Shown in pieces: positions 1 through 57,580 of a stretch of 57,580 bases of DNA. The stretch's first letter is position 1, and each line of letters starts with the position of its first letter. The notes under the pieces are model-generated. The model saw only the letters and a program-made list of their open reading frames with translations. It was not told the origin of the DNA and did not search any database. The translations under genes and the position numbers were made by a program. Origin of the DNA: an uncultured Bacteroidales bacterium (lineage in GTDB: Bacteria; Bacteroidota; Bacteroidia; Bacteroidales; Bacteroidaceae); contig CADCGD010000019.1 in the NCBI GenBank assembly GCA_902800925.1, positions 1 to 57,580 on the forward strand, given 5' to 3'.

Positions 1-121
1 AACTCAATTTTGCCAGATATTTTTCGGTATCAAGGCCTGATTAGAGTGTTAATATATGTAACCCTGGCTCAAAAAAAGGCACTTTTTCAGTAGGCTCTGT
101 AGAGAGGGATTGCAGCAATCT

Positions 122-253
122 GACGTTTCACATTGCTTTCACAACGCCATCACACCTATATATCGGTACGAGTATGACTGTCCCATGTTCAACAACAGCT
201 GTCTCGTGAACGAGATACGGTGTGAAATGTCTGTGAAAGCAATGTGAAACGTC
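122..253. repeat. 132-nt hairpin element with 21-22 bp terminal inverted repeat
   Basis: Positions 122-142 (gacgtttcacattgctttc + ac) are the exact reverse complement of 233-253. One further pair (143/232) extends the stem to 22 bp. Inside it tcacacc (150-156) pairs with ggtgtga (219-225), and tctcg/cgaga (202-206/211-215) makes a small inner hairpin. No coding frame fits. It could be a folded RNA, a cruciform or a MITE-like remnant; I see no target-site duplication. The rest of 1-488 holds no gene I can support, only the promoters listed separately. Confidence 0.6.
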
Positions 254-373
254 CGGAGGCCCCTTCCACCCGCGAAGCACACGCAAACCGCTTATATACA
301 AGCACTTTCAGAAATGCGTGAAAGGTGAAGGCTATATTTTGTTTACAACGGATTGGCACAGGTATTTTTTTCT

Positions 374-395
374 TACCTTTGACCCTTGGTCAAAG
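374..395 (+). promoter_or_regulatory. Possible upstream promoter with overlapping palindrome
   Basis: TACCTTTG at 374-381 matches the Bacteroidota -7 box. It overlaps the palindrome ctttgacc-ctt-ggtcaaag (77-84 and 88-95 of the 300s), which could be an operator. No clear -33 TTTG lies at the usual distance. It would act as a distal promoter for prfC; the nearer promoter at 435-465 is stronger. Confidence 0.35.
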
Positions 396-434
396 TTGGC
401 TGCACCTCGAAAATGAAAATAAATGCAAATTTAT

Positions 435-465
435 TTTGCATTTTGCTCGGTTTGCACTATCTTTG
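435..465 (+). promoter_or_regulatory. Promoter of prfC
   Basis: TTTG at 435-438, 19 nt, then TATCTTTG at 458-465, an exact fit to the Bacteroidota sigma-ABfr consensus. Transcription should begin near 472, so the upstream in-frame ATG at 423 cannot be used and translation must begin at the GTG at 489. Confidence 0.8.
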
Positions 466-488
466 CAGGCTCAAATAAATATAATAAG

Positions 489-2090
489 GTGAATCAGGAA
501 ATAGAACGCAGGCGAACATTCGCCATTATATCGCACCCGGACGCTGGTAAGACCACACTGACAGAGAAGTTCCTGCTGTTTGGTGGTCAAATCCAGGTGG
601 CAGGTGCTGTGAAGAACAACAAGATTAAGAAGACCGCTACTTCCGACTGGATGGACATTGAGAAGCAGCGTGGTATTTCTGTATCGACCTCTGTGATGGA
701 GTTCGACTATACGCCCCCCGTGGACGACGGTTCTCCCGCCGTCGAATATAAGGTGAACATTCTGGATACCCCAGGTCACCAGGACTTTGCCGAGGATACG
801 TACCGCACATTGACGGCTGTGGACTCTGCCATCATCGTGGTAGACGGTGCCAAGGGTGTAGAAACACAGACACGTAAGCTGATGAACGTATGCCGCATGA
901 GGAATACGCCCGTCATCATCTTCATCAACAAGATGGACCGTGAGGGTCGTGACCCCTTCGACCTGCTGGACGAGTTGGAACAGGAACTGGAAATCAAGGT
1001 GCGCCCGCTGTCGTGGCCCATCAACCAGGGTGCGAAGTTCAAGGGTGTGTATAACATCTACGAGAACAAGCTTGACCTGTTCACGCCCGACAAGCAGCGC
1101 GTGACAGAAAAGGTCAGTGTGGATATCAACAGTAGTGTGCTCGACGATTTTGTCGGAGAGAGTGACGCGAACAAGCTCCGCGAGGACTTGGAACTGGTGG
1201 ATGGCGTATATCCTGAGTTCGAGGTAGAAACCTACCGTTCGGCAGAGGTGGCCCCCGTATTCTTCGGTTCGGCACTGAACAACTTCGGTGTGCAGGAGCT
1301 GTTGAACTGCTTCGTAGAGATAGCACCCAGTCCCAAGCCTACAAAGGCTGAGGAGCGCATGGTGCAGCCCGAAGAACAGAAATTCACGGGTTTCATCTTT
1401 AAGATTACCGCTAATATTGACCCCAACCACCGCTCGTGTATTGCTTTCTGCAAGGTGTGCTCAGGAAAGTTCCAGCGCAACCAGCCGTACCTGCATGTGC
1501 GTCAGGGTAAGACACTGCGCTTCTCGTCGCCTACACAGTTTATGGCACAGCGCAAGAGTACCATTGACGAGGCATGGCCAGGAGACATTGTGGGTCTGCC
1601 CGATACTGGCGGCATGTTCAAGATTGGTGATACCATCACCGAGGGGGAACAGCTCCACTTCCGTGGACTGCCTTCATTCTCGCCCGAACTGTTTAAGTAT
1701 ATCGAGAACGACGACCCCATGAAGTCGAAGCAGTTGCAGAAGGGTATCGACCAGTTGATGGATGAGGGTGTGGCTCAGTTGTTCGTCAACCAGTTCAACA
1801 ACCGCAAGATTATCGGTACGGTGGGTCAGTTGCAGTTTGAAGTCATCCAGTATCGCTTGGAGAACGAGTACAATGCCAAGTGTCGCTGGGAACCTGTACA
1901 CCTGTATAAGGCGTGCTGGATAGAAAGTGACGACGAGAAAGAATTGGACAACTTCAAGAAGCGCAAGTACCAGTATATGGCGAAAGACAAGGAGGGTAGG
2001 GACGTCTTCTTGGCTGACTCCGGCTATGTGCTCAGTATGGCGCAGCAAGACTTTGGGCGAATTAAATTTCACTTTACCAGTGAATTTTAA
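489..2090 (+). CDS. prfC: Peptide chain release factor 3 (RF3)
   Basis: Translational GTPase that recycles RF1/RF2 from the ribosome after termination. Starting at GTG 489 gives 533 aa, close to the 529 aa of E. coli RF3. The G domain shows HPDAGKTT (P-loop, about residues 16-23), QRGISV (switch I), DTPGHQDF (G3) and NKMD (G4). The RF3-type domains II and III follow, ending in IKFHFTSEF. The in-frame ATG at 423 lies upstream of the -7 box and encodes a non-conserved leader, so it is rejected. The stop codon abuts a heptad repeat tract. A Sua5/YrdC gene follows after 33 nt. EF-G is excluded by length and by the RF3-type motifs. Confidence 0.96.
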
Positions 2091-2123
2091 TTCTAATTGA
2101 GAATTGAAAATTGAAAATTGAGA
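2091..2123. repeat. Heptad tract (gagaatt family) between prfC and tsaC
   Basis: AT-rich run of degenerate 7-mers (attgaga, attgaaa, attgaaa, attgaga) filling the whole gap between the prfC stop and the tsaC start. It leaves no room for a Shine-Dalgarno sequence. It is the same family as the tracts at 9707-9736, 14780-14815, 15465-15506, 15872-15903 and 44044-44118. Confidence 0.7.
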
Positions 2124-2729
2124 ATGACAAGAGAAGAGGATATTAAGAAGGCGGTGGAAGTGCTGCGAAAGGGTGGGGTGATACTCTATCCGACAGACAC
2201 GGTGTGGGGCATTGGCTGTGATGCGACGAATGTGGAGGCTGTGAAGCGCGTGTATGAGATTAAGCAGCGCGACGACTCGAAAGCACTGATATGTCTGGTG
2301 GACAGCGATGCCCGTATGCAAAGATATTTCCGAAACGTTCCTGATGTTGCCTGGCAGTTGATAGATAGCCTGAAAGGATCCGACGGAGAACCGTCGGGAG
2401 TGGTGGCTGGCAAGCCCACCACCATCATCCTTGATGGAGCCATCAACCTCGCACCGAACCTGATTGCTGAGGACGGCAGTCTGGGTATCCGTATTACTAA
2501 CGAGCCTTTCTCCAAGGAACTGTGCTACCGTTTTCAGAAGGCGCTGGTGAGCACGTCGGCCAATATCAGCGGCGAGCCTGCTGCCCAGAACTACTGCGAT
2601 ATAGACCCTCGCATCATCGAACAGGTGGACTACGTCTGCTGGAGCCGTCGTCAGGAGCATAAGCCCCATACACCCAGCAGCATCATCCGACTGAAGGCTG
2701 ACGGTGAAGTGACGATTATTAGAAATTAG
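2124..2729 (+). CDS. tsaC: L-threonylcarbamoyladenylate synthase (YrdC/Sua5 family)
   Basis: Makes threonylcarbamoyl-AMP from threonine, bicarbonate and ATP for the t6A37 modification of ANN-decoding tRNAs. The 201-aa protein is essentially one YrdC domain: GGVILYPTDTVWGIGCDA near residue 20, KQRDDSKALICLV with the KxR motif near residue 50, SLGIRITNEPF mid-protein and LVSTSANISGEPA near residue 140. It lacks the extra C-terminal Sua5 domain, so it is TsaC-like in size. ATG 2124 is chosen; a TTG six bases upstream lies in the heptad tract, and the ATG itself sits at that tract's edge. Probably co-transcribed with prfC. Confidence 0.93.
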   Translation: MTREEDIKKAVEVLRKGGVILYPTDTVWGIGCDATNVEAVKRVYEIKQRDDSKALICLVDSDARMQRYFRNVPDVAWQLIDSLKGSDGEPSGVVAGKPTTIILDGAINLAPNLIAEDGSLGIRITNEPFSKELCYRFQKALVSTSANISGEPAAQNYCDIDPRIIEQVDYVCWSRRQEHKPHTPSSIIRLKADGEVTIIRN

Positions 2730-2731
2730 CG

Positions 2732-2763
2732 GCGCATTCGCTAAATGATAGTTGACAAATTAA
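2732..2763. repeat. Partial gcattcgct/aaatgata repeat
   Basis: Short stretch (gcgcattcgctaaatgatag then ttgacaaatta) just after the tsaC stop. It matches the outer part of the stem-loop element seen complete at 13727-13821. It looks like a solo end of that element. Confidence 0.5.
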
Positions 2764-2782
2764 ATAATTAAAAAATCAAATA

Positions 2783-3493
2783 ATGAAAGGACTGATTAGA
2801 AAGGGGCTGCTAACCATTGCGTGCAGCATGGCAGTGGGCATGGCCACGGCTCAGGAGAAGTTGGAGACAACGCTGAATGCCGATGTGGTGAGTACTTATG
2901 TGTGGCGCGGTATGGACCTTGGCAATGCCAGTCTGCAACCTACGCTGGGCATAGCATGGAAAGGGCTGAGCCTGTCGGCATGGGGCTCGGTGGGTATAGC
3001 TCGTGCAGAAGACATGAAGGAGCTTGACCTCACACTGCAATATACCACGGGCGGACTGACGCTGGGCGTCGTAGACTATTGGAACGACACAGCCGACAAG
3101 CGCTATCTCTACTATCAGACACACGGCACCGGACACGCCTTTGAGGGCTTTGTGGGTTACGACTTCGGACCGCTAAGCCTCTCATGGCAGACCATCTTTG
3201 CCGGTAACGACGGTAAAAACAATCAGGGCAAGCGTGCCTACTCGTCGTATGCAGAGCTGCAGGCGCCCTTCCGTCTGGCATCGTGCGACTGGGAGGCTAC
3301 CGTGGGAGTCGTGCCTTATGCTACTACCTTCTATGAAACAACTGGCTTTGCAGTGACCAATGTGACTCTGCAAGCCTCGAAAGCAGTAAAGGTTACCGAT
3401 AGCTTCTCGCTGCCTGTCTTTGCTCAAGTGGTGGCCAATCCCTGTCATGGGAATGCCTATTTTGTCTTTGGTATAACGATTTCAGCAGATTGA
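2783..3493 (+). CDS. Predicted outer-membrane beta-barrel protein (TorF/Gcw_chp-like)
   Basis: 236 aa with a Sec signal peptide (basic start, hydrophobic core, ATAQ cleavage near residue 23). Alternating short beta-strands rich in Trp, Tyr and Gly follow. 'DVVSTYVWRGMDLGNASLQP' close to the mature N-terminus is the pattern of Gcw_chp/TorF putative porins, and the chain ends in short strands as barrels do. The substrate is unknown. It begins a same-strand run with the decarboxylase-like lipoprotein (1-nt gap), SpoIIE phosphatase and ClC gene, suggesting a role in envelope transport or stress. The family call rests on pattern only. Confidence 0.6.
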   Translation: MKGLIRKGLLTIACSMAVGMATAQEKLETTLNADVVSTYVWRGMDLGNASLQPTLGIAWKGLSLSAWGSVGIARAEDMKELDLTLQYTTGGLTLGVVDYWNDTADKRYLYYQTHGTGHAFEGFVGYDFGPLSLSWQTIFAGNDGKNNQGKRAYSSYAELQAPFRLASCDWEATVGVVPYATTFYETTGFAVTNVTLQASKAVKVTDSFSLPVFAQVVANPCHGNAYFVFGITISAD

Positions 3494-3494
3494 T

Positions 3495-4769
3495 ATGATG
3501 AAGAAGAACGCTCTTTGGCTATGGTTTGTAGCAGTGCTGGCCGTCAACGTGCTGACTGCCTGTCAGAAAGACGACGATGATAATACAGCGCCCGAACCGC
3601 AGCGACAGCATACGGAGGCCGTAACGGCTCTGAAAGGCATCTGTGACACGAATCAGGAAGTAAGACAACTGCTGGAGCATGCCATCCGACAGGCCGCCTC
3701 CATCAATCCCGACAGACGATATAACCCCGCACAGTCGCTGGAGGAGTTCTACGACTTCGTAGACTGGAACGTGCGCTGTCTGCCCTGGGACGTGATGCTG
3801 CATCAGGCACCTGGTGAATATGGTAGCTCGCTCTACGGACGTACCGATCAAGGAATAGGCTACTTCTGGTTCGTCGTAGACCAGCCCCTCGACGAGTTGC
3901 GCGACCGTGGCTTCTTCTATCCCACCGTGGAATTCGTGGAGCCCTTTGCCTCGTGGCTCTCTACCTATAGTCAGTCGTGGGGCGATTGGCTGTCGACTGA
4001 GGAGAGCTGGAACGATACCTACTACCAGATGGTGAGAGACGATCCCGACTGGGGACTGGACAGGGGCTGGTATGGCACGGGCAACCTGTGGCGCACCTAT
4101 AACGAGTTCTTTGCCCGCAAACTGGCATCGCCCGACATGCGCCCCATAGCAGATGCAGAGGTGGTGGCACCCGTAGACTCATGGCCCAAGATGACGTGGC
4201 ATATCGACGACCAGAACCAGCTGGTATATGCTGCCGACCTGCAGATTAAGACGGCAAAGATATCGGACATCGCACAGCTCATTGGTAAGGACTCACAGTA
4301 TAAGGACGCCTTTGCCGGTGGAACGCTGACACATACCTTCCTCGACGTCAACGACTATCACCGCTATCATGCGCCCGTAGACGGCGTGCTGCGCGAGTTG
4401 CGCACCATTCCTGGTGTCTCGGCAGGTGGCGGATATACTCTCTGGGATAATGACTCTAAGCTGTACTACTACGTCAACGACCTGGGCTTCCAGATGGTAG
4501 AGACACGCGCCTGTGCCATCATCGAGACAGCAGAGTACGGACTGGTGGCAATGATGCCTGTGGGCATGTCGCAGATATGTTCCGTGAACTGGATTCCCGA
4601 GCTGCACGTTGGTCAGGAGTTGCATCGTGGCGACGAGATGGGCTACTTCATGTTTGGCGGCTCAGACATCGTGCTGCTGTTCCAGCGTGGCGTAGAGGTA
4701 GACATCCTGCATCATGGCGACCACATACTGATGGGAGAAGGATATGCTAACCTAAGAAACAAGAATTAG
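3495..4769 (+). CDS. Phosphatidylserine decarboxylase-family lipoprotein
   Basis: 424 aa with a lipoprotein signal ('VNVLTACQK', Cys near residue 23), so it is exported and lipid-anchored. An N-terminal region of about 180 aa is not recognised. The C-terminal half matches the PSD family: NEFFARKL, VVAPVDS, the DYHRYHAPVDG motif and a terminal GGSDIVLLFQ. In PSD the serine of the L/G-G-S-T motif is where self-cleavage creates the pyruvoyl group; here Ser is kept but Thr is Asp. An exported lipoprotein form differs from the usual cytoplasmic-membrane enzyme, so the substrate may not be phosphatidylserine. Two tandem ATGs occur (3495, 3498). Coupled to the preceding barrel gene. Confidence 0.8.
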   Translation: MMKKNALWLWFVAVLAVNVLTACQKDDDDNTAPEPQRQHTEAVTALKGICDTNQEVRQLLEHAIRQAASINPDRRYNPAQSLEEFYDFVDWNVRCLPWDVMLHQAPGEYGSSLYGRTDQGIGYFWFVVDQPLDELRDRGFFYPTVEFVEPFASWLSTYSQSWGDWLSTEESWNDTYYQMVRDDPDWGLDRGWYGTGNLWRTYNEFFARKLASPDMRPIADAEVVAPVDSWPKMTWHIDDQNQLVYAADLQIKTAKISDIAQLIGKDSQYKDAFAGGTLTHTFLDVNDYHRYHAPVDGVLRELRTIPGVSAGGGYTLWDNDSKLYYYVNDLGFQMVETRACAIIETAEYGLVAMMPVGMSQICSVNWIPELHVGQELHRGDEMGYFMFGGSDIVLLFQRGVEVDILHHGDHILMGEGYANLRNKN

Positions 4770-4773
4770 CCCC

Positions 4774-6594
4774 ATGAAACTGTCGCGAATATTAGAAGGT
4801 TCTGTAGCTCAACGCACTACCGTCTTCATGGTGAGCATGGTGACGGTGGTCATCTTGGTGGCTGGCATCTGGCAGATAAGACTGTTGCACCATTCCACCG
4901 AGGAGCAGATGCAACATAATGCCGACCATGCGATGTCGGCAGCCGTCAAGGTGATAGACAACCGCATGGCTACCGTAGAAGCGTCAGTGGGTACGGCAGC
5001 AGCCTATGCCGATATGCTGGCTACTGACGAAGGACAGGCTTACTCGCTGTTGCAACGCCTGATAGATGCTGACGAGGATATCACCGCAGTGACGCTGCTC
5101 TATAAGGAAAACTTTTTCCCTGAGCACGGACGCTATTTCGCACCGACCATCTCCAGAGGTACTGCGGAGGGCTTGCTGGTGAAAGACGAGATAGGGGGGC
5201 CGGAGAATGACTTCTGCTATCTGGAGACCGACAGCAACTGGATATATACCAACAAGCTGGACAAAGGCTACTGGTGTCTGCCTTATGTGGACTCGATGTC
5301 AACGAATCGTCCGCTGGTGACCTATAGTGTGCCGCTGCACGACGCGAATAACAAGATTTATGCCGTGTTGTGTGCCGATGTAGACCTTCAGTGGGTGCGC
5401 CAGATTGTGGAAGGTGCCAAGCCCTACGACTTTGCCACCACGAGCGTGATGAGTCGTGACGGACAATATATCTGCCGACAGGACTCCGTCTTCGAGGGTT
5501 ATCTCCTGGAGGGCAAGGTAGACCGTGTGTTGTGGAAGGTAGGCTTCAAGATTCCTAAGGACCGCATCATGAGGGAGCCCAACCTGTTGCTCAACAATAT
5601 GATTGGCATCCTGCTGGTGTTGCTGATGGCAGTATCGGCAGTGCTCTACTTCGTCATCAGACGACAGCTGAAGCCCCTCAAGCAGTTGGCAGAATCTACG
5701 GAGGAGCTGGCTCGCGGTACGTTTGATGTGGAGCTGCCCGTGATTACGACGCACGACGAGGTGAGAAACCTGCGCGACTCGTTTGAGCAGATGCAGCACT
5801 CGCTGGCAAACTATATTGAGGAACTGAAGATAACGACAGCGTCGAAGGCCATGATGGAGAGCGAGCTGAAGGTGGCTAGCGACATACAGCGCTCTATGCT
5901 GCCCAAGATATTCCCGCCATATCCCGACCGCAAGGACTTTGACGTATATGGTGAGCTGACGCCTGCCAAGGCGGTGGGTGGCGACCTCTTCGACTTCTAC
6001 ATCCGCGACGAGCAGTTCTTCTTCTGCATAGGCGACGTATCGGGCAAGGGCGTTCCTGCCTCTTTGGTGATGGCGGTGACGAGAACACTGTTCCGCACGG
6101 TATCTGCCCAGGTATCGAGCCCCGACGTCATCGTCAGCATGCTGAACAACGCTATGGCCGACGGTAACGACTCGAATATGTTTGTCACCCTGTTTGTGGG
6201 TGTGCTGGATATCGCTACTGGACGAATGACCTATTGCAATGCAGGACACGACGCCCCCTTGCTGGTGAGACAGACGGATGCGCCCGACTTCCTGCCAGCA
6301 GATCCAAACCTGCCCGTAGGCGTAATGACCGACTGGACATTCTCGCTACAGGAGACCGTGATACCTGTCGATACCACCATCTTCCTCTATACGGACGGAT
6401 TGACGGAGGCAGAGAACATAGACCATGCACAGTTTGGCGAGGAGCGCATCGTAGAAGTGGCGCGCACGGCATCGCTGCTGCCTCGAGAGTTTGTGACTAC
6501 GATGGCGGAGCATGTGAGAGCATTTGTGAATGGTGCCGACCAGAGTGACGACCTCACGCTGTTAGCGATACATTACAAAGGACAGAATATATAA
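4774..6594 (+). CDS. Membrane sensor with HAMP and SpoIIE/RsbU-type phosphatase domain
   Basis: 606 aa. One TM helix near residues 15-38 and another near 273-295 flank a periplasmic Cache-like sensor. A HAMP linker follows (RRQLKPLKQLAESTEELARG, about 297-350), then a short coiled coil and a C-terminal PPM/SpoIIE phosphatase (about 370-606). Metal-binding motifs are intact: GGDLFDF, GDVSGKGVPAS, LYTDGLTEAEN and DDLTLLAI. Such proteins dephosphorylate anti-sigma antagonists in partner-switching pathways. No STAS antagonist or anti-sigma kinase lies in this window, so its target is elsewhere or different. It begins 4 nt after the lipoprotein gene and 9 nt before the ClC gene, a tight operon. 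Confidence 0.9.
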   Translation: MKLSRILEGSVAQRTTVFMVSMVTVVILVAGIWQIRLLHHSTEEQMQHNADHAMSAAVKVIDNRMATVEASVGTAAAYADMLATDEGQAYSLLQRLIDADEDITAVTLLYKENFFPEHGRYFAPTISRGTAEGLLVKDEIGGPENDFCYLETDSNWIYTNKLDKGYWCLPYVDSMSTNRPLVTYSVPLHDANNKIYAVLCADVDLQWVRQIVEGAKPYDFATTSVMSRDGQYICRQDSVFEGYLLEGKVDRVLWKVGFKIPKDRIMREPNLLLNNMIGILLVLLMAVSAVLYFVIRRQLKPLKQLAESTEELARGTFDVELPVITTHDEVRNLRDSFEQMQHSLANYIEELKITTASKAMMESELKVASDIQRSMLPKIFPPYPDRKDFDVYGELTPAKAVGGDLFDFYIRDEQFFFCIGDVSGKGVPASLVMAVTRTLFRTVSAQVSSPDVIVSMLNNAMADGNDSNMFVTLFVGVLDIATGRMTYCNAGHDAPLLVRQTDAPDFLPADPNLPVGVMTDWTFSLQETVIPVDTTIFLYTDGLTEAENIDHAQFGEERIVEVARTASLLPREFVTTMAEHVRAFVNGADQSDDLTLLAIHYKGQNI

Positions 6595-6603
6595 AAAGGA
6601 ATA

Positions 6604-8412
6604 ATGGAGAATACGTCCAAAGAGTTGAAACGCCCTGAATGGCTGGTGAAACTGCACGACTGGCGCGTGGCGAATGTCAGTGACAAGACGTTCTTGCTCA
6701 TTCTGGCATTCTTGGTGGGTGTACTGTCTGCTGTGGCCGCCTTTGTGCTGCACGGACTCATCAACACCATCGTGGCGCTGTTGACAGGTAGTTTCCATGC
6801 GGACACCTACAACTGGCTCTATCTGGTATATCCGGTGGTGGGTATCTGGCTGACATCACTGTTTGTGCGTTATGTGGTCAGAGACAATATCTCGCATGGT
6901 ATCACACGCATCCTCTATGCCATCTCCTCGAACCGTTCCCGACTGAAGGGACATAATACGTGGTCTTCAGTCATCGCTTCTGCTATTACCATCGGCTTTG
7001 GTGGTTCGGTGGGTGCCGAGGCACCTATCGTACTGACAGGTTCGGCCATTGGCTCTAACCTCGGACAGTTGTTCCGGCTGGATAATAAGACGCTGATGAC
7101 GCTGGTGGGCTGTGGTGCAGCAGGTGCTATTGCGGGCATCTTCAAGGCCCCGATAGCAGGACTGGTGTTCACGTTGGAGGTGCTGATGATTGACATGACG
7201 ATGTCGGCACTGTTGCCTATCCTCGTATCGTGCGTGACAGCAACGTGTTTCACTTACTTGTTTAGTGGCAATGCTGTGCTGTTCTCGTTCCATCTGGATT
7301 CTGATTGGACCGTAGAGCGCGTTCCGGCCTGCATCCTGCTGGGCATCACCTGTGGCTTCGTATCGCTCTACTTCATCCGTACGATGACCGTTTGCGAGGA
7401 CCTCTTTGCACGTTTCAAGAACAAACCTTATATCAAGTTGCTTATCGGCGGTGCTACGCTGAGTACGCTCATCTTCCTCTTCCCATCGCTCTATGGTGAG
7501 GGCTACCATTCTATCAACCTGCTGCTCAACGGAAAGACAGAGGCCGACTGGAACCAGATACTCGACGGCTCACTGTTCTATGGACATAGCGAGTATATCA
7601 TCCTCTATCTGGCACTGGTACTCTTTACGAAGGTCTTTGCCACCTCGGCAACGAATGGTGGCGGCGGCTGTGGTGGTACCTTCGCGCCCTCGCTATTCAT
7701 CGGCTGCTTTACGGGCTTCCTGTTCTCACGTCTGTGGAATATGAACCAGATAGGTGTCTACGTGCCGGAGAAGAACTTTGCCCTGATGGGTATGGCGGGC
7801 GTGATGTCGGGTGTGATGCATGCCCCGCTGACGGGTATCTTCCTCATTGCCGAGATTACCAGTGGCTACGATCTCTTCATGCCGCTGATGATTGTCTCGG
7901 TGTCGGCCTATCTGACCATCAATATCTTTGAGCCTCACAGCATCTATGGCATGCGTCTGGCCAAGCAGGGACGACTGGTGACCCACCATACCGACCATGC
8001 GGTGCTGACACTGATGAGTCTGGACTCTGTCATTGACCGCGACTACCAAGGGGTGGACCCTGATATGGAACTGGGACAGATGGTTCATAAGATCAGTCGT
8101 TCGCATACCGACGTATTGCCGGTGACCGATGCGGCAGGAACGTTGTTGGGGGAGATAGACATCCGGAAGATACGTCATGTGGTGTTCCGCACAGAGCTGT
8201 ACAACCACTTCAAGGCGCAACAGCTGATGGTGGAGCCTGCTGCGGTGCTGAGCGATGGTACACCGATGACGGAGGTGATGAAGACCTTTGAGCGTACACA
8301 GGCCGACTGGTTGCCCGTGCTCGACATAGAAAACCATCTAAAGGGTTATATCTCGCGCAAGCGTATGTACACGATGTATCGTAAGATAGTCCGTGACTTT
8401 AGTCAAGAGTAG
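6604..8412 (+). CDS. ClC-type chloride channel/transporter with C-terminal CBS pair
   Basis: 602 aa. The ClC core (about 1-430) shows many hydrophobic helices, GSVGAEAPIVLTG (the GxxGxExP selectivity region with the gating Glu), GAAGAIAGIFKAPIAG and GGGCGGTFAPSLFIG. Two CBS motifs follow (about 445-595: DYQGVDPDMELGQMVHKI and QQLMVEPAAVLSDGTPMTEV), which usually bind adenine nucleotides. AAGGA lies 5 nt before ATG 6604. It may be a Cl-/H+ antiporter or a channel; motif inspection cannot decide. Grouping with a SpoIIE phosphatase sensor and envelope proteins suggests a stress-linked operon (inference). The stop runs directly into a tandem GC-rich repeat. Confidence 0.92.
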   Translation: MENTSKELKRPEWLVKLHDWRVANVSDKTFLLILAFLVGVLSAVAAFVLHGLINTIVALLTGSFHADTYNWLYLVYPVVGIWLTSLFVRYVVRDNISHGITRILYAISSNRSRLKGHNTWSSVIASAITIGFGGSVGAEAPIVLTGSAIGSNLGQLFRLDNKTLMTLVGCGAAGAIAGIFKAPIAGLVFTLEVLMIDMTMSALLPILVSCVTATCFTYLFSGNAVLFSFHLDSDWTVERVPACILLGITCGFVSLYFIRTMTVCEDLFARFKNKPYIKLLIGGATLSTLIFLFPSLYGEGYHSINLLLNGKTEADWNQILDGSLFYGHSEYIILYLALVLFTKVFATSATNGGGGCGGTFAPSLFIGCFTGFLFSRLWNMNQIGVYVPEKNFALMGMAGVMSGVMHAPLTGIFLIAEITSGYDLFMPLMIVSVSAYLTINIFEPHSIYGMRLAKQGRLVTHHTDHAVLTLMSLDSVIDRDYQGVDPDMELGQMVHKISRSHTDVLPVTDAAGTLLGEIDIRKIRHVVFRTELYNHFKAQQLMVEPAAVLSDGTPMTEVMKTFERTQADWLPVLDIENHLKGYISRKRMYTMYRKIVRDFSQE

Positions 8413-8461
8413 GCGGGCAAAGCGGGCAAGGCGGGCAAGGCGGGCAAGGCGGGCTTTGCCC
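8413..8461. repeat. 9-bp tandem repeat ending in a GGGC-TTT-GCCC hairpin
   Basis: Five units of gcgggcaag (first gcgggcaaa, last gcgggcttt) starting one base after the ClC stop, closed by gccc. The last unit forms GGGC-TTT-GCCC, and earlier GGGCAA units could also pair with TTGCCC. An AT heptad tract follows at once. This GC-palindrome-then-heptad layout recurs at 10886, 13863 and 41970. Confidence 0.75.
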
Positions 8462-8583
8462 TAATTGATAAATGATAATTGATAAATTGCTACCGCCTAT
8501 TTAGGCCAATATAAAAAAAGCATATTGATAACGACAACATATTGATAACAAAACAGATGACTCTACAATATATAAGATAGCAG

Positions 8584-8943
8584 ATGACCCAAGATAATTT
8601 ATTGACAGAGAAAAGTATTGAGTTTGCCATAAGAATGACAAACTGTTATAAATATTTGACGGAGGAGAAAAATGAATACATTATGTCTAAACAGATGTTT
8701 CGAAGCGGTACAAGTATCGGGGCAAATATTCATGAAGGAATACAAGCTCAGAGTAAGGCGGATTTTGTCAGCAAGTTAAGTATAGCTTTGAAAGAAGCTA
8801 GCGAAACATCGTATTGGTTGGTTGTCTTAAATAGAGCCGATTTTTTAGACGAAAAATTATATCTGTCATTAAAAGCAGATGTTGATGAAATAATACGTAT
8901 ATTAGTAGCCTCCATAAAGACTACGAAGAAAAATATGGTATGA
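8584..8943 (+). CDS. Four-helix-bundle protein, 23S rRNA intervening-sequence (S23) family, copy 1
   Basis: 119 aa, all helical. The family signature FRSGTSIGANIHEGIQAQSK (about 39-58) is followed by DFVSKLSIALKEASETSYWL. S23/IVS proteins were first found encoded in stem-loop insertions of 23S rRNA genes; free copies are common in Bacteroidota and their function is not known. They are structurally related to the Avd accessory protein of diversity-generating retroelements, but no reverse transcriptase or template repeat is present here. The gene is clearly more AT-rich than its neighbours, separates the ClC and fmt genes, and is flanked by inverted heptad arms. It is closely similar to the protein at 15507-15860. 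Confidence 0.88.
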   Translation: MTQDNLLTEKSIEFAIRMTNCYKYLTEEKNEYIMSKQMFRSGTSIGANIHEGIQAQSKADFVSKLSIALKEASETSYWLVVLNRADFLDEKLYLSLKADVDEIIRILVASIKTTKKNMV

Positions 8944-8953
8944 TCGAGTATCC

Positions 8954-9106
8954 AATAGCGGTAGCAATTTATCATTTATCATTTATCATTTAGCGAATGC
9001 GTAATAGCGGTAGCAATTTATCATTTATCAATTATCATTTAGCGAATGCGTAATAGCGGTAGCAATTTATCATTTATCATTTATCAATTATCATTTAGCG
9101 AATGCG
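8954..9106. repeat. Three tandem 48-55 bp repeats containing the fmt start codon
   Basis: Units at 8954-9001, 9003-9050 (48 bp each) and 9052-9106 (55 bp). Each reads aatagcggtagcaatttatc, then heptads, then atttagcgaatgcg, with single t's between. The third has one extra 7-mer (tttatca). The ATG of fmt is inside the gcgaATGcg end of the third unit. There are no unique spacers, so this is not CRISPR. Confidence 0.85.
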
Positions 9107-10079
9107 TAAGTCAGATTTAAGAATAGTTTTTATGGGAACCCCGGAGTTTGCGGTAGAGACGCTGCAGGCATTGGTGGAGAATGAATATAACGTGGTGGCC
9201 GTGGTGACACAGCCCGATAAACCCGTGGGACGACACCAGACAGAGATGCAGCCCTCGGCAGTGAAGCAGTATGCGGTGGCACATGGATTACCCGTGCTGC
9301 AACCCGAGAAGATGAAAGACCCGGAGTTTGTAGAACAGCTCCGTTCGTACAATGCCAACCTGCAGGTGGTGGTGGCCTTCCGCATGTTACCTGAGGTGGT
9401 ATGGGCAATGCCGGAGTTCGGCACCTTTAACGTCCATGCGGCGCTGTTGCCCCAGTATCGTGGTGCGGCCCCCATCAACTGGGCGGTTATCAATGGTGAG
9501 ACAGAGACGGGTGTGACCACTTTCTTCCTCGACCATGATATCGATACAGGCCGTATCATCCTGAAGAAGCCTTTCCCTATTCCCGACGATGCCGATGTAG
9601 AGTATGTCTATGACGGTCTGATGCACCTTGGTGCCCAGCTCTGTCTGGAGACCCTCGAAGCTATCGTTGCTGCTGACGGCCACCCCGATAGCATCCCACA
9701 GGATGATTCTCAATTCTCAATTCTCAATTCTCAATTAAAATCTGCCCCTAAGATTTTCAAGGAAACCTGTCAGATAGACTGGACAAAGACCGCCAAACAG
9801 GTCTATGACTTTGTGCGTGGCCTGAGTCCTTATCCTGGTGCGTGGACTATGCTCGTAGGCAATGACAAGGAGAGCGTCCTGAAGATTTACAAGACCCACA
9901 AGACCGGATGCGCTACCGACCAGAAACCAGGTACCCTCCGTGTAGAACAGAAGATGCTGCAGATTGCTGCTGGTGACGAATGGCTGGAGATTGTAGAGCT
10001 TCAGATGGCTGGGAAGAAGCGCATGACAGCCCGTGATTTCCTGAACGGTACAAAGATTGAAAATTTTTTTGTACGTTGA
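9102..10079 (+). CDS. fmt: Methionyl-tRNA formyltransferase
   Basis: Formylates initiator Met-tRNA using 10-formyl-THF. 325 aa against about 315 in E. coli. The N-terminal formyltransferase domain starts RIVFMGTPEFAVETL and carries FNVHAALLPQYRGAAPINWA with the catalytic Asn and His, and FFLDHDIDTG with the Asp. The C-terminal OB-like domain begins near residue 215 (FKETCQIDWTKTAKQVYDFVRGLSPYPGAWT). Oddity: four exact copies of ttctcaa (9707-9734) are read in frame as [10 protein letters not shown] at the interdomain linker. The start ATG lies in the tandem repeat upstream. Translation should tolerate the linker insertion, but loss or gain of one 7-mer would frameshift the C-domain. Confidence 0.96.
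   Translation: MRKSDLRIVFMGTPEFAVETLQALVENEYNVVAVVTQPDKPVGRHQTEMQPSAVKQYAVAHGLPVLQPEKMKDPEFVEQLRSYNANLQVVVAFRMLPEVVWAMPEFGTFNVHAALLPQYRGAAPINWAVINGETETGVTTFFLDHDIDTGRIILKKPFPIPDDADVEYVYDGLMHLGAQLCLETLEAIVAADGHPDSIPQDDSQFSILNSQLKSAPKIFKETCQIDWTKTAKQVYDFVRGLSPYPGAWTMLVGNDKESVLKIYKTHKTGCATDQKPGTLRVEQKMLQIAAGDEWLEIVELQMAGKKRMTARDFLNGTKIENFFVR
9707..9736. repeat. In-frame heptad tract inside fmt
   Basis: Four perfect tandem ttctcaa units plus tt, the same family as the intergenic gagaatt tracts (reverse complement). They are placed exactly in the linker between the two Fmt domains. Confidence 0.9.
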
Positions 10080-10237
10080 GATAATAAATGGGTATTGCTG
10101 TGCGTTTCTCTAATAGAAACTCAAATACAGGATGCCTATGCAACATTTTACTCAAAACGAATTCCAACCACATCCATCCACCATTCTGTTTATCAAACAG
10201 TTTGCGAGAATGTGTAACACCAAGAACACTCAGAGAA

Positions 10238-10900
10238 ATGGCTACAATGGTTTCGCCGTCGCTGCTTGCAGCTGACTTCCTACATCTCGACCAGGAGATA
10301 GACATGATTAATCGCAGTGAGGCCGACTGGCTTCATCTGGATGTGATGGATGGTGTGTTTGTTCCCAACATCTCGTTTGGCTTCCCTGTTCTGGAGGCTG
10401 TTGCCAAGAAGTGTAAGAAACCGCTGGACGTGCACTACATGATAGTGCACCCGGAGCACTACATCCAGCAGACGGCGAAGCTTGGGGCGATGATGATGAA
10501 CGTACACTACGAGGCGTGCACCCATCTGCACCGTACTGTTCAGGAGATTCATCAGGCAGGCATGAAGGCTGCTGTGACGCTCAATCCCGCCACACCCGTC
10601 TGTGTCCTGGAGGATATCATCTGCGATGTTGACATGGTGTTGCTGATGAGTGTCAATCCTGGCTTTGGTGGTCAGACGTTCATTGAGAATACTATCAAGA
10701 AGGTGCGCCAGCTCCGTCAGTTGATTGCTGAACGTGGCTCAAAAGCACTGATAGAGATTGATGGTGGGGTACAGCAAGAAACAGCACCACGTCTCGTTGA
10801 GGCGGGTGCCGATGTATTGGTTGCCGGTAGCTATGTGTTCCATAGCCCTAAGCCGGAGGCTACCATTAGTGCACTTCGTGCTTTACGGGCTACGCCCTAA
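10238..10900 (+). CDS. rpe: Ribulose-phosphate 3-epimerase
   Basis: Interconverts ribulose 5-phosphate and xylulose 5-phosphate in the pentose phosphate pathway. 220 aa from ATG 10238, the usual family length. A TIM barrel with MVSPSLLAADF at the N-terminus, WLHLDVMDG, HYMIVHPEHYI, MSVNPGFGGQ and IEIDGGV near the end supplies the metal-binding His/Asp set. The frame is open back to 10088, but that extension is not conserved. The last codons (R-A-T-P-stop) fall in a 21-bp sequence (10886-10906) identical to one beside rmlA, so a repeat has supplied the C-terminal end. 10080-10237 upstream holds only a small hairpin (ctgttt-atc-aaacag, 10186-10200). Confidence 0.95.
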   Translation: MATMVSPSLLAADFLHLDQEIDMINRSEADWLHLDVMDGVFVPNISFGFPVLEAVAKKCKKPLDVHYMIVHPEHYIQQTAKLGAMMMNVHYEACTHLHRTVQEIHQAGMKAAVTLNPATPVCVLEDIICDVDMVLLMSVNPGFGGQTFIENTIKKVRQLRQLIAERGSKALIEIDGGVQQETAPRLVEAGADVLVAGSYVFHSPKPEATISALRALRATP

Positions 10901-10987
10901 ATGATAAATGATAATTGATAAATGATAATGGATAATTACGGACTGCGGTAGCAATTTATCATTTATCAATTATCATTTAGCGAATGC
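10886..10987. repeat. Stem-loop element between convergent rpe and sigma factor genes (reverse orientation)
   Basis: The palindrome gggctacgccc is followed by heptads. A perfect 23-bp inverted repeat (10906-10928 with 10956-10978) encloses a 27-nt loop, 10929-10955. That loop is the exact reverse complement of the loop of the 13727-13821 element. The outer end is agcgaatgcg. It may act as a bidirectional terminator. Confidence 0.85.
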
Positions 10988-10988
10988 G

Positions 10989-11588
10989 CTATAGTTCCAT
11001 GCTCAGTTGGATATGGTGATGCTTAGCCATGCGGCGCATGTTGATAAGCGCGTAGCGCATGCGTCCCAGTGAGGTGTTGATGCTCACCCCCGTCATCTCG
11101 GCAATCTCCTTGAACGACAGGTCTTGATAGTAACGCATATAGACAACCTCGCGCTGAGGGGCGGGTAGGGCGTCCATCAGGTGGCGTACGTCGTCCATCA
11201 CCTGTGTGTTGACATATTCGTTCTCACGGTTCAGGTCCATCACCTGATTGCCACTCAACTTGTTCAGGTCGTTGTCTTCCGACGGTTCAATGATATGGGC
11301 CGAGCGCTGTTGACGATAGGTGTCCATGATGATGTTATGGGCAATACGCGTCAGCCAGAAGGCAAACTTACCGGAATCGGTGTACTTACCTTCCTGCAGT
11401 TTCGTGATTACCTTGACAAACGTTTCTTGGAATACGTCGTTAGCCAAGTCGGGGTCACGAACCACGAACATGATATACGAGAAGAGTTTTTGCTGATTGC
11501 GAGCTAATAACTCATCAAATGCCTTGTTGTCTCCATCTATGTAAAGTAGTGCCAACGCTTCGTCGGTACAACTTGCATAATTCTTCAT
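10989..11588 (-). CDS. RNA polymerase sigma-70 factor, ECF type
   Basis: 199 aa. Region 2 (about 25-95) includes YIMFVVRDPDLANDVFQETFVKV and FAFWLTRIAHNIIMDTYRQQ. Region 4 (about 135-190) includes LPAPQREVVYMRYYQDLSFKEIAEMTGVSINTSLGRMRYAL with its helix-turn-helix. No anti-sigma factor is adjacent, unlike the sigma/anti-sigma pairs tied to SusC/D loci, so control is likely by its own promoter or a distant partner. It has a well-formed promoter (11675-11705) shared in one intergenic region with the divergent kinase fusion. The stop lies one base after the repeat element that separates it from rpe. Confidence 0.93.
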   Translation of the reverse strand: MKNYASCTDEALALLYIDGDNKAFDELLARNQQKLFSYIMFVVRDPDLANDVFQETFVKVITKLQEGKYTDSGKFAFWLTRIAHNIIMDTYRQQRSAHIIEPSEDNDLNKLSGNQVMDLNRENEYVNTQVMDDVRHLMDALPAPQREVVYMRYYQDLSFKEIAEMTGVSINTSLGRMRYALINMRRMAKHHHIQLSMEL

Positions 11589-11674
11589 ATTTCTTTTTTG
11601 TTAGTTATGAAGTAGAGCTTTTTCGATAGGCAGAAATGTTTAAGTTATTAACTAATTTTTATGTTTTATCGCTG

Positions 11675-11705
11675 CAAAAGTAAGCAAAAATATCATTCTC
11701 GCAAA
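11675..11705 (-). promoter_or_regulatory. Promoter of the ECF sigma factor gene
   Basis: On the minus strand TTTG (11702-11705), 19 nt, TACTTTTG (11675-11682), an exact consensus arrangement. It leaves a leader of roughly 80 nt. Confidence 0.8.
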
Positions 11706-11745
11706 ATTTTTCATGAAAAAAATGCCCTTTTTAACGAAAAAAGCG

Positions 11746-11753
11746 TACCTTTG
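11746..11753 (+). promoter_or_regulatory. -7 box of the kinase-nucleotidyltransferase gene
   Basis: TACCTTTG followed by TGCAAAG; the start codon is 34 nt downstream. The -33 element is poor (only T-rich sequence near 11728). Confidence 0.6.
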
Positions 11754-11787
11754 TGCAAAGATTTACTAAATATACTACTAAAAAGAT

Positions 11788-13722
11788 ATGATAAAGTTGT
11801 TTGTGCCAGGCCGACTCTGCCTTTTCGGTGAACATACAGACTGGGCCGGTCACTATCGTACCATGAATGCAGATATTCTGCCAGGAGCCTCTATCGTGAC
11901 AGGTATCGAACAGGGTATCTATGCCGAGGTGGAGAAGTCGCCTATCTTCGAGATGTACAGTGATGCTCCTGAGATTGCCGAGGTGTGGAATGATTTCTCG
12001 TGTAAGATGAACGAGGCGGAGTTGAAGGGGGTCGCCAAGTCAGGGACGTTTTTCAGCTATTGTGCAGGAGTAGCCAGTTATATGCTGGAATGGTATAAGG
12101 TGGGTGGTGTGCGTATCCGCATCACAGCCATGACGCTCCCTATGAAGAGCGGTCTGTCATCAAGTGCTGCCATCTGTGTCCTCGTAGCGCGCGCGTTCAA
12201 TAAACTATATAAGCTGAATCTCAATACACTGGGTGAGATGAACATCGCCTATTTGGGCGAGTTGCGTACGTCTAGCCGTTGTGGTCGTCTGGACCAGGCC
12301 TGTGCCTTTGGTGTGAAACCCAATCTGATGACCTTTGACGGTGATGAGATTGAGGTGAAGGCACTGAACGTGAAGAAGACACTCTACTGGGTCTTTGCCG
12401 ACCTGTGTGCTTCGAAGGACACTATCCGCATCCTGTCCGACCTGAACAAGTCGTACCCCTTTGCCACCACAGAAGCCGAGCAAAACCTGCATAAGGCCTT
12501 GGGTGAGTGGAACCATGAGATAATAGGACGTGCAGTCCGCTATATGGCTGAGGGTAATGTGCAGGCGTTGGGACAACTGATGACGGAAGCTGAGGAGAAG
12601 TTCGACAAATATATTGCCCCCATGTCGCCGGCTTTGCGTGCCCCAAAACTGCACGAGACCTTGCGTGACCCCAATATACAGCCGTTGGTATATGGTGGTA
12701 AAGGTGTGGGTTCACATGGCGATGGATCGGTGCAGTTCCTGGCACGTAATGCGGAGACCCAGCAACAGCTGATAGACTATCTGAATGCAAAGGGTATGAA
12801 GGCCTATGCCTTGACAGTTCATCCTGTACATACCGTCCGCAAGGCTATCATCCCTGTGGCAGGCTTTGGCACACGCCTCTATCCCGCCACCCGTACCATC
12901 AAGAAAGATTTCTTCCCCATGCCATGTCCCGATGGTATGGTGCGTCCAGTCATCCTCATCCTCTTGGAAGAGTTGGTGAAGAGTGGTGTCGAGGAAATCT
13001 GTCTAGTGCTGGGTTCTAAAGAAGAACGCCAGCTGTATAAGGACTTCTTTGATCGTCCGTTGCCTGATGAACACCTGCGCAAGCTCAATGCGGAGGCTCA
13101 AGAGTATGAGAATCGCATTCTGGATATCGGCAAGCGTCTGCGCTATGTCTATCAGTACGAGAAGAGGGGCTTTGGACATGCCGTCTATCAGGCTGCAGAT
13201 TTTGCTGGTAACGAACCCGTACTGCTGCTCTTGGGTGACACGCTCTACCGTTCGTCAACCAACAAACCCTGTGCCCTGCAGATGATTGAGGAATATGAGC
13301 GTTATAACCAACTGATGGTCAGCATCCATCCTATCCCGTTGGCCGTGGTGAGCCATTATGGTATTCTCAGTGGTGTATGGGAGGATAAGGAACGTACGGT
13401 GCTGAACGTCTCTGTGATGCAGGAGAAACCCAAGGCGTCGTATGCCGAGGAGTTTCTGGCTGTGCGCAATGGTGAGGGGCAGAAGGAATACTACAGCGTC
13501 TTCGGGCAATATATTCTGACACCCGATGTCTTTGCCCAGCTGGCTAGTGACATCGCTGCTGCTGATGAGGCTGGTGATACCACCAAGGAGATAGAACTTA
13601 CTGCAGCCTTGGAGGCTGTACGTCAGAAGAGTGGCATGATAGGTGTGCGCTTGAATGGTACGATGTACGATATGGGTAATCCCAAAGCACTCAGCCGTTG
13701 CATCATTGAGTTCCCACAATAA
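11788..13722 (+). CDS. Fused GHMP sugar kinase - sugar-phosphate nucleotidyltransferase
   Basis: 644 aa, two enzymes in one chain. Residues 1-350 are a galactokinase-like GHMP kinase: PGRLCLFGEHTDW (sugar-binding signature), MKSGLSSSAAICVLVARAF (ATP-binding GLSSSAA) and GGKGVGSHGDGSVQFLA (motif 3). From residue 352 a nucleotidyltransferase of the GalU type begins: KAIIPVAGFGTRLYPATRTIKKDFFP, LVLGSKEERQLYKDFF, and VLLLLGDTLY with the metal Asp. Together they could phosphorylate a free sugar at C1 and activate it to an NDP-sugar, as Fkp does for fucose, but the domain order is opposite to B. fragilis Fkp and the sugar is unknown. rmlA lies next door, convergent. Confidence 0.85.
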   Translation: MIKLFVPGRLCLFGEHTDWAGHYRTMNADILPGASIVTGIEQGIYAEVEKSPIFEMYSDAPEIAEVWNDFSCKMNEAELKGVAKSGTFFSYCAGVASYMLEWYKVGGVRIRITAMTLPMKSGLSSSAAICVLVARAFNKLYKLNLNTLGEMNIAYLGELRTSSRCGRLDQACAFGVKPNLMTFDGDEIEVKALNVKKTLYWVFADLCASKDTIRILSDLNKSYPFATTEAEQNLHKALGEWNHEIIGRAVRYMAEGNVQALGQLMTEAEEKFDKYIAPMSPALRAPKLHETLRDPNIQPLVYGGKGVGSHGDGSVQFLARNAETQQQLIDYLNAKGMKAYALTVHPVHTVRKAIIPVAGFGTRLYPATRTIKKDFFPMPCPDGMVRPVILILLEELVKSGVEEICLVLGSKEERQLYKDFFDRPLPDEHLRKLNAEAQEYENRILDIGKRLRYVYQYEKRGFGHAVYQAADFAGNEPVLLLLGDTLYRSSTNKPCALQMIEEYERYNQLMVSIHPIPLAVVSHYGILSGVWEDKERTVLNVSVMQEKPKASYAEEFLAVRNGEGQKEYYSVFGQYILTPDVFAQLASDIAAADEAGDTTKEIELTAALEAVRQKSGMIGVRLNGTMYDMGNPKALSRCIIEFPQ

Positions 13723-13726
13723 CTTA

Positions 13727-13821
13727 ACGCATTCGCTAATTGATAATTGATAAATGATAAATTGCTACCGCAGTCCGTAATTATCCATTATCATTTATCA
13801 ATTATCAATTAGCGAATGCGT
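13727..13821. repeat. 95-bp stem-loop element between convergent kinase fusion and rmlA
   Basis: A perfect 34-bp inverted repeat (13727-13760 with 13788-13821): gc-rich tips acgcattcgc/gcgaatgcgt, then heptads. The loop 13761-13787 (attgctaccgcagtccgtaa...) is 27 nt. A further solo arm with the ggcgtagccc palindrome fills 13822-13865. This is the fullest copy of the family, and a strong bidirectional terminator candidate even without a T-run. Confidence 0.9.
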
Positions 13822-13866
13822 CATCATTTGTCATTTATCAATTATCATTTAGGGCGTAGCCCGCCT

Positions 13867-14748
13867 TTATAATTTTGTCTCGCAGAGGCGCAACAGATAT
13901 TTGCCGTAGTCATTCTTCGCCATGGGCTCAGCCAGTTTGCGAAGCTGCTCACGGTCTATCCAGCCACGCTTGTAGGCGATTTCCTCCAAACAGGCGACCT
14001 TCAGTCCCTGACGCTTCTCGATGACCTCAATGAATGTAGAGGCTTCGCTGAGCGAGTCGTGGGTACCGGTGTCGAGCCAGGCAAAGCCACGCTGCAAGGT
14101 CTGTACCAGTAGGTTCTTGTCTTCCAGATAGCGCTGGTTGACAGTGGTAATCTCCAGCTCACCACGAGCTGAGGGCTTGATGGTTTTGGCAATATTGACT
14201 ACGCTATTGGGGTAGAAATAAAGACCCACTACGGCGTAGTTGCTTTTGGGCTTGGCAGGCTTCTCTTCGATAGACAGACAGTTGCCATCCTTGTCGAACT
14301 CTGCCACTCCATAGCGCTCCGGGTCATTGACATAATAGCCGAAAACTGTAGCTTGTCCTTTCTCCTCAGCACTGGCCACAGCCTGTTTCAGCATACCTGT
14401 AAAGCCACCACCATAGAAGATGTTGTCGCCCAGGACAAGGCAGGCGCAGTCGTCGCCAATGAACTGTTCGCCAATGATGAAAGCCTGAGCCAGTCCGTCG
14501 GGAGAGGGCTGCTCAGCATATTCAAAGCGTACGCCCAGGTCAGAACCGTCGCCCAGCAAACGCTTGAAAGCGGGCAGGTCGTAGGGGGTTGAGATGATAA
14601 GTATCTCACGGATGCCAGCGAGCATCAACGTAGAGATCGGGTAGTAAATCATCGGTTTGTCGAAGATGGGCAACATCTGTTTCGAAACACCCTTGGTGAT
14701 AGGGTAGAGGCGTGTTCCACTGCCTCCTGCTAATACGATACCTTTCAT
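13867..14748 (-). CDS. rmlA: Glucose-1-phosphate thymidylyltransferase
   Basis: Couples dTTP and glucose-1-phosphate to dTDP-glucose, the first step to dTDP-rhamnose and other deoxysugars. 293 aa, normal length. [20 protein letters not shown] at the N-terminus is the nucleotide-binding signature. [32 protein letters not shown] and [12 protein letters not shown] follow. C-terminal residues 220-293 match the RmlA allosteric-site region. No rmlB/C/D genes adjoin it, so the pathway is scattered. Its -7 box (TATATTTG on the minus strand at 14769-14776) adjoins a heptad tract that replaces the -33 region. Confidence 0.95.
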
Positions 14749-14768
14749 ATTTTTTAATGTTTGTGCTG

Positions 14769-14827
14769 CAAATATACGAAATAATTGAGAATTGAGAATG
14801 GAGAATGGAGAATTTTTTGTAATTTTG
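14769..14827. promoter_or_regulatory. Divergent promoter pair around a heptad tract (rmlA / DUF gene)
   Basis: Minus-strand TATATTTG at 14769-14776 and plus-strand TAATTTTG at 14820-14827 are separated by 43 nt. That gap reads cgaaataattgagaattgag, then gaatggagaatggag units and a T-run ending in g. The gagaatt-family heptads occupy the place where both -33 boxes would be. Confidence 0.65.
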
Positions 14828-14855
14828 CATCCGATTTAATTGAAATATTAAGATA

Positions 14856-15473
14856 ATGAGTTTTATAAGTAGATTATTTGGAAAGAAAGAGGAGGAACAG
14901 AAGGTTGGTGGCATGGAGGATTTCATGACACTGATTCGCGTATATTTTCAGGCTGTGATGGCAGCAGATCTGGGCATCACCAATCTGGCGGCACTGCCCG
15001 ACTTGCGTACTTTCAAGGCTACGCTGAAGGTTCCCACACAGAACAATAAGCTGGGACTGGCCGAGAAGACACGTTGTAAGAAGATGCTCAAGGAACTCTA
15101 TCAGATGGACGACAACTTCACCAAGGAGATAGAGAGCAGCATTCGCAAGCGTTGCAAGAAACCACAAGACATACAGACCTATATGTATCAGTTCTCTGGT
15201 TTCTCACAGGACCTTTTAATGCTGACAGGTAACCTGATGAAGTTCAAACTTCGTCTGCCCAGCATCTTCAAAAGTGCTATCCGTACGATGACGGAAAAGA
15301 CTGTGAATGATATCTTTACAAAGAATGACTTCACGGACGCTGCAGTCATGAAAACGGTTGTTGCTATTCGCCAATACGACCAAAAGCTTGGTTTCTCGCA
15401 GCAGTGGGTTACCGACTTCGTTTTCCGTGTTGTGATGTTGGCGAAAAAGGAGAAACAGGCGCCAGAGAATTGA
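14856..15473 (+). CDS. Conserved hypothetical protein, helical
   Basis: 205 aa, mostly charged helices, no signal peptide or TM segment. It starts MSFISRLFGKKEEEQKVGGM. Later features include the Cys-containing KTRCKKMLKELYQMDD and a basic segment IRKRCKKPQD. I do not recognise the family. Its stop codon (15471-15473) lies within the first unit of a gagaatt tract that also carries the next gene's start. The true end may therefore have been altered by the repeat insertion. Confidence 0.75.
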   Translation: MSFISRLFGKKEEEQKVGGMEDFMTLIRVYFQAVMAADLGITNLAALPDLRTFKATLKVPTQNNKLGLAEKTRCKKMLKELYQMDDNFTKEIESSIRKRCKKPQDIQTYMYQFSGFSQDLLMLTGNLMKFKLRLPSIFKSAIRTMTEKTVNDIFTKNDFTDAAVMKTVVAIRQYDQKLGFSQQWVTDFVFRVVMLAKKEKQAPEN

Positions 15474-15903
15474 GAATTGAGAATTGAGAATTGAGAATTG
15501 AGAATTATGGCAAAGCCCAATGTAATAGCTGAAAAGAGTGAGGAATTTGCTGTAAGAGTGATTAATCTCTCCAAATATCTCATTGCTGAGAAGAAAGAAT
15601 ATATTATATCTAAACAGATATTTAGAAGTGGTACCAGTATAGGTGCTAATGTGAGCGAAAGTCGTAATGCACAAAGCAAAGATGATTTCATTAGTAAACT
15701 GAATATCGCTTTGAAAGAAGCAGATGAAACTGCTTATTGGCTCCGAATACTGAAACGTACTGAGTTTATCTCTCAAGACCAATTTTCTTCTTTGAATGAA
15801 GATGTTCAGGAACTGATTTCTATATTGGTCAGTATCATTAAAACTACAAAAGAAAAATGATGCGCAGCACTAATTCTCAATTCTCAATTCTCAATTCACA
15901 ATT
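15465..15903. mobile_element. Candidate stem-loop element carrying an S23-family gene (copy 2)
   Basis: The left arm is six perfect gagaatt units (15465-15506). The right arm is the inverse: aattctc x3, aattcac, aatt (15872-15903). A single four-helix-bundle gene fills the space. The architecture equals the 8462-9106 locus but with a different heptad. The mobile nature is inferred; no transposase, and no target duplication I can define. Confidence 0.45.
15507..15860 (+). CDS. Four-helix-bundle protein, 23S rRNA intervening-sequence (S23) family, copy 2
   Basis: 117 aa from ATG 15507, which directly follows the last gagaatt unit, so there is no Shine-Dalgarno. The signature FRSGTSIGANVSESRNAQSK and DFISKLNIALKEADETAYWL align with copy 1 at 8584-8943 over the full length (roughly 60 percent identical by eye). 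The function of this family outside 23S rRNA insertions is unknown. The gene is AT-rich relative to neighbours and sits between an unknown gene and the zapA-rny block. Confidence 0.88.
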   Translation: MAKPNVIAEKSEEFAVRVINLSKYLIAEKKEYIISKQIFRSGTSIGANVSESRNAQSKDDFISKLNIALKEADETAYWLRILKRTEFISQDQFSSLNEDVQELISILVSIIKTTKEK

Positions 15904-15954
15904 AAAAAATATTAAAATGGCAGGCAGAATGCTGTCATTTCAATATTTTTACAT

Positions 15955-15962
15955 TACCTTTG
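15955..15962 (+). promoter_or_regulatory. -7 box of the zapB-like/zapA/rny operon
   Basis: TACCTTTG, with the first ATG 19 nt downstream of the box. The -33 region is weak. The gagaatt right arm of the S23 element ends about 50 nt upstream. Confidence 0.6.
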
Positions 15963-15981
15963 TGGAATAAAGTGAGAAAGT

Positions 15982-16281
15982 ATGACTGCTAACGAGAAAA
16001 ACTTGGCAACGTTCGAGACTCGTCTCCGCCAGCTCCTGCTCCGTTTTCAGGAGTTGAAGAAGGAGAATGGAGAGGTGTATGCCATGCTCGAAGCCAATAA
16101 GAAGACGGTCAAGGAGTTGCAGGAAAGGATTAATCAGCAGCAGGCAGACTATGACTCACTTAAGATGGCTAAGATGATTGAAATTACCGATGGTAACCTG
16201 GATGGTGCCAAGGAACGATTGTCGAAGCTTATCCGTGAAGTCAATAAGTGCATTGCAATCCTCAGCGATGAAAATCAGTAA
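15982..16281 (+). CDS. Small coiled-coil protein, ZapB-like, upstream of zapA
   Basis: 99 aa, almost entirely heptad-patterned coiled coil (FETRLRQLLLRFQELKKENG ... VKELQERINQQQADYDSLKM). Size and position directly before zapA suggest a FtsZ-ring-associated coiled-coil protein comparable to ZapB, but this is by analogy only. 17 nt separate it from zapA and they share one promoter. No signal peptide. Confidence 0.75.
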   Translation: MTANEKNLATFETRLRQLLLRFQELKKENGEVYAMLEANKKTVKELQERINQQQADYDSLKMAKMIEITDGNLDGAKERLSKLIREVNKCIAILSDENQ

Positions 16282-16298
16282 CTAAGGAGAGACAAGCC

Positions 16299-16601
16299 AT
16301 GGCAGAACAGAATCAGGACAGATTACATATCAGATTGCACGTCTACGACGAAGAGATAGAAGTCGTCATCAAACGCGATGACGAGGAGTACTATCGTTCC
16401 GCCGCTAAGCTCATCACTGAGCGCTACAATGCCTATGCACAGGCATATAAGGGGCGCAAGAGTGATCATATCATAGCGCTGATGACGCTCATCGACATAG
16501 CGTTGATGCATCAGAAAGAGCGTGCAAATAATGATACGTCGCCCTATGATAATGTTCTTGCACGATTGACCGCTGAGATTGAAGAAGCACTGAAAGAATA
16601 A
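16299..16601 (+). CDS. zapA: Cell division protein ZapA
   Basis: 100 aa, typical ZapA size. The N-terminal beta region (RLHIRLHVYDEEIEVVIKRD) and YRSAAKLITERYNAYAQAY match the ZapA globular domain. The C-terminus is a coiled coil (IALMTLIDIALMHQKERA ... LTAEIEEALKE). ZapA bundles FtsZ filaments at midcell. It precedes rny, an arrangement familiar in Bacteroidota. Confidence 0.9.
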   Translation: MAEQNQDRLHIRLHVYDEEIEVVIKRDDEEYYRSAAKLITERYNAYAQAYKGRKSDHIIALMTLIDIALMHQKERANNDTSPYDNVLARLTAEIEEALKE

Positions 16602-16652
16602 GGTGCTGGGCGAGGGTCCAAGAACATTAACACTACATATATATAAACATTT

Positions 16653-18194
16653 ATGAACATTATTGTTGCGATTATTGCCATTGCCGCTGCTCTCATACTG
16701 GGTGGCGCCGCTGGCTTCATGATTTTCCGCTTTGTTATCAAGGGAAAATATAATGAGATGGTCGATGCTGCCAAGAAAGAGGCAGAAGTCATCAAGGAGA
16801 AGAAACTGCTGGAGGTGAAGGAGAAATTCCTGAACAAGAAGTCTGAACTGGAGAAGGAGGTGCAACAGCGCAACCAGCACATTCAGCAGAGCGAGAACAA
16901 ACTGAAACAGCGCGAGATTTCCCTCAACCAGCGCCAAGAGGAACTGGGACGTCGTAAGAATGAGCTGGACAACCAGCAGACGCGCATCGACAACGAGAAG
17001 AAGTTGCTGACCCTCAAGCAGGAAGAACTGGAGAAGATGCAGTTGCAGGAGCGTGCTAAGCTGGAGGAACTCTCTGGCCTATCCGCCGAAGAGGCTAAGG
17101 CTCGTCTGGTAGAGTCGCTGAAGGATGAGGCTAAGACCGATGCTCAGGCTTACATCAACGAAATCATGGACGAGGCTAAGCTGAACGCCAATGCCCAGGC
17201 CAAGAAGATTGTCATCCAGACCATTCAGCGTGTAGCTACGGAGACCGCTGTAGAGAACTCTGTCAGCGTATTCCATATCGACAACGACGACGTCAAGGGT
17301 CGAGTCATTGGTCGTGAGGGTCGTAACATCCGTGCTCTGGAAGCTGCCTGCGGCGTGGAAATCGTCGTCGACGACACCCCCGAGGCCATCGTCATCTCCG
17401 CCTTCGATCCTGTACGCCGTGAGACCTGTCGTCTGGCCCTGCACCAGTTGGTAGCTGACGGACGTATCCACCCCGCACGCATCGAGGAGGTTGTTGCCAA
17501 GGTCAAGAAGCAGCTGGAGAACGAGATTATCGAGACGGGTAAGCGTACGGCTATCGACCTGGGTATCCATGGTCTGCACCCTGAGCTGATTCGTATCGTG
17601 GGTAAGATGAAGTATCGCTCTTCCTACGGTCAGAACCTGTTGCAGCACGCCCGTGAGACCGCTAACCTCTGTGCTGTCATGGCTGCTGAGCTGGGTCTGA
17701 ACCCCAAGAAAGCTAAGCGTGCCGGACTGTTGCATGATATAGGTAAGGTGCCCGATGAGGATACTGATGATCCACACGCTATCTACGGTGCCAAGATTGC
17801 CGAGAAATATAAGGAGAAGCCCGATATCTGCAATGCCATTGGTGCTCACCACGACGAGATGGAGATGCAGACACTGCTGGCTCCTATCGTACAGATCTGT
17901 GACGCTATCTCTGGTGCCCGTCCTGGTGCTCGCCGCGAGATTGTTGAGGCTTACATCAAGCGTCTGAACGACCTTGAGGCCATCGCTATGTCTTATCCTG
18001 GCGTTACCAAGACCTATGCCATCCAGGCTGGTCGTGAGTTGCGCGTCATCGTTGGTGCCGACAAGATGGACGATGCCGAGACTGAGGCACTCAGCGGACA
18101 GATTGCATCGAAGATTCAGAACGAGATGACCTATCCTGGTCAAGTGAAGATTACCGTTATCCGCGAGACAAGAAGCGTCGCTTACGCGAAGTAA
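16653..18194 (+). CDS. rny: Ribonuclease Y
   Basis: Membrane-anchored endoribonuclease that starts mRNA decay. 513 aa, normal length. Order: N-terminal TM helix (about 3-27), long coiled coil (30-190), KH domain (about 205-270) with [17 protein letters not shown] domain (about 330-425) with GLLHDIGK and AIGAHHDE, and a C-terminal domain ending in [12 protein letters not shown]. All catalytic HD residues are present. Probably co-transcribed with zapA. The gene is followed by an unusual 8-mer array and a strong terminator. Confidence 0.97.
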
Positions 18195-18200
18195 TATTTT

Positions 18201-18296
18201 CGAAATTTCGAAGCTTCGATATTTCGAAGTATCGAAGCTTCGATATTTCGATGTTTCGATACTTCGATGATTCGATACTTCGATGTTTCGAAATTT
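18201..18296. repeat. Array of twelve 8-mers (cgatgttt-like) after rny
   Basis: Twelve contiguous 8-nt units, each cga plus five bases (cgaaattt, cgaagctt, cgatattt, cgaagtat, cgatgttt, cgatactt ...). TTCGAA/TCGA palindromes are frequent, so the transcript could fold in many registers. The same 8-mers recur at 36160-36194 upstream of mmdA. Confidence 0.9.
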
Positions 18297-18316
18297 CGAG
18301 ATAACGAGAAAACGAA

Positions 18317-18347
18317 AAAGAGACTCCGTTGAGAGTCTCTTTTCTTT
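18317..18347 (+). terminator. Rho-independent terminator of rny
   Basis: The stem aaagagactc (18317-18326) pairs with gagtctcttt (18333-18342) across a 6-nt loop cgttga. It is followed by ttctttt. Clear intrinsic terminator closing the zapA-rny unit. Confidence 0.88.
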
Positions 18348-18425
18348 TGGTAGGGACACCCGGGCTCGAACCGGGGACCTCTGCAATGTGACTGCAGCGC
18401 TCTAAACCAACTGGGCTATGCCCCT
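18348..18425 (-). tRNA. tRNA-Val (anticodon CAC)
   Basis: On the minus strand the acceptor AGGGGCA pairs with TGTCCCT. The D arm is GCCC...GAGC with one mismatch. The anticodon stem CTGCA/TGCAG carries loop GTCACAT, with U33 followed by CAC. The T arm is CCCGG-TTCGAGC-CCGGG, the discriminator is A, and CCA is encoded (18348-18350). Reading the opposite strand would give GTG (His) but would break the T-arm consensus. Loop positions 32/38 are G/T, which is uncommon. Confidence 0.88.
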
Positions 18426-18444
18426 ATCTTCTTGTTAGCGGATG

Positions 18445-18452
18445 CAAAGGTA
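18445..18452 (-). promoter_or_regulatory. -7 box of tRNA-Val
   Basis: CAAAGGTA on the plus strand, TACCTTTG on the minus strand, 19 nt upstream of the mature tRNA 5' end. A CTTG about 18 nt further upstream is a weak -33. Confidence 0.6.
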
Positions 18453-18501
18453 GTAAATATCTTTCATATACAAGCAATTTTTACTTGTTTTTTTACTCTT
18501 T

Positions 18502-19389
18502 TTATACCTTGCCCTCGTATTTGCTGATGGTTTGCAATGTTTTTGTCTTTCCTATGGCAATCAACCTCTCTGATTTATCGTAGTCAAAACCGTCATACTG
18601 ACTCATCTGGATGTCCACGAGCATGTCGGGCTTCATCAACTTCGCCATGAGGATGGAGTTCTGACGAATCATCAGCGAACTGGTACGCGAAAGGACAGTG
18701 TAGTAGTTGAAATCGATGTTGTCGGGAATCAGCTTGTCGAGCACCTGGGCTGCCAGCGACTTACTGTGCTTCCGACGCTCCGATGCCTTATGCTGTACCT
18801 CCCATTGTGTCTTGTAGTCCTGTCCACTGACGTCGACACCCACTAGGATGTCGCCTGCCTTACGTTTTACGCGGTTTAGCGGAATGGGGTTCACCACACC
18901 TCCGTCAATCAGTATCATGCCGTCCTTCTGTACGGGCTCGTAGAACGAGGGTAGGGAGATGCTGGCACGGATGGCCTCAAACAGACTGCCCTTGCTGAAC
19001 ACTACCTCGCGACCGCTTTTCCAGTCAGTGGCTACGCAACAGTAGGGGATGGGCAGGTCTTCTATCGCCATGTCGGGTACGAATTCCATGATGGCCTCGA
19101 TGATTCGGGTACCTTTCACAATGTGGTTTAGGCTAAAAGAGAAGTCCGTCAGTTCCAGCATCTTCTTGCGGTCGATAGTCTTCATCCACTCGCGAAACTC
19201 CTTCAATTTGCCGGCTGCATAGACGCCGCCAATCAGTGCGCCCATCGAACAGCCTGCCACAGAGGTAATGCGATACCCCTGCTCCTCCAGCTCCTCGATG
19301 GCTCCGATGTGGGCCAGACCTCTGGCACCGCCACTCGACAGTGCCAATGCAATGTCCCGTTTGCTCTGTTCGTCAGTCATTACTTTCAA
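18502..19389 (-). CDS. Patatin-like phospholipase family protein (RssA/YchK type)
   Basis: 295 aa, cytoplasmic (no signal). The patatin fold shows ALSSGGARGLAHIG (oxyanion hole, about residues 16-29), GCSMG (nucleophile Ser, GxSxG, about 45-49) and LIDGGVVNPIP (catalytic DGG). A Ser-Asp dyad hydrolase on acyl lipids is the family role; the substrate is unknown. The basic C-terminal region (RRKHSKSLAAQVLDKL) may touch membranes. The start could also be ATG 19380 (MTDEQSKRD), four codons later. A -7 box (CAAAGATA on plus, 19398-19405) lies just upstream. Confidence 0.9.
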   Translation of the reverse strand: MKVMTDEQSKRDIALALSSGGARGLAHIGAIEELEEQGYRITSVAGCSMGALIGGVYAAGKLKEFREWMKTIDRKKMLELTDFSFSLNHIVKGTRIIEAIMEFVPDMAIEDLPIPYCCVATDWKSGREVVFSKGSLFEAIRASISLPSFYEPVQKDGMILIDGGVVNPIPLNRVKRKAGDILVGVDVSGQDYKTQWEVQHKASERRKHSKSLAAQVLDKLIPDNIDFNYYTVLSRTSSLMIRQNSILMAKLMKPDMLVDIQMSQYDGFDYDKSERLIAIGKTKTLQTISKYEGKV

Positions 19390-19397
19390 TTTGCTTG

Positions 19398-19405
19398 CAA
19401 AGATA
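19398..19405 (-). promoter_or_regulatory. -7 box of the patatin gene
   Basis: TATCTTTG on the minus strand, about 8-9 nt from the first ATG. This implies a very short leader if ATG 19389 is used, or favours the ATG at 19380. No good -33 seen. Confidence 0.5.
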
Positions 19406-19553
19406 CGAAAAAAACATCATTCAGCAGGCATTATCGCTCTTTTTTTTGTGTTTGTCCAAAGCGTAAAAGAAAGCGTGACATGCGTCATGCGTGTTGTTAT
19501 GTTAATAATATATTAAATAGGTGTAAATATTACTATAATTCGTTCTTTTTTCG

Positions 19554-19561
19554 TAATTTTG
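19554..19561 (+). promoter_or_regulatory. -7 box of the surface-protein cluster
   Basis: TAATTTTG preceded by a T-run and followed by cagcg. Transcription should start near 19568, which excludes the in-frame ATG at 19559. The rest of 19406-19603 holds only AT-rich sequence and a short direct repeat (catgcgtcatgcgt, about 19480-19493). Confidence 0.6.
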
Positions 19562-19603
19562 CAGCGATTTATCGATTATTTAGTCATTAAAAAACTCAAC
19601 TAT

Positions 19604-22600
19604 ATGCTTATGGAAAGAGAACTAACCATTAACAAATTTGTGTGCGGACGCTGGTTTTTGAGCCTCATCGCCCTGTTGCTGATGTCTGTAGAGATGCAGG
19701 CAGAAGACTACAACCTATGGGTGGCAGGTACGCAAGTGACCAGTGATAATTCCTCCGATGTGCTTGGTGATGGCAAGGTAAGTTGGAATAACAGTTCCAA
19801 CACGCTGACCCTGAATGGGGCAACGGTTAATGGAACGATTGTCAGCGACAATGACTTGATTGTTCATCTCATTGGGCGCAATGTAATTCATAACAGCGAT
19901 GCTGCATTCCAGATTGGTGGAAACAATGATTTGTCGTTTACGGCAGTTCGTGGTGCTACTCTTTTTACCGATGCTACCAGCGACGAAGACTTTGCCTATA
20001 GTGTTGGCAATCAGAGTGGTATTGAACTTGACTATTATGACCTACCTAATGGTGATGACTATAGTTATAAGTTGTCATACGACGCAGAACTGAAAAGGTG
20101 TTTGGGCGAGTATTACGGTATCGACATCTATGCCTTTACGAACGGTGCTTCGTCGTTAGGCCCCCAGAATATTACTGCTGCCAATTGTGACAAGTTAGCT
20201 GGTTATTACGACGAAACAACAGAGACGTGGGACAATTCCGTTGTGACGCTGACTTATGACAAGTCGACGAATACGCTGACGATGAATAACATGAATCTGG
20301 AGTCGGCAATGGATAATTATCTGTTTAGAATATTGGAGGAGCAGGCAAAGAATTTGACCATCTATATGCTGGGTGATAATAAACTGAGACAATTCCCTGG
20401 TGAATATGGTAGTGGCTTTGTGACCAATGACTGCTATGATGGCAAAATTATAATTACTACAAACCCTGAGGCACCAGGCTCTTTAACATCAGTTGATTTG
20501 TATACAGATGATGAATATACCAGTTTTGTCAATGGAACACATGAATATAGAAATGGTCTTGAGTATTCTTATGCTGGCGATGGAATTCGCTATATCCGGA
20601 AGGCTTCTGAGTCGTTAGGCCTGAAGGTTGCAGGAACGGTGGTTACTGCAGACAATGCCGCCAATGTGTTGGGTGACGACCTGTCGGAAGAGGGTAGTGA
20701 AGCGAGTGTGAGCTTCGATGCTAAGACGAACACGCTGACACTGAACAATGCGACGATTAACATGTCTAATATTTCGGGTCACTACGCTGTGGAGAGTAGC
20801 ATCGATAATCTGAAAGTGAAGTTGTTGGGGTATAATACCATTACTATTGCTGACGGTAGTAACAATCCCAACGTCTTTGCCTATACAGGTCAGGGAGAGA
20901 CGGCCCAGTTGACATTTGAAACCGAGGCCAATGAATGGGGCTCTATGGGCTCACTAAACGTTGAAGGCATCAATGACGTAGAAACACTTGCCCGCGTCTA
21001 TACGATTACCAACCAGTTGCAGAATTCCGAGGATGAGTTGGAGACAACTGGATGGTTTTACGAAGAAGAAAGTGGCTATTACAATGTCGTCAGGCTTAAA
21101 TACGTCGAGTATTACGACTTGTGGATAGGCGGAGCACATATCAGTTCGGACAATCTGATGCCTGTTTCTGGTGGTACTGCCTATATCCCTGCTACCCACA
21201 CGCTCCACTTGGATGGTTATGGTTACGATGATGCCATAAGAAGTGAAATGCCAGAGTTGATTGTTGAGGTGACAGGCACTTATAATTCCGTGTCTAATTT
21301 TTCTTACACTGGTACTGGCAACGGTCGCATCGTCTTCTGTGCCGCTGAAGATAGTTGGAGCGCCAATACTGTTAATCTGAACAACTACGACGGTGGCGGT
21401 GTTATCGTGGGCTTTGACGAAGTCGTCATCGAAGAGCCGTTGAGAGTGACGACACCTGCTACGGTCCCCACTACTTGGACTGCAGATATCCATAGTGCTG
21501 TTATCAGCGACGATATGTTTATCCAGGTCGGTGGTATAGCCGTCACAATGACCAACAAGGACGATGTGCTGGGCGACGGCAAGGTAAGCTACGACGCAGA
21601 GACTAGCACTCTGACGCTGAATGGTGCGACGATAGGTAACGATGGCTCTGATGATGAGCCGATGGAGGCTTGTGGCATTGACTATACAGGTACGGCCGAC
21701 CTGACCATCTGTCTGAAAGGAACGAATACGATTTACGGCATGGGAGGCTGTGAGGCAATTCGTTATAACGGCTATGGTGATGCGGCTCCTAAACTGATAT
21801 TCACAAAGGGCGACAACCAGACCTGTTCGCTGCAGTTGAATACTAATACTGATTATGAAAGAACGGCCATCTCTGGAGGCTTCAGCGAGATAGAGGGTGT
21901 CTGGGGTGTTGGCACTACAGACAATGGTTTGGCAATCATTGCTGACAATGAGGTGAAGTATGATTCTGAAGAAGGACTGACGATAAAGCAGGTGGTCAAT
22001 TATATCGCCAACTATGTACCTCTCTCGTCAACTCAGATTGCTTCGTACTATGGTCTGACCATTAGCGGTGTTCCTGTATATGAGGGTAACAAAGGCAATA
22101 TCACGGGTGAAGGTATTTACGGTGACGGTACAGCCTCTTTTGAACCGAGAACAAATACGCTGACGCTGAATAATGTGAATCTTAATCCTGACTATGCACA
22201 GAACGATGGAGACCTGCGTGTCAGCATCGTTACTTCACTGGCTCAACTGAACATCAACCTGATTGGGGAGAGTCAGACTTACGCCATCAAGACTACTAAT
22301 GAGAATAGTACGCTGACCTTTAAGTCGGCAGAAGAGAATCGTGGCGCTGCCCGACTGAACTTCTGGTATAATGCCGATCCATACTTCATTGGCTTTGGGG
22401 AGGACAAGGTGACATACAATGATGGACTCTGCATGCGTGAGGACTCGTATAACAGCTCGTTCCCGATGATTGTGGCACTCAACGTTCCCAAGGTTATTAC
22501 CAATGAGAAGGAGCGCGGATTGTATTTCCCTGATCATGTGTTCACATTCGCATTGGAGGAAGAGATCGAAGGCTTTGACATCTATTATGCCAACATGCTT

Positions 22601-23614
22601 GGTGGCGACCCCGTGAAGACTACCGACGGCACATTCTCCCTTGGCACGGGCAGATATGTGCTAAATGTTTATCCCATATATCCAGGCATGGATACTGATC
22701 CTGGCAGAAATTGGCAGTATAGCAGCGAGATATATGCCAAGGTGATTGAGAAGCCGACTTTCTCTGTGGACGCTAGTTCTGTTTACAATGACGATATTAC
22801 GGTGTTCCTGCAGAATATTCCTGAACAGGGCACGACCTCTGTTTGGGACGACAACTTACAAGAAAATATAGAGATGCCACAGGTGTGGTACTACATAGAT
22901 GACAACAAGACGGATTCTGTGCGCTATGATGCAACAAAGGGTATTCCTGTCACGGAGTCGTGCAAGGTGTCGGCGTACATCCTTGATGAGGACTCTGGAA
23001 AGGTAGTGAAGAGCGCTCCTGTTGAGGCAGAATACACCATTATTGCCAAAACACAGCTGAACATCTCTTATGCACAGAACAGCCGTGAGTGGGCTTCATA
23101 CTGTGCTTCAGAGAACAGCCTGGAGACACCCGATGGTCTGCAGGCCTATGTGGTGAAGCAGGCTACGAAGATGGGTGTGGAGGTCGAGAAGATAGACTAT
23201 ATACCACAGGGCGTAGCAGTATTGCTGAAGCGTACTGCGGAAGTGGCAGAGCCCATCGTGGCTAAGGCCTATATAGGTAATGAGCCGGAAACCCCTGCCA
23301 ATAAGCTGGTAGGTACAACGACATCAACCTCTGTCAAGACACTGACAGGTTCTGTCTATGTGCTCTATAACGACGGCTTCACACGTGCTACAAGCGGGTC
23401 GATAGGTGCCAACCGCGGATATCTGCTGTTTGATGAGACTGTAGCTGCTGGTGCACGCTTAAGCATCTTCGAGGACGAAACGACGGCAGTTGAAAACGTT
23501 AACCGTGAAACATTAACCAATAACCAATATTACAACCTCAATGGCCAACGTGTAGTAGCTCCGAAGAAGAACGGGTTGTACATTGTGAACGGTCAAAAGA
23601 AAATCGTGAAATAA
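19604..23614 (+). CDS. Large repetitive secreted/surface protein (first of three)
   Basis: 1336 aa from ATG 19604 (19610 is an alternative). An N-terminal signal (FLSLIALLLMSVEMQAED) is followed by about six degenerate modules of the form 'GxxVTxxNxxDVLGDGxVSYD..TNTLTLNxAxI', near residues 40, 185, 345, 510, 645 and 820. Each module is a beta-rich unit of 100-170 aa. From about residue 1145 comes a C-terminal block shared with the next gene (WASYCAxE...GLQAYVV...IPQGVAVLL...VYVLYNDGF). The end is YYNLNGQRVVAPKKNGLYIV plus a basic tail, resembling type IX secretion sorting ends. Function unknown; adhesin-like by architecture. Confidence 0.85.
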   Translation: MLMERELTINKFVCGRWFLSLIALLLMSVEMQAEDYNLWVAGTQVTSDNSSDVLGDGKVSWNNSSNTLTLNGATVNGTIVSDNDLIVHLIGRNVIHNSDAAFQIGGNNDLSFTAVRGATLFTDATSDEDFAYSVGNQSGIELDYYDLPNGDDYSYKLSYDAELKRCLGEYYGIDIYAFTNGASSLGPQNITAANCDKLAGYYDETTETWDNSVVTLTYDKSTNTLTMNNMNLESAMDNYLFRILEEQAKNLTIYMLGDNKLRQFPGEYGSGFVTNDCYDGKIIITTNPEAPGSLTSVDLYTDDEYTSFVNGTHEYRNGLEYSYAGDGIRYIRKASESLGLKVAGTVVTADNAANVLGDDLSEEGSEASVSFDAKTNTLTLNNATINMSNISGHYAVESSIDNLKVKLLGYNTITIADGSNNPNVFAYTGQGETAQLTFETEANEWGSMGSLNVEGINDVETLARVYTITNQLQNSEDELETTGWFYEEESGYYNVVRLKYVEYYDLWIGGAHISSDNLMPVSGGTAYIPATHTLHLDGYGYDDAIRSEMPELIVEVTGTYNSVSNFSYTGTGNGRIVFCAAEDSWSANTVNLNNYDGGGVIVGFDEVVIEEPLRVTTPATVPTTWTADIHSAVISDDMFIQVGGIAVTMTNKDDVLGDGKVSYDAETSTLTLNGATIGNDGSDDEPMEACGIDYTGTADLTICLKGTNTIYGMGGCEAIRYNGYGDAAPKLIFTKGDNQTCSLQLNTNTDYERTAISGGFSEIEGVWGVGTTDNGLAIIADNEVKYDSEEGLTIKQVVNYIANYVPLSSTQIASYYGLTISGVPVYEGNKGNITGEGIYGDGTASFEPRTNTLTLNNVNLNPDYAQNDGDLRVSIVTSLAQLNINLIGESQTYAIKTTNENSTLTFKSAEENRGAARLNFWYNADPYFIGFGEDKVTYNDGLCMREDSYNSSFPMIVALNVPKVITNEKERGLYFPDHVFTFALEEEIEGFDIYYANMLGGDPVKTTDGTFSLGTGRYVLNVYPIYPGMDTDPGRNWQYSSEIYAKVIEKPTFSVDASSVYNDDITVFLQNIPEQGTTSVWDDNLQENIEMPQVWYYIDDNKTDSVRYDATKGIPVTESCKVSAYILDEDSGKVVKSAPVEAEYTIIAKTQLNISYAQNSREWASYCASENSLETPDGLQAYVVKQATKMGVEVEKIDYIPQGVAVLLKRTAEVAEPIVAKAYIGNEPETPANKLVGTTTSTSVKTLTGSVYVLYNDGFTRATSGSIGANRGYLLFDETVAAGARLSIFEDETTAVENVNRETLTNNQYYNLNGQRVVAPKKNGLYIVNGQKKIVK

Positions 23615-23651
23615 TAACCCAATTAGTCAACAATAATTAAAAGATAAACAT

Positions 23652-25343
23652 ATGAAACTGACAAAGAAAATCGTTGCATTAGTGGCTGTCCTGATGACGA
23701 CAGCAAGTGTTTGGGCCGGTGAGGTCACAGTGAAAACCCTGCTGAATGGTGTGGAAAGCAGTACTGTAGGCACCGTGACGCCAAGGGTAAGTGAAACGAA
23801 TGGAGTGTGCACACTGACGGTAACTCCCGCGAGTGGTTACTACATCGATGTCATCACGGCAGAGAAGACTATTGAGGGCGGTATGGCACAGGCTCCTCGT
23901 CGTCGTACTACTCCCGGCATGGACAATTATCTGCAAGTGACAGCTCCTCAATCTCCATACGATCCCAGTGATGTGACAACTTGGACGTTTACAATGCCTG
24001 CTTCGGACTACAACGTGGAGGTGATTGCCAACTTCAAAGCCCGTACCTCTATTGCCGGTGCTACGCTGAACCTGACGTTGCCTCAGGGAGGCTTTGTCTT
24101 TGATGGCGAAGCTAAAGAACCTGCCGTGACTGTCACACTGGGTGGCAGTACGCTGGCAAGCAGCAACTATACGGTTGATTACAGCAATAACATCGATGCT
24201 GGTACGGCTACTGTCACTGTGACGGGTAAGAATACCTACACCGGTACTGCTACGAAAAACTTCACCATCAGCAAGGCTGAGCTGAGCAATGCCACTGTAT
24301 CGCTTGCAGGTTGGACCTATGGTGATGCTGCTAACACTCCTGTGTTGAGAGGTAATCTGGGTGATGGTACTGTCAACTACTTCTATGCCAACGCAGAAGC
24401 TCCTTCTTTGGAATACACTACTGACGTTCCTGCGAACGCAGGCAACTATTCTATTAAGGCTGTGATTGCTGAAACTGACAACTACCTGGGAAAAGAGGTG
24501 ACGAACACCTTCACTATCGATCCTAAGGCACTTACGGAAGATATGATGTGGCAGGAAGGCGAAGAGTTTGTCTATACTGGTGAGCCTCAGACCTTGGCTG
24601 ATGGAATGTTTGGTCTGACTGATGGCGAGGATGAATTGGAATATGGTGTTGACTTCACTATTGAGTATGCCAACAACACTAACGTTGGTACTGCTACCGC
24701 TACTATTACTGGTCTGGGCAACTATCAGGGCACACTGACAACAACCTTCGAGATTGTTCGTGAGATTATTCTCAGTTTCTCTGAGAAAAACAGCTGGGCA
24801 ACATATTGCGCTACTGAAGACTTGATTGTTCCTGATGGCCTCAGTGCCTATGTAGTGACCAGTATTAATGGGTCAACCGTTCAGGTTGAGGAGCTTGGTT
24901 TTATTCCTGAAGGACAGGGCGTGCTGCTGAACTGCGAGGAACCTGCTTATGCTTCTGATGGTTTCTTTGCTGCTGCATACAATGGAGCACATAGCGAGCT
25001 GCCCAACAACTATTTGGAAGGTATTACTACTGCTACGTCTGTCAAGACGCTGGCTGCTGAGGGCAAGAGTATTTATGTGTTGTACAACGATGAGTTCGTG
25101 AAGACTAACAGCGGTACAATTCCTGCTAACCGTAGCTATCTGCCTGTAGGCATGGATGTGAATGCTAATGCCCGTCTGTCTATTAGCTTCGCTGACGACG
25201 ACGAGATAACTGCTATTGAACGTATTGCCAACAGCCAGCAGCTGAAAGCTAATGGTCAATATTACGACCTGCAGGGCCGTAAGGTTGCTCAGCCTGCTAA
25301 GGGCCTCTATATCGTAAACGGTCGCAAGGTCGTTGTTAAGTAA
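23652..25343 (+). CDS. Secreted surface protein with MBG-like domains (second of three)
   Basis: 563 aa. Signal peptide (VALVAVLMTTASVWAGE). An N-terminal module (about 20-130) includes TLTVTPASGYYIDVI...GGMAQAPRR, which reappears in the next protein. Three MBG/Ig-like repeats (about 135-375) contain the NYTVDYSNNIDAGTATVTVT and YEIEYANNTNVGTATATITG type of strand. The C-terminal block (WATYCATEDLIVPDGLSAYV ... IYVLYNDEFVK) is shared with the first protein, ending YYDLQGRKVAQPAKGLYIVN. The 37-nt gap from the first gene suggests one transcript. Role unknown. Confidence 0.85.
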   Translation: MKLTKKIVALVAVLMTTASVWAGEVTVKTLLNGVESSTVGTVTPRVSETNGVCTLTVTPASGYYIDVITAEKTIEGGMAQAPRRRTTPGMDNYLQVTAPQSPYDPSDVTTWTFTMPASDYNVEVIANFKARTSIAGATLNLTLPQGGFVFDGEAKEPAVTVTLGGSTLASSNYTVDYSNNIDAGTATVTVTGKNTYTGTATKNFTISKAELSNATVSLAGWTYGDAANTPVLRGNLGDGTVNYFYANAEAPSLEYTTDVPANAGNYSIKAVIAETDNYLGKEVTNTFTIDPKALTEDMMWQEGEEFVYTGEPQTLADGMFGLTDGEDELEYGVDFTIEYANNTNVGTATATITGLGNYQGTLTTTFEIVREIILSFSEKNSWATYCATEDLIVPDGLSAYVVTSINGSTVQVEELGFIPEGQGVLLNCEEPAYASDGFFAAAYNGAHSELPNNYLEGITTATSVKTLAAEGKSIYVLYNDEFVKTNSGTIPANRSYLPVGMDVNANARLSISFADDDEITAIERIANSQQLKANGQYYDLQGRKVAQPAKGLYIVNGRKVVVK

Positions 25344-25374
25344 TGGAAAGGATGAGATTCTAATATGAGTTGTT

Positions 25375-27666
25375 ATGAATAGAATTATTCGATATGTGAT
25401 TCTCCTGGCCTTGGCCCTCTTCTATGATGTAGGAGTGTGGGCTAAGGGACAGGTAGTAATCCACCAGACGGGAGAGGGTGACGTAAGTTACTCTTTCGAG
25501 GAGTCGTATTACGAGCTGACCACGTCGCCTGCCACTGGATTCTACATCACTGTCGACAACATCAGGGTTTACAAGACTGTTGCGGGCGGTAGTGCACAGA
25601 GTCCACGTAGATCACCAAATCTGGCCGAACCGATAGAGGTGATAGCAGAGAATCCGGATGTCAATCCGACTGGCAGAACACAGTACAGGTTCTATCCAGT
25701 GGATGACTTCGACTATGAGGTCGTTGTCGACTTTCAAAGTGCACAGGCTAACAACCTCTTCCTGGTGAATGACCGAATGGTTACTGAGAAGAACCGTGGT
25801 GATATCTTGAATGATGGTGGAACCATGAAGTTCAATGCCTCCAATAACAGGCTTGTGTTCACAAAGTTGGCTTCGCAAGATGTTAGCATTGAGTCGTGGA
25901 TGGATAATATGGTTGTTTATCTGAAAGAAGGTAACAGCATGACCGCCAGTGACGGATTCCTCTTTAAGGGACACGGCGGTAACCTGACCTTTACCACCGA
26001 TGGTAACGACGCTGGTACATTGACGTTAGGGATGGAGGCACAGGTTCCTGTTATTGCAGGATTCAATCTCATCATCTTTGAGCAGAATCTGACCTTGCTA
26101 TCTGGCAGTTTCGATGGCCAGGAGGCTGTCATCGGTACTCCTGTGAAGCCTATTGCTGACGAGAAAGAACCTGAGAATATCGTTGACCTGGGTGAGACGG
26201 GTGAGACGGACGACTTTAGCAATACCATTATCCATGACGTACTCTATACTCTTGATGCTGAGAATGAAGACGGCATAGACACAGAGGAAAACAGTGTGGT
26301 GTTAGGCTCTACGATGGCTGAGGACGACATCAATGAGATTGTTGACAGTTACACCCCTGGTACGGATGAGTTTGCCGAACACTTTGCTGGTGTGACCTTC
26401 ATGATTCCTGCCGGTACGGGTTATGTGCTTGTCACCGCCAAGACTGGCGAGGAGGGTGTCATACACGTGAAGATTGGTTCGCAGCCTCCGTTTGTCATTA
26501 CTGGTGTGATGGAATATACTGCTTTTGAAATACCTTATGCCTGTACTGAGGCAACCTATGTGTATATCTATAACGCTAGTCCTGCTGTCGAGTCTGCGGA
26601 GGGACGCGACCATCGTGCTGGTAAGAAGACTACGGTGACGGTGGGCTTGTCGACTGTGGGTGTCAATATTATGAATGTGCAGCGGTCAAACACCGAAGGT
26701 AAAGTCGAGGCTCAGCCGGTTGCTATGACATCTGATGATGTCGTCCGTGATATGGTGGATGGAACGTTGACAGTTCAGAATAGCGAGGTAACGACGCTTG
26801 CTGACGGAGCGTTCGACGGTTTCCCGTTCCTCAAGTATATCGACCTGCGTAACAGCCAGATTACAGGTGTGCAGGTCAGTCGTAAGGCAGGTCCGTTTAT
26901 GGGCGTCTCGAAGAACACGTTCATCTATCTGCCAGCGGGTAACACTACTGACGAACCGAATGTCATTATTGGTAACATCTGCGAAAATGTTCAGCTTGAT
27001 GGCAATATGAAGAAGGACGAGTCGTTCGGAATCTCTGGCAAATTCATTGCCAGTGCTGTCAACTTTGACCGTTCGTTTAAGAAGGATGAGATGTCGACGC
27101 TCTACCTGCCGTTCCCCATCAATGCTGCCGACAAGCATCTCTTTGGCACGTTCTATACCGTGGAGAAGATTGTTGACGGAAAGGTGGTTGTGAAGGAGGT
27201 TGACGGAGATATCCAGGCTCATACGCCATACCTCTTCAAGGCTGCTGCCGATGGTACACGACTGTACAACCGCAGTGTTATGGAGATGAGTATACCTGAA
27301 CAGTTGGCATTTGCCCGACGTGCAGAAAATACCGCCAAGCTGGTTGGTTGCTACAGTTCTTTCTATGGTGCGGGCGAGTCACAGGCTTTCATCTTTGTGC
27401 CTGATGATGATCCGGAGAAGATTACCTTCGAACGTATCCAAGCTGCTGACTACGTTAAACCCTTCCAGGCCTATCTGCTTAGTGATGCTGAAGGCTCTAC
27501 ACTGGATGTGACCGATAAAGAACCCACTGATGTGATAGAGGTAAGAGGTAAGAATGCAGAAGTGAGTAGCGTGGTCTACGATTTGCAGGGCCGTAGACTT
27601 GCCAGTGGGCAGCCATCAGCTAAGGGTATCTACATTATCAACGGACAGAAAACGGTAATCCGCTAA
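25375..27666 (+). CDS. Secreted surface protein with mosaic modules (third of three)
   Basis: 763 aa. Signal peptide (VILLALALFYDVGVWAKG). The N-terminal ELTTSPATGFYITVDNI...GGSAQSPRRS module matches the second protein. A single LFLVNDRMVTEKNRGDILND...NNRLVF unit (about 125-165) matches the repeated module of the first protein. A leucine-rich-like TLADGAFDGFPFLKYIDL lies near 480, and the C-terminal VVYDLQGRRLASGQPSAKGI tail closes it. It thus mixes parts of both upstream genes. The stop overlaps the pcrA start (TAATG). Function unknown. Confidence 0.83.
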   Translation: MNRIIRYVILLALALFYDVGVWAKGQVVIHQTGEGDVSYSFEESYYELTTSPATGFYITVDNIRVYKTVAGGSAQSPRRSPNLAEPIEVIAENPDVNPTGRTQYRFYPVDDFDYEVVVDFQSAQANNLFLVNDRMVTEKNRGDILNDGGTMKFNASNNRLVFTKLASQDVSIESWMDNMVVYLKEGNSMTASDGFLFKGHGGNLTFTTDGNDAGTLTLGMEAQVPVIAGFNLIIFEQNLTLLSGSFDGQEAVIGTPVKPIADEKEPENIVDLGETGETDDFSNTIIHDVLYTLDAENEDGIDTEENSVVLGSTMAEDDINEIVDSYTPGTDEFAEHFAGVTFMIPAGTGYVLVTAKTGEEGVIHVKIGSQPPFVITGVMEYTAFEIPYACTEATYVYIYNASPAVESAEGRDHRAGKKTTVTVGLSTVGVNIMNVQRSNTEGKVEAQPVAMTSDDVVRDMVDGTLTVQNSEVTTLADGAFDGFPFLKYIDLRNSQITGVQVSRKAGPFMGVSKNTFIYLPAGNTTDEPNVIIGNICENVQLDGNMKKDESFGISGKFIASAVNFDRSFKKDEMSTLYLPFPINAADKHLFGTFYTVEKIVDGKVVVKEVDGDIQAHTPYLFKAAADGTRLYNRSVMEMSIPEQLAFARRAENTAKLVGCYSSFYGAGESQAFIFVPDDDPEKITFERIQAADYVKPFQAYLLSDAEGSTLDVTDKEPTDVIEVRGKNAEVSSVVYDLQGRRLASGQPSAKGIYIINGQKTVIR

Positions 27667-30017
27667 TGCCCATGACAGAAGAATTATTAGAACAATTGAA
27701 TCAAGGACAACGCGAGGCCGTCACTTATTGTGACGGCCCACAGTTGGTAATAGCGGGTGCCGGTTCTGGAAAAACCCGTGTGTTGACCTATAAGATTGCC
27801 TATCTGTTGGCTAATCATACCTATCAGCCGTGGAACATCCTGGCGCTGACCTTTACCAATAAGGCCGCTCGCGAGATGAAGGAGCGTATTGGTCGACTGG
27901 TTGGGCAGGAGCAGGCCCGCTATCTGCAGATGGGCACGTTCCACTCTGTCTTTGCACGAATCCTTAGGGCAGAAGCCGACAGGATCGGCTTCAACAGTAA
28001 TTTTACCATCTACGACCAGTCTGACTCGCGGTCACTCGTGAAAAACATCATCAAGGAGATGCAGCTCGACGACAAGACGTATAAGCCTGCCTCGGTGGCT
28101 GACCGTATCTCGATGGCAAAGAACCACCTGCTGTTGCCGCAACAATATATGGTGAGTTCGTGGGCCGCTGATGATGCACAGAAGAAACGTCCGCAGGTGG
28201 GTAATATATATAATAGGTACGTGGAGCGCTGTCGTCAGGCTAATGCCATGGACTTCGACGATCTGCTGGTACAGACTTTCCTATTGTTTAAGAACCATGA
28301 GGACATCCGTCAGAAATATGTGGAGCGTTTCCGCTATGTGCTGGTCGATGAGTATCAGGATACGAACTACGCTCAGCAGGAGATTGTCTTGCAGTTGACC
28401 TGCGAGCACGGACGTGTCTGTGTGGTGGGAGACGATGCACAGAGCATCTACAGTTTCCGTGGTGCCAATATCGATAACATCCTCAATTTCCAGAAGCTGT
28501 ATCAGGGGGCGCGCCTCTTTAAACTGGAGCAAAACTACCGTTCCACACAGCTCATCGTGAAGGCAGCCAATAGTCTGATACGCAAGAACGAGCGACAGAT
28601 ACACAAGGATGTGTTCAGCGAGAACGAGGAGGGTGAACGACTGACCTTGAAGCCTGCCTATAGTGACAGGGAAGAGGCTATCATTGTGTGTAACGATATC
28701 AAGCGAATCCGTCGACAGGACCAGGCACAGTACAACGATTTTGCCATTCTCTATCGTACCAACGCCCAGAGCCGCTCCTTTGAGGAACAGATGCGAAAGG
28801 ATGGTATCCCATATCGTATCTATGGTGGTCTGAGTTTCTACCAGCGCAAGGAAATCAAGGATGTCATTGCCTACTTCCGTGTGGTGTCTAATCCCAATGA
28901 TGAGGAGGCTCTGCGTCGTATCATCAACTATCCGACACGTGGCATCGGTGATACAACGGTGGCTAAGATCGTGGAGACCGCCAACCTGCATCATGTCAGC
29001 CTCTGGAGTGTTATCCAGCAGCCCATCGTCTTCGATTTGAATCTCTCCAAGGGGACGCTGAACAAGATAGATGCCTTCAAGCAACTGGTAGAGGGTTGGA
29101 CAGCACGTATTGGTCAGGAGGATGCCTATGCTCTTGGTCACGCTATTATTATGGAAAGTGGTATCAGCAAGGATATCTACGGCTCGAACAATCCAGAGGA
29201 CTTGTCGCGTCAGGAGAACCTAGAGGAGTTCCTGAGCGGTATGCAGGACTTTGTGGAGACTCGCAAAGAGGAAGACCGTGGCGATGAGATAGCTCTCAGT
29301 GACTTCCTGCAGGAAGTAGCATTGTTGACCGACCTCGACAGCGATGGCGATGAGGAACAGCCGAAGGTGACGTTGATGACTGTCCATGCCGCCAAGGGCC
29401 TGGAATTCCCCACCGTCTTTGTGGTTGGCTTGGAAGAGAATATCTTCCCGTCACCGATGTGTACGGGTTCGATGCGTGAACTGGAAGAGGAGCGCCGTCT
29501 GCTGTATGTGGCCATCACACGTGCTGAGAAACACTGTATCCTGACGTGTGCACAGAACCGTTTCCGTTATGGTAAGATGGAATATGATACGCCAAGCCGC
29601 TTTATCAAGGATATAGAACCCAGTTTGCTGAGGGTAGAGGGAGGCACAGGGATTGTTGGTTTGCCAAGTTCTAGTTATTCTAGTGGTTCTAGTAGCTCTA
29701 GTAGGACTGGTTATTCTAGTAGTACTAGCTGGTCGAGCCGAAGTAATTCACAGAACCCGCGTCCTGTGGCTACGCAGTTTATTGCCGACGTGAAGCCTCG
29801 TTTGGTGCCTGTACGCAAGGAGACACCTGCACCACAGTCTGCTATTGGTAATATCGGACTAAAGGAGGGTAACGTCATAGAACACCAGCGCTTTGGCATC
29901 GGTACTGTTGTGAAGGTAGAGGGTAGTGGGGAGAATACCAAGGCTACGGTAAACTTCAAGAATGCAGGCATCAAACAGCTGCTGCTGAAGTTCGCAAGGT
30001 ATACGATAGTAGGGTAG
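27666..30017 (+). CDS. pcrA: UvrD/PcrA-type ATP-dependent DNA helicase
   Basis: 783 aa SF1A 3'-5' helicase. Motif Q/I: LNQGQREAVTYCDGPQLVIAG with AGAGSGKT (about 34-41). Ia: LTFTNKAAREM. II: VDEYQDT. III: VVGDDAQSIYSFRGA. IV: EQNYRST. V: MTVHAAKGLEF. VI: LLYVAITRAEK. The end has the PcrA/UvrD Tudor-like domain (GNVIEHQRFGIGTVVKVEG). Between 2A and that domain sits a Ser-rich linker (about 668-697) coded by ctagt-type repeats. The start is ATG 27666 or 27672. It overlaps the surface-protein stop, so it may be carried on that transcript. Confidence 0.95.
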   Translation: MPMTEELLEQLNQGQREAVTYCDGPQLVIAGAGSGKTRVLTYKIAYLLANHTYQPWNILALTFTNKAAREMKERIGRLVGQEQARYLQMGTFHSVFARILRAEADRIGFNSNFTIYDQSDSRSLVKNIIKEMQLDDKTYKPASVADRISMAKNHLLLPQQYMVSSWAADDAQKKRPQVGNIYNRYVERCRQANAMDFDDLLVQTFLLFKNHEDIRQKYVERFRYVLVDEYQDTNYAQQEIVLQLTCEHGRVCVVGDDAQSIYSFRGANIDNILNFQKLYQGARLFKLEQNYRSTQLIVKAANSLIRKNERQIHKDVFSENEEGERLTLKPAYSDREEAIIVCNDIKRIRRQDQAQYNDFAILYRTNAQSRSFEEQMRKDGIPYRIYGGLSFYQRKEIKDVIAYFRVVSNPNDEEALRRIINYPTRGIGDTTVAKIVETANLHHVSLWSVIQQPIVFDLNLSKGTLNKIDAFKQLVEGWTARIGQEDAYALGHAIIMESGISKDIYGSNNPEDLSRQENLEEFLSGMQDFVETRKEEDRGDEIALSDFLQEVALLTDLDSDGDEEQPKVTLMTVHAAKGLEFPTVFVVGLEENIFPSPMCTGSMRELEEERRLLYVAITRAEKHCILTCAQNRFRYGKMEYDTPSRFIKDIEPSLLRVEGGTGIVGLPSSSYSSGSSSSSRTGYSSSTSWSSRSNSQNPRPVATQFIADVKPRLVPVRKETPAPQSAIGNIGLKEGNVIEHQRFGIGTVVKVEGSGENTKATVNFKNAGIKQLLLKFARYTIVG
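29666..29741. repeat. ctagt-rich low-complexity tract inside pcrA
   Basis: Six CTAG tetramers in about 65 bp (ttctagttattctagtggtt and so on) coding for SSSYSSGSSSSSRTGYSSST. CTAG is normally scarce in bacterial genomes, so the cluster stands out. It lies in the interdomain linker before the C-terminal domain. Confidence 0.75.
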
Positions 30018-30048
30018 GCCTAGTTAAACGACTCAAACAAACAGAAAA

Positions 30049-30180
30049 CTATAAAGCCTCGTCTTCCGGACGTTCCGGAAGGCGAGACTTTACTTTGGGT
30101 AGATGCTTCTTCTTGCGGAGGTAGGCTGCTTTGCGGGCCTCATACTCCTCGAAGTGTTTCTCTAAGAAGTTGTCTGCCAT
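30049..30180 (-). CDS. Small conserved-looking basic protein, 43 aa
   Basis: ATG at 30180, stop at 30051-30049. The protein begins MADNFLEKHFEEYEARKAAY and ends ERPEDEAL; the middle is LRKKKHLPKV. It is charged, helical and has no TM segment. The resemblance to short 'MADN(F/Y)LEK' proteins in other Bacteroidota is from memory and unverified. It begins 20 nt after the DUF4270 gene, so it is likely the last gene of that minus-strand operon. Function unknown. Confidence 0.65.
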   Translation of the reverse strand: MADNFLEKHFEEYEARKAAYLRKKKHLPKVKSRLPERPEDEAL

Positions 30181-30200
30181 GGTGTTCTTCCTGTAGCAGG

Positions 30201-31649
30201 CTATTTGTTGACGTTATAGATGACGCTCATACGGATGGGTGCATGCTTGTTATTCGCACCACCCACCAGACGCACACTGTTCACATTCATCTCGTTGGCA
30301 ATACCTGATGACGATGTTGTTGCAGTCGTTGAACTGGTCTCCACCTCTACTGGGATGAGTACGGCCTTGTTCCAGTTCTCTGACTTGCCTTTGCGTGCAT
30401 ACATGCGGTTTATCAGATAAGAGATGTTGTTAAAGCTATACGTCTTTTGTGAAGAATTATAGGTTGCCAGATAGGATGTGATGTTGTCTGGCGTTCCATT
30501 GTTCTCAAAGAAAGAATACAGGCTGTCACGCTCGATGAGCAGCAGTCTGGTAGGCTCTTCAAGGATGACCTCCGAGGTGTTGCTGCGAGATCTCATACGT
30601 GTGAAGGCTACTTTTGCCGACGTGATGGTGTCGTTCTCATGACCTTTCTTAATCTCGTCAATGGGTAGCGTCACCTCCGTATAGATGCCTGCTGGCGTTT
30701 TCAGATAAGTGCAGGTGTCGGTAGCCACAAGTTGGTCAATACCTGTCTGGTCATTGCTGACATGTGTGGCCTTGACTACCTCGTCGGTGGAGTTGAGCGA
30801 ACAGGTGGCAGTGTAAATGTTATCATCCGACTTGTAGCGATAGTACATGTTCAACTGAGTGAATGCTACCTCAATGATAAGTCCTTGTCCGTCAGTCGAT
30901 TTGATATAGAAACCAGGACAAATGTTGTTTGTAAATGTGTTGAAGTTCTTGAAGAGCGAGGCATTTTCATAGAACTTACGCATGATATAGGTTCCGTAGT
31001 TGTTGTACTTCTTGCCGTCCTTGTCAATATACTCCTTGTTGAGGGGCACCTTGACATAGGCGAAGTACGCACCAGTACGATAGACGTTACGCATGCTGTC
31101 GCTGAGTGTCAGGTCGCTGGCTGTGTAGACCTTGTTGCTTCTGACGGCTCCTGCGTCATTACGGATGAGACCATTGGCTTCGGGGTCGAAGTCCGTATAG
31201 ATAGCATCCGTACTCTTCATGGGGTCGGTCAGCTCCATGAGTTCAAGTTTCATCGCAGTCAGCGAGTCGCCCTGAAAGGTATTAATCAGAATATGAACAT
31301 TACAAGAGTCGACAATAGGCAGGTCGTTCTCATCGCGTCCGACAATGCTTTCGCTACTCTTGAAGAGACTGCTTGCCTCAGATTCAAGGATAGAAAACTG
31401 CGTAGAGTAGTCACACTTGATATAGGTACCCGTCTCAGGGTCTTTGATACGACCTAAGTATGAATAGGCGTTGCGCGACAGAACTGCGCCAGACGCTATG
31501 GAGCGGGTGGTGATATCAAAGGTGTCTGTCTCTGTGGTGAATCTGTCTGCTACGTTCGTCAGCGAATAGCCCAGTGTTGATGTGTCTTCACTACACGACG
31601 AGATTGCTGCTATGAGTAGCGCAATCCCGACCATTATCCAATTTTTCAT
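30201..31649 (-). CDS. DUF4270-type lipoprotein
   Basis: 482 aa. Lipoprotein signal (GIALLIAAISSCSEDTSTLG, Cys at about residue 19). The body is mixed beta-rich, with YSYLGRIKDPETGTYIKCDY and VDSCNVHILINTFQGDSLT early. The C-terminus is RLVGGANNKHAPIRMSVIYN. This matches the DUF4270 family, found in Bacteroidota next to a single-domain starch synthase and panC, exactly as here. Role unknown; probably outer-membrane facing. 13 nt separate it from the GT5 gene upstream. Confidence 0.85.
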   Translation of the reverse strand: MKNWIMVGIALLIAAISSCSEDTSTLGYSLTNVADRFTTETDTFDITTRSIASGAVLSRNAYSYLGRIKDPETGTYIKCDYSTQFSILESEASSLFKSSESIVGRDENDLPIVDSCNVHILINTFQGDSLTAMKLELMELTDPMKSTDAIYTDFDPEANGLIRNDAGAVRSNKVYTASDLTLSDSMRNVYRTGAYFAYVKVPLNKEYIDKDGKKYNNYGTYIMRKFYENASLFKNFNTFTNNICPGFYIKSTDGQGLIIEVAFTQLNMYYRYKSDDNIYTATCSLNSTDEVVKATHVSNDQTGIDQLVATDTCTYLKTPAGIYTEVTLPIDEIKKGHENDTITSAKVAFTRMRSRSNTSEVILEEPTRLLLIERDSLYSFFENNGTPDNITSYLATYNSSQKTYSFNNISYLINRMYARKGKSENWNKAVLIPVEVETSSTTATTSSSGIANEMNVNSVRLVGGANNKHAPIRMSVIYNVNK

Positions 31650-31662
31650 TTCTTTTCCTTAC

Positions 31663-32460
31663 TTATATCTTTTCGTAAAAATCCTCGTATGCACTATAGA
31701 AATCCTCACCAGGATATTTCAGGGTGGGGATGTTGTTGGCTTTGGCATACTTCAGAAGATCAGCATTGACATCCTTATGTGCTGCAATGACGCCGTCGCT
31801 ATAGTCGATAGCCATCTTGTTCAACTCATCGAAGTCGAAGGTATCGTTATATTTCTCCAGCAGTTTGGCATCGGCTTCGCGGAACTCTACACATTTCTTG
31901 AAGTTGTCGCCAAAGTCAGCGGTGATGGTCTTGGGGAACAGCGACGTCACTACCTTGGTATTGGCAAATGAGGGCTCCTCACGATAGGCCGTCTTGATGT
32001 AGAGAGGTACTACGGCACTCATCCATCCCTGTACGTGGATGATATCGGGCACCCAACGCAGCTTCTTCACGGTTTCCAGCACACCACGGGCGAAGAAGAT
32101 GGCACGCTCACCATTGTCAGCATAGTCGTTGCCGTTCTCGTCCTGCTCCATCTTGCGCTTGGTGAAGTAGTCCTCGTTGTCGATGAAGTACACTTGTATG
32201 CGGGTTCCCACAATGGTTGCCACCTTGATAATCAGGGGATGGTCTGTATCGTCTATAATCAGGTTCATACCTGACAGACGAATTACCTCATGGAGTTGAC
32301 CGCGACGCTCGTTGATGATGCCCCACTTAGGCATGAATGTGCGTATCTCATGACCGCCATCCTGCATGACTTGGGGTAGTGCTTTACCCATCAGCGAGAG
32401 GTTGCTGTCGGGAACATAGGGAACAATCTCCTGATTGATGAATAGAATCTTCTTTGCCAT
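31663..32460 (-). CDS. Glycogen/starch synthase N-terminal domain protein (GT5-like)
   Basis: 265 aa. It matches only the N-terminal Rossmann half of GT5 glycogen synthases: ILFINQEIVPYVPDSNLSLMGKALPQVMQDGGHEIRTFMP, then VPDIIHVQGWMSAVVPLYIK (the HxxxW region) and DYSDGVIAAH. The C-terminal GT-B half that binds ADP-glucose is absent. The usual acceptor KxGGL motif is altered. Whether it makes glucan is doubtful; an accessory or regulatory role is possible. Short homologues are standard in this phylum, so it is not an obvious truncation. Divergent from panC. Confidence 0.85.
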   Translation of the reverse strand: MAKKILFINQEIVPYVPDSNLSLMGKALPQVMQDGGHEIRTFMPKWGIINERRGQLHEVIRLSGMNLIIDDTDHPLIIKVATIVGTRIQVYFIDNEDYFTKRKMEQDENGNDYADNGERAIFFARGVLETVKKLRWVPDIIHVQGWMSAVVPLYIKTAYREEPSFANTKVVTSLFPKTITADFGDNFKKCVEFREADAKLLEKYNDTFDFDELNKMAIDYSDGVIAAHKDVNADLLKYAKANNIPTLKYPGEDFYSAYEDFYEKI

Positions 32461-32480
32461 ATGGTTCGATTTTATCTTTG

Positions 32481-32488
32481 CAAAGTTA
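32481..32488 (-). promoter_or_regulatory. -7 box of the GT5/DUF4270 operon
   Basis: CAAAGTTA on the plus strand, read TAACTTTG on the minus strand, 20 nt before the start codon. On the opposite side a weaker TTATTTTGCA (32595-32604) probably serves panC. Confidence 0.55.
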
Positions 32489-32631
32489 CGAAAAATTATT
32501 CACAAAAAGCATAGTTTCGTGCATATTTTAGATTTTTTTGCGCCTATTTTGCTATATTTTCAAGATATTATTTCATTATTTGATAAAAATGTTGTTATTT
32601 TGCACCCGATTTTGTACACTATCAGTTTAGA

Positions 32632-33486
32632 ATGAAAGTTTTTAATAAGATTGTAGACCTTCAGAACCAGTTGTTTGAAGATCGCAAGCAAGGAAAAGAG
32701 ATAGGTTTTGTACCTACTATGGGAGCACTGCACGAAGGACACGCCTCGCTGGTGCGTCGCAGTGTGAAGGAAAATGGGATAACAGTGGTGTCGGTATTTG
32801 TTAATCCGACACAGTTTAACGACAAGAACGATCTGAAGAACTATCCCCGCACATTGGATGCTGACTGCAAATTGTTGGAGGAGTGTGGTGCTGACTATGT
32901 GTTGGCCCCAAGCGTTGAGGAGATGTATCCTACGCCTGATACCCGCCAGTTTGAGTATCCTCCTGTGTCGACGGTGATGGAGGGCGCTCATCGTCCAGGT
33001 CACTTCAATGGTGTGTGCCAGGTGGTGAGCCGTCTGTTCTATATTGTCAAGCCAAACCGTGCGTATTTCGGTGAGAAAGACTGGCAACAGATTGCTGTCG
33101 TGAAGGCGATGGTCCGTCACCTGCAGTTGCCTGTGCAGATTGTTGAATGTGACATCGTCCGCGATGCTGATGGATTGGCTCGTAGCAGTCGTAACACGCT
33201 GTTGTCCAAGGAAGAACGCGCTATTGCTCCAGCTATTTATAAGGCTTTAAAAGACAGTCTTAAGTATGCTAAGACCCATACAGTTCAGGAGACGCACGAT
33301 AAGGTGGTGGCTGACATCAATGCTGTTGACGGCCTGGATGTCGAGTACTTCTCTATTGTCGATGGCAACACATTGCAGGACATTGCAAATTGGGATGATA
33401 CACCTTACGTGGTAGGTTGCATTACAGTTTATTGTGGTAAGACCCCGATTCGTCTGATTGACCATATAAAGTACAAGACCGTATGA
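32632..33486 (+). CDS. panC: Pantothenate synthetase (pantoate-beta-alanine ligase)
   Basis: ATP-dependent joining of pantoate and beta-alanine to pantothenate, the precursor of CoA. 284 aa, normal length. [20 protein letters not shown] holds the HIGH-type nucleotide motif. [49 protein letters not shown] and DGLARSSRN (KMSKS equivalent) follow. The start overlaps nothing, and the 3' end overlaps panD by ATGA, so the two are translationally coupled and make pantothenate together. Confidence 0.97.
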
Positions 33487-33827
33487 TGATAGAAGTTCTG
33501 AAATCCAAGATACATTGTGCTACTGTTACAGAGGCTAATCTGAACTATATGGGTAGCATCACCATTGACGAAGACCTCATGGATGCTGCCAATCTCATTG
33601 CAGGTGAGAAGGTGCAGATTGTCGACAATAACAACGGTGAACGTTTCGAGACCTATATTATAAAAGGTGAGCGTGGCTCGGGCTGTATCTGTCTGAATGG
33701 TGCTGCAGCCCGCAAGGTTCAGGTGGGCGATGTGTGTATCATCATCTCCTATGCCATGATGGACTTTGAGGAAGCAAAGACTTTCAAACCTACCGTCGTC
33801 TTCCCCAAGGAAGGCAACAAGCTGTAA
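33483..33827 (+). CDS. panD: Aspartate 1-decarboxylase
   Basis: Makes beta-alanine for PanC. 114 aa proenzyme. Self-cleavage occurs at the Gly-Ser pair in [16 protein letters not shown] (Ser at about residue 25 becomes the pyruvoyl group). [28 protein letters not shown] and [13 protein letters not shown] complete the barrel. Alternative start at the second Met (33486). Overlaps panC by 4 nt and ends at a terminator. Confidence 0.96.
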
Positions 33828-33851
33828 GTCGTTTTAAGCTATATAATAAAC

Positions 33852-33879
33852 AAGCCGCCCAGAAAAAACTGAGCGGCTT
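33852..33879. terminator. Bidirectional terminator between panD and the biotin carrier gene
   Basis: aagccgc (33852-33858, extended by cag after a mismatch) pairs with gcggctt (33873-33879) around an A-rich loop. T-rich sequence (atttatt) follows on the plus strand, and AT-rich sequence lies on the other side. Confidence 0.8.
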
Positions 33880-33903
33880 ATTTATTGTTATCAAGTCGTT
33901 TGC

Positions 33904-34341
33904 TTACTCGATGACTACGAGGGGATCGTCTTCCATGACGCTCTGACCTGGCTTTACCAGGATGGCAGCAATCTTGCCGTCCTTCTCTGACTCGATGTTG
34001 TTGGCCATCTTCATGGCTTCCAGCACGAGCAGGGTGTCACCAGCCTTCACTTCGTCGCCAACAGCCACCTCGATAGAGGTGATAACGCCAGGCAGTGGAG
34101 CCTTGACGGCGTTGTTGGTATTAACGTTGGCGCTCGAAGCTGACTCTTCGGAAGCGGAGGCTTCACTTGCTGCAGCGGGCTTGCCGAGTACGGGCTTCTT
34201 CTTCTCAGGTTCAGCCTCGGGTTCCCATTCTACCTTATACTCTTCGCCATTGACGTTGACGGTAGCTACGGTTCCCTCAATATCTCCAATGGTTACCTCA
34301 TACTGGTTACCATTAATGGTGTACTTATATTCTTTCTTCAT
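33904..34341 (-). CDS. Biotin carboxyl carrier subunit of methylmalonyl-CoA decarboxylase/propionyl-CoA carboxylase
   Basis: 145 aa. The N-terminal small beta domain (about 1-40) is followed by an Ala/Ser/Glu/Pro-rich flexible linker (about 41-78). The biotinyl domain (about 79-145) carries EAMKM, biotin on Lys111. It shuttles CO2 between the carboxyltransferase subunit and its partner. It is the last gene of the mce-mmdA cluster. Membrane pump subunit (beta, OadB-like) genes are not in the window, so decarboxylase versus carboxylase cannot be settled. Confidence 0.93.
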   Translation of the reverse strand: MKKEYKYTINGNQYEVTIGDIEGTVATVNVNGEEYKVEWEPEAEPEKKKPVLGKPAAASEASASEESASSANVNTNNAVKAPLPGVITSIEVAVGDEVKAGDTLLVLEAMKMANNIESEKDGKIAAILVKPGQSVMEDDPLVVIE

Positions 34342-34353
34342 GATAGTTACGTT

Positions 34354-34503
34354 TTAAGGGTGAGCGGTCATTGTTTGGGCATAACCGTTCCACTGAGTCT
34401 GCTTCTCACTGATAGTGATAATGCCTGGCTCCTTGTCGTGGACATTGTTGCCCTTGAACTCATAAAGTGCCATTGCGATGGCTGCATATACTTCGTTCTT
34501 CAT
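34354..34503 (-). CDS. Small decarboxylase-associated protein, 49 aa
   Basis: ATG 34503, stop 34356-34354. It starts MKNEVYAAIAMALYEFKGNN, then VHDKEPGIITISEK, and ends QWNGYAQTMTAHP. It lies 12 nt before the biotin carrier gene and after mmdA. The 'AAIAMALYEF...VHDxExGIITI...TxWNxxAxTM' layout resembles the short tail found in OadG/delta-subunit-like proteins that bridge carboxyltransferase and biotin carrier. That family link is from memory; the ORF and its place in the operon are read directly. Confidence 0.8.
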   Translation of the reverse strand: MKNEVYAAIAMALYEFKGNNVHDKEPGIITISEKQTQWNGYAQTMTAHP

Positions 34504-34580
34504 ATTTGACTATTTGACTATTTTCTATTTTACAATTTACGTTAACAATTGTCCAATTGTAAATTGTCCAATTGTCAAAT
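34504..34580. repeat. AT-rich repeat tract (caattgtccaattgt) between mmdA and the small subunit
   Basis: tttgactatttgactattt followed by caatttac, and two caattgtccaattgt-type units ending caattgtcaaatgtc. It is another short-period family, again placed between genes of one operon and 4 nt from the mmdA stop. Confidence 0.6.
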
Positions 34581-34584
34581 GTCA

Positions 34585-36021
34585 CTACATTGGAATGTTA
34601 CCATGCTTCTTGGCGGGCAGTGAGTCACGCTTGGTGGCCAGCTGAGCCAGTGCGCGGCAAATGCGGAAACGAGTGTTGCGCGGCTCGATGACGTCGTCAA
34701 TGTAGCCGTACTTGGCAGCCTGATAAGGATTAGCGAAGAGTTCGTTGTATTCGTCCTCCTTCTCAGCGATGAATGCCTTTACATCCTCACCAGCTTCCTT
34801 CTTGGCCTTAGCCTCCTTAGCGTACAGCACAGCGGCAGCACCAGATGCACCCATCACGGCAATCTCGGCAGAAGGCCATGCGTAGTTCAGGTCGGTGTGC
34901 AACTGCTTAGAACCCATCACGATGTGTGAACCACCGTATGACTTACGCAGGGTAACGGTGATCTTGGGCACAGTAGCCTCACCGTAAGCGTACAGCAGCT
35001 GAGCACCGTGCAGGATGACAGCGTTGTACTCCTGACCTGTACCAGGCAGGAATCCAGGAACGTCTACGAGTGATACGATAGGAATATTGAAGGCGTCGCA
35101 GAAACGAACGAAGCGAGCACCCTTACGGCTGGCGTTTACGTCGAGCACACCCGCGTAGCAAGAAGGCTGGTTGGCTACGATACCTACGCTCTGACCGTTG
35201 AAGCGTGCGAAACCAACGATGATGTTCTTGGCGAACTTAGGCTGTACCTCGAAGAATTCGTGGTCGTCGGTGATAGCGCTGATCACCTTGTACATATCGT
35301 AAGCCTCGTTGGGGTTCTCAGGAATAATCTCGTTCAGTGAGTCCTCCAGACGGTCGATGGGGTCTGTGCACTGCTTGCGAGGAGCCAGCTCCATGTTGTT
35401 GGAAGGAATATAGCTCAGCAGCGTCTTCAGCATCTCAGCAGCCTCTTCCTCCGTCTTAGCGGTGAAGTGGGTTACACCCGACTTTGAGGCGTGTACTGAT
35501 GCACCACCCAGATGCTCCTGGTCGATATCCTCGCCAGTAACGGTCTTCACCACCTTCGGACCAGTCAGGAACATGTATGAAGTACCTTCCATCATCAGGG
35601 TGAAGTCGGTGAGGGCAGGGCTATATACAGCACCACCGGCGCAAGGACCGAAGATACCTGAAATCTGAGGAATCACACCTGAAGCCAGAATGTTACGCTC
35701 AAAAATCTCTGCGTAACCTGCCAGGGCGTTGATACCTTCCTGAATACGAGCACCACCCGAGTCGTTAATGCCAATCAGCGGAGCGCCCATCTTCATGGCC
35801 ATATCCATGACCTTGCAGATCTTCTGTGACATGGTCTCGCTGAGTGAACCGGCGTGTACGGTGAAGTCCTGTGCGAAGATGAATACCAAACGGCCGTCGA
35901 TGGTACCTGAACCGGCTACCACACCGTCGCCAAGGAAGTTCTTCTTCTCCATACCGAAGTTGTAGCAGCGATGCTCCTTGAACATGTCGTACTCTTCAAA
36001 CGAACCCTTGTCCAACAGCAT
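34585..36021 (-). CDS. mmdA: Carboxyltransferase (alpha) subunit of methylmalonyl-CoA decarboxylase / propionyl-CoA carboxylase
   Basis: 478 aa from the first ATG. The crotonase-fold halves contain INDSGGARIQEGINALAGYAEIF and GIFGPCAGGAVYSPALTDF, and later LVDVPGFLPGTGQEYNAVILHGAQ and KSYGGSHIVMGSKQLHTD. The conserved frame continues upstream of the ATG for 40 codons (to about 36141: LEKIKQLIEKREQARLGGGE, then KYTARERIE), which is the normal N-terminus of the family. No ATG, GTG or TTG precedes it before an in-frame TAA at 36156-36154, so the true start is probably ATA 36141 or ATT 36129. Works with the biotin carrier and epimerase in propionate/succinate metabolism. Confidence 0.93.
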   Translation of the reverse strand: MLLDKGSFEEYDMFKEHRCYNFGMEKKNFLGDGVVAGSGTIDGRLVFIFAQDFTVHAGSLSETMSQKICKVMDMAMKMGAPLIGINDSGGARIQEGINALAGYAEIFERNILASGVIPQISGIFGPCAGGAVYSPALTDFTLMMEGTSYMFLTGPKVVKTVTGEDIDQEHLGGASVHASKSGVTHFTAKTEEEAAEMLKTLLSYIPSNNMELAPRKQCTDPIDRLEDSLNEIIPENPNEAYDMYKVISAITDDHEFFEVQPKFAKNIIVGFARFNGQSVGIVANQPSCYAGVLDVNASRKGARFVRFCDAFNIPIVSLVDVPGFLPGTGQEYNAVILHGAQLLYAYGEATVPKITVTLRKSYGGSHIVMGSKQLHTDLNYAWPSAEIAVMGASGAAAVLYAKEAKAKKEAGEDVKAFIAEKEDEYNELFANPYQAAKYGYIDDVIEPRNTRFRICRALAQLATKRDSLPAKKHGNIPM

Positions 36022-36159
36022 CTCGATACGCTCACGGGCAGTGTACTTGCCCTTCTCGTGCTGCTTCTGTATGGCTTTCTCACCACCACCGAGACGAGCC
36101 TGTTCGCGCTTCTCGATGAGTTGCTTAATCTTTTCTAATATTGTTTTTGTTTTTTATTT

Positions 36160-36194
36160 CGATGTTTCGATATTTCGATGTTTCGATATTTCGA
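36160..36194. repeat. Four-unit 8-mer array upstream of mmdA
   Basis: cgatgttt-cgatattt-cgatgttt-cgatattt-cga, one base from the mce stop codon. It is the same 8-mer family as 18201-18296, 18 kb away. It fills most of the mce-mmdA gap, beside the mmdA region that lacks a normal start codon. Confidence 0.88.
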
Positions 36195-36195
36195 C

Positions 36196-36606
36196 TTACT
36201 CAGGATGCTCACAGAGTTCTGTGAGGATTCCACATGTTGACTTTGGATGCAGGAAGGCGATGTTCAGACCCTCAGCGCCCTTACGAGGCTTCTCGTCGAT
36301 GAGGCGAACGCCCTTCTCGCTGACCTCGGCCAGTGCGTTGGCTACGCCATCCTCTACGCAGAATGCTACGTGGTGTACGCCCTTGTTGCCCTTGTCCAAC
36401 CACTTCTGGATGGTGCTCTCAGGAGATGTTGGCTCCAGCAGTTCCAGCTTCACCTCACCGCAGCGCAGGAAGGCTGTCTTTACTTTCTGGTCCTCTACAA
36501 CTTCAGTTGCATAACACTCTAAACCCAGCACGTCCTTGAAGAACGGCAGGCTTTCCTCGATGCTCTGGACGGCAATGCCCAGATGCTCAATGTGTGAAAT
36601 TTTCAT
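36196..36606 (-). CDS. mce: Methylmalonyl-CoA epimerase
   Basis: Converts R- to S-methylmalonyl-CoA in the succinate-propionate route. 136 aa from ATG 36606, normal size. Two glyoxalase/VOC half-modules show ISHIEHLGIAVQSIEESLPF (metal His) and GVHHVAFCVEDGVANALAEV. The C-terminal ERxI-like GLNIAFLHPKSTCGILTELC carries the metal Glu. An upstream in-frame ATG (36642) is rejected because it overlaps the -7 box at 36640-36647. First gene of the mce-mmdA-small subunit-biotin carrier operon. Confidence 0.95.
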   Translation of the reverse strand: MKISHIEHLGIAVQSIEESLPFFKDVLGLECYATEVVEDQKVKTAFLRCGEVKLELLEPTSPESTIQKWLDKGNKGVHHVAFCVEDGVANALAEVSEKGVRLIDEKPRKGAEGLNIAFLHPKSTCGILTELCEHPE

Positions 36607-36639
36607 ATCGTTGCTTATTAGTTGTACAATTAATGGATG

Positions 36640-36686
36640 CAAAGATACGAAATAATTATGAATTATGAATGATGAATTATGAATTT
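36640..36686 (-). promoter_or_regulatory. -7 box of the mce operon with flanking aattatg heptads
   Basis: CAAAGATA at 36640-36647 (TATCTTTG on minus) is followed at once by cgaaataattatgaattatg, gatgaattatgaattttt. This is the same cgaaataatt-plus-heptad layout seen between divergent promoters at 14777, 47061 and 50444, but here no plus-strand -7 box follows. The neighbour is the 3' end of a minus-strand gene. Confidence 0.65.
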
Positions 36687-39098
36687 TTAAAACTCTACCA
36701 GCACTTTTGCATTGATTTGGCGTCCTGTCAGGTAGTTGGGCACGGCATACTGGTGGTTTGTGACGTCGGTCACCCAGTAGTAGCTGTTGACATTGGAGAT
36801 GCCGAAGATGTTCAGGCCGTCAACACCTATCCACACGCGAGGGTGCTGTAGTGATGGCTTGCCGTCGGTTTTGCCTGCGGCAAGATAACTCATGCCGATG
36901 TCTGCACGCTTGTAGGCAGGTGCACGGAACTGCTGGTACTCCAGTCCGCGGTGGGGTGCTCCGAAGGGCAGTCCGTCGGCAAAGGCCAGTTTCAGCGTCA
37001 TCTTCCAGCGTTCAGTACCTGGGAAGTAATCGGTAAAGTGCAGGTTGATGCCCCAGCGCTGGTCGGTAGGCATGGGCACGCTGATGCCATTGATGGTCTG
37101 TTGTGTCGACATGATGCTGAAGGTTACCCACGAGTCGGTACCTGGCACAAATTCGCCGAAGAGTTTTAAGTCCAGTCCGGCAACATGGCCTTTGGCCATA
37201 TTCTCGCCATAGTATACCACCTTCATGTTCTGCACGTTGTAAGGCACGAGGTTCGACATCAGCTTATAATACGCCTCGGCAGTGAAACGGAACGGACGGT
37301 CCATCATGCGGAAGCGGTAGTCGAAGGCGCCCACAAAGTGGATAGAGCGCTGACTCTTGATTTTGCGGTTTAGTGTCACGACGGTTTGCCCGTTGACAGT
37401 CGAGGTGTCGCGCAGTTCCTTATAGAATGGTGCCTGGTAGTACAGACCCGTGGAGAAGCGGAACGTCATATCTTCATTCCACGATGGGATGGCGGCAATC
37501 GACACACGGGGTGACACGATGGTCTCTTTGTTGTAGCTCCAGTTGGCCATGCGCAGACCGTAGTTCAATGTCAGATACCAAGGCTTCTTGCCACCCGTCT
37601 GCATGCGGTAAGTGTCTTGTAGATAGCCCTCAATACGGGTAGAACTCATCTCGGTCTTTGAGGCTAGCGAGTAGATCATGTCCAGACGGTCGGCAGTGTG
37701 GGGGATGGAATAGCCGCTGGAGTCGCGCATCTCGTATTCTCTGCTTTTCTCCTCAATCTTCTCCCACTTCAATGTGATACCGGCCTCCCAGTCGTGCTTG
37801 CCGACCTTGTGGTTAGCCATCAGTTTCAGACTCTGCACGTTGGCTGTCAGGTAGTTGCGGGCGTGCTCCATGTAGGTGCCTACGCCCAGCTGGTCCTGCG
37901 TCTGTGCATCGTTCAACCAGTACTGTCCCTGAATGTCATAGGTCTCCTGTTCCTTAGTATGGAAGGCAGAGTAGAGTAGGCTGATCTTGCTGTTGGCATT
38001 AAACGAGCGCGTCAGTCGGGCCGTGCCGAACAAGGTGCGGAAGATGTCTTGCTCCTGACCGTCGAAGTACACCTTGAAGGTCTTCACGTTCTGCATGGTG
38101 CCAAACGATGTCTCGCGGTCCGTGGGTTCGAAGTTATAGTGGTTTTCCGAGATGTTTCCGATGATATCCAGCGACCACCGTTCGTTGGGCTGGTAGGTAA
38201 TATATGTCTGGTAGTCCAGGAAGTTCGGACTGTATTCGCCTTTCGTCTCCAGCGACCCTAACAGGTAGCGTGTCGACTTGTAGCGTAGACCATGACTCAT
38301 AGTGAACTTGGCAGTCTGTTGACCGTTAATGGTTACCTTTTCCTTGCTGGCATAGCCAACGAATACGCCAGCGCCCAGCAGCGATGCATAGGCGTTGCCT
38401 TCAAGGCGGGTGGGGCGGCGGTATTGGATGTCGAGCACGCTGGACATCTTGTCACCGTATTTCGCCTCGAAACCACCACTGGAGAAGCCAATCTTCTCCA
38501 CCATATCGGAGTTGATGATGCTGAGACCTTCCTGCTGTCCAGAACGGATCAACAATGGTCGATAAACCTCCACATTGTTGATATATACGGAGTTCTCGTC
38601 AAATGAACCACCACGAACGTTGTACTGCGACGACAACTCGTTGTGGCTTGAGACACCTGCCTGTTGTTGCACCAGTTCCTCGACGGCATTGCCTGTAGTC
38701 GAGGGTGTCTGTCGGATATTTTTAACGTCAAGTTGTTCGGTACCTGTTGTCTGTCTGCGGCGTTCTGTCACGACGACCTCCTGGAGCGCTTCCATGGGCG
38801 ACAGCTGAATCTGCAGCTTCTGGTTGCCGCGAGGTTTGCGTAGCACACGGGTCTTCGTCTGGTAGCCCACCATGGAGAATCTGACCACCACCGAGTCCTT
38901 GGACTGCAGTTTCAGTGAGTACTCGCCCTTGAGGTTGGCCATGGTCACGGCGCCCTGTTCCAGACACGACACAGTGGCCAGTTCAATGGCGTTGCCGTCC
39001 TGGTCACTCACCTTGCCGGAGAGGGTAAACTGCTGTGCGCTGATGCCCATTGCCATCAGCAGAAATATAGTGATAAGATATAGTTTCTTTGCGTTCAT
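36687..39098 (-). CDS. TonB-dependent outer-membrane receptor with carboxypeptidase-regulatory-like N-domain
   Basis: 803 aa. Signal peptide (YLITIFLLMAMGISAQQ). A CarboxypepD_reg-like Ig domain (about 25-110: FTLSGKVSDQDGNAIELATV). A plug (about 120-230: VEELVQQQAGVSSHNELSSQ, then YNVRGGSFDENSVYINNVEV). A 22-strand-type barrel ends in Phe (INAKVLVEF). It imports an unknown ligand using TonB energy. Shorter than SusC/RagA proteins, and no SusD partner adjoins it, so a glycan-utilisation role is not supported; metal chelates or peptides are possible. Confidence 0.9.
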   Translation of the reverse strand: MNAKKLYLITIFLLMAMGISAQQFTLSGKVSDQDGNAIELATVSCLEQGAVTMANLKGEYSLKLQSKDSVVVRFSMVGYQTKTRVLRKPRGNQKLQIQLSPMEALQEVVVTERRRQTTGTEQLDVKNIRQTPSTTGNAVEELVQQQAGVSSHNELSSQYNVRGGSFDENSVYINNVEVYRPLLIRSGQQEGLSIINSDMVEKIGFSSGGFEAKYGDKMSSVLDIQYRRPTRLEGNAYASLLGAGVFVGYASKEKVTINGQQTAKFTMSHGLRYKSTRYLLGSLETKGEYSPNFLDYQTYITYQPNERWSLDIIGNISENHYNFEPTDRETSFGTMQNVKTFKVYFDGQEQDIFRTLFGTARLTRSFNANSKISLLYSAFHTKEQETYDIQGQYWLNDAQTQDQLGVGTYMEHARNYLTANVQSLKLMANHKVGKHDWEAGITLKWEKIEEKSREYEMRDSSGYSIPHTADRLDMIYSLASKTEMSSTRIEGYLQDTYRMQTGGKKPWYLTLNYGLRMANWSYNKETIVSPRVSIAAIPSWNEDMTFRFSTGLYYQAPFYKELRDTSTVNGQTVVTLNRKIKSQRSIHFVGAFDYRFRMMDRPFRFTAEAYYKLMSNLVPYNVQNMKVVYYGENMAKGHVAGLDLKLFGEFVPGTDSWVTFSIMSTQQTINGISVPMPTDQRWGINLHFTDYFPGTERWKMTLKLAFADGLPFGAPHRGLEYQQFRAPAYKRADIGMSYLAAGKTDGKPSLQHPRVWIGVDGLNIFGISNVNSYYWVTDVTNHQYAVPNYLTGRQINAKVLVEF

Positions 39099-39134
39099 TC
39101 CAATTAATAACGCAAAAATCTGGAGTTTATTGTA

Positions 39135-40097
39135 TTACTCTCGCCATAGCCATGATGCCAGTTTGTTCAGCCAACGGAAACTGATGCGGAACCAGCGCAG
39201 GGTGCTGACCTCCTTGCCGCCAAAACTCAGAATGAAGTCGCGGTAGGGGTTGCGGCGGAAGGGGAGTCCGACGTCTATGAAACGAATGTGTTGGCAATTG
39301 TCTTTGTGTGCTTGACGTATTGAATTCCAGAATGTTACGCCGTTTGGGTGCAGTGAAGCGTAACTCTTTCTTCGTGAGGCGGTATACCAGAGATAAGCAT
39401 CTCCTTCAGAGTACACCATCACGGAACAGCCCACCGTCTTGCCCTTGTAGGTGGTCAGCAGAATCTTGCAGTGTCCCTCGTCCATCATACCCTTGAAGAA
39501 AGCATTGTCAGGCAGATAGCGGCGTAACTTCAGCCAGTAGTGGCGACGCATCAGTCGACTAAAGGCCTTGAAGTCTTCGTCAGTCTTCACCTCGTGGGTT
39601 TCCACACCCCGTTCGATGGCCTGTGTTACATGTTCTAACTGACGTGGCATGATGCGTTCTTCGGGGGTCTTTGAGTGCAGGGAGTTGTGCACGTTCATCC
39701 ACTTCACGGGGAAATAACCTTCAGCGCGTAGTGGGGCATAGCCAAACATCTTCTGGCTCAGGTGACTCACCTCCATATACATCGAACGGCTGGCCAGACG
39801 CTTCGTCAGCGCGTGGATCATCATCGAGAACAGCATATTATCTGGCTTGTCCCGATAGATACCTTCGCCCAAGATGCGCACGTGGCGATGCAGCAAAGGC
39901 GGCATCCAGACGTAACGGTAACGCTCTACGGCTAGCAGGTGGGCAACCACCTCACCATCGTCATCCGTCACCACTACCATGTAGGGCTTGTGGCGTGGCG
40001 TCCGCAGACACAGTTCCATCAGTTCGCGACTGTGGAAGTAGCTACCCTTAGGTAGGGCAGGCAGCGTGGCGGTGTCTGTATGGATGGTGACTTTCAT
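39135..40097 (-). CDS. GNAT/FemAB-like acyltransferase-fold protein
   Basis: 320 aa, no signal or TM. The N-terminal half contains GSYFHSRELMELC and YMVVVTDDDGEVVAHLLAVE. The C-terminal half has a second GNAT-like core: LLTTYKGKTVGCSVMVYSEG, AYLWYTASRRKSY, LHPNGVTFWNSIRQAHKDNC and FIDVGLPFRRNPYRDFILSF. The layout resembles double-GNAT (FemABX/'BioF2-like') proteins that add aminoacyl or acyl groups. Substrate unknown. It has its own consensus promoter and lies 36 nt before the TonB receptor gene, so the two probably form an operon. Confidence 0.72.
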   Translation of the reverse strand: MKVTIHTDTATLPALPKGSYFHSRELMELCLRTPRHKPYMVVVTDDDGEVVAHLLAVERYRYVWMPPLLHRHVRILGEGIYRDKPDNMLFSMMIHALTKRLASRSMYMEVSHLSQKMFGYAPLRAEGYFPVKWMNVHNSLHSKTPEERIMPRQLEHVTQAIERGVETHEVKTDEDFKAFSRLMRRHYWLKLRRYLPDNAFFKGMMDEGHCKILLTTYKGKTVGCSVMVYSEGDAYLWYTASRRKSYASLHPNGVTFWNSIRQAHKDNCQHIRFIDVGLPFRRNPYRDFILSFGGKEVSTLRWFRISFRWLNKLASWLWRE

Positions 40098-40101
40098 ACT
40101 G

Positions 40102-40133
40102 CAAAGTTATACCATTTCTGTGTAACAACCAAA
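40102..40133 (-). promoter_or_regulatory. Promoter of the GNAT-like/TonB receptor operon
   Basis: Minus strand: TTTG (CAAA at 40130-40133), 20 nt, TAACTTTG (CAAAGTTA at 40102-40109). Exact consensus. The -7 box is only 4 nt from the start codon, so the message would be nearly leaderless. Confidence 0.78.
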
Positions 40134-40149
40134 TATTTGGACGTCGGAA

Positions 40150-40181
40150 TTTGGCAGTTACTGATTTTTTAAGTACCTTTG
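40150..40181 (+). promoter_or_regulatory. Promoter of the nitroreductase-kdsC run
   Basis: TTTG (40150-40153), 20 nt, TACCTTTG (40174-40181). Exact consensus, divergent from the preceding promoter. Confidence 0.8.
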
Positions 40182-40208
40182 CAACATTATTAAATAAGTT
40201 TGACAATT

Positions 40209-40733
40209 ATGAATTTCAGCGATTTAGTACAACAGCGCCGTTCGCACCGCAAGTTCACGGGCGAGGAAGTGAGCGCAGAGGATGTGAAACAGATACTCAG
40301 GGCAGCCCTGATGTCACCCACGTCAAAGGGACAGCGTGCCTGGCAGTTTGTGGTGGTCGACGACAAAACCGATCTGGAGAAACTCTCGGACGCCAAGGAC
40401 ATGGGCGGACAGCTTATCAAAGGTGCTGCACTGGCTGTTGTGGTGCTGGGCGACCCCTTGCAGAACGACTGTTGGGTGGAGGATGGCAGCATTGCCGCCA
40501 TCTCTATGCAGTATCAGGCTGAGGAACTGGGACTGGGCTCCTGCTGGGTGCAGATGCGTGGTCGCGGACTGTCTGACGGTACTTCTGCCGACACGGTTAT
40601 TCAGGGCATCCTCAACATTCCGGAGAATCTGTCGTGTCTCTGTGTGCTGGCCATTGGTCACTGGGCCGACGAGCGCAAGCCACAGGCTGAAGACCGCTTG
40701 AAGTGGGAAAACGTTCACGTCGATAAGTTCTGA
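40209..40733 (+). CDS. Nitroreductase-family flavoprotein
   Basis: 174 aa from ATG 40209 (a TTG at 40200 is less likely). An FMN-binding nitroreductase core: LVQQRRSHRKFTGEEV at the N-terminus (phosphate-binding Arg cluster), ALMSPTSKGQRAWQFVVVDD, IAAISMQYQAEELGLGSCWV and the C-terminal LAIGHWADERKPQ. An NAD(P)H-dependent reductase of unknown physiological substrate. The stop overlaps the next start (TGATG). Confidence 0.9.
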   Translation: MNFSDLVQQRRSHRKFTGEEVSAEDVKQILRAALMSPTSKGQRAWQFVVVDDKTDLEKLSDAKDMGGQLIKGAALAVVVLGDPLQNDCWVEDGSIAAISMQYQAEELGLGSCWVQMRGRGLSDGTSADTVIQGILNIPENLSCLCVLAIGHWADERKPQAEDRLKWENVHVDKF

Positions 40734-41485
40734 TGAAGATTGCATTAATCGGACGAGGCCGTGTGGCTACCCACCTGCTGAAGGCTCTGCTGCAGGCAGG
40801 TCACGAGGTGATTAGTGTCAACAGTCGCACGCTGGAGGCACTGCCCTTAGTGGCAGATATCTACATCCTCAGCGTCAAAGACAGTGCCCTGCAGGACGTC
40901 ATCCACAACGCCGTGAAGGGTAGGGAAGGACAACTCTTCGTCCACACGGCAGGCTCCATGCCGTTGGACCTCTTTAAGGGTTGTTGCACGCGTTACGGCG
41001 TGCTCTATCCCATGCAGACGTTCTCCTTGGATCGAGAGGTGGACTTCCATGAGATACCGCTGTTCATCGAGGCCTCCGATGCTGCGTCGCTTGAGCAAAT
41101 CCATGCGTTGGCTGATTCCGTCAGCCAACACGTCTATGAGCTCTCTACTGCCGACCGCCGCTATCTGCACCTTGCTGCTGTCTTTGCCTGCAATTTCGCC
41201 AACCACTGCTATACGCTGGCTGCTGACGTGCTGGCACAGAAGGGACTGCCTTTCGACGTCATGCTGCCGCTCATCGACGAGACAGCGCGTAAGGTCCACG
41301 AGTTGCACCCTGTGGATGCTCAGACAGGACCTGCCGTGCGTGGCGACCAGAATGTGATGGACGCCCAAAAGGCACTATTGGATGACAGGCTGGCGACCAT
41401 CTATATGTTGATGTCTGAAAGTATACAAGATAAGAAACAACATGATCAATTACGACTTACAGAAGATACGGGCCATCGTGTTTGA
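40733..41485 (+). CDS. Rossmann-like/DUF2520 family oxidoreductase-like protein
   Basis: 250 aa. The N-terminal Rossmann fold [20 protein letters not shown] carries GRGxxA in place of the usual GxGxx[31 protein letters not shown] and [14 protein letters not shown] follow. The C-terminal helical dimerisation half has [20 protein letters not shown]. Ketopantoate-reductase-like fold; the enzymatic activity of the family is not established. The 3' end overlaps kdsC by 44 nt in another frame. Confidence 0.82.
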
Positions 41486-41960
41486 CCTCGACGGCGTGCT
41501 CTCTGCAGAGACCATCACGCTGGCTACCGACGGCACGCCCCTGCGCACTGTCAACATCAAGGACGGCTATGCCATCCAGTTGGCTGTCAAGATGGGACTG
41601 CGCATTGCCATCATCTCCGGTTGCAAGATTGAGGCCGTTCGCCATCGCTACGAAGGTCTCGGCATGCAGGATATCTACCTCGGTGCCGCTGTGAAAATCA
41701 AGACCTACGAGGAGTTCAAACAGAAGTATGGCCTCTCAGATGATGAGGTGATGTTCATGGGCGACGATATCCCCGATCTGGAGGTGATGCGCCTGGTGGG
41801 CTGTCCCGTCTGCCCTGCCGATGCCTGTCCTGAGGTGCGCGAGCTCAGCTGTTATGTCAGCCAGCAGCGTGGCGGCTACGGCTGTGGTCGCGATGTTATC
41901 GAACAAACCCTGCGTGCACAGGGCAAGTGGTTAAAGGATGAAAGGGCCTTCGGATGGTAA
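41442..41960 (+). CDS. kdsC: KDO-8-phosphate phosphatase-type HAD hydrolase
   Basis: 172 aa. HAD class C0 without a cap: [11 protein letters not shown] (nucleophile DxD), [13 protein letters not shown], and [18 protein letters not shown] (metal Asp pair). The C-terminal [14 protein letters not shown] tail is typical of KdsC tetramers. Removes phosphate from KDO-8-P in lipid A core assembly. Starts within the DUF2520 gene and lies just before maf, probably one transcript. Confidence 0.9.
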
Positions 41961-41963
41961 GCA

Positions 41964-42009
41964 CGAAGCGGCCTGCGGCCTAATTGATAATTAATAAATG
42001 ATAATGAAT
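41964..42009. repeat. GC palindrome plus heptads containing the maf start codon
   Basis: gcggcctgcggcctaattga followed by taattaataaatgataatga. A GGCC-TGC-GGCC palindrome leads into AATTGAT/AAATGAT heptads, the layout of the 10886 and 13863 repeats. Both candidate maf start codons (41998, 42004) fall in it. Confidence 0.75.
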
Positions 42010-42573
42010 AATTATAGGTTAATTCTGGCCAGTAATTCGCCACGTCGCAAGGAGCTGTTGGCGGGCCTCGACATTGACTTCCAGGTGCGCGTCATCGATG
42101 GCATTGACGAGAGCTATCCTGCCGACCTGCCTACGCGCCAGATTGCGGAGTATATCTCGCAGAAGAAAGCCGCTGCCTATCGTGAGTCGATGGCTGTCGA
42201 CGAATTGGTTATCACTGCTGACACCATTGTCGTTCTTGGCGACGAGGTGATGGGCAAACCTCACGATGAGGCTGATGCCTGTCGCATGCTGCGCGAGCTT
42301 AGCGGCAAGACCCATCAGGTTATCACAGGTGTTACGCTGACCACCCGTGAGCGCCAGCAGTCGTTCTCGGTACTCACTGATGTCACCTTCAAGACCCTCT
42401 CTGACGACGAGATTCACTATTACGTCACCCATTACCGTCCCTTCGACAAGGCTGGTTCCTATGGCATTCAGGAGTGGATAGGCTATATCGGCGTGACGGC
42501 TCTCAACGGCAGTTACTTCAACGTCATGGGCCTTCCCGTTCAGCGCATCTACGAGGCGCTCCGCACGTTTTAG
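41998..42573 (+). CDS. maf: Maf-family nucleoside triphosphate pyrophosphatase
   Basis: 191 aa (or 189 from ATG 42004). LILASNSPRRKELLAGLDID holds the Maf substrate signature. DELVITADTIVVLGDEVMGKP and the YVTHYRPFDKAGSYGIQEWIGYIGV region supply the metal and base sites. Hydrolyses non-canonical NTPs or dTTP/UTP and is linked to septum inhibition. The start codon lies within a repeat, so the original leader has been replaced. Confidence 0.94.
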   Translation: MIMNNYRLILASNSPRRKELLAGLDIDFQVRVIDGIDESYPADLPTRQIAEYISQKKAAAYRESMAVDELVITADTIVVLGDEVMGKPHDEADACRMLRELSGKTHQVITGVTLTTRERQQSFSVLTDVTFKTLSDDEIHYYVTHYRPFDKAGSYGIQEWIGYIGVTALNGSYFNVMGLPVQRIYEALRTF

Positions 42574-42586
42574 TCAGATAATTGTT

Positions 42587-42594
42587 TAATTTTG
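42587..42594 (+). promoter_or_regulatory. -7 box of the hypothetical gene after maf
   Basis: TAATTTTG followed by cactc, 18 nt before ATG 42613. This rules out the in-frame TTG at 42592 as start. Confidence 0.55.
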
Positions 42595-42612
42595 CACTCA
42601 AAAGAAAGAATC

Positions 42613-43074
42613 ATGACTCAACTTACAGACGAAGATCATAAGAAACAGATGGCCGACATGAAGGCTTTCGATGAACAGATGCCTTGCATCGGTATCTTCT
42701 GGTACGATCCAGAGGACAAATCTTTTTTTGGTGTTCGAAAGAAAGAGATAACGCCGAAGATTGTTGAGGATGCAGCCGACAAGGGGCTTCCCTTTATCAA
42801 CTATCCTCAGCTGCACAGACAGGTATGGATGAAAGAATATTTTAAGGCACAGGCCAAACATGAAGAGACCAAGTTCAAAGGAGACTATACCCAAGTGCCA
42901 AGAGGTCGCGTGACTTGGAATATCGACAAGTTTATTGTCCTTGTAGGCCATTGGGCAGAGCCTATTCTTGACGAACTTACGGCACTTATCGAAGAAGAAT
43001 TCTCTCTACCGTACTTCGAGTTCGTCTATGATGAGCACTGGGATCTTGGTCATGGCTGGTCTGGAGATATGTAA
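42613..43074 (+). CDS. Hypothetical cytoplasmic protein
   Basis: 153 aa from ATG 42613. Acidic, no signal or TM segment. Landmarks are CIGIFWYDPEDKSFFGVRKK, INYPQLHRQVWMKEYFKAQA, PRGRVTWNIDKFIVLVGHWA and a C-terminal FVYDEHWDLGHGWSGDM rich in Trp/His/Asp. I do not recognise the family. It has its own -7 box and ends just before a region with a decayed gene, so it may be accessory. Confidence 0.72.
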   Translation: MTQLTDEDHKKQMADMKAFDEQMPCIGIFWYDPEDKSFFGVRKKEITPKIVEDAADKGLPFINYPQLHRQVWMKEYFKAQAKHEETKFKGDYTQVPRGRVTWNIDKFIVLVGHWAEPILDELTALIEEEFSLPYFEFVYDEHWDLGHGWSGDM

Positions 43075-43161
43075 GTCCCCAAATATGTCAGAATTGTCAC
43101 GACCTGAAGGTGCGAAGCGTAGCGCTGCAATGCAATCCGGTGTGCACTCATTTTAGGGGCG

Positions 43162-43182
43162 CAAAAGGTCTGCCCCCTTTTG
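43162..43182. terminator. Possible hairpin terminator
   Basis: caaaagg (43162-43168) pairs with ccttttg (43176-43182) across tctgccc. No T-run follows. It lies between the hypothetical gene and the nucleoside hydrolase remnant, which converge. Confidence 0.4.
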
Positions 43183-43194
43183 TACCCAATCCTG

Positions 43195-43518
43195 TTAATG
43201 CGACTTGTTCATGATGCGAATCTTTTGTAGCATGGCAGTATTCCAGTCAGCATCGCCGGGCAACTGGTAGCGGCAGTTGCCAGTAGCAGATGGGGTGAAG
43301 ATGGTTTCGGCATTATCAGTAATGAATACCGTGCCACGCTCAGAGAGCTGGAAAAGGTCATTGCCTTCTACAGCATTGATGACTGCCAGAGGGTCCCACA
43401 TCTTCTGTCCCATATCGCAGTCGCAGGTCATATAGACTTGCTTGATGGGGTGTTCGTCGGTCCGCGAGATGTCTGCAATAAAAATCTCATTTTTCTTTTC
43501 ATTATAATATAATTTTAG
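43195..43518 (-). pseudogene. 5'-truncated nucleoside hydrolase remnant
   Basis: The minus-strand frame is open from 43518 to its stop at 43195, but begins right after an in-frame TAA (43521-43519) with no suitable start. It reads NEIFIADISRTDEHPIKQVY, then CDCDMGQKMWDPLAVINAVE, RGTVFITDNAETIFTP and GNCRYQLPGDADWNTAM. This looks like the C-terminal end of an inosine-uridine-type nucleoside hydrolase or related carbohydrate hydrolase, with the catalytic N-terminal part missing. An ATG at 43431 could give 78 aa but is unlikely to be functional. The family call is tentative. Confidence 0.6.
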
Positions 43519-43608
43519 TTATCGTTTGGTGGTGCAAAAATAGGGAATTCTTTTGAGAAATACAGATCTATAATAAACATCAAATTATCCCAATTGAAGT
43601 ATGAGATA

Positions 43609-44367
43609 TTATCTGCGACGGAACTCGGCGCAGGTGATGGCGGTGGCGATGGCGACGTTGAGGCTTTCGGCCGTTTCGCCAGCGGTGTTGTAGTTGGGGA
43701 TGAGTAGCTTGTGGGTAACGAGTTGGCGAATGGCGGGGGAGATGCCGTTGCCCTCGTTGCCCATGACGATGATTCCCTCGGTGGAAAGCTGCTGTTGGTA
43801 GATGTTCTGGCCATCGAGTAGGGTACCGTAGATGGGACAGTGGACAGACTGGAGAAGTGCTTCAAGGTCAGTATATATAATATGTACGTGTGCGAGACTG
43901 CCCATCGTGGCCTGTACCACCTTGGGATTGTAACAGTCGGCAGTATCCTCAGAACAGAAGATGGTCTGGATGCCAAACCAGTCGGCAATGCGGATGATGG
44001 TGCCCAGGTTGCCAGGGTCCTGAACGCCGTCGAGAGCGAGGGAGAGGTTTGAATTAAGAGTTGAGAATTCTGAATTAAGAATTGTCGCTTCGCGATTAGA
44101 AATTGAGAATTGGGAATTAAGAGGTATTTCGAAGACGGCAAGGACCTCCTGCGGGTGCTGCAGGAAGCTGAGCTTGCGCAGCTCGTCATCGGTGATGAGC
44201 TGGGCATTGGGACGCTCAGTGGTAGAGAATATGGCACGGGCCACGTAGCCTGCACGTAACAGGTCGCCAACAACCTTGGGTCCTTCGGCCACGAAGAGGC
44301 CATCATTCCTGCGGTTTTTCTTCAGTTCCAAGGAGTGTACCCACTTTATTTGATTCTTTGACAGCAT
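43609..44367 (-). CDS. TrmH/SpoU-family RNA 2'-O-ribose methyltransferase
   Basis: 252 aa. N-terminal substrate-binding domain (about 1-82: WVHSLELKKNRRNDGLFVAE). C-terminal SPOUT domain (about 109-252) with LALDGVQDPGNLGTIIRIAD (motif 1), IIVMGNEGNGISPAI (motif 2) and LNVAIATAITCAEF (motif 3), so the knot binding S-adenosylmethionine is intact. Between them residues 84-108 (NSQFSISNREATILNSEFST...) are encoded by heptad repeats. Probably methylates rRNA or tRNA. Divergent from tamL, the usual pairing in Bacteroidota. Confidence 0.92.
   Translation of the reverse strand: MLSKNQIKWVHSLELKKNRRNDGLFVAEGPKVVGDLLRAGYVARAIFSTTERPNAQLITDDELRKLSFLQHPQEVLAVFEIPLNSQFSISNREATILNSEFSTLNSNLSLALDGVQDPGNLGTIIRIADWFGIQTIFCSEDTADCYNPKVVQATMGSLAHVHIIYTDLEALLQSVHCPIYGTLLDGQNIYQQQLSTEGIIVMGNEGNGISPAIRQLVTHKLLIPNYNTAGETAESLNVAIATAITCAEFRRR
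44044..44118. repeat. In-frame gagaatt heptads inside the TrmH-type gene
   Basis: Degenerate heptads (gaattaagagttgagaattc, ttagaaattgagaattggga) flank a small palindrome tcgc-ttc-gcga near 44089-44099. All are read through in frame in the interdomain linker. Length (about 75 nt) is a multiple of three. Confidence 0.85.
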
Positions 44368-44388
44368 AAAATTTTAACGTTTTGAGTG

Positions 44389-44416
44389 CAAAGATAGAAA
44401 AAAAATTGTAACTTTG
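44389..44416. promoter_or_regulatory. Divergent -7 boxes between the TrmH-type gene and tamL
   Basis: Minus TATCTTTG (CAAAGATA at 44389-44396) and plus TAACTTTG (44409-44416) are only 12 nt apart (gaaaaaaaattg). The plus box is 7 nt from the tamL ATG, so that mRNA is almost leaderless. Confidence 0.65.
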
Positions 44417-44423
44417 CACCAAA

Positions 44424-46634
44424 ATGCGACGCAGAATCTATTTTTTTGTGCTTTTTGCACTCATTATTACTGGCTGTGCAGAGACAAAGTATGTCCCTGA
44501 CGGGGAGTATTTGCTCGACAGGGCTGATTTGCGTTGCGACGAACCGGCACGCTACATCAGTCTGACTGATATGCGTCCTTTGATTCGTCAGAAAGGCAAT
44601 TCACGATGGTTCTCTGCCTATAAACTCCCACTTAAAACCTATTCGCTGTCGGGGCGTGACACGACGAAGTGGATCAACCGCCTGTTGCGCAGCATGGGTG
44701 AAGAACCAGAACTGTATGACTCCATGCTAACCCTGCAGTCGCTGCAGTCGCTGCAGACACAGATGCAGAACCTGGGGTACCTGCGTGGCTCTGCCGACGT
44801 AGCCGTTAAGAAGAAAGGTAAGAAGCTGCGCACGCTCTACACGCTGCATCCGGGAATACCATATTTTTTGCGCAGTGTGAACTACGATATCCAGGATACC
44901 GCCATTGCTCGTCTGCTTGACCAGATAGACCCTGCCCGTCGCGTGTTGCAGAAAGGGATGGTGTTCAACGCCGACAATCTGGATAGTGAGCGCTCACGCA
45001 TTACACAATATCTTGTCAATCGCGGCTACTACCGTTTCAACAAGGACTTCATCACCTATCGTGCTGACTCCATTGAGGGGGCTAACCAGATAGACCTCAC
45101 ACTGGTGCTGCATCCCTATCAGGATGCCAAGACGTCGGCCAGACCGCATGAAATCTATACGATTGGGCACATCAACTACCTCAGCGGTGATCCTGACAAT
45201 TCTATTATCCCTCTGCGTGAGAAGGTTATGAAGCGTAACACCTTCCTCACTGAAGGAGGTATCTATTCGGCTCGTGACCTGCGTAACACCTACAACCACT
45301 TTGGTCGCCTGGGTATTGTGCGCTATACCAGTATCAACTTCCACGAGCATGAAAACGAACCTGTGCTTGACTGCGACATCAACCTGAGCATGAACAAGTC
45401 GTCGACCATCTCTGTCCAGCCAGAGGGTACTAATACTTCCGGAGACCTTGGTGCAGCACTCACCGTCACCTTCCAGAACCGTAACCTGTTTCATGGTTCG
45501 GAGACCTTCTCCATAGACCTGCGTGGTGCTTATGAAGCCATCAGAGGACTGGAAGACTATGGTAGCGGTAACTTTATTGAATACAGTATTGGTTCGCGCC
45601 TAAGCTTCCCGCGATTTATCGCACCCTTCCTCTCCAGCAGTTTCCGTCGTCGCATCAATGCTACCTCTGAGTTGGCTGCTAACTACGACCTGCAGAACCG
45701 TCCGGAGTTCCACCGCCGTGTGTTCTCTGTGGGATGGAAGTATAAATGGAATGACCAAAGACGCCAGGATCGCTATACGGTGGACTTGTTGGACCTGAAC
45801 TATATCTACATGCCGTGGATTAGCGAAACCTTCGAGAACGAGTATCTGAACAACAGTTCGTCGCGCAACTCTATTCTGCGCTACAACTACGAGAACCTCT
45901 TCATCATGAGAACAGGTGTGGGGTACTCGTACAGCAACAACCGCTGGGCCATCAAGGCCAATGTGGAAACGGCAGGCAACCTGCTGAGCTTGTTGACACA
46001 TACCCTTAGTTTCCACAAGAACGAAGAAGGGCAATACACTTTCCTGAATATTGCCTATGCTCAGTATGCCAGAGGAACGTTTGACTTCACGCGGAATATC
46101 GACCTCAGCTTCAACAACCAGCTGGTGTTCCACGTGGGCTTCGGCATTGCCTATCCTTATGGTAACAGTACCATTCTGCCCTTCGAGAAACGTTTCTTCT
46201 CGGGAGGTGCCAATAGCGTCAGAGGATGGAGCGTGCGCTCGTTGGGACCAGGTAAGTTTGTGGGAAAAGACGGCCGTATAGACTTCATCAATCAGACGGG
46301 CGACATGAAACTGGACCTGAATATGGAGTATCGTGCCAAGCTGTTCTGGAAATTCAGTGGAGCGCTGTTCATTGATGCTGGTAACATCTGGACGTTGCGT
46401 GACTACGAAGACCAGCCGGGAGGAAAATTCGAGTTCTCTGAGTTTTTTAACCAGATAGCTGCCAGCTATGGCTTGGGCATCCGCATGAACTTCGACTTCT
46501 TTATTGTGCGTTTCGATATGGGTATGAAGGCGGTCAATCCTGCCTACGAAGACCAGACGGGTCACTTCCCGCTACTTCATCCGAAATTCAGTCGCGACTT
46601 TGCCTTCCACTTTGCGGTAGGCCTGCCATTCTAA
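44424..46634 (+). CDS. tamL: TamL-type outer-membrane assembly lipoprotein (Omp85/BamA superfamily)
   Basis: 736 aa. Lipoprotein signal (FFVLFALIITGCAETKYVPD, Cys at about 18), the hallmark of TamL versus TamA. POTRA-like domains span about 30-310. The C-terminal 16-strand barrel has the Omp85 lid motif (FFSGGANSVRGWSVRSLGPG, VRGW) and an aromatic C-terminus (HFAVGLPF). Inserts or assembles OM proteins with TamB; tamB is not in this window. The 3' end overlaps the convergent lipoprotein gene by 47 nt. Confidence 0.93.
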   Translation: MRRRIYFFVLFALIITGCAETKYVPDGEYLLDRADLRCDEPARYISLTDMRPLIRQKGNSRWFSAYKLPLKTYSLSGRDTTKWINRLLRSMGEEPELYDSMLTLQSLQSLQTQMQNLGYLRGSADVAVKKKGKKLRTLYTLHPGIPYFLRSVNYDIQDTAIARLLDQIDPARRVLQKGMVFNADNLDSERSRITQYLVNRGYYRFNKDFITYRADSIEGANQIDLTLVLHPYQDAKTSARPHEIYTIGHINYLSGDPDNSIIPLREKVMKRNTFLTEGGIYSARDLRNTYNHFGRLGIVRYTSINFHEHENEPVLDCDINLSMNKSSTISVQPEGTNTSGDLGAALTVTFQNRNLFHGSETFSIDLRGAYEAIRGLEDYGSGNFIEYSIGSRLSFPRFIAPFLSSSFRRRINATSELAANYDLQNRPEFHRRVFSVGWKYKWNDQRRQDRYTVDLLDLNYIYMPWISETFENEYLNNSSSRNSILRYNYENLFIMRTGVGYSYSNNRWAIKANVETAGNLLSLLTHTLSFHKNEEGQYTFLNIAYAQYARGTFDFTRNIDLSFNNQLVFHVGFGIAYPYGNSTILPFEKRFFSGGANSVRGWSVRSLGPGKFVGKDGRIDFINQTGDMKLDLNMEYRAKLFWKFSGALFIDAGNIWTLRDYEDQPGGKFEFSEFFNQIAASYGLGIRMNFDFFIVRFDMGMKAVNPAYEDQTGHFPLLHPKFSRDFAFHFAVGLPF

Positions 46635-47031
46635 CCTGCCAACTGCCGTTGCGCTTGACAACGGTGGTTTGGAACAATGCCTTCTCGATTTGTGAGGGTT
46701 CTTCACCGGCAACAGTAGGTTTTACGCTGTTGCGTACCACCAGTTCCACCACGCGCAGGGTGTCATTGGCTTCCGGGAAGAAATCCGTAGCTTCCACCTC
46801 GGCAGCTTGCTGTTTGAGGAGGTCAAGGTCTTGTTGTGTGGTGTTGGAAGCTGCAAACTGCAACCAGCGACGACTCTCAGGAGTACACAGTGCCTCGGCA
46901 GTGTGATAGTCGCAGTTAAAGAAAGCCTCGCCCCATTCAACAGCAATCGCTGTTGCTTGCTCGTCGTCGTTTTGTATCATGTTGCAGGCTGTCAACGACA
47001 GTGCCAGCAACAGTATTTGGAATTTCTTCAT
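46588..47031 (-). CDS. Small lipoprotein, NTF2/DUF4878-like
   Basis: 147 aa from ATG 47031. Lipoprotein signal (FQILLLALSLTACNM, Cys at about 16). The mature part ATAIAVEWGEAFFNCDYHTA...EALCTPESRRWLQF and the C-terminal VVKRNGSWQVRMAGLP fit small cone-shaped domains that follow a pattern seen in DUF4878 proteins. Function unknown. An upstream ATG at 47073 precedes the -7 box and is rejected. The last 47 nt are antisense to the end of tamL. Confidence 0.75.
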   Translation of the reverse strand: MKKFQILLLALSLTACNMIQNDDEQATAIAVEWGEAFFNCDYHTAEALCTPESRRWLQFAASNTTQQDLDLLKQQAAEVEATDFFPEANDTLRVVELVVRNSVKPTVAGEEPSQIEKALFQTTVVKRNGSWQVRMAGLPQSGRQSRD

Positions 47032-47052
47032 GATTTCGGCCTGTTTTGCCTG

Positions 47053-47112
47053 CAAAGATACAAAATAATGCATAAATCATAATGCATAATTCATATTTAT
47101 TTTGTACTTTTG
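47053..47112. promoter_or_regulatory. Divergent promoter pair around a heptad tract (lipoprotein / MBL hydrolase)
   Basis: Minus TATCTTTG (CAAAGATA at 47053-47060) and plus TACTTTTG (47105-47112), 44 nt apart. The gap reads caaaataatgcataaatcat, then aatgcataattcat heptads and a T-rich end with g. Neither side has a TTTG -33 box. Confidence 0.65.
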
Positions 47113-47134
47113 CACGCAAATTACGAAAAACGTC

Positions 47135-47938
47135 ATGCTGAAGTTTATCTCTTTCGGTAGTGGAAGCAGTGGAAACTGCTATCTGTTGGCCACCAAGACC
47201 GACGCACTGCTTATAGATATAGGAGTAGGACTGAGAGGTCTGAAGAAAGCCTGTCGCGACTATGGCGTCAGTCTTTCCAGCGTGCATCATGTCCTCATCA
47301 CCCACGACCATGCTGACCATATCAAATCGGTAGGCGCCTTCAGCAACGAGTACAACGTCCCCATCTATACTACCCAGGAGGTCCATGATGGCATTAATCG
47401 TAACTACTGTGTGGTGAAGAAGGTTGCTGACGAGTTGGTCGGACTGGTAGAGAAGGGGAAGACCATTCAGTTGGGTGACTTCACCGTAACCCCTTTTGCC
47501 GTACCCCACGACAGTGCCGACAATGTGGGCTACTTCATCGAGGCTGAGGGTACGAACTTCTGTCTGATTACGGATGCCGGTAGTGTGACTGACGAGATGA
47601 AGCAGTTTATTAATAAGGCGCATCACCTGGTTATCGAGGCCAACCATGACATTGAGATGGTGCAGAATGGTCCCTATCCGCAGTTCTTGAAGGACCGCAT
47701 TCTCTCTGGTACAGGGCATATGAACAACCACGACTGTGGCATTGCTATCATAGAGAATATGTCAGAGCAGTTGAAAAACGTGTGGCTCTGTCATCTCAGT
47801 GAGGAGAATAACCATCCGGAATTGGCACGTAAGACGGTGGAGAGCATCTTGCGTGACTATGGTGTCATTGCAGGTGTTGACCTTCGTTTGGAGGTCCTCA
47901 AGCGTACCACACCTACTGGTCCCTTTGAGTTGGACTAA
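47135..47938 (+). CDS. MBL-fold metallo-hydrolase (WalJ/YycJ-like)
   Basis: 267 aa from ATG 47135; an in-frame TTG at 47102 precedes the -7 box. FISFGSGSSGNCYLLAT at the N-terminus, VLITHDHADHIKSVGAF (HxHxDH metal site), FAVPHDSADNVGYFI, LVIEANHD and CHLSEENNHPELA complete the metallo-beta-lactamase ligands. Similar proteins act as DNA exonucleases or cell-wall regulators; no WalRK pair is near, so substrate is open. Confidence 0.9.
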   Translation: MLKFISFGSGSSGNCYLLATKTDALLIDIGVGLRGLKKACRDYGVSLSSVHHVLITHDHADHIKSVGAFSNEYNVPIYTTQEVHDGINRNYCVVKKVADELVGLVEKGKTIQLGDFTVTPFAVPHDSADNVGYFIEAEGTNFCLITDAGSVTDEMKQFINKAHHLVIEANHDIEMVQNGPYPQFLKDRILSGTGHMNNHDCGIAIIENMSEQLKNVWLCHLSEENNHPELARKTVESILRDYGVIAGVDLRLEVLKRTTPTGPFELD

Positions 47939-47965
47939 CCTCTTTCCTTTGTATTATTAGGTATA

Positions 47966-49213
47966 TTAGTCAAACTGCATAGCTTTGACTGGCTGGATGT
48001 GCGATACCAGATAACTGGGGGCTATTAGCACAAAGACGGAGATAAGCAAGGTCGCTACGTTGAGAATGACGATGATGGGGATGTTGAGCTCCATGGGTGC
48101 CGTGTCGACGTAGTAGCTGGCGGGGTCGAGATGGATAAAGCCTGTATGCTGTTGCAGTACTACCAGACCAATACCAATCACATCGCCAATGAGCAATCCC
48201 TGACTGATGATGAAGGCGGCAAACCATAGGAAGGTGTGGCGCACTGTACTGTTGCGTGCTCCCAAGGCTTTCAGAATACCAATCATCTGTGTGCGTTCTA
48301 GAATGATAATAAGCAGACCGCTAATCATGGTGAAGCCAGCCACGCAAATCATCAGTGCCAGGATAATCCATACATTGACGTCGAGTAGTGAGAGCCATGA
48401 GAAGACCTGTGGGTAGGTCTCGAAGATGGTTTGTGAGATGAGGGTCTCTCCATAGCGGTCGGTGTGATTCTTGATCAGGTCGATGACCTGCATGTTGGTC
48501 TCGTTGATAAGATCAAAGTCCTTGACAAGTATCTCTGCGCCACTGCACTGGTCTGGTTCCCAGTCGTTCAACTTCGTTGTGGTGCGCAGGTCGGTGAGGC
48601 AGAGCACATCGTCAAACTGCTTCATATGACTCTGGTAGATGGCACTGACGGTAAAGCGACGGGCGCGTACGTCGTCGTAGGCGATGAAGTAAGCATACAC
48701 CTTATCGCCAACATGTAGCTGTAGCTTGTCGGCCATCTTGCGTGAGATGACTAACTTGTTGCTACTTGTCTTGCTGCTGAACGTGGGGAGTGTACCTTCT
48801 TGCAGATTCTGGCGGATAAACGACAGGTCGTAGTTTTCGCCGATGCCCTTGAAGGCAACACCCAGAAAGTCACTGTCAGTCTTCAGAATGCCCTGCGTCA
48901 TGGTGTAGCACTCTACATGTCGGACGTTGGGAATCTTCTTGAGCTTGCGTGTCAGGGTGTCGTTGATAGCGATAGGCGCAGGTACGGCTGTCTGTTGGGT
49001 AGCAAAGTTGGTCACTTGTATGTGACTGCCAAAGCCTACCACCTTGTCGCGGATAGTGTGTTTGAAACCAAGTATCACGCTGACGGTGATAATCATTACA
49101 GCCAATCCAATCGCCACACCAACGGTAGCGATGCGAATAGCAGGACGACTCACCTCATGGCGGTCGCCCTCAGAGAAATAGATGCGGCGTGAAAGGAAAA
49201 ACGGAAGATTCAT
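47966..49213 (-). CDS. FtsX/LolE-like ABC transporter permease
   Basis: 415 aa with four TM helices: one near 28-52 (VGVAIGLAVMIITVSVILGF) and three in the C-terminal third (VWIILALMICVAGFTMISGL, FAAFIISQGLLIGDVIG, IPIIVILNVATLLISVFVLI). A large periplasmic domain lies between (about 55-265). This is the MacB/FtsX class, as in LolC/LolE that extract lipoproteins. No ATP-binding partner is beside it, so the assignment to lipoprotein release is by similarity only. The start overlaps the end of the aminotransferase gene (ATGA). Confidence 0.88.
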   Translation of the reverse strand: MNLPFFLSRRIYFSEGDRHEVSRPAIRIATVGVAIGLAVMIITVSVILGFKHTIRDKVVGFGSHIQVTNFATQQTAVPAPIAINDTLTRKLKKIPNVRHVECYTMTQGILKTDSDFLGVAFKGIGENYDLSFIRQNLQEGTLPTFSSKTSSNKLVISRKMADKLQLHVGDKVYAYFIAYDDVRARRFTVSAIYQSHMKQFDDVLCLTDLRTTTKLNDWEPDQCSGAEILVKDFDLINETNMQVIDLIKNHTDRYGETLISQTIFETYPQVFSWLSLLDVNVWIILALMICVAGFTMISGLLIIILERTQMIGILKALGARNSTVRHTFLWFAAFIISQGLLIGDVIGIGLVVLQQHTGFIHLDPASYYVDTAPMELNIPIIVILNVATLLISVFVLIAPSYLVSHIQPVKAMQFD

Positions 49214-50409
49214 TCCACTCTCCCAGGATAAGCCTCCAAAGCTTTCTGCAGTACGACAAGGGCACGCTCCAGGTCTTCCTTCTTCAATACGTAGGCGATA
49301 CGTACCTGATTGATGCCTGCACCTGGCGTAGTGTAGAAACCGGCGGCAGGAGCCATCATAACGGTAGCGCCCTCGTACTCGAACTCAGAGAGACACCAGC
49401 GACAGAATCGTTCTGCATCGTCGACAGGAAGTTTGGCAACGGTATAGAAAGCGCCCATCGGAATAGGTGAGTAGACACCTGGTATGCGGTTCAGTCCGTC
49501 AATAAGACATTTACGGCGCTCAACATATTCGTCGTAGACATCGCGGTAATACTCCTCAGGGGCATCGAGTGAGGCCTCAGCAACAATCTGACCAATAAGA
49601 GGAGGAGAAAGACGGGCCTGACAGAACTTCATGACGGCCTTACGAACCTCCTGGTTCTTGGTAATCAGGGCTCCGATACGGATACCACACTCTGAATAGC
49701 GCTTTGATACGGAGTCGATGAGGATAACATTCTGTTCGATGCCTTCCAAGTGGCAGGCAGAAATATAAGGTGAACCCGTATATATGTATTCGCGATAAAC
49801 CTCGTCAGAGAAGAGGTACAGGTCGTATTTCTTCACCAGGTCGCGTATCTGGTTCATCTCACGGCGTGTATACAGATAGCCTGTCGGGTTGTTAGGGTTA
49901 CAAATCATAATAGCACGCGTGCGGTCATTGATAAGTTCCTCAAACTTCTCCACCTTAGGCAGTGAGAAACCTTCATCAATCGTCGTCGCAATGGTGCGGA
50001 TCTTGGCGCCTGCACTGATGGCAAAAGCCATGTAGTTAGCGTAGGCAGGTTCTGGCACGATAATCTCGTCGCCAGGGTTCAGACACGACAGAAAGGCAAA
50101 CAGTACCGCCTCAGAACCACCGCTGGTGATGATGATATCGTCGGCTGTTACGTTGATGTTGTACTTGGCGTAATAGCTGACTAACTTCTCGCGATAGCTG
50201 AGATAGCCTTGCGAGGGCGAGTATTCGAGGATGTCACGATCAATGGTTTTCAGCGCGTCAAGACCCACTTGAGGCGTGGGCAGATCGGGCTGTCCAATGT
50301 TCAGATGATACACGTGCGTTCCACGTTTTTTGGCTGCGGCAGCCAGAGGTGCGAGTTTTCTGATAGGTGACTCTGGCATCTCCAGTCCGCGTACTGATAT
50401 TTCTGGCAT
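49210..50409 (-). CDS. Class I/II pyridoxal-phosphate aminotransferase
   Basis: 399 aa, fold type I. HLNIGQPDLPTPQVGLDAL, ITSGGSEAVLFAFLSCLNPG (PLP phosphate loop), ICNPNNPTGYLYTRRE (Asn), LFSDEVYREYIYTG (Asp/Tyr), SVSKRYSECGIRIGALI (Schiff-base Lys) and VRIAYVLKKEDLERAL (carboxylate Arg). Aspartate- or alanine-type substrate preference is not decidable from motifs. Upstream gene of a two-gene operon with the permease; overlap of 4 nt gives translational coupling. Confidence 0.93.
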   Translation of the reverse strand: MPEISVRGLEMPESPIRKLAPLAAAAKKRGTHVYHLNIGQPDLPTPQVGLDALKTIDRDILEYSPSQGYLSYREKLVSYYAKYNINVTADDIIITSGGSEAVLFAFLSCLNPGDEIIVPEPAYANYMAFAISAGAKIRTIATTIDEGFSLPKVEKFEELINDRTRAIMICNPNNPTGYLYTRREMNQIRDLVKKYDLYLFSDEVYREYIYTGSPYISACHLEGIEQNVILIDSVSKRYSECGIRIGALITKNQEVRKAVMKFCQARLSPPLIGQIVAEASLDAPEEYYRDVYDEYVERRKCLIDGLNRIPGVYSPIPMGAFYTVAKLPVDDAERFCRWCLSEFEYEGATVMMAPAAGFYTTPGAGINQVRIAYVLKKEDLERALVVLQKALEAYPGRVE

Positions 50410-50435
50410 GTTGTTTAATTTACGTAAATCGCTTG

Positions 50436-50495
50436 CAAAGGTACGAAATAATTCATAATTAATAATGCATTATTCATAATTTTTTTGTACTTTTG
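50436..50495. promoter_or_regulatory. Divergent promoter pair around a heptad tract (aminotransferase / pseudokinase)
   Basis: Minus TACCTTTG (CAAAGGTA at 50436-50443) and plus TACTTTTG (50488-50495), exactly 44 nt apart. The gap reads cgaaataattcataattaat, aatgcattattcataatt and a T-run with g. Same layout and spacing as 47053-47112 and nearly as 14769-14827. Confidence 0.7.
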
Positions 50496-50520
50496 TGCCC
50501 TGAAAAACAAATATGCAAGT

Positions 50521-51741
50521 ATGAACTACGAAGAAATGCTCGCTGCCAAAAACGATGGAAGGCTGAATAAGACCCTTCTGCCCATCGGTGAATACTACCG
50601 TGTTCAGATGGATGGCAAGTACCGTGCAATGGTCGATGTTCGTCCTGAATTGAACAGTAGCATTGTCTTCTCTGGCGCTTTGAAGACAGAGTGTGAGCGC
50701 AACAAGTCATTGGTGAACCGACATCAGTTGCACTACACCACTGTCATAGATGAGAATGGAGAAGTACGGCAGTTGGAGGTAGAGCCTGGCGTATTCCTCT
50801 CGATGGAACAGTTGCTCAATGAGCATCCTGCCGTCGTGGGTGAGAAAGGTTTTGTCGACAATACGTTGCAGGGCTTGGTGGATATCACTACTTACCTGCA
50901 TAGCCAGGGCATCAAGCATGTGTGTTACTCACCCAAGAGCGTGTTGGTGCGCAAGGGAGACCACGCTGTGATGCTGCTTTCTCACGGCTCGTTTTATCTG
51001 GCTATGGACGACCAGCGTGCCTTCTATGGTGACGATGCTGTCTTTGTGGCTCCTGAGGTTCTGGACCATGGAACGATTGATGAACGTTGCGATGTCTATT
51101 CTATTGGTAAGTTCATGGAAACTATTTTCCAACGTGCAGACATGTCGATGGAATATCGCAAAGCCTTAAAGAAAGCTACCAGCGAGAAGCCGGAAGACCG
51201 CTATGAAACGCCTCAGGCCCTGTTGAAGGCTGTGCAGTCGCGTCGTAGTATGATGCATTCGGCATGGATGTTGCTGGCAGCAGTCATTATTGCGCTTGTT
51301 GCCTTTGGCATCTATGAAGAACTGATGCCCGAACCAGTACAGGTGGAGTATGTGAAACCTGCACCGCGTCAGGCTACTGACGACCTTTTGGACGATGGTT
51401 TCAAACCAGAGGACTTAGGGGTGGTCAGCGCAGACTCCCTGACTGAGGAGCAACAGGAGGCACAGCGTGTCTATCAGGCCAAGGCTGAAGAGATATTCCG
51501 TAAGAACTATGAGAAGGAGGCCGACCGCATCCTCTCAAAGATATATAATAAGGATTATATGAACGCTACGGAAAAGCAGTTTGCGGCACAGAGTCAGTCA
51601 ACCATCGAGGAACTGATGAAGCTACAACAGAAGATGGGAGTTGAGGCCAGTCTCACTCCTGAGCGTGCCCAACTCATTGCCAGCGAGATCATTGAGCGTA
51701 TTACTAATGAGAAAAAGAAACAGTTGAAGGGTAATCAGTAA
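50521..51741 (+). CDS. Membrane-anchored kinase-like protein (probable pseudokinase)
   Basis: 406 aa from ATG 50521 (an in-frame TTG at 50485 lies upstream of the -7 box). A protein-kinase-like fold spans about 1-235. The APE motif and following Asp survive (VFVAPEVLDHGTIDERCDVY, SIGKFMETIF). The catalytic loop HRDxxxxN is replaced by KHVCYSPKSVLV and DFG by LLSHGSF, and there is no GxGxxG loop, so catalysis is unlikely. A TM helix (about 246-265: SAWMLLAAVIIALVAFGIYE) and a C-terminal charged coiled coil follow. Begins a run with DUF4494 and YggS genes. Confidence 0.78.
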   Translation: MNYEEMLAAKNDGRLNKTLLPIGEYYRVQMDGKYRAMVDVRPELNSSIVFSGALKTECERNKSLVNRHQLHYTTVIDENGEVRQLEVEPGVFLSMEQLLNEHPAVVGEKGFVDNTLQGLVDITTYLHSQGIKHVCYSPKSVLVRKGDHAVMLLSHGSFYLAMDDQRAFYGDDAVFVAPEVLDHGTIDERCDVYSIGKFMETIFQRADMSMEYRKALKKATSEKPEDRYETPQALLKAVQSRRSMMHSAWMLLAAVIIALVAFGIYEELMPEPVQVEYVKPAPRQATDDLLDDGFKPEDLGVVSADSLTEEQQEAQRVYQAKAEEIFRKNYEKEADRILSKIYNKDYMNATEKQFAAQSQSTIEELMKLQQKMGVEASLTPERAQLIASEIIERITNEKKKQLKGNQ

Positions 51742-51760
51742 ATAATTAATAATCAACAAT

Positions 51761-52240
51761 ATGAGATCAAGAACAGCAATTTGGTTTGAGTGCAAGATCG
51801 CCTACGAGAAAGTGATGGACGACGGCTTGCAGAAGAAGGTGACAGAAAACTATGTAGTCGACGCCCTGAGTTTTACGGAGGCTGAAAAGCGCATCATGGA
51901 AGAGATGTCGAGCTACATCAGTGGCGAGTTCACCGTCAAAGACATCAAGATAGCCCCCTATGGTGAAATATTCTTCTCTGACGAGGAGATGGCCGACCGT
52001 TGGTATAAGTGTAAACTGCAGTTTATCACTATCGATGAGAAGACCGAGAAGGAGAAGCGTTCCAACGTCAACTACCTGGTACAGGCCGGTACATTGAATG
52101 GTGCTGTCAGGAATATCGACGAGGTGATGGGTGGTACGATGATAGACTATGTCATTGCCTCCGTTGCTGAGACCACGCTGATGGACGTCTTCGAGTATGG
52201 CAAGGAAAAACACGACGACAAGCCTGAATACGAAGGATAA
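51761..52240 (+). CDS. DUF4494 family protein
   Basis: 159 aa, soluble. TAIWFECKIAYEKVMDDGLQ, ENYVVDALSFTEAEKRIMEE, FFSDEEMADRWYKCKLQFIT, RSNVNYLVQAGTLNGAVRNI and the acidic C-terminus match DUF4494, a Bacteroidota family of unknown function. Two similar beta-alpha halves can be seen (each begins with W(F/Y)(E/K)CK). The stop overlaps the YggS start (TAATG), so the two are coupled. Confidence 0.85.
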   Translation: MRSRTAIWFECKIAYEKVMDDGLQKKVTENYVVDALSFTEAEKRIMEEMSSYISGEFTVKDIKIAPYGEIFFSDEEMADRWYKCKLQFITIDEKTEKEKRSNVNYLVQAGTLNGAVRNIDEVMGGTMIDYVIASVAETTLMDVFEYGKEKHDDKPEYEG

Positions 52241-52911
52241 TGTACGACGTTAAAGGGAATCTGAAGCAGGTACTGGGTAATTTGCCACAGGGCGTGCGCC
52301 TTGTGGCTATCTCCAAGTATCACCCCAACGAGTATATTGAGGCTGCCTATGAGGAGGGCCAGCGCATCTTCGGAGAAAGCCACGAACAGGAGTTGCGCCA
52401 GAAACACGAGACGCTTCCTAAGGATATCGAGTGGCATTTCATCGGTCATCTGCAGACCAACAAGGTGAAGTATATCGCTCCCTACGTCACGATGGTGGAG
52501 GCTGTAGACTCGCTGAAACTGCTCAAGGAGATTGACAAACAGGCTGCCAAGTGTGGACGTGTCATCGATGTGCTGTTGGAGCTCCATATCGCGGAGGAAG
52601 AGACGAAATACGGACTCACACCTGATGCCTTGCGACAGCTGTTGGCTGATGGTGAATGGCGTCAGCTCAGCCATGTGCGTATCTGTGGCCTGATGATGAT
52701 GGCCTCCTATGTTGACGACGAGCAACAGATACGTAGTGAGTTCCGTCTGGCACACAACCTCTTTGACGAAGTGAAGGCGCGCTATTTCGCTGATGCGCCT
52801 TGGTTTTGCGAACGTTCATGGGGCATGAGCCACGACTATCCGATAGCCGTGCGGGAAGGGTCTACGATGGTGCGTGTGGGAACGTCTATTTTTGGTCCCC
52901 GCGTCTATTGA
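52240..52911 (+). CDS. YggS/PROSC family pyridoxal-phosphate homeostasis protein
   Basis: 223 aa. Fold-type III PLP-binding TIM barrel: VRLVAISKYHPNEYIEAAYE (PLP Lys), IFGESHEQELRQK, IEWHFIGHLQTNKVKYIAPY, VDSLKLLKEIDKQAAKCGRV, CGLMMMASYVDD and MSHDYPIAVREGSTMVRVGT (phosphate loop), ending FGPRVY. Controls free PLP and has no known catalysis. The last 26 nt overlap the convergent EFR1 gene. Confidence 0.93.
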   Translation: MYDVKGNLKQVLGNLPQGVRLVAISKYHPNEYIEAAYEEGQRIFGESHEQELRQKHETLPKDIEWHFIGHLQTNKVKYIAPYVTMVEAVDSLKLLKEIDKQAAKCGRVIDVLLELHIAEEETKYGLTPDALRQLLADGEWRQLSHVRICGLMMMASYVDDEQQIRSEFRLAHNLFDEVKARYFADAPWFCERSWGMSHDYPIAVREGSTMVRVGTSIFGPRVY

Positions 52912-53695
52912 AGTAATACTGATCGCGCTTTCTCGTGATGTTGCCGTAATTGATGGCATGCACGGGACAGTAGTGATAACAAGCCAGACAGCAGGTACAC
53001 TGTCCATTGTGTAACCATGTGGGAGGTGTACCTGCGATGTTGCCTACAGGACACACCTTGCTGCACTTACCGCAGCGGGTGCATACGTCTTCATCGACGG
53101 TGAACTTCTTGTCAGTGACCATTTTCTGGTTGAAGTAAGCACCAATGACGTATGAGTAGAGTCGGGGAGTGCCCCCTTTCTCCAGTTCCTCAATACCGCG
53201 TTTGCAGTCTTTGACGATGCTAATAATATGGTGCAACTGGTGTCTGGCGTTCTCAATCTTCCAGTGTTCCTTGTCGATAGGGTCGGTCTTCATAAACGGC
53301 AGACAGACGTAGGACTCTGGCATAATCACTGAGAATACACTCTCTGCCTGTAGAGGACTGCCGTCTTCCGCTTGAAGGGTTCTGTTCGCGGCCAAGTCCT
53401 TGTTGAAGATGGTCATGGCCTCGCCCATGTTGTCACCACAGGTCGTTAGTGCCCAACAAAAGTGGGGAGGTCGGCCGACCAGTGCCAGTTGGCGGATGAA
53501 CTGACGTACAATTTTGGGTGGTTGCCACCCGTGTGTAGGAAAGCAGAAACCTATCCGTTCGCCCTCTTGCAACTTGAATTCGAAGCGTCTTTCCTTCATC
53601 ATGTCAGGAATGCATAGCAGTTCTTCTCCGATGGCCTCTGCTATCTGCTGAGCTACCCATCGAGTATTACCCGTACCAGAGAAATAGAATATCAT
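52886..53695 (-). CDS. EFR1-family flavodoxin-ferredoxin protein
   Basis: 269 aa. The N-terminal flavodoxin-like domain (about 1-170) starts MIFYFSGTGNTRWVAQQIAE, the FMN phosphate loop. The C-terminal domain has two 4Fe-4S sites, CTRCGKCSKVCPVGN (about 212-226) and CTCCLACYHYCPVHA (about 237-251). An electron carrier of unknown partner. Its own promoter region is the AT-rich 53696-53807. Convergent, slightly overlapping YggS. Confidence 0.92.
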   Translation of the reverse strand: MIFYFSGTGNTRWVAQQIAEAIGEELLCIPDMMKERRFEFKLQEGERIGFCFPTHGWQPPKIVRQFIRQLALVGRPPHFCWALTTCGDNMGEAMTIFNKDLAANRTLQAEDGSPLQAESVFSVIMPESYVCLPFMKTDPIDKEHWKIENARHQLHHIISIVKDCKRGIEELEKGGTPRLYSYVIGAYFNQKMVTDKKFTVDEDVCTRCGKCSKVCPVGNIAGTPPTWLHNGQCTCCLACYHYCPVHAINYGNITRKRDQYYFNRRGDQK

Positions 53696-53807
53696 ATATG
53701 TTAAGAATTTTAGTGTCTAAATAGCTGTATTTTGCTATAAATCATAAATTTTCTACAAAATTAGTCATTTTTTTGGTAAAAAATAACAATTGTATTATTT
53801 TTTTTTG

Positions 53808-53815
53808 TATATTTG
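53808..53815 (+). promoter_or_regulatory. -7 box of the AraC-type regulator
   Basis: TATATTTG after a long T-run ending in g and before cacttg, 34 nt from the start codon. -33 not clear. Confidence 0.55.
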
Positions 53816-53849
53816 CACTTGAAATGTATAAATAAGTTCTTCACAGGGT

Positions 53850-54305
53850 ATGGCAAAGTATAATATTACTGAGAAAAAAGCTAAGGAGGCTGTCTATCGC
53901 AGTCTCGTCAGCCCTAAGTTGATGGATGAGATGAAGGAGAAGATCCTGAAGATCATCGTGATGGAGAAGAAGTATAAGGATAAGGATTATTCAGCCAAGA
54001 AACTTGCCGAAGATTTAGGAACCAACACGCGTTATATCTCTGCGGTGGTGAATGTCCGTTTCCACATGAACTACACTTCTTTCGTCAACAAGTTCCGAAT
54101 AGAAGAAGCGATGGCTATTCTCGTAGACCGCAGATATCAGGATTTGCGCATGGAGGAGGTCAGCGACATGGTGGGCTTTTCCAATCGTCAGTCGTTCTAT
54201 GCTTCGTTCTACAAACTGATGAACATGACGCCACGTGAGTATCGTCTGCAGCATCTGGCGCAACACCCTGCCGAGAAGGTTAAACACGAGAAAAAGTCGC
54301 ACTGA
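53850..54305 (+). CDS. AraC-family transcriptional regulator, DNA-binding domain only
   Basis: 151 aa. Two helix-turn-helix units: YSAKKLAEDLGTNTRYISAV (about 50-70) and MEEVSDMVGFSNRQSFYASF (about 100-120), with the AraC ending YKLMNMTPREYRLQHL. There is no ligand-binding domain, only a basic helical N-terminus, so it is likely regulated by expression level or partner. Target unknown. Seven nt before the DPP III gene; shared transcription is likely. Confidence 0.9.
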   Translation: MAKYNITEKKAKEAVYRSLVSPKLMDEMKEKILKIIVMEKKYKDKDYSAKKLAEDLGTNTRYISAVVNVRFHMNYTSFVNKFRIEEAMAILVDRRYQDLRMEEVSDMVGFSNRQSFYASFYKLMNMTPREYRLQHLAQHPAEKVKHEKKSH

Positions 54306-54312
54306 ACACACA

Positions 54313-56289
54313 ATGAACTATTCGGATGATTGCACGCCTCATTTTGGCTATGTGACCGATGAGCGCTTTGCGGACATTCAATTGCTCAGATACCGTTTGA
54401 ACGGATTTGAGCAATTGTCTTTGTTACAGAAAAAACAGATTTATTATCTCTCGAAAGCGACGCTCTACGGGCGTGATATTACTTTCGACCAGTTTGGACG
54501 CTATAACCTCCGCATCCGTAAGATGCTGGAGGCGATATACACTGATCCTGCTGTCAGTCATGAAACTGACGGTTTCCGTGCCTTGGAGGTTTACCTCAAG
54601 CGTGTATGGTTCTCTAACGGTATCTACCATCACTATGGTACCGAGAAATTTCAGCCAGGCTTCACGGCAGACTATCTGCGCAGTGTTTTGCAGCAGGTTG
54701 ATGCCGGGAAGTTACCACTGCGTGATGGTGAGACGCTTGATGCGCTATGTGACGAATTGTTTCCTGTCATCTTTGACCCCACGGTTCTGCCTAAGCGTGT
54801 TAATAAAGCGGATGGCGAAGACCTCTTGCTGACGTCTGCTTGCAATTTCTATGAAGGTGTGACGCAACAGGAGGCAGAAGAGTTCTATGCCCAGCGAAAG
54901 GCTGACGATGAAAAGAATCCACGTCCGCTGTCCCATGGCCTGAATGCTACGCTTGTCAAACGGAATGGTATTGTCAAAGAGGATGTATGGAAGGTTGATG
55001 GCCGCTACGGCAACGCAATCCAGCATATCGTTTATTGGCTGAAGAAGGCACAGGGTGTTGCTGAGAATGCTCGTCAACGACGTGTTATCGAATTGCTTAT
55101 CAGCTATTACGAAACGGGTGACCTGCAGTGTTTCAACGACTACTGCATCGAGTGGGTTGGTGAACACGAGGGTAGGATAGACTTTGTGAATGGTTTCATT
55201 GAGGTCTATGGTGATCCGTTGGGGCTGAAAGGTTCATGGGAAGGCATTGTGGAGTACAAGGATCTGGAGGCTACCAAGCGTACGCAGACCATCAGTCAGA
55301 ATGCACAGTGGTTTGAGGACCATTCTCCTGTCGATCCTCGTTTTCGCAAACCCCACGTCAAGGGTGTCACAGCTAATGCCATTTGTGCTGCTATGCTAGG
55401 CGGCGATGAATATCCATCTACGGCTATTGGTATCAACCTACCCAATGCTGACTGGATACGTGCAGAGCATGGCTCGAAGAGCATCACCATCTCGAATATT
55501 ACGGAAGCATATAACAAGGCGGCTCACGGCAGTGGCTTCAAGGAGGAGTTTGTGGTAGACCGGCAGACGTTGGCAATCATCGAGAAGTATGGCGACAAGT
55601 GCGATGACCTGCATACGGACCTTCATGAGTGTCTGGGACATGGTAGCGGACAGTTGTTGCCAGGTACTGACCCTGACGCATTGAAGGCTTATGGCAACAC
55701 CATCGAGGAGGCGCGTGCCGATCTTTTTGGACTCTACTATATTGCAGACCATAAGTTGGTTGAGTTAGGTCTGTTGCCTGACGACGAGGCCTATAAGGCC
55801 CAGTACTACAGCTATATCATGAATGGTTTGATGACACAGCTCATCCGCATTGAACCTGGGCGCCAAATTGAAGAGGCACACATGCGTAACCGTTCGCTGA
55901 TAGCCCATTGGTGCTATGAACAGGGCAATGGTGCTGTTACCATGGAAAAACGTGAGGGAAAAAACTTCGTGCGCATCACAGACTATCAGGCTTTACGTTC
56001 ACTCTTTGCCCGCCTTTTGGCAGAAATACAACGCATCAAGAGTGAAGGCGACTATGAGGCAGCCCGTCAACTGGTGGAGCGCTATGCCGTAAAGGTCGAT
56101 GCACAGTTGCACCAAGAGGTGTTGGAGCGCTACAAGCGTCTCGACCTTGCACCCTATAAGGGTTTTGTCAATCCTGTATTGAAGCCTGTTCTTGACGCTC
56201 AAGGTGAGATTAGCGATATACAGGTTGATTATACAGAGAGTTATGTTCACCAAATGCTACGCTATGGACAAGAGTACGGTACCCTCTAA
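54313..56289 (+). CDS. Dipeptidyl peptidase III (M49 family)
   Basis: Zinc dipeptidyl peptidase releasing N-terminal dipeptides. 658 aa from ATG 54313; an ATG at 54235 lies inside the regulator gene and is rejected. The zinc motif is HECLGH (about residues 438-443), the five-residue-spaced form typical of bacterial M49, and EEARAD (about 465-470) gives the third ligand. No signal peptide, hence cytoplasmic. The region AHGSGFKEEFVVD before the zinc site and RIEPGRQIEEAHMRNR after it are usual family landmarks. Overlaps the next gene by 26 nt. Confidence 0.94.
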   Translation: MNYSDDCTPHFGYVTDERFADIQLLRYRLNGFEQLSLLQKKQIYYLSKATLYGRDITFDQFGRYNLRIRKMLEAIYTDPAVSHETDGFRALEVYLKRVWFSNGIYHHYGTEKFQPGFTADYLRSVLQQVDAGKLPLRDGETLDALCDELFPVIFDPTVLPKRVNKADGEDLLLTSACNFYEGVTQQEAEEFYAQRKADDEKNPRPLSHGLNATLVKRNGIVKEDVWKVDGRYGNAIQHIVYWLKKAQGVAENARQRRVIELLISYYETGDLQCFNDYCIEWVGEHEGRIDFVNGFIEVYGDPLGLKGSWEGIVEYKDLEATKRTQTISQNAQWFEDHSPVDPRFRKPHVKGVTANAICAAMLGGDEYPSTAIGINLPNADWIRAEHGSKSITISNITEAYNKAAHGSGFKEEFVVDRQTLAIIEKYGDKCDDLHTDLHECLGHGSGQLLPGTDPDALKAYGNTIEEARADLFGLYYIADHKLVELGLLPDDEAYKAQYYSYIMNGLMTQLIRIEPGRQIEEAHMRNRSLIAHWCYEQGNGAVTMEKREGKNFVRITDYQALRSLFARLLAEIQRIKSEGDYEAARQLVERYAVKVDAQLHQEVLERYKRLDLAPYKGFVNPVLKPVLDAQGEISDIQVDYTESYVHQMLRYGQEYGTL

Positions 56290-56887
56290 GATAAAGGAAA
56301 TCAAACAGTCGTTCCGTCAGATGATGGATGGCTCAATAGCACAGTCCATGCGTGACAAGGGACTGAACTATCACCTCAACTGGGGTGCTACGTTGCCTCG
56401 CTTGAAGGCTAAAGCCGAGGAACTAGGTACTGACTATGATTTGGCGATAGCCCTGTGGAAAGAGAATGTCCGCGAGTGTAAGATTCTGGCTACGATGTTG
56501 ATGCCTGCCGACAAGATACTGCCAGAGGTCGTGGATATCTGGATGGAGCAGATACCTTCGCAGGAGATTGCCGAACAGGCAGCTTTTAATCTGTTCCAGC
56601 ATCTGCCGTATGCTCCTGAGAAAGCCTATCAGTGGATAGCGTCTGATAAAGAGTACGAGCAGTTGTGTGGTTTCCATGTGTTGACGCGTCTGTTTATGAA
56701 TAAACAGGAACCCAACGAACGAGGTATCAATGAGTTCATTGATCAGGCATTGGTAGCACTGCAAGGGCCATTCCCCTCTGTCCGTAAGGCGGCCATGCAG
56801 AGCATTTATCGCTTTGCTGAACTAGGTCTGATGTATGAGCGACTGGCAAAAAGTGCTGCGAAATCCATCAATTTAGATATTTTTTAA
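56264..56887 (+). CDS. HEAT-like repeat protein, DNA alkylation repair (AlkD-like) family
   Basis: 207 aa from ATG 56264 (56243 is an alternative). All helical: KIKEIKQSFRQMMDGSIAQS, GATLPRLKAKAEELGTDYDL, LWKENVRECKILATMLMP and AFNLFQHLPYAPEKAYQW. The ALWKENVRECKILA stretch matches the start of AlkD HEAT repeats. Whether it removes alkylated bases is uncertain; many relatives in this phylum are annotated only by fold. It begins within DPP III. Confidence 0.75.
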   Translation: MDKSTVPSKIKEIKQSFRQMMDGSIAQSMRDKGLNYHLNWGATLPRLKAKAEELGTDYDLAIALWKENVRECKILATMLMPADKILPEVVDIWMEQIPSQEIAEQAAFNLFQHLPYAPEKAYQWIASDKEYEQLCGFHVLTRLFMNKQEPNERGINEFIDQALVALQGPFPSVRKAAMQSIYRFAELGLMYERLAKSAAKSINLDIF

Positions 56888-56919
56888 ATAATTGTTGCCT
56901 TAATCTCCAAAAAAAGTAG

Positions 56920-56927
56920 TAATTTTG
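56920..56927 (+). promoter_or_regulatory. -7 box of the Fur-family regulator/purA
   Basis: TAATTTTG followed by TGCGG, 30 nt before ATG 56958. The -33 is weak (GTTG at 56894-56897). Confidence 0.55.
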
Positions 56928-56957
56928 TGCGGTTTTTAACCACTATGACCACATAAA

Positions 56958-57431
56958 ATGAGAGAAAACGTTAAGGCAACGGTCAAGAATATCTTGACCA
57001 GCTATCTGGAATTGAATAAGCGCAGGAAGACGCCAGAGCGCTTTACCATTCTCGATGCGGTGTATAGCATCACAGGGCATTTTACCCTAGAGGAGCTTGG
57101 CGATAAACTGGCTGACGACTACAATTTCCCTGTGAGTCGTGCTACGCTTTACAATACGTTGCGCCTGTTTGTTGAGTTGCGCCTTGTGGTGCGCCATCGC
57201 TTTCAGTCCACAACGAAGTATGAGGCCTGTTATGATAACAATAGCCATTGCCATCAGATATGCACCATGTGTGGAAAGGTGACGGAGGTGAAGTCTAATC
57301 AGGTTAGTGAGGCTATCAATAGCATGCCGACACGACGTTTCCATAAGGATGGTTTTATGCTTTATGTCTATGGTATCTGTAGTTCGTGTCAAGCCAAGAC
57401 AAGACGCCATACGGAGAAGAAAAAGAAATAG
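56958..57431 (+). CDS. Fur-family transcriptional repressor
   Basis: 157 aa. A winged helix (about 25-85) with TPERFTILDAVYSITGHFTL and VSRATLYNTLRLFVELRLVV. The dimerisation/metal domain has HCHQICTMCGKV and CSSCQAKTRR, the paired CxxC structural zinc site. Iron (Fur) or peroxide (PerR) sensing cannot be separated by eye. Same-strand, 20 nt before purA, a gene order common in Bacteroidota. Confidence 0.93.
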   Translation: MRENVKATVKNILTSYLELNKRRKTPERFTILDAVYSITGHFTLEELGDKLADDYNFPVSRATLYNTLRLFVELRLVVRHRFQSTTKYEACYDNNSHCHQICTMCGKVTEVKSNQVSEAINSMPTRRFHKDGFMLYVYGICSSCQAKTRRHTEKKKK

Positions 57432-57451
57432 TTTAAATAATAGATAAGACA

Positions 57452-57580
57452 ATGAATCAAGGTAAAGTAGATGTCCTGCTGGGTTTGCAGTGGGGCGACG
57501 AAGGAAAGGGTAAGGTAGTCGACGTGTTGACTCCCCAGTACGATGTTGTTGCCCGTTTTCAGGGCGGTCCCAATGCCGGT
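57452..57580 (+). CDS. purA: Adenylosuccinate synthetase, 5' part (runs off the window)
   Basis: 43 codons are visible to the window edge. [20 protein letters not shown] is the GTP-binding start of PurA (QWGDEGKGK with catalytic Asp). It continues [20 protein letters not shown], then NAG, also diagnostic. Joins IMP and aspartate to adenylosuccinate in AMP synthesis. Probably co-transcribed with the Fur-family gene. Confidence 0.95.

Follow-up and report, generated by a model that had tools for sequence, protein, structure and literature searches.

The window, meaning the whole stretch of 57,580 nucleotides analyzed here, carries two S23-family genes, each of which lies between an arm of tandem heptads and an inverted copy of that arm. 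At most loci of the sets that we compared, the S23 gene is in sense orientation between matched arms that are specific to the locus and are predicted to form a stem over the gene, and both sites in the window are empty in relatives; this much is established at the level of sequence. We propose, with a probability of about 0.6, that the unit is an intercistronic stem-loop element, the mRNA counterpart of the S23-bearing intervening sequences of 23S rRNA, in which a protein ring would hold one repeat per protomer.

S23 proteins are described from rRNA intervening sequences and crystal structures as a family without known function (PMC4990558; title of 2rld), and heptameric repeats are described as an unexplained excess in bacterial genomes (PMC4692102). 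The proposal would join the two by a countable rule of five repeats and five subunits. The layout hints at what the S23 protein may hold on to, the rule makes its function directly testable by a binding assay, and the unit is a candidate element whose movement may not require a transposase encoded within it.

Two S23 elements in the window

Element A lies between a ClC chloride channel gene (6604..8412, + strand; PF00654 plus CBS) and fmt (9102..10079, + strand; TIGR00460). Its 5' arm (8462..8496, + strand) is made of GATAAWT heptads and ends on the inside with the motif TTGCTACCGC. The first-pass annotation had paired this arm with an inverse match at 8958-8992, and a recount gives the same 33 of 35 positions. 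The 3' arm (- strand) is present three times, at 8958..8992 (33/35), 9007..9041 (32/35) and 9056..9090 (34/35), and the last copy is an even better partner of the 5' arm. All three copies are contained in a 49-nt tandem array at 8954-9100 (about three copies) that extends to the start of fmt. The opening bases of fmt are also copied within this array, which places start-like contexts ahead of the fmt start. Two other arrays occur nearby: a GC-rich 9-nt tandem array at 8411-8454 (AGGCGGGCA, 4.9 copies) runs from the ClC stop codon to just 5' of element A, and an ATTCTCA array at 9706-9736 lies within the fmt reading frame and leaves it intact.

Gene A (8584..8943, + strand, 119 aa) had been described as an AT-rich S23-family gene for a four-helix bundle that splits ClC and fmt, and each part of this description holds up. 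Its GC content is 0.33 against 0.53 for ClC and 0.52 for fmt, the latter two genes are adjacent in 18 relatives, and family membership is supported by profile matches (96.2 bits to PF05635 and 107.9 bits to TIGR02436) and by a four-helix AF2 model. The best model has a pLDDT of 91.6, while two of the five models are near 44, and its closest PDB structure is 2rld (TM 0.92), that of BT_0352 from Bacteroides thetaiotaomicron. The fold also resembles that of the Avd protein of diversity-generating retroelements (DGRs; 4dwl, 8ub7 and 8ube) with TM scores of 0.70-0.76 and weak E-values. PDB entries 2gsc and 2rld contain five chains each, and 2gsc, a relative, is reported to be a homopentamer that forms a torus (PMC4990558).

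Element B has the same layout with a different heptad, as the annotation had also claimed. It follows a conserved gene (14856..15473, + strand) whose stop codon falls within the first heptads. This gene is matched in 134 of 150 genomes of the genus and, at E 0.001, belongs to neither a Pfam nor an NCBIfam family. The 5' arm (15465..15506, + strand) consists of six GAGAATT units, and the 3' arm (15872..15903, - strand) is an AATTCTC array. Gene B (15507..15860, + strand) scores 94.6 bits to PF05635 and 111 bits to TIGR02436, as computed on 15498-15857, and both S23 genes are therefore far above the cut-offs of 33.8 and 24 bits of these profiles. The ATG at 15507, directly after the arm, is a more likely start than the listed TTG at 15498. 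A small coiled-coil-type gene (15982..16281, + strand) follows downstream; its family matches are weak and below the cut-off, and we call it zapB from its position ahead of zapA. Predicted RNA folds have z-scores of -4.5 for element A and -6.9 for element B. In both elements the S23 gene is the sole ORF of at least 90 aa contained between the arms, and no transposase is encoded there. No reverse transcriptase family was found among six window proteins scanned by profile.

Heptads also form hairpins that have no gene. One of GATAAWT heptads (10898..10979) begins in the stop codon of an ORF ending at 10900. The left arm of another (13737..13851) has both the outer (CGCATTCGCTAA) and the inner (TTGCTACCGC) ends of the element A 3' arm, read inward. 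A TTCGATA-type array of period 8 (18198-18299) directly follows an ORF ending at 18194.

Arms, orientation and AG spacing at S23 loci

To score arms, the two 250-nt flanks of a gene were matched to each other, with a threshold of at least 30 and with mechanical ORFs as gene calls. The genus set comprised 80 stretches around PF05635 matches. In all, 78 genes, counting those of the window, scored 60 bits or more against our own profile and were kept; eight of 86 profile hits were below 60 bits and were left out, as was the S23 gene of one locus (L101) that the ORF finder missed. Inverted flank matches are present at 67 of the 78 S23 loci and direct matches at five. By comparison, 11 of 427 control genes from the same stretches are bracketed in this way, or 7 of 100 where there is intergenic space on both sides, and one of the 11 is apparently an out-of-frame ORF over the S23 match of L101. 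Each locus has its own 7-9-nt word, and its two arms match each other. When the left flank of one locus is paired with the right flank of another, 5.1% of pairs reach the threshold, so that the matching is a property of arms that belong to one locus and not of a repeat common to all loci.

The window's own genome matches PF05635 at six places. One match is short and falls within a longer frame; the other five are full-length S23 genes, four of which clear the arm threshold. Three of the five lie outside the window: two carry matched arms with their own words (scores 64 and 56), and the third (L090, 4734-5117) has an inverted score of 29, below the threshold, and a direct score of 39. A 249-aa frame in this material (L006, G000:C4:90688-90828) matches PF05635 partially, at positions 30-74; similar long frames exist in relatives, and these may be another family.

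The enrichment recurs in later sets. Inverted arms flank 14 of 22 further loci of the genus, and phylum-level sets have them at 15 of 30 and 24 of 40 loci, with mismatched pairs at 3.8% and 3.3%. In other families of the order only 4 of 11 loci reach 30, and three of the 11 have direct matches above 50. Five canonical S23 queries were used to obtain a set from named genomes, the best 80 loci of at least 591 stretches, which represents Bacteroidetes, Clostridia, Planctomycetes, Acidobacteria, proteobacteria, Nitrospirae, Chloroflexi, candidate phyla and two archaea. Here, 58 of the best 80 loci have matched inverted arms, compared with 2.0% of mismatched pairs, and 17 of the best 80 have direct repeat matches; one of the two archaeal loci (L322) has matched inverted arms. 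Of the viral-labelled loci, 33 of 34 had sufficient length to be scored; arms scoring at least 30 are present at 26 of the 33, with several near-duplicates in the count. Loci below threshold thus number 11/78 and 8/22 in the genus, 7/11 in other families of the order, 15/30 and 16/40 in the phylum, and 22 of the best 80 in named genomes. The predicted excess of arms around S23 genes relative to other genes is therefore present (67/78 against 11/427 in the genus) and is seen again in these sets. Chance or AT-rich composition as a cause of the arms was set aside on the basis of the controls with mismatched arms, direct repeats and other genes.

The position of the element between genes is regular. 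For 63 genus elements with an arm match of at least 34, the median loop between arms is 397 nt, the S23 start lies a median of 10 nt past the 5' arm, and the S23 end lies a median of 11 nt ahead of the 3' arm. In 43 of the 63, the start of the 5' arm and the upstream stop codon are at most 12 nt apart. Seventy-five S23 genes have neighbors within 700 nt; the neighbors are co-directional in 67 cases, and S23 is on their strand in 67 of 67. It shares a strand with the upstream gene in 73 of the 75, compared with 308 of 368 other gene triplets. The same holds in named genomes, where a count covering 60 of 70 loci gives upstream and downstream strands relative to S23 of (+,+) 47, (+,-) 4, (-,+) 5 and (-,-) 4, so that 47 of 51 S23 genes between co-directional genes are in sense. 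When folded as RNA with 110-nt flanks, 67 of 78 genus elements are predicted to form a flank-to-flank stem of at least 20 bp over S23; after an exchange of 3' flanks among loci, 26 of 78 still pair, which is not a low control. Ordinary terminators were set aside as an explanation, since the arms are about 400 nt apart with an ORF between them.

The arms outside the genus share a short core. Forty non-genus arms, preselected for a match of at least 34 and a best period of 7 and including viral-labelled loci, were folded at period 7 to give A (0.78) followed by G (0.92), with G or T as the usual next letter. This fold has a summed information of 2.72, compared with 1.90 (sd 0.07) in column-permuted controls. 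The AG rule was found post hoc and was then tested on fresh loci (L401-L440). At a spacing of 7, that fresh phylum set (80 flanks, 40 loci) has 21 flanks with five AG, 10 with four and 6 with six, and the first phylum set (60 flanks) has 13, 6 and 6, respectively. Named genomes, of which 70 of the 80 loci entered the AG counts (140 flanks), have 35 flanks with five, 13 with four and 3 with six at a spacing of 7, and 14, 2 and 1 at a spacing of 8. Pooled outside the genus, with 39 of the 40 fresh loci included (278 flanks, 139 loci), 92 flanks have exactly five AG at a spacing of 7-8 nt, 33 have four and 18 have six, whereas a count of four is reached in only 7 of 763 control segments taken from these loci. 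Five AG in each arm is the commonest joint class in two non-genus sets (16 and 7 loci).

The genus departs from this mode in part. Its canonical S23 genes (62 flanks) have 15 flanks with five AG, 7 with four and 3 with six, but the commonest joint class in the genus is four in each arm (10 loci), and the window's own subfamily (94 flanks) has 23 flanks with four and 11 with five. AA chains in this subfamily are four or five long about equally often (20 and 19). Element A has three to four GA-type units, and the two arms of element B contain six and about three GAG. Since the subfamily peaks at four, the five-AG rule applies to the window at most in an altered form. The median array length in four samples is 4.6, 4.4, 4.5 and 4.6 units, which equals the length of five cores and four spacers of 7-8 nt (about 4.4-4.6 units). 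The 5' arms also contain stop codons in all frames more often than expected from column permutation (0.78 against 0.49, and 0.44 against 0.20). Such stops were rejected as the reason for a period of 7-8 because, outside the genus, no stop codon is as constant as AG.

Occupied, empty and gene-less sites

Both window elements have empty sites in relatives. The comparison used the 30 best matches each for fmt and for the gene at 14856-15473, own genome included. ClC and fmt are directly adjacent, 4-87 nt apart, in 18 of 29 relatives, and tblastn with both window S23 proteins detects none at the fmt site in the 29. At the second site, the same search finds no S23 beside the upstream gene in 29 relatives, 27 of which have the same downstream gene. 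Of these 27 second-site junctions, 19 were looked at, and by eye four (L180, L181, L184 and L196) appear to have gene-less hairpins of a different word. The first junction has a tandem array starting at the ClC stop codon in L156, L167, L174 and L176, and a single arm like that of the window, without a gene, in L155. The repeat word at a given junction varies between species.

Three pairs of loci from different genomes (L095/L099, L060/L262 and L257/L261) can be aligned over arms and gene, with 76-78% DNA identity, but not in the DNA outside, a pattern that horizontal transfer and transposition would fit alike. At one site among close relatives, the element is present in G350 and G303, and has an internally deleted gene in G367, and there are repeats without an S23 gene in G349, G317, G348 and G372. 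Other elements are kept: that of L250 and its orthologues (L251, L252, L253, L256 and L041) occupies the same junction with the same repeat word in six genomes, and further orthologous pairs are also kept in place. The genes flanking the L250-type element read by eye as subunits of fumarate reductase/succinate dehydrogenase. A 1,070-nt S23 unit is duplicated in one genome at 99.5% identity (L247:4559-5628 and L248:4779-5848), and its 3' part resembles by eye the end of a RAYT-type transposase. Element borders taken from two near-identical S23 copies in G288 were set aside, as both are within a longer duplicated unit.

The earlier idea that gene and stem move together is supported, with amendments. 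Both checks proposed for it, on arm enrichment and on empty sites, turned out in its favor, and so do three locus pairs in which homology ends at the arms; the movement itself is read from such comparisons, the unit lies in sense between genes that look co-transcribed, and the hairpins are often gene-less. Gene-less arrays and hairpins, some at the same junction in relatives, indicate that loss or decay is also at work. From these alignments the unit appears to move at some rate, to be often lost and to be sometimes kept.

Heptad arrays tend to accompany S23 genes on the genome scale. Samples of 80 kb contain 0, 0, 0, 0 and 1 period-7 arrays in S23-free genomes and 6, 6, 7, 1 and 12 in S23-bearing genomes, a comparison confounded by GC content, which is 36-39% in the former and 44-50% in the latter; one S23-free genome (G010) has arrays. 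Period 7 is the most prominent in these samples, followed by 8. Over 181 genomes, hits of one repeat pattern correlate with S23 copy number (Spearman 0.65), although shared ancestry means that this is not independent evidence. The median is 1 hit in 51 genomes without S23, a class in which genomes whose matches were all weak (E above 1e-8) are also counted, and 133 hits in 35 genomes with six or more S23 genes. Exceptions are 7 of the 51 S23-free genomes with at least 10 array hits and 16 genomes with at least three S23 genes and fewer than 10. S23 counts are patchy among congeners, from 0 to 16 matches. An excess of heptads has been reported for many bacteria, and polymerase slippage was put forward as a possible source (PMC4692102).

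A proposed mRNA element and its relation to known systems

As a stem-loop element, the unit would run from the upstream stop codon through a 5' arm of about 4.5 repeats of 7-8 nt, the S23 ORF and the inverse 3' arm to the next start codon, and it would be transcribed by read-through from the host operon. The arms would pair in the mRNA, and the resulting stem, like that of the 23S rRNA intervening sequences, would probably be a substrate for RNase III. The match between repeat number and subunit number suggests a ring of the TRAP type with one repeat per protomer, which would also explain the constant spacing with free letters between. The S23 homopentamer would then wrap one arm as a single strand in the manner of TRAP, each protomer binding one NAG core. 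With the start codon about 10 nt past the arm, a ring bound there would control S23's own translation; alternatively or additionally, it would carry the element RNA to new sites. Gene-less heptad hairpins may be derivatives that S23 serves or has left behind. The role of the predicted binding may accordingly be self-control, protection from RNase III or movement.

We favor RNA as the bound form on the basis of orientation and predicted structure, although selection for read-through expression would also explain the sense orientation. The arms could instead be terminal inverted repeats of a mobile DNA element that S23 binds as DNA, perhaps with one pentamer per single-stranded end, and that a host enzyme moves, with the mRNA stem a by-product. 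Both arms do carry AG repeats on the inward-reading strand, most commonly five and five outside the genus, gene-less hairpins with common arm ends look like a MITE-like family, and homology is limited to the element in three locus pairs. We nevertheless consider this unlikely, because the element has no transposase and because symmetric ends, unless antisense copies were purged, would not be expected to place S23 in sense at all 67 loci with co-directional neighbors.

An immobile, vertically inherited operon-control cassette, an attenuator or mRNA stabilizer with S23 as a host regulator, would account for the elements kept at one junction, such as that with the same word in six genomes, but is at odds with the two empty window sites, the patchy S23 counts of congeners and the homologous elements found amid unrelated flanking DNA, and it seems distinctly improbable. 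We give still less credence to an origin of the repeats in slippage or hairpin-mediated copying at gene ends, unrelated to S23, which would merely survive better there. S23-less heptad arrays are common and several begin in or beside a stop codon, and slippage has been suggested for the heptad excess in many bacteria (PMC4692102); however, few other genes of these regions lie between such arms, array numbers rise with S23 copy number, and the five-repeat mode at S23 flanks contrasts with the control segments, where even four is rare. The mRNA stem-loop reading may extend further. More tentatively, at somewhat less than even odds, S23 proteins across bacteria and archaea would be pentameric rings that read five NAG repeats at even spacing and, together with their arms, make up a widespread class of selfish or domesticated stem-loops in operon mRNA, with the rRNA intervening sequences as a special case and gene-less derivatives as one source of the unexplained heptameric repeats in bacterial genomes.

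The intervening sequences of 23S rRNA occur with and without an ORF. They involve the same protein family, and their complementary ends pair into a stem within a transcript, with the ORF in its loop (PMC4990558); stem-forming complementary ends are also present in the window elements by sequence and predicted fold. The window elements differ in that their arms are tandem 7-8-nt repeats and in lying between protein-coding genes, and by this location they are not themselves 23S rRNA intervening sequences. Eight exact rRNA strings, which make a weak test, are absent from all of the best 80 named-genome loci.

REP/RAYT and MITE families also have a gene between inverted repeats that are widespread without it. 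S23 elements share this arrangement but have no transposase, a locus-specific repeat sequence and strict sense orientation. Avd has a similar four-helix fold and is found in an RNA-protein complex, and its homology with S23 has been noted (PMC10053308). Viral-labelled loci were tried as a DGR Avd negative control and rejected: a crude pattern for the reverse transcriptase motif is absent from the 33, and the arms at 26 of them suggest that they are mostly S23 elements themselves.

The heptameric repeats of Xanthomonas and Nostoc are likewise 7-nt units, mostly intergenic and near an upstream ORF, and two Xanthomonas genomes have 70 and 75 inverted heptad pairs; they differ in a preferred unit number of four and are discussed as G-quadruplexes (PMC4692102). 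The term S23 is absent from the main text of that paper. Titles and abstract openings, with few subscription journals and no preprints among them, yielded nothing linking S23 genes to heptad arms; a prior description may exist elsewhere.

The closest parallel for the predicted mode of binding, and for that alone, is TRAP. TRAP is a ring oligomer of 11 subunits that binds one (N)AG-type repeat per subunit. The predicted S23 ring would have in common with it the oligomeric form, an (N)AG-type repeat for each subunit, a fixed spacing and a repeat number near the subunit number. S23 differs from TRAP in its unrelated fold, in having five rather than 11 subunits, in the 7-8-nt spacing, and in the placement of its repeats in inverted arms around the gene.
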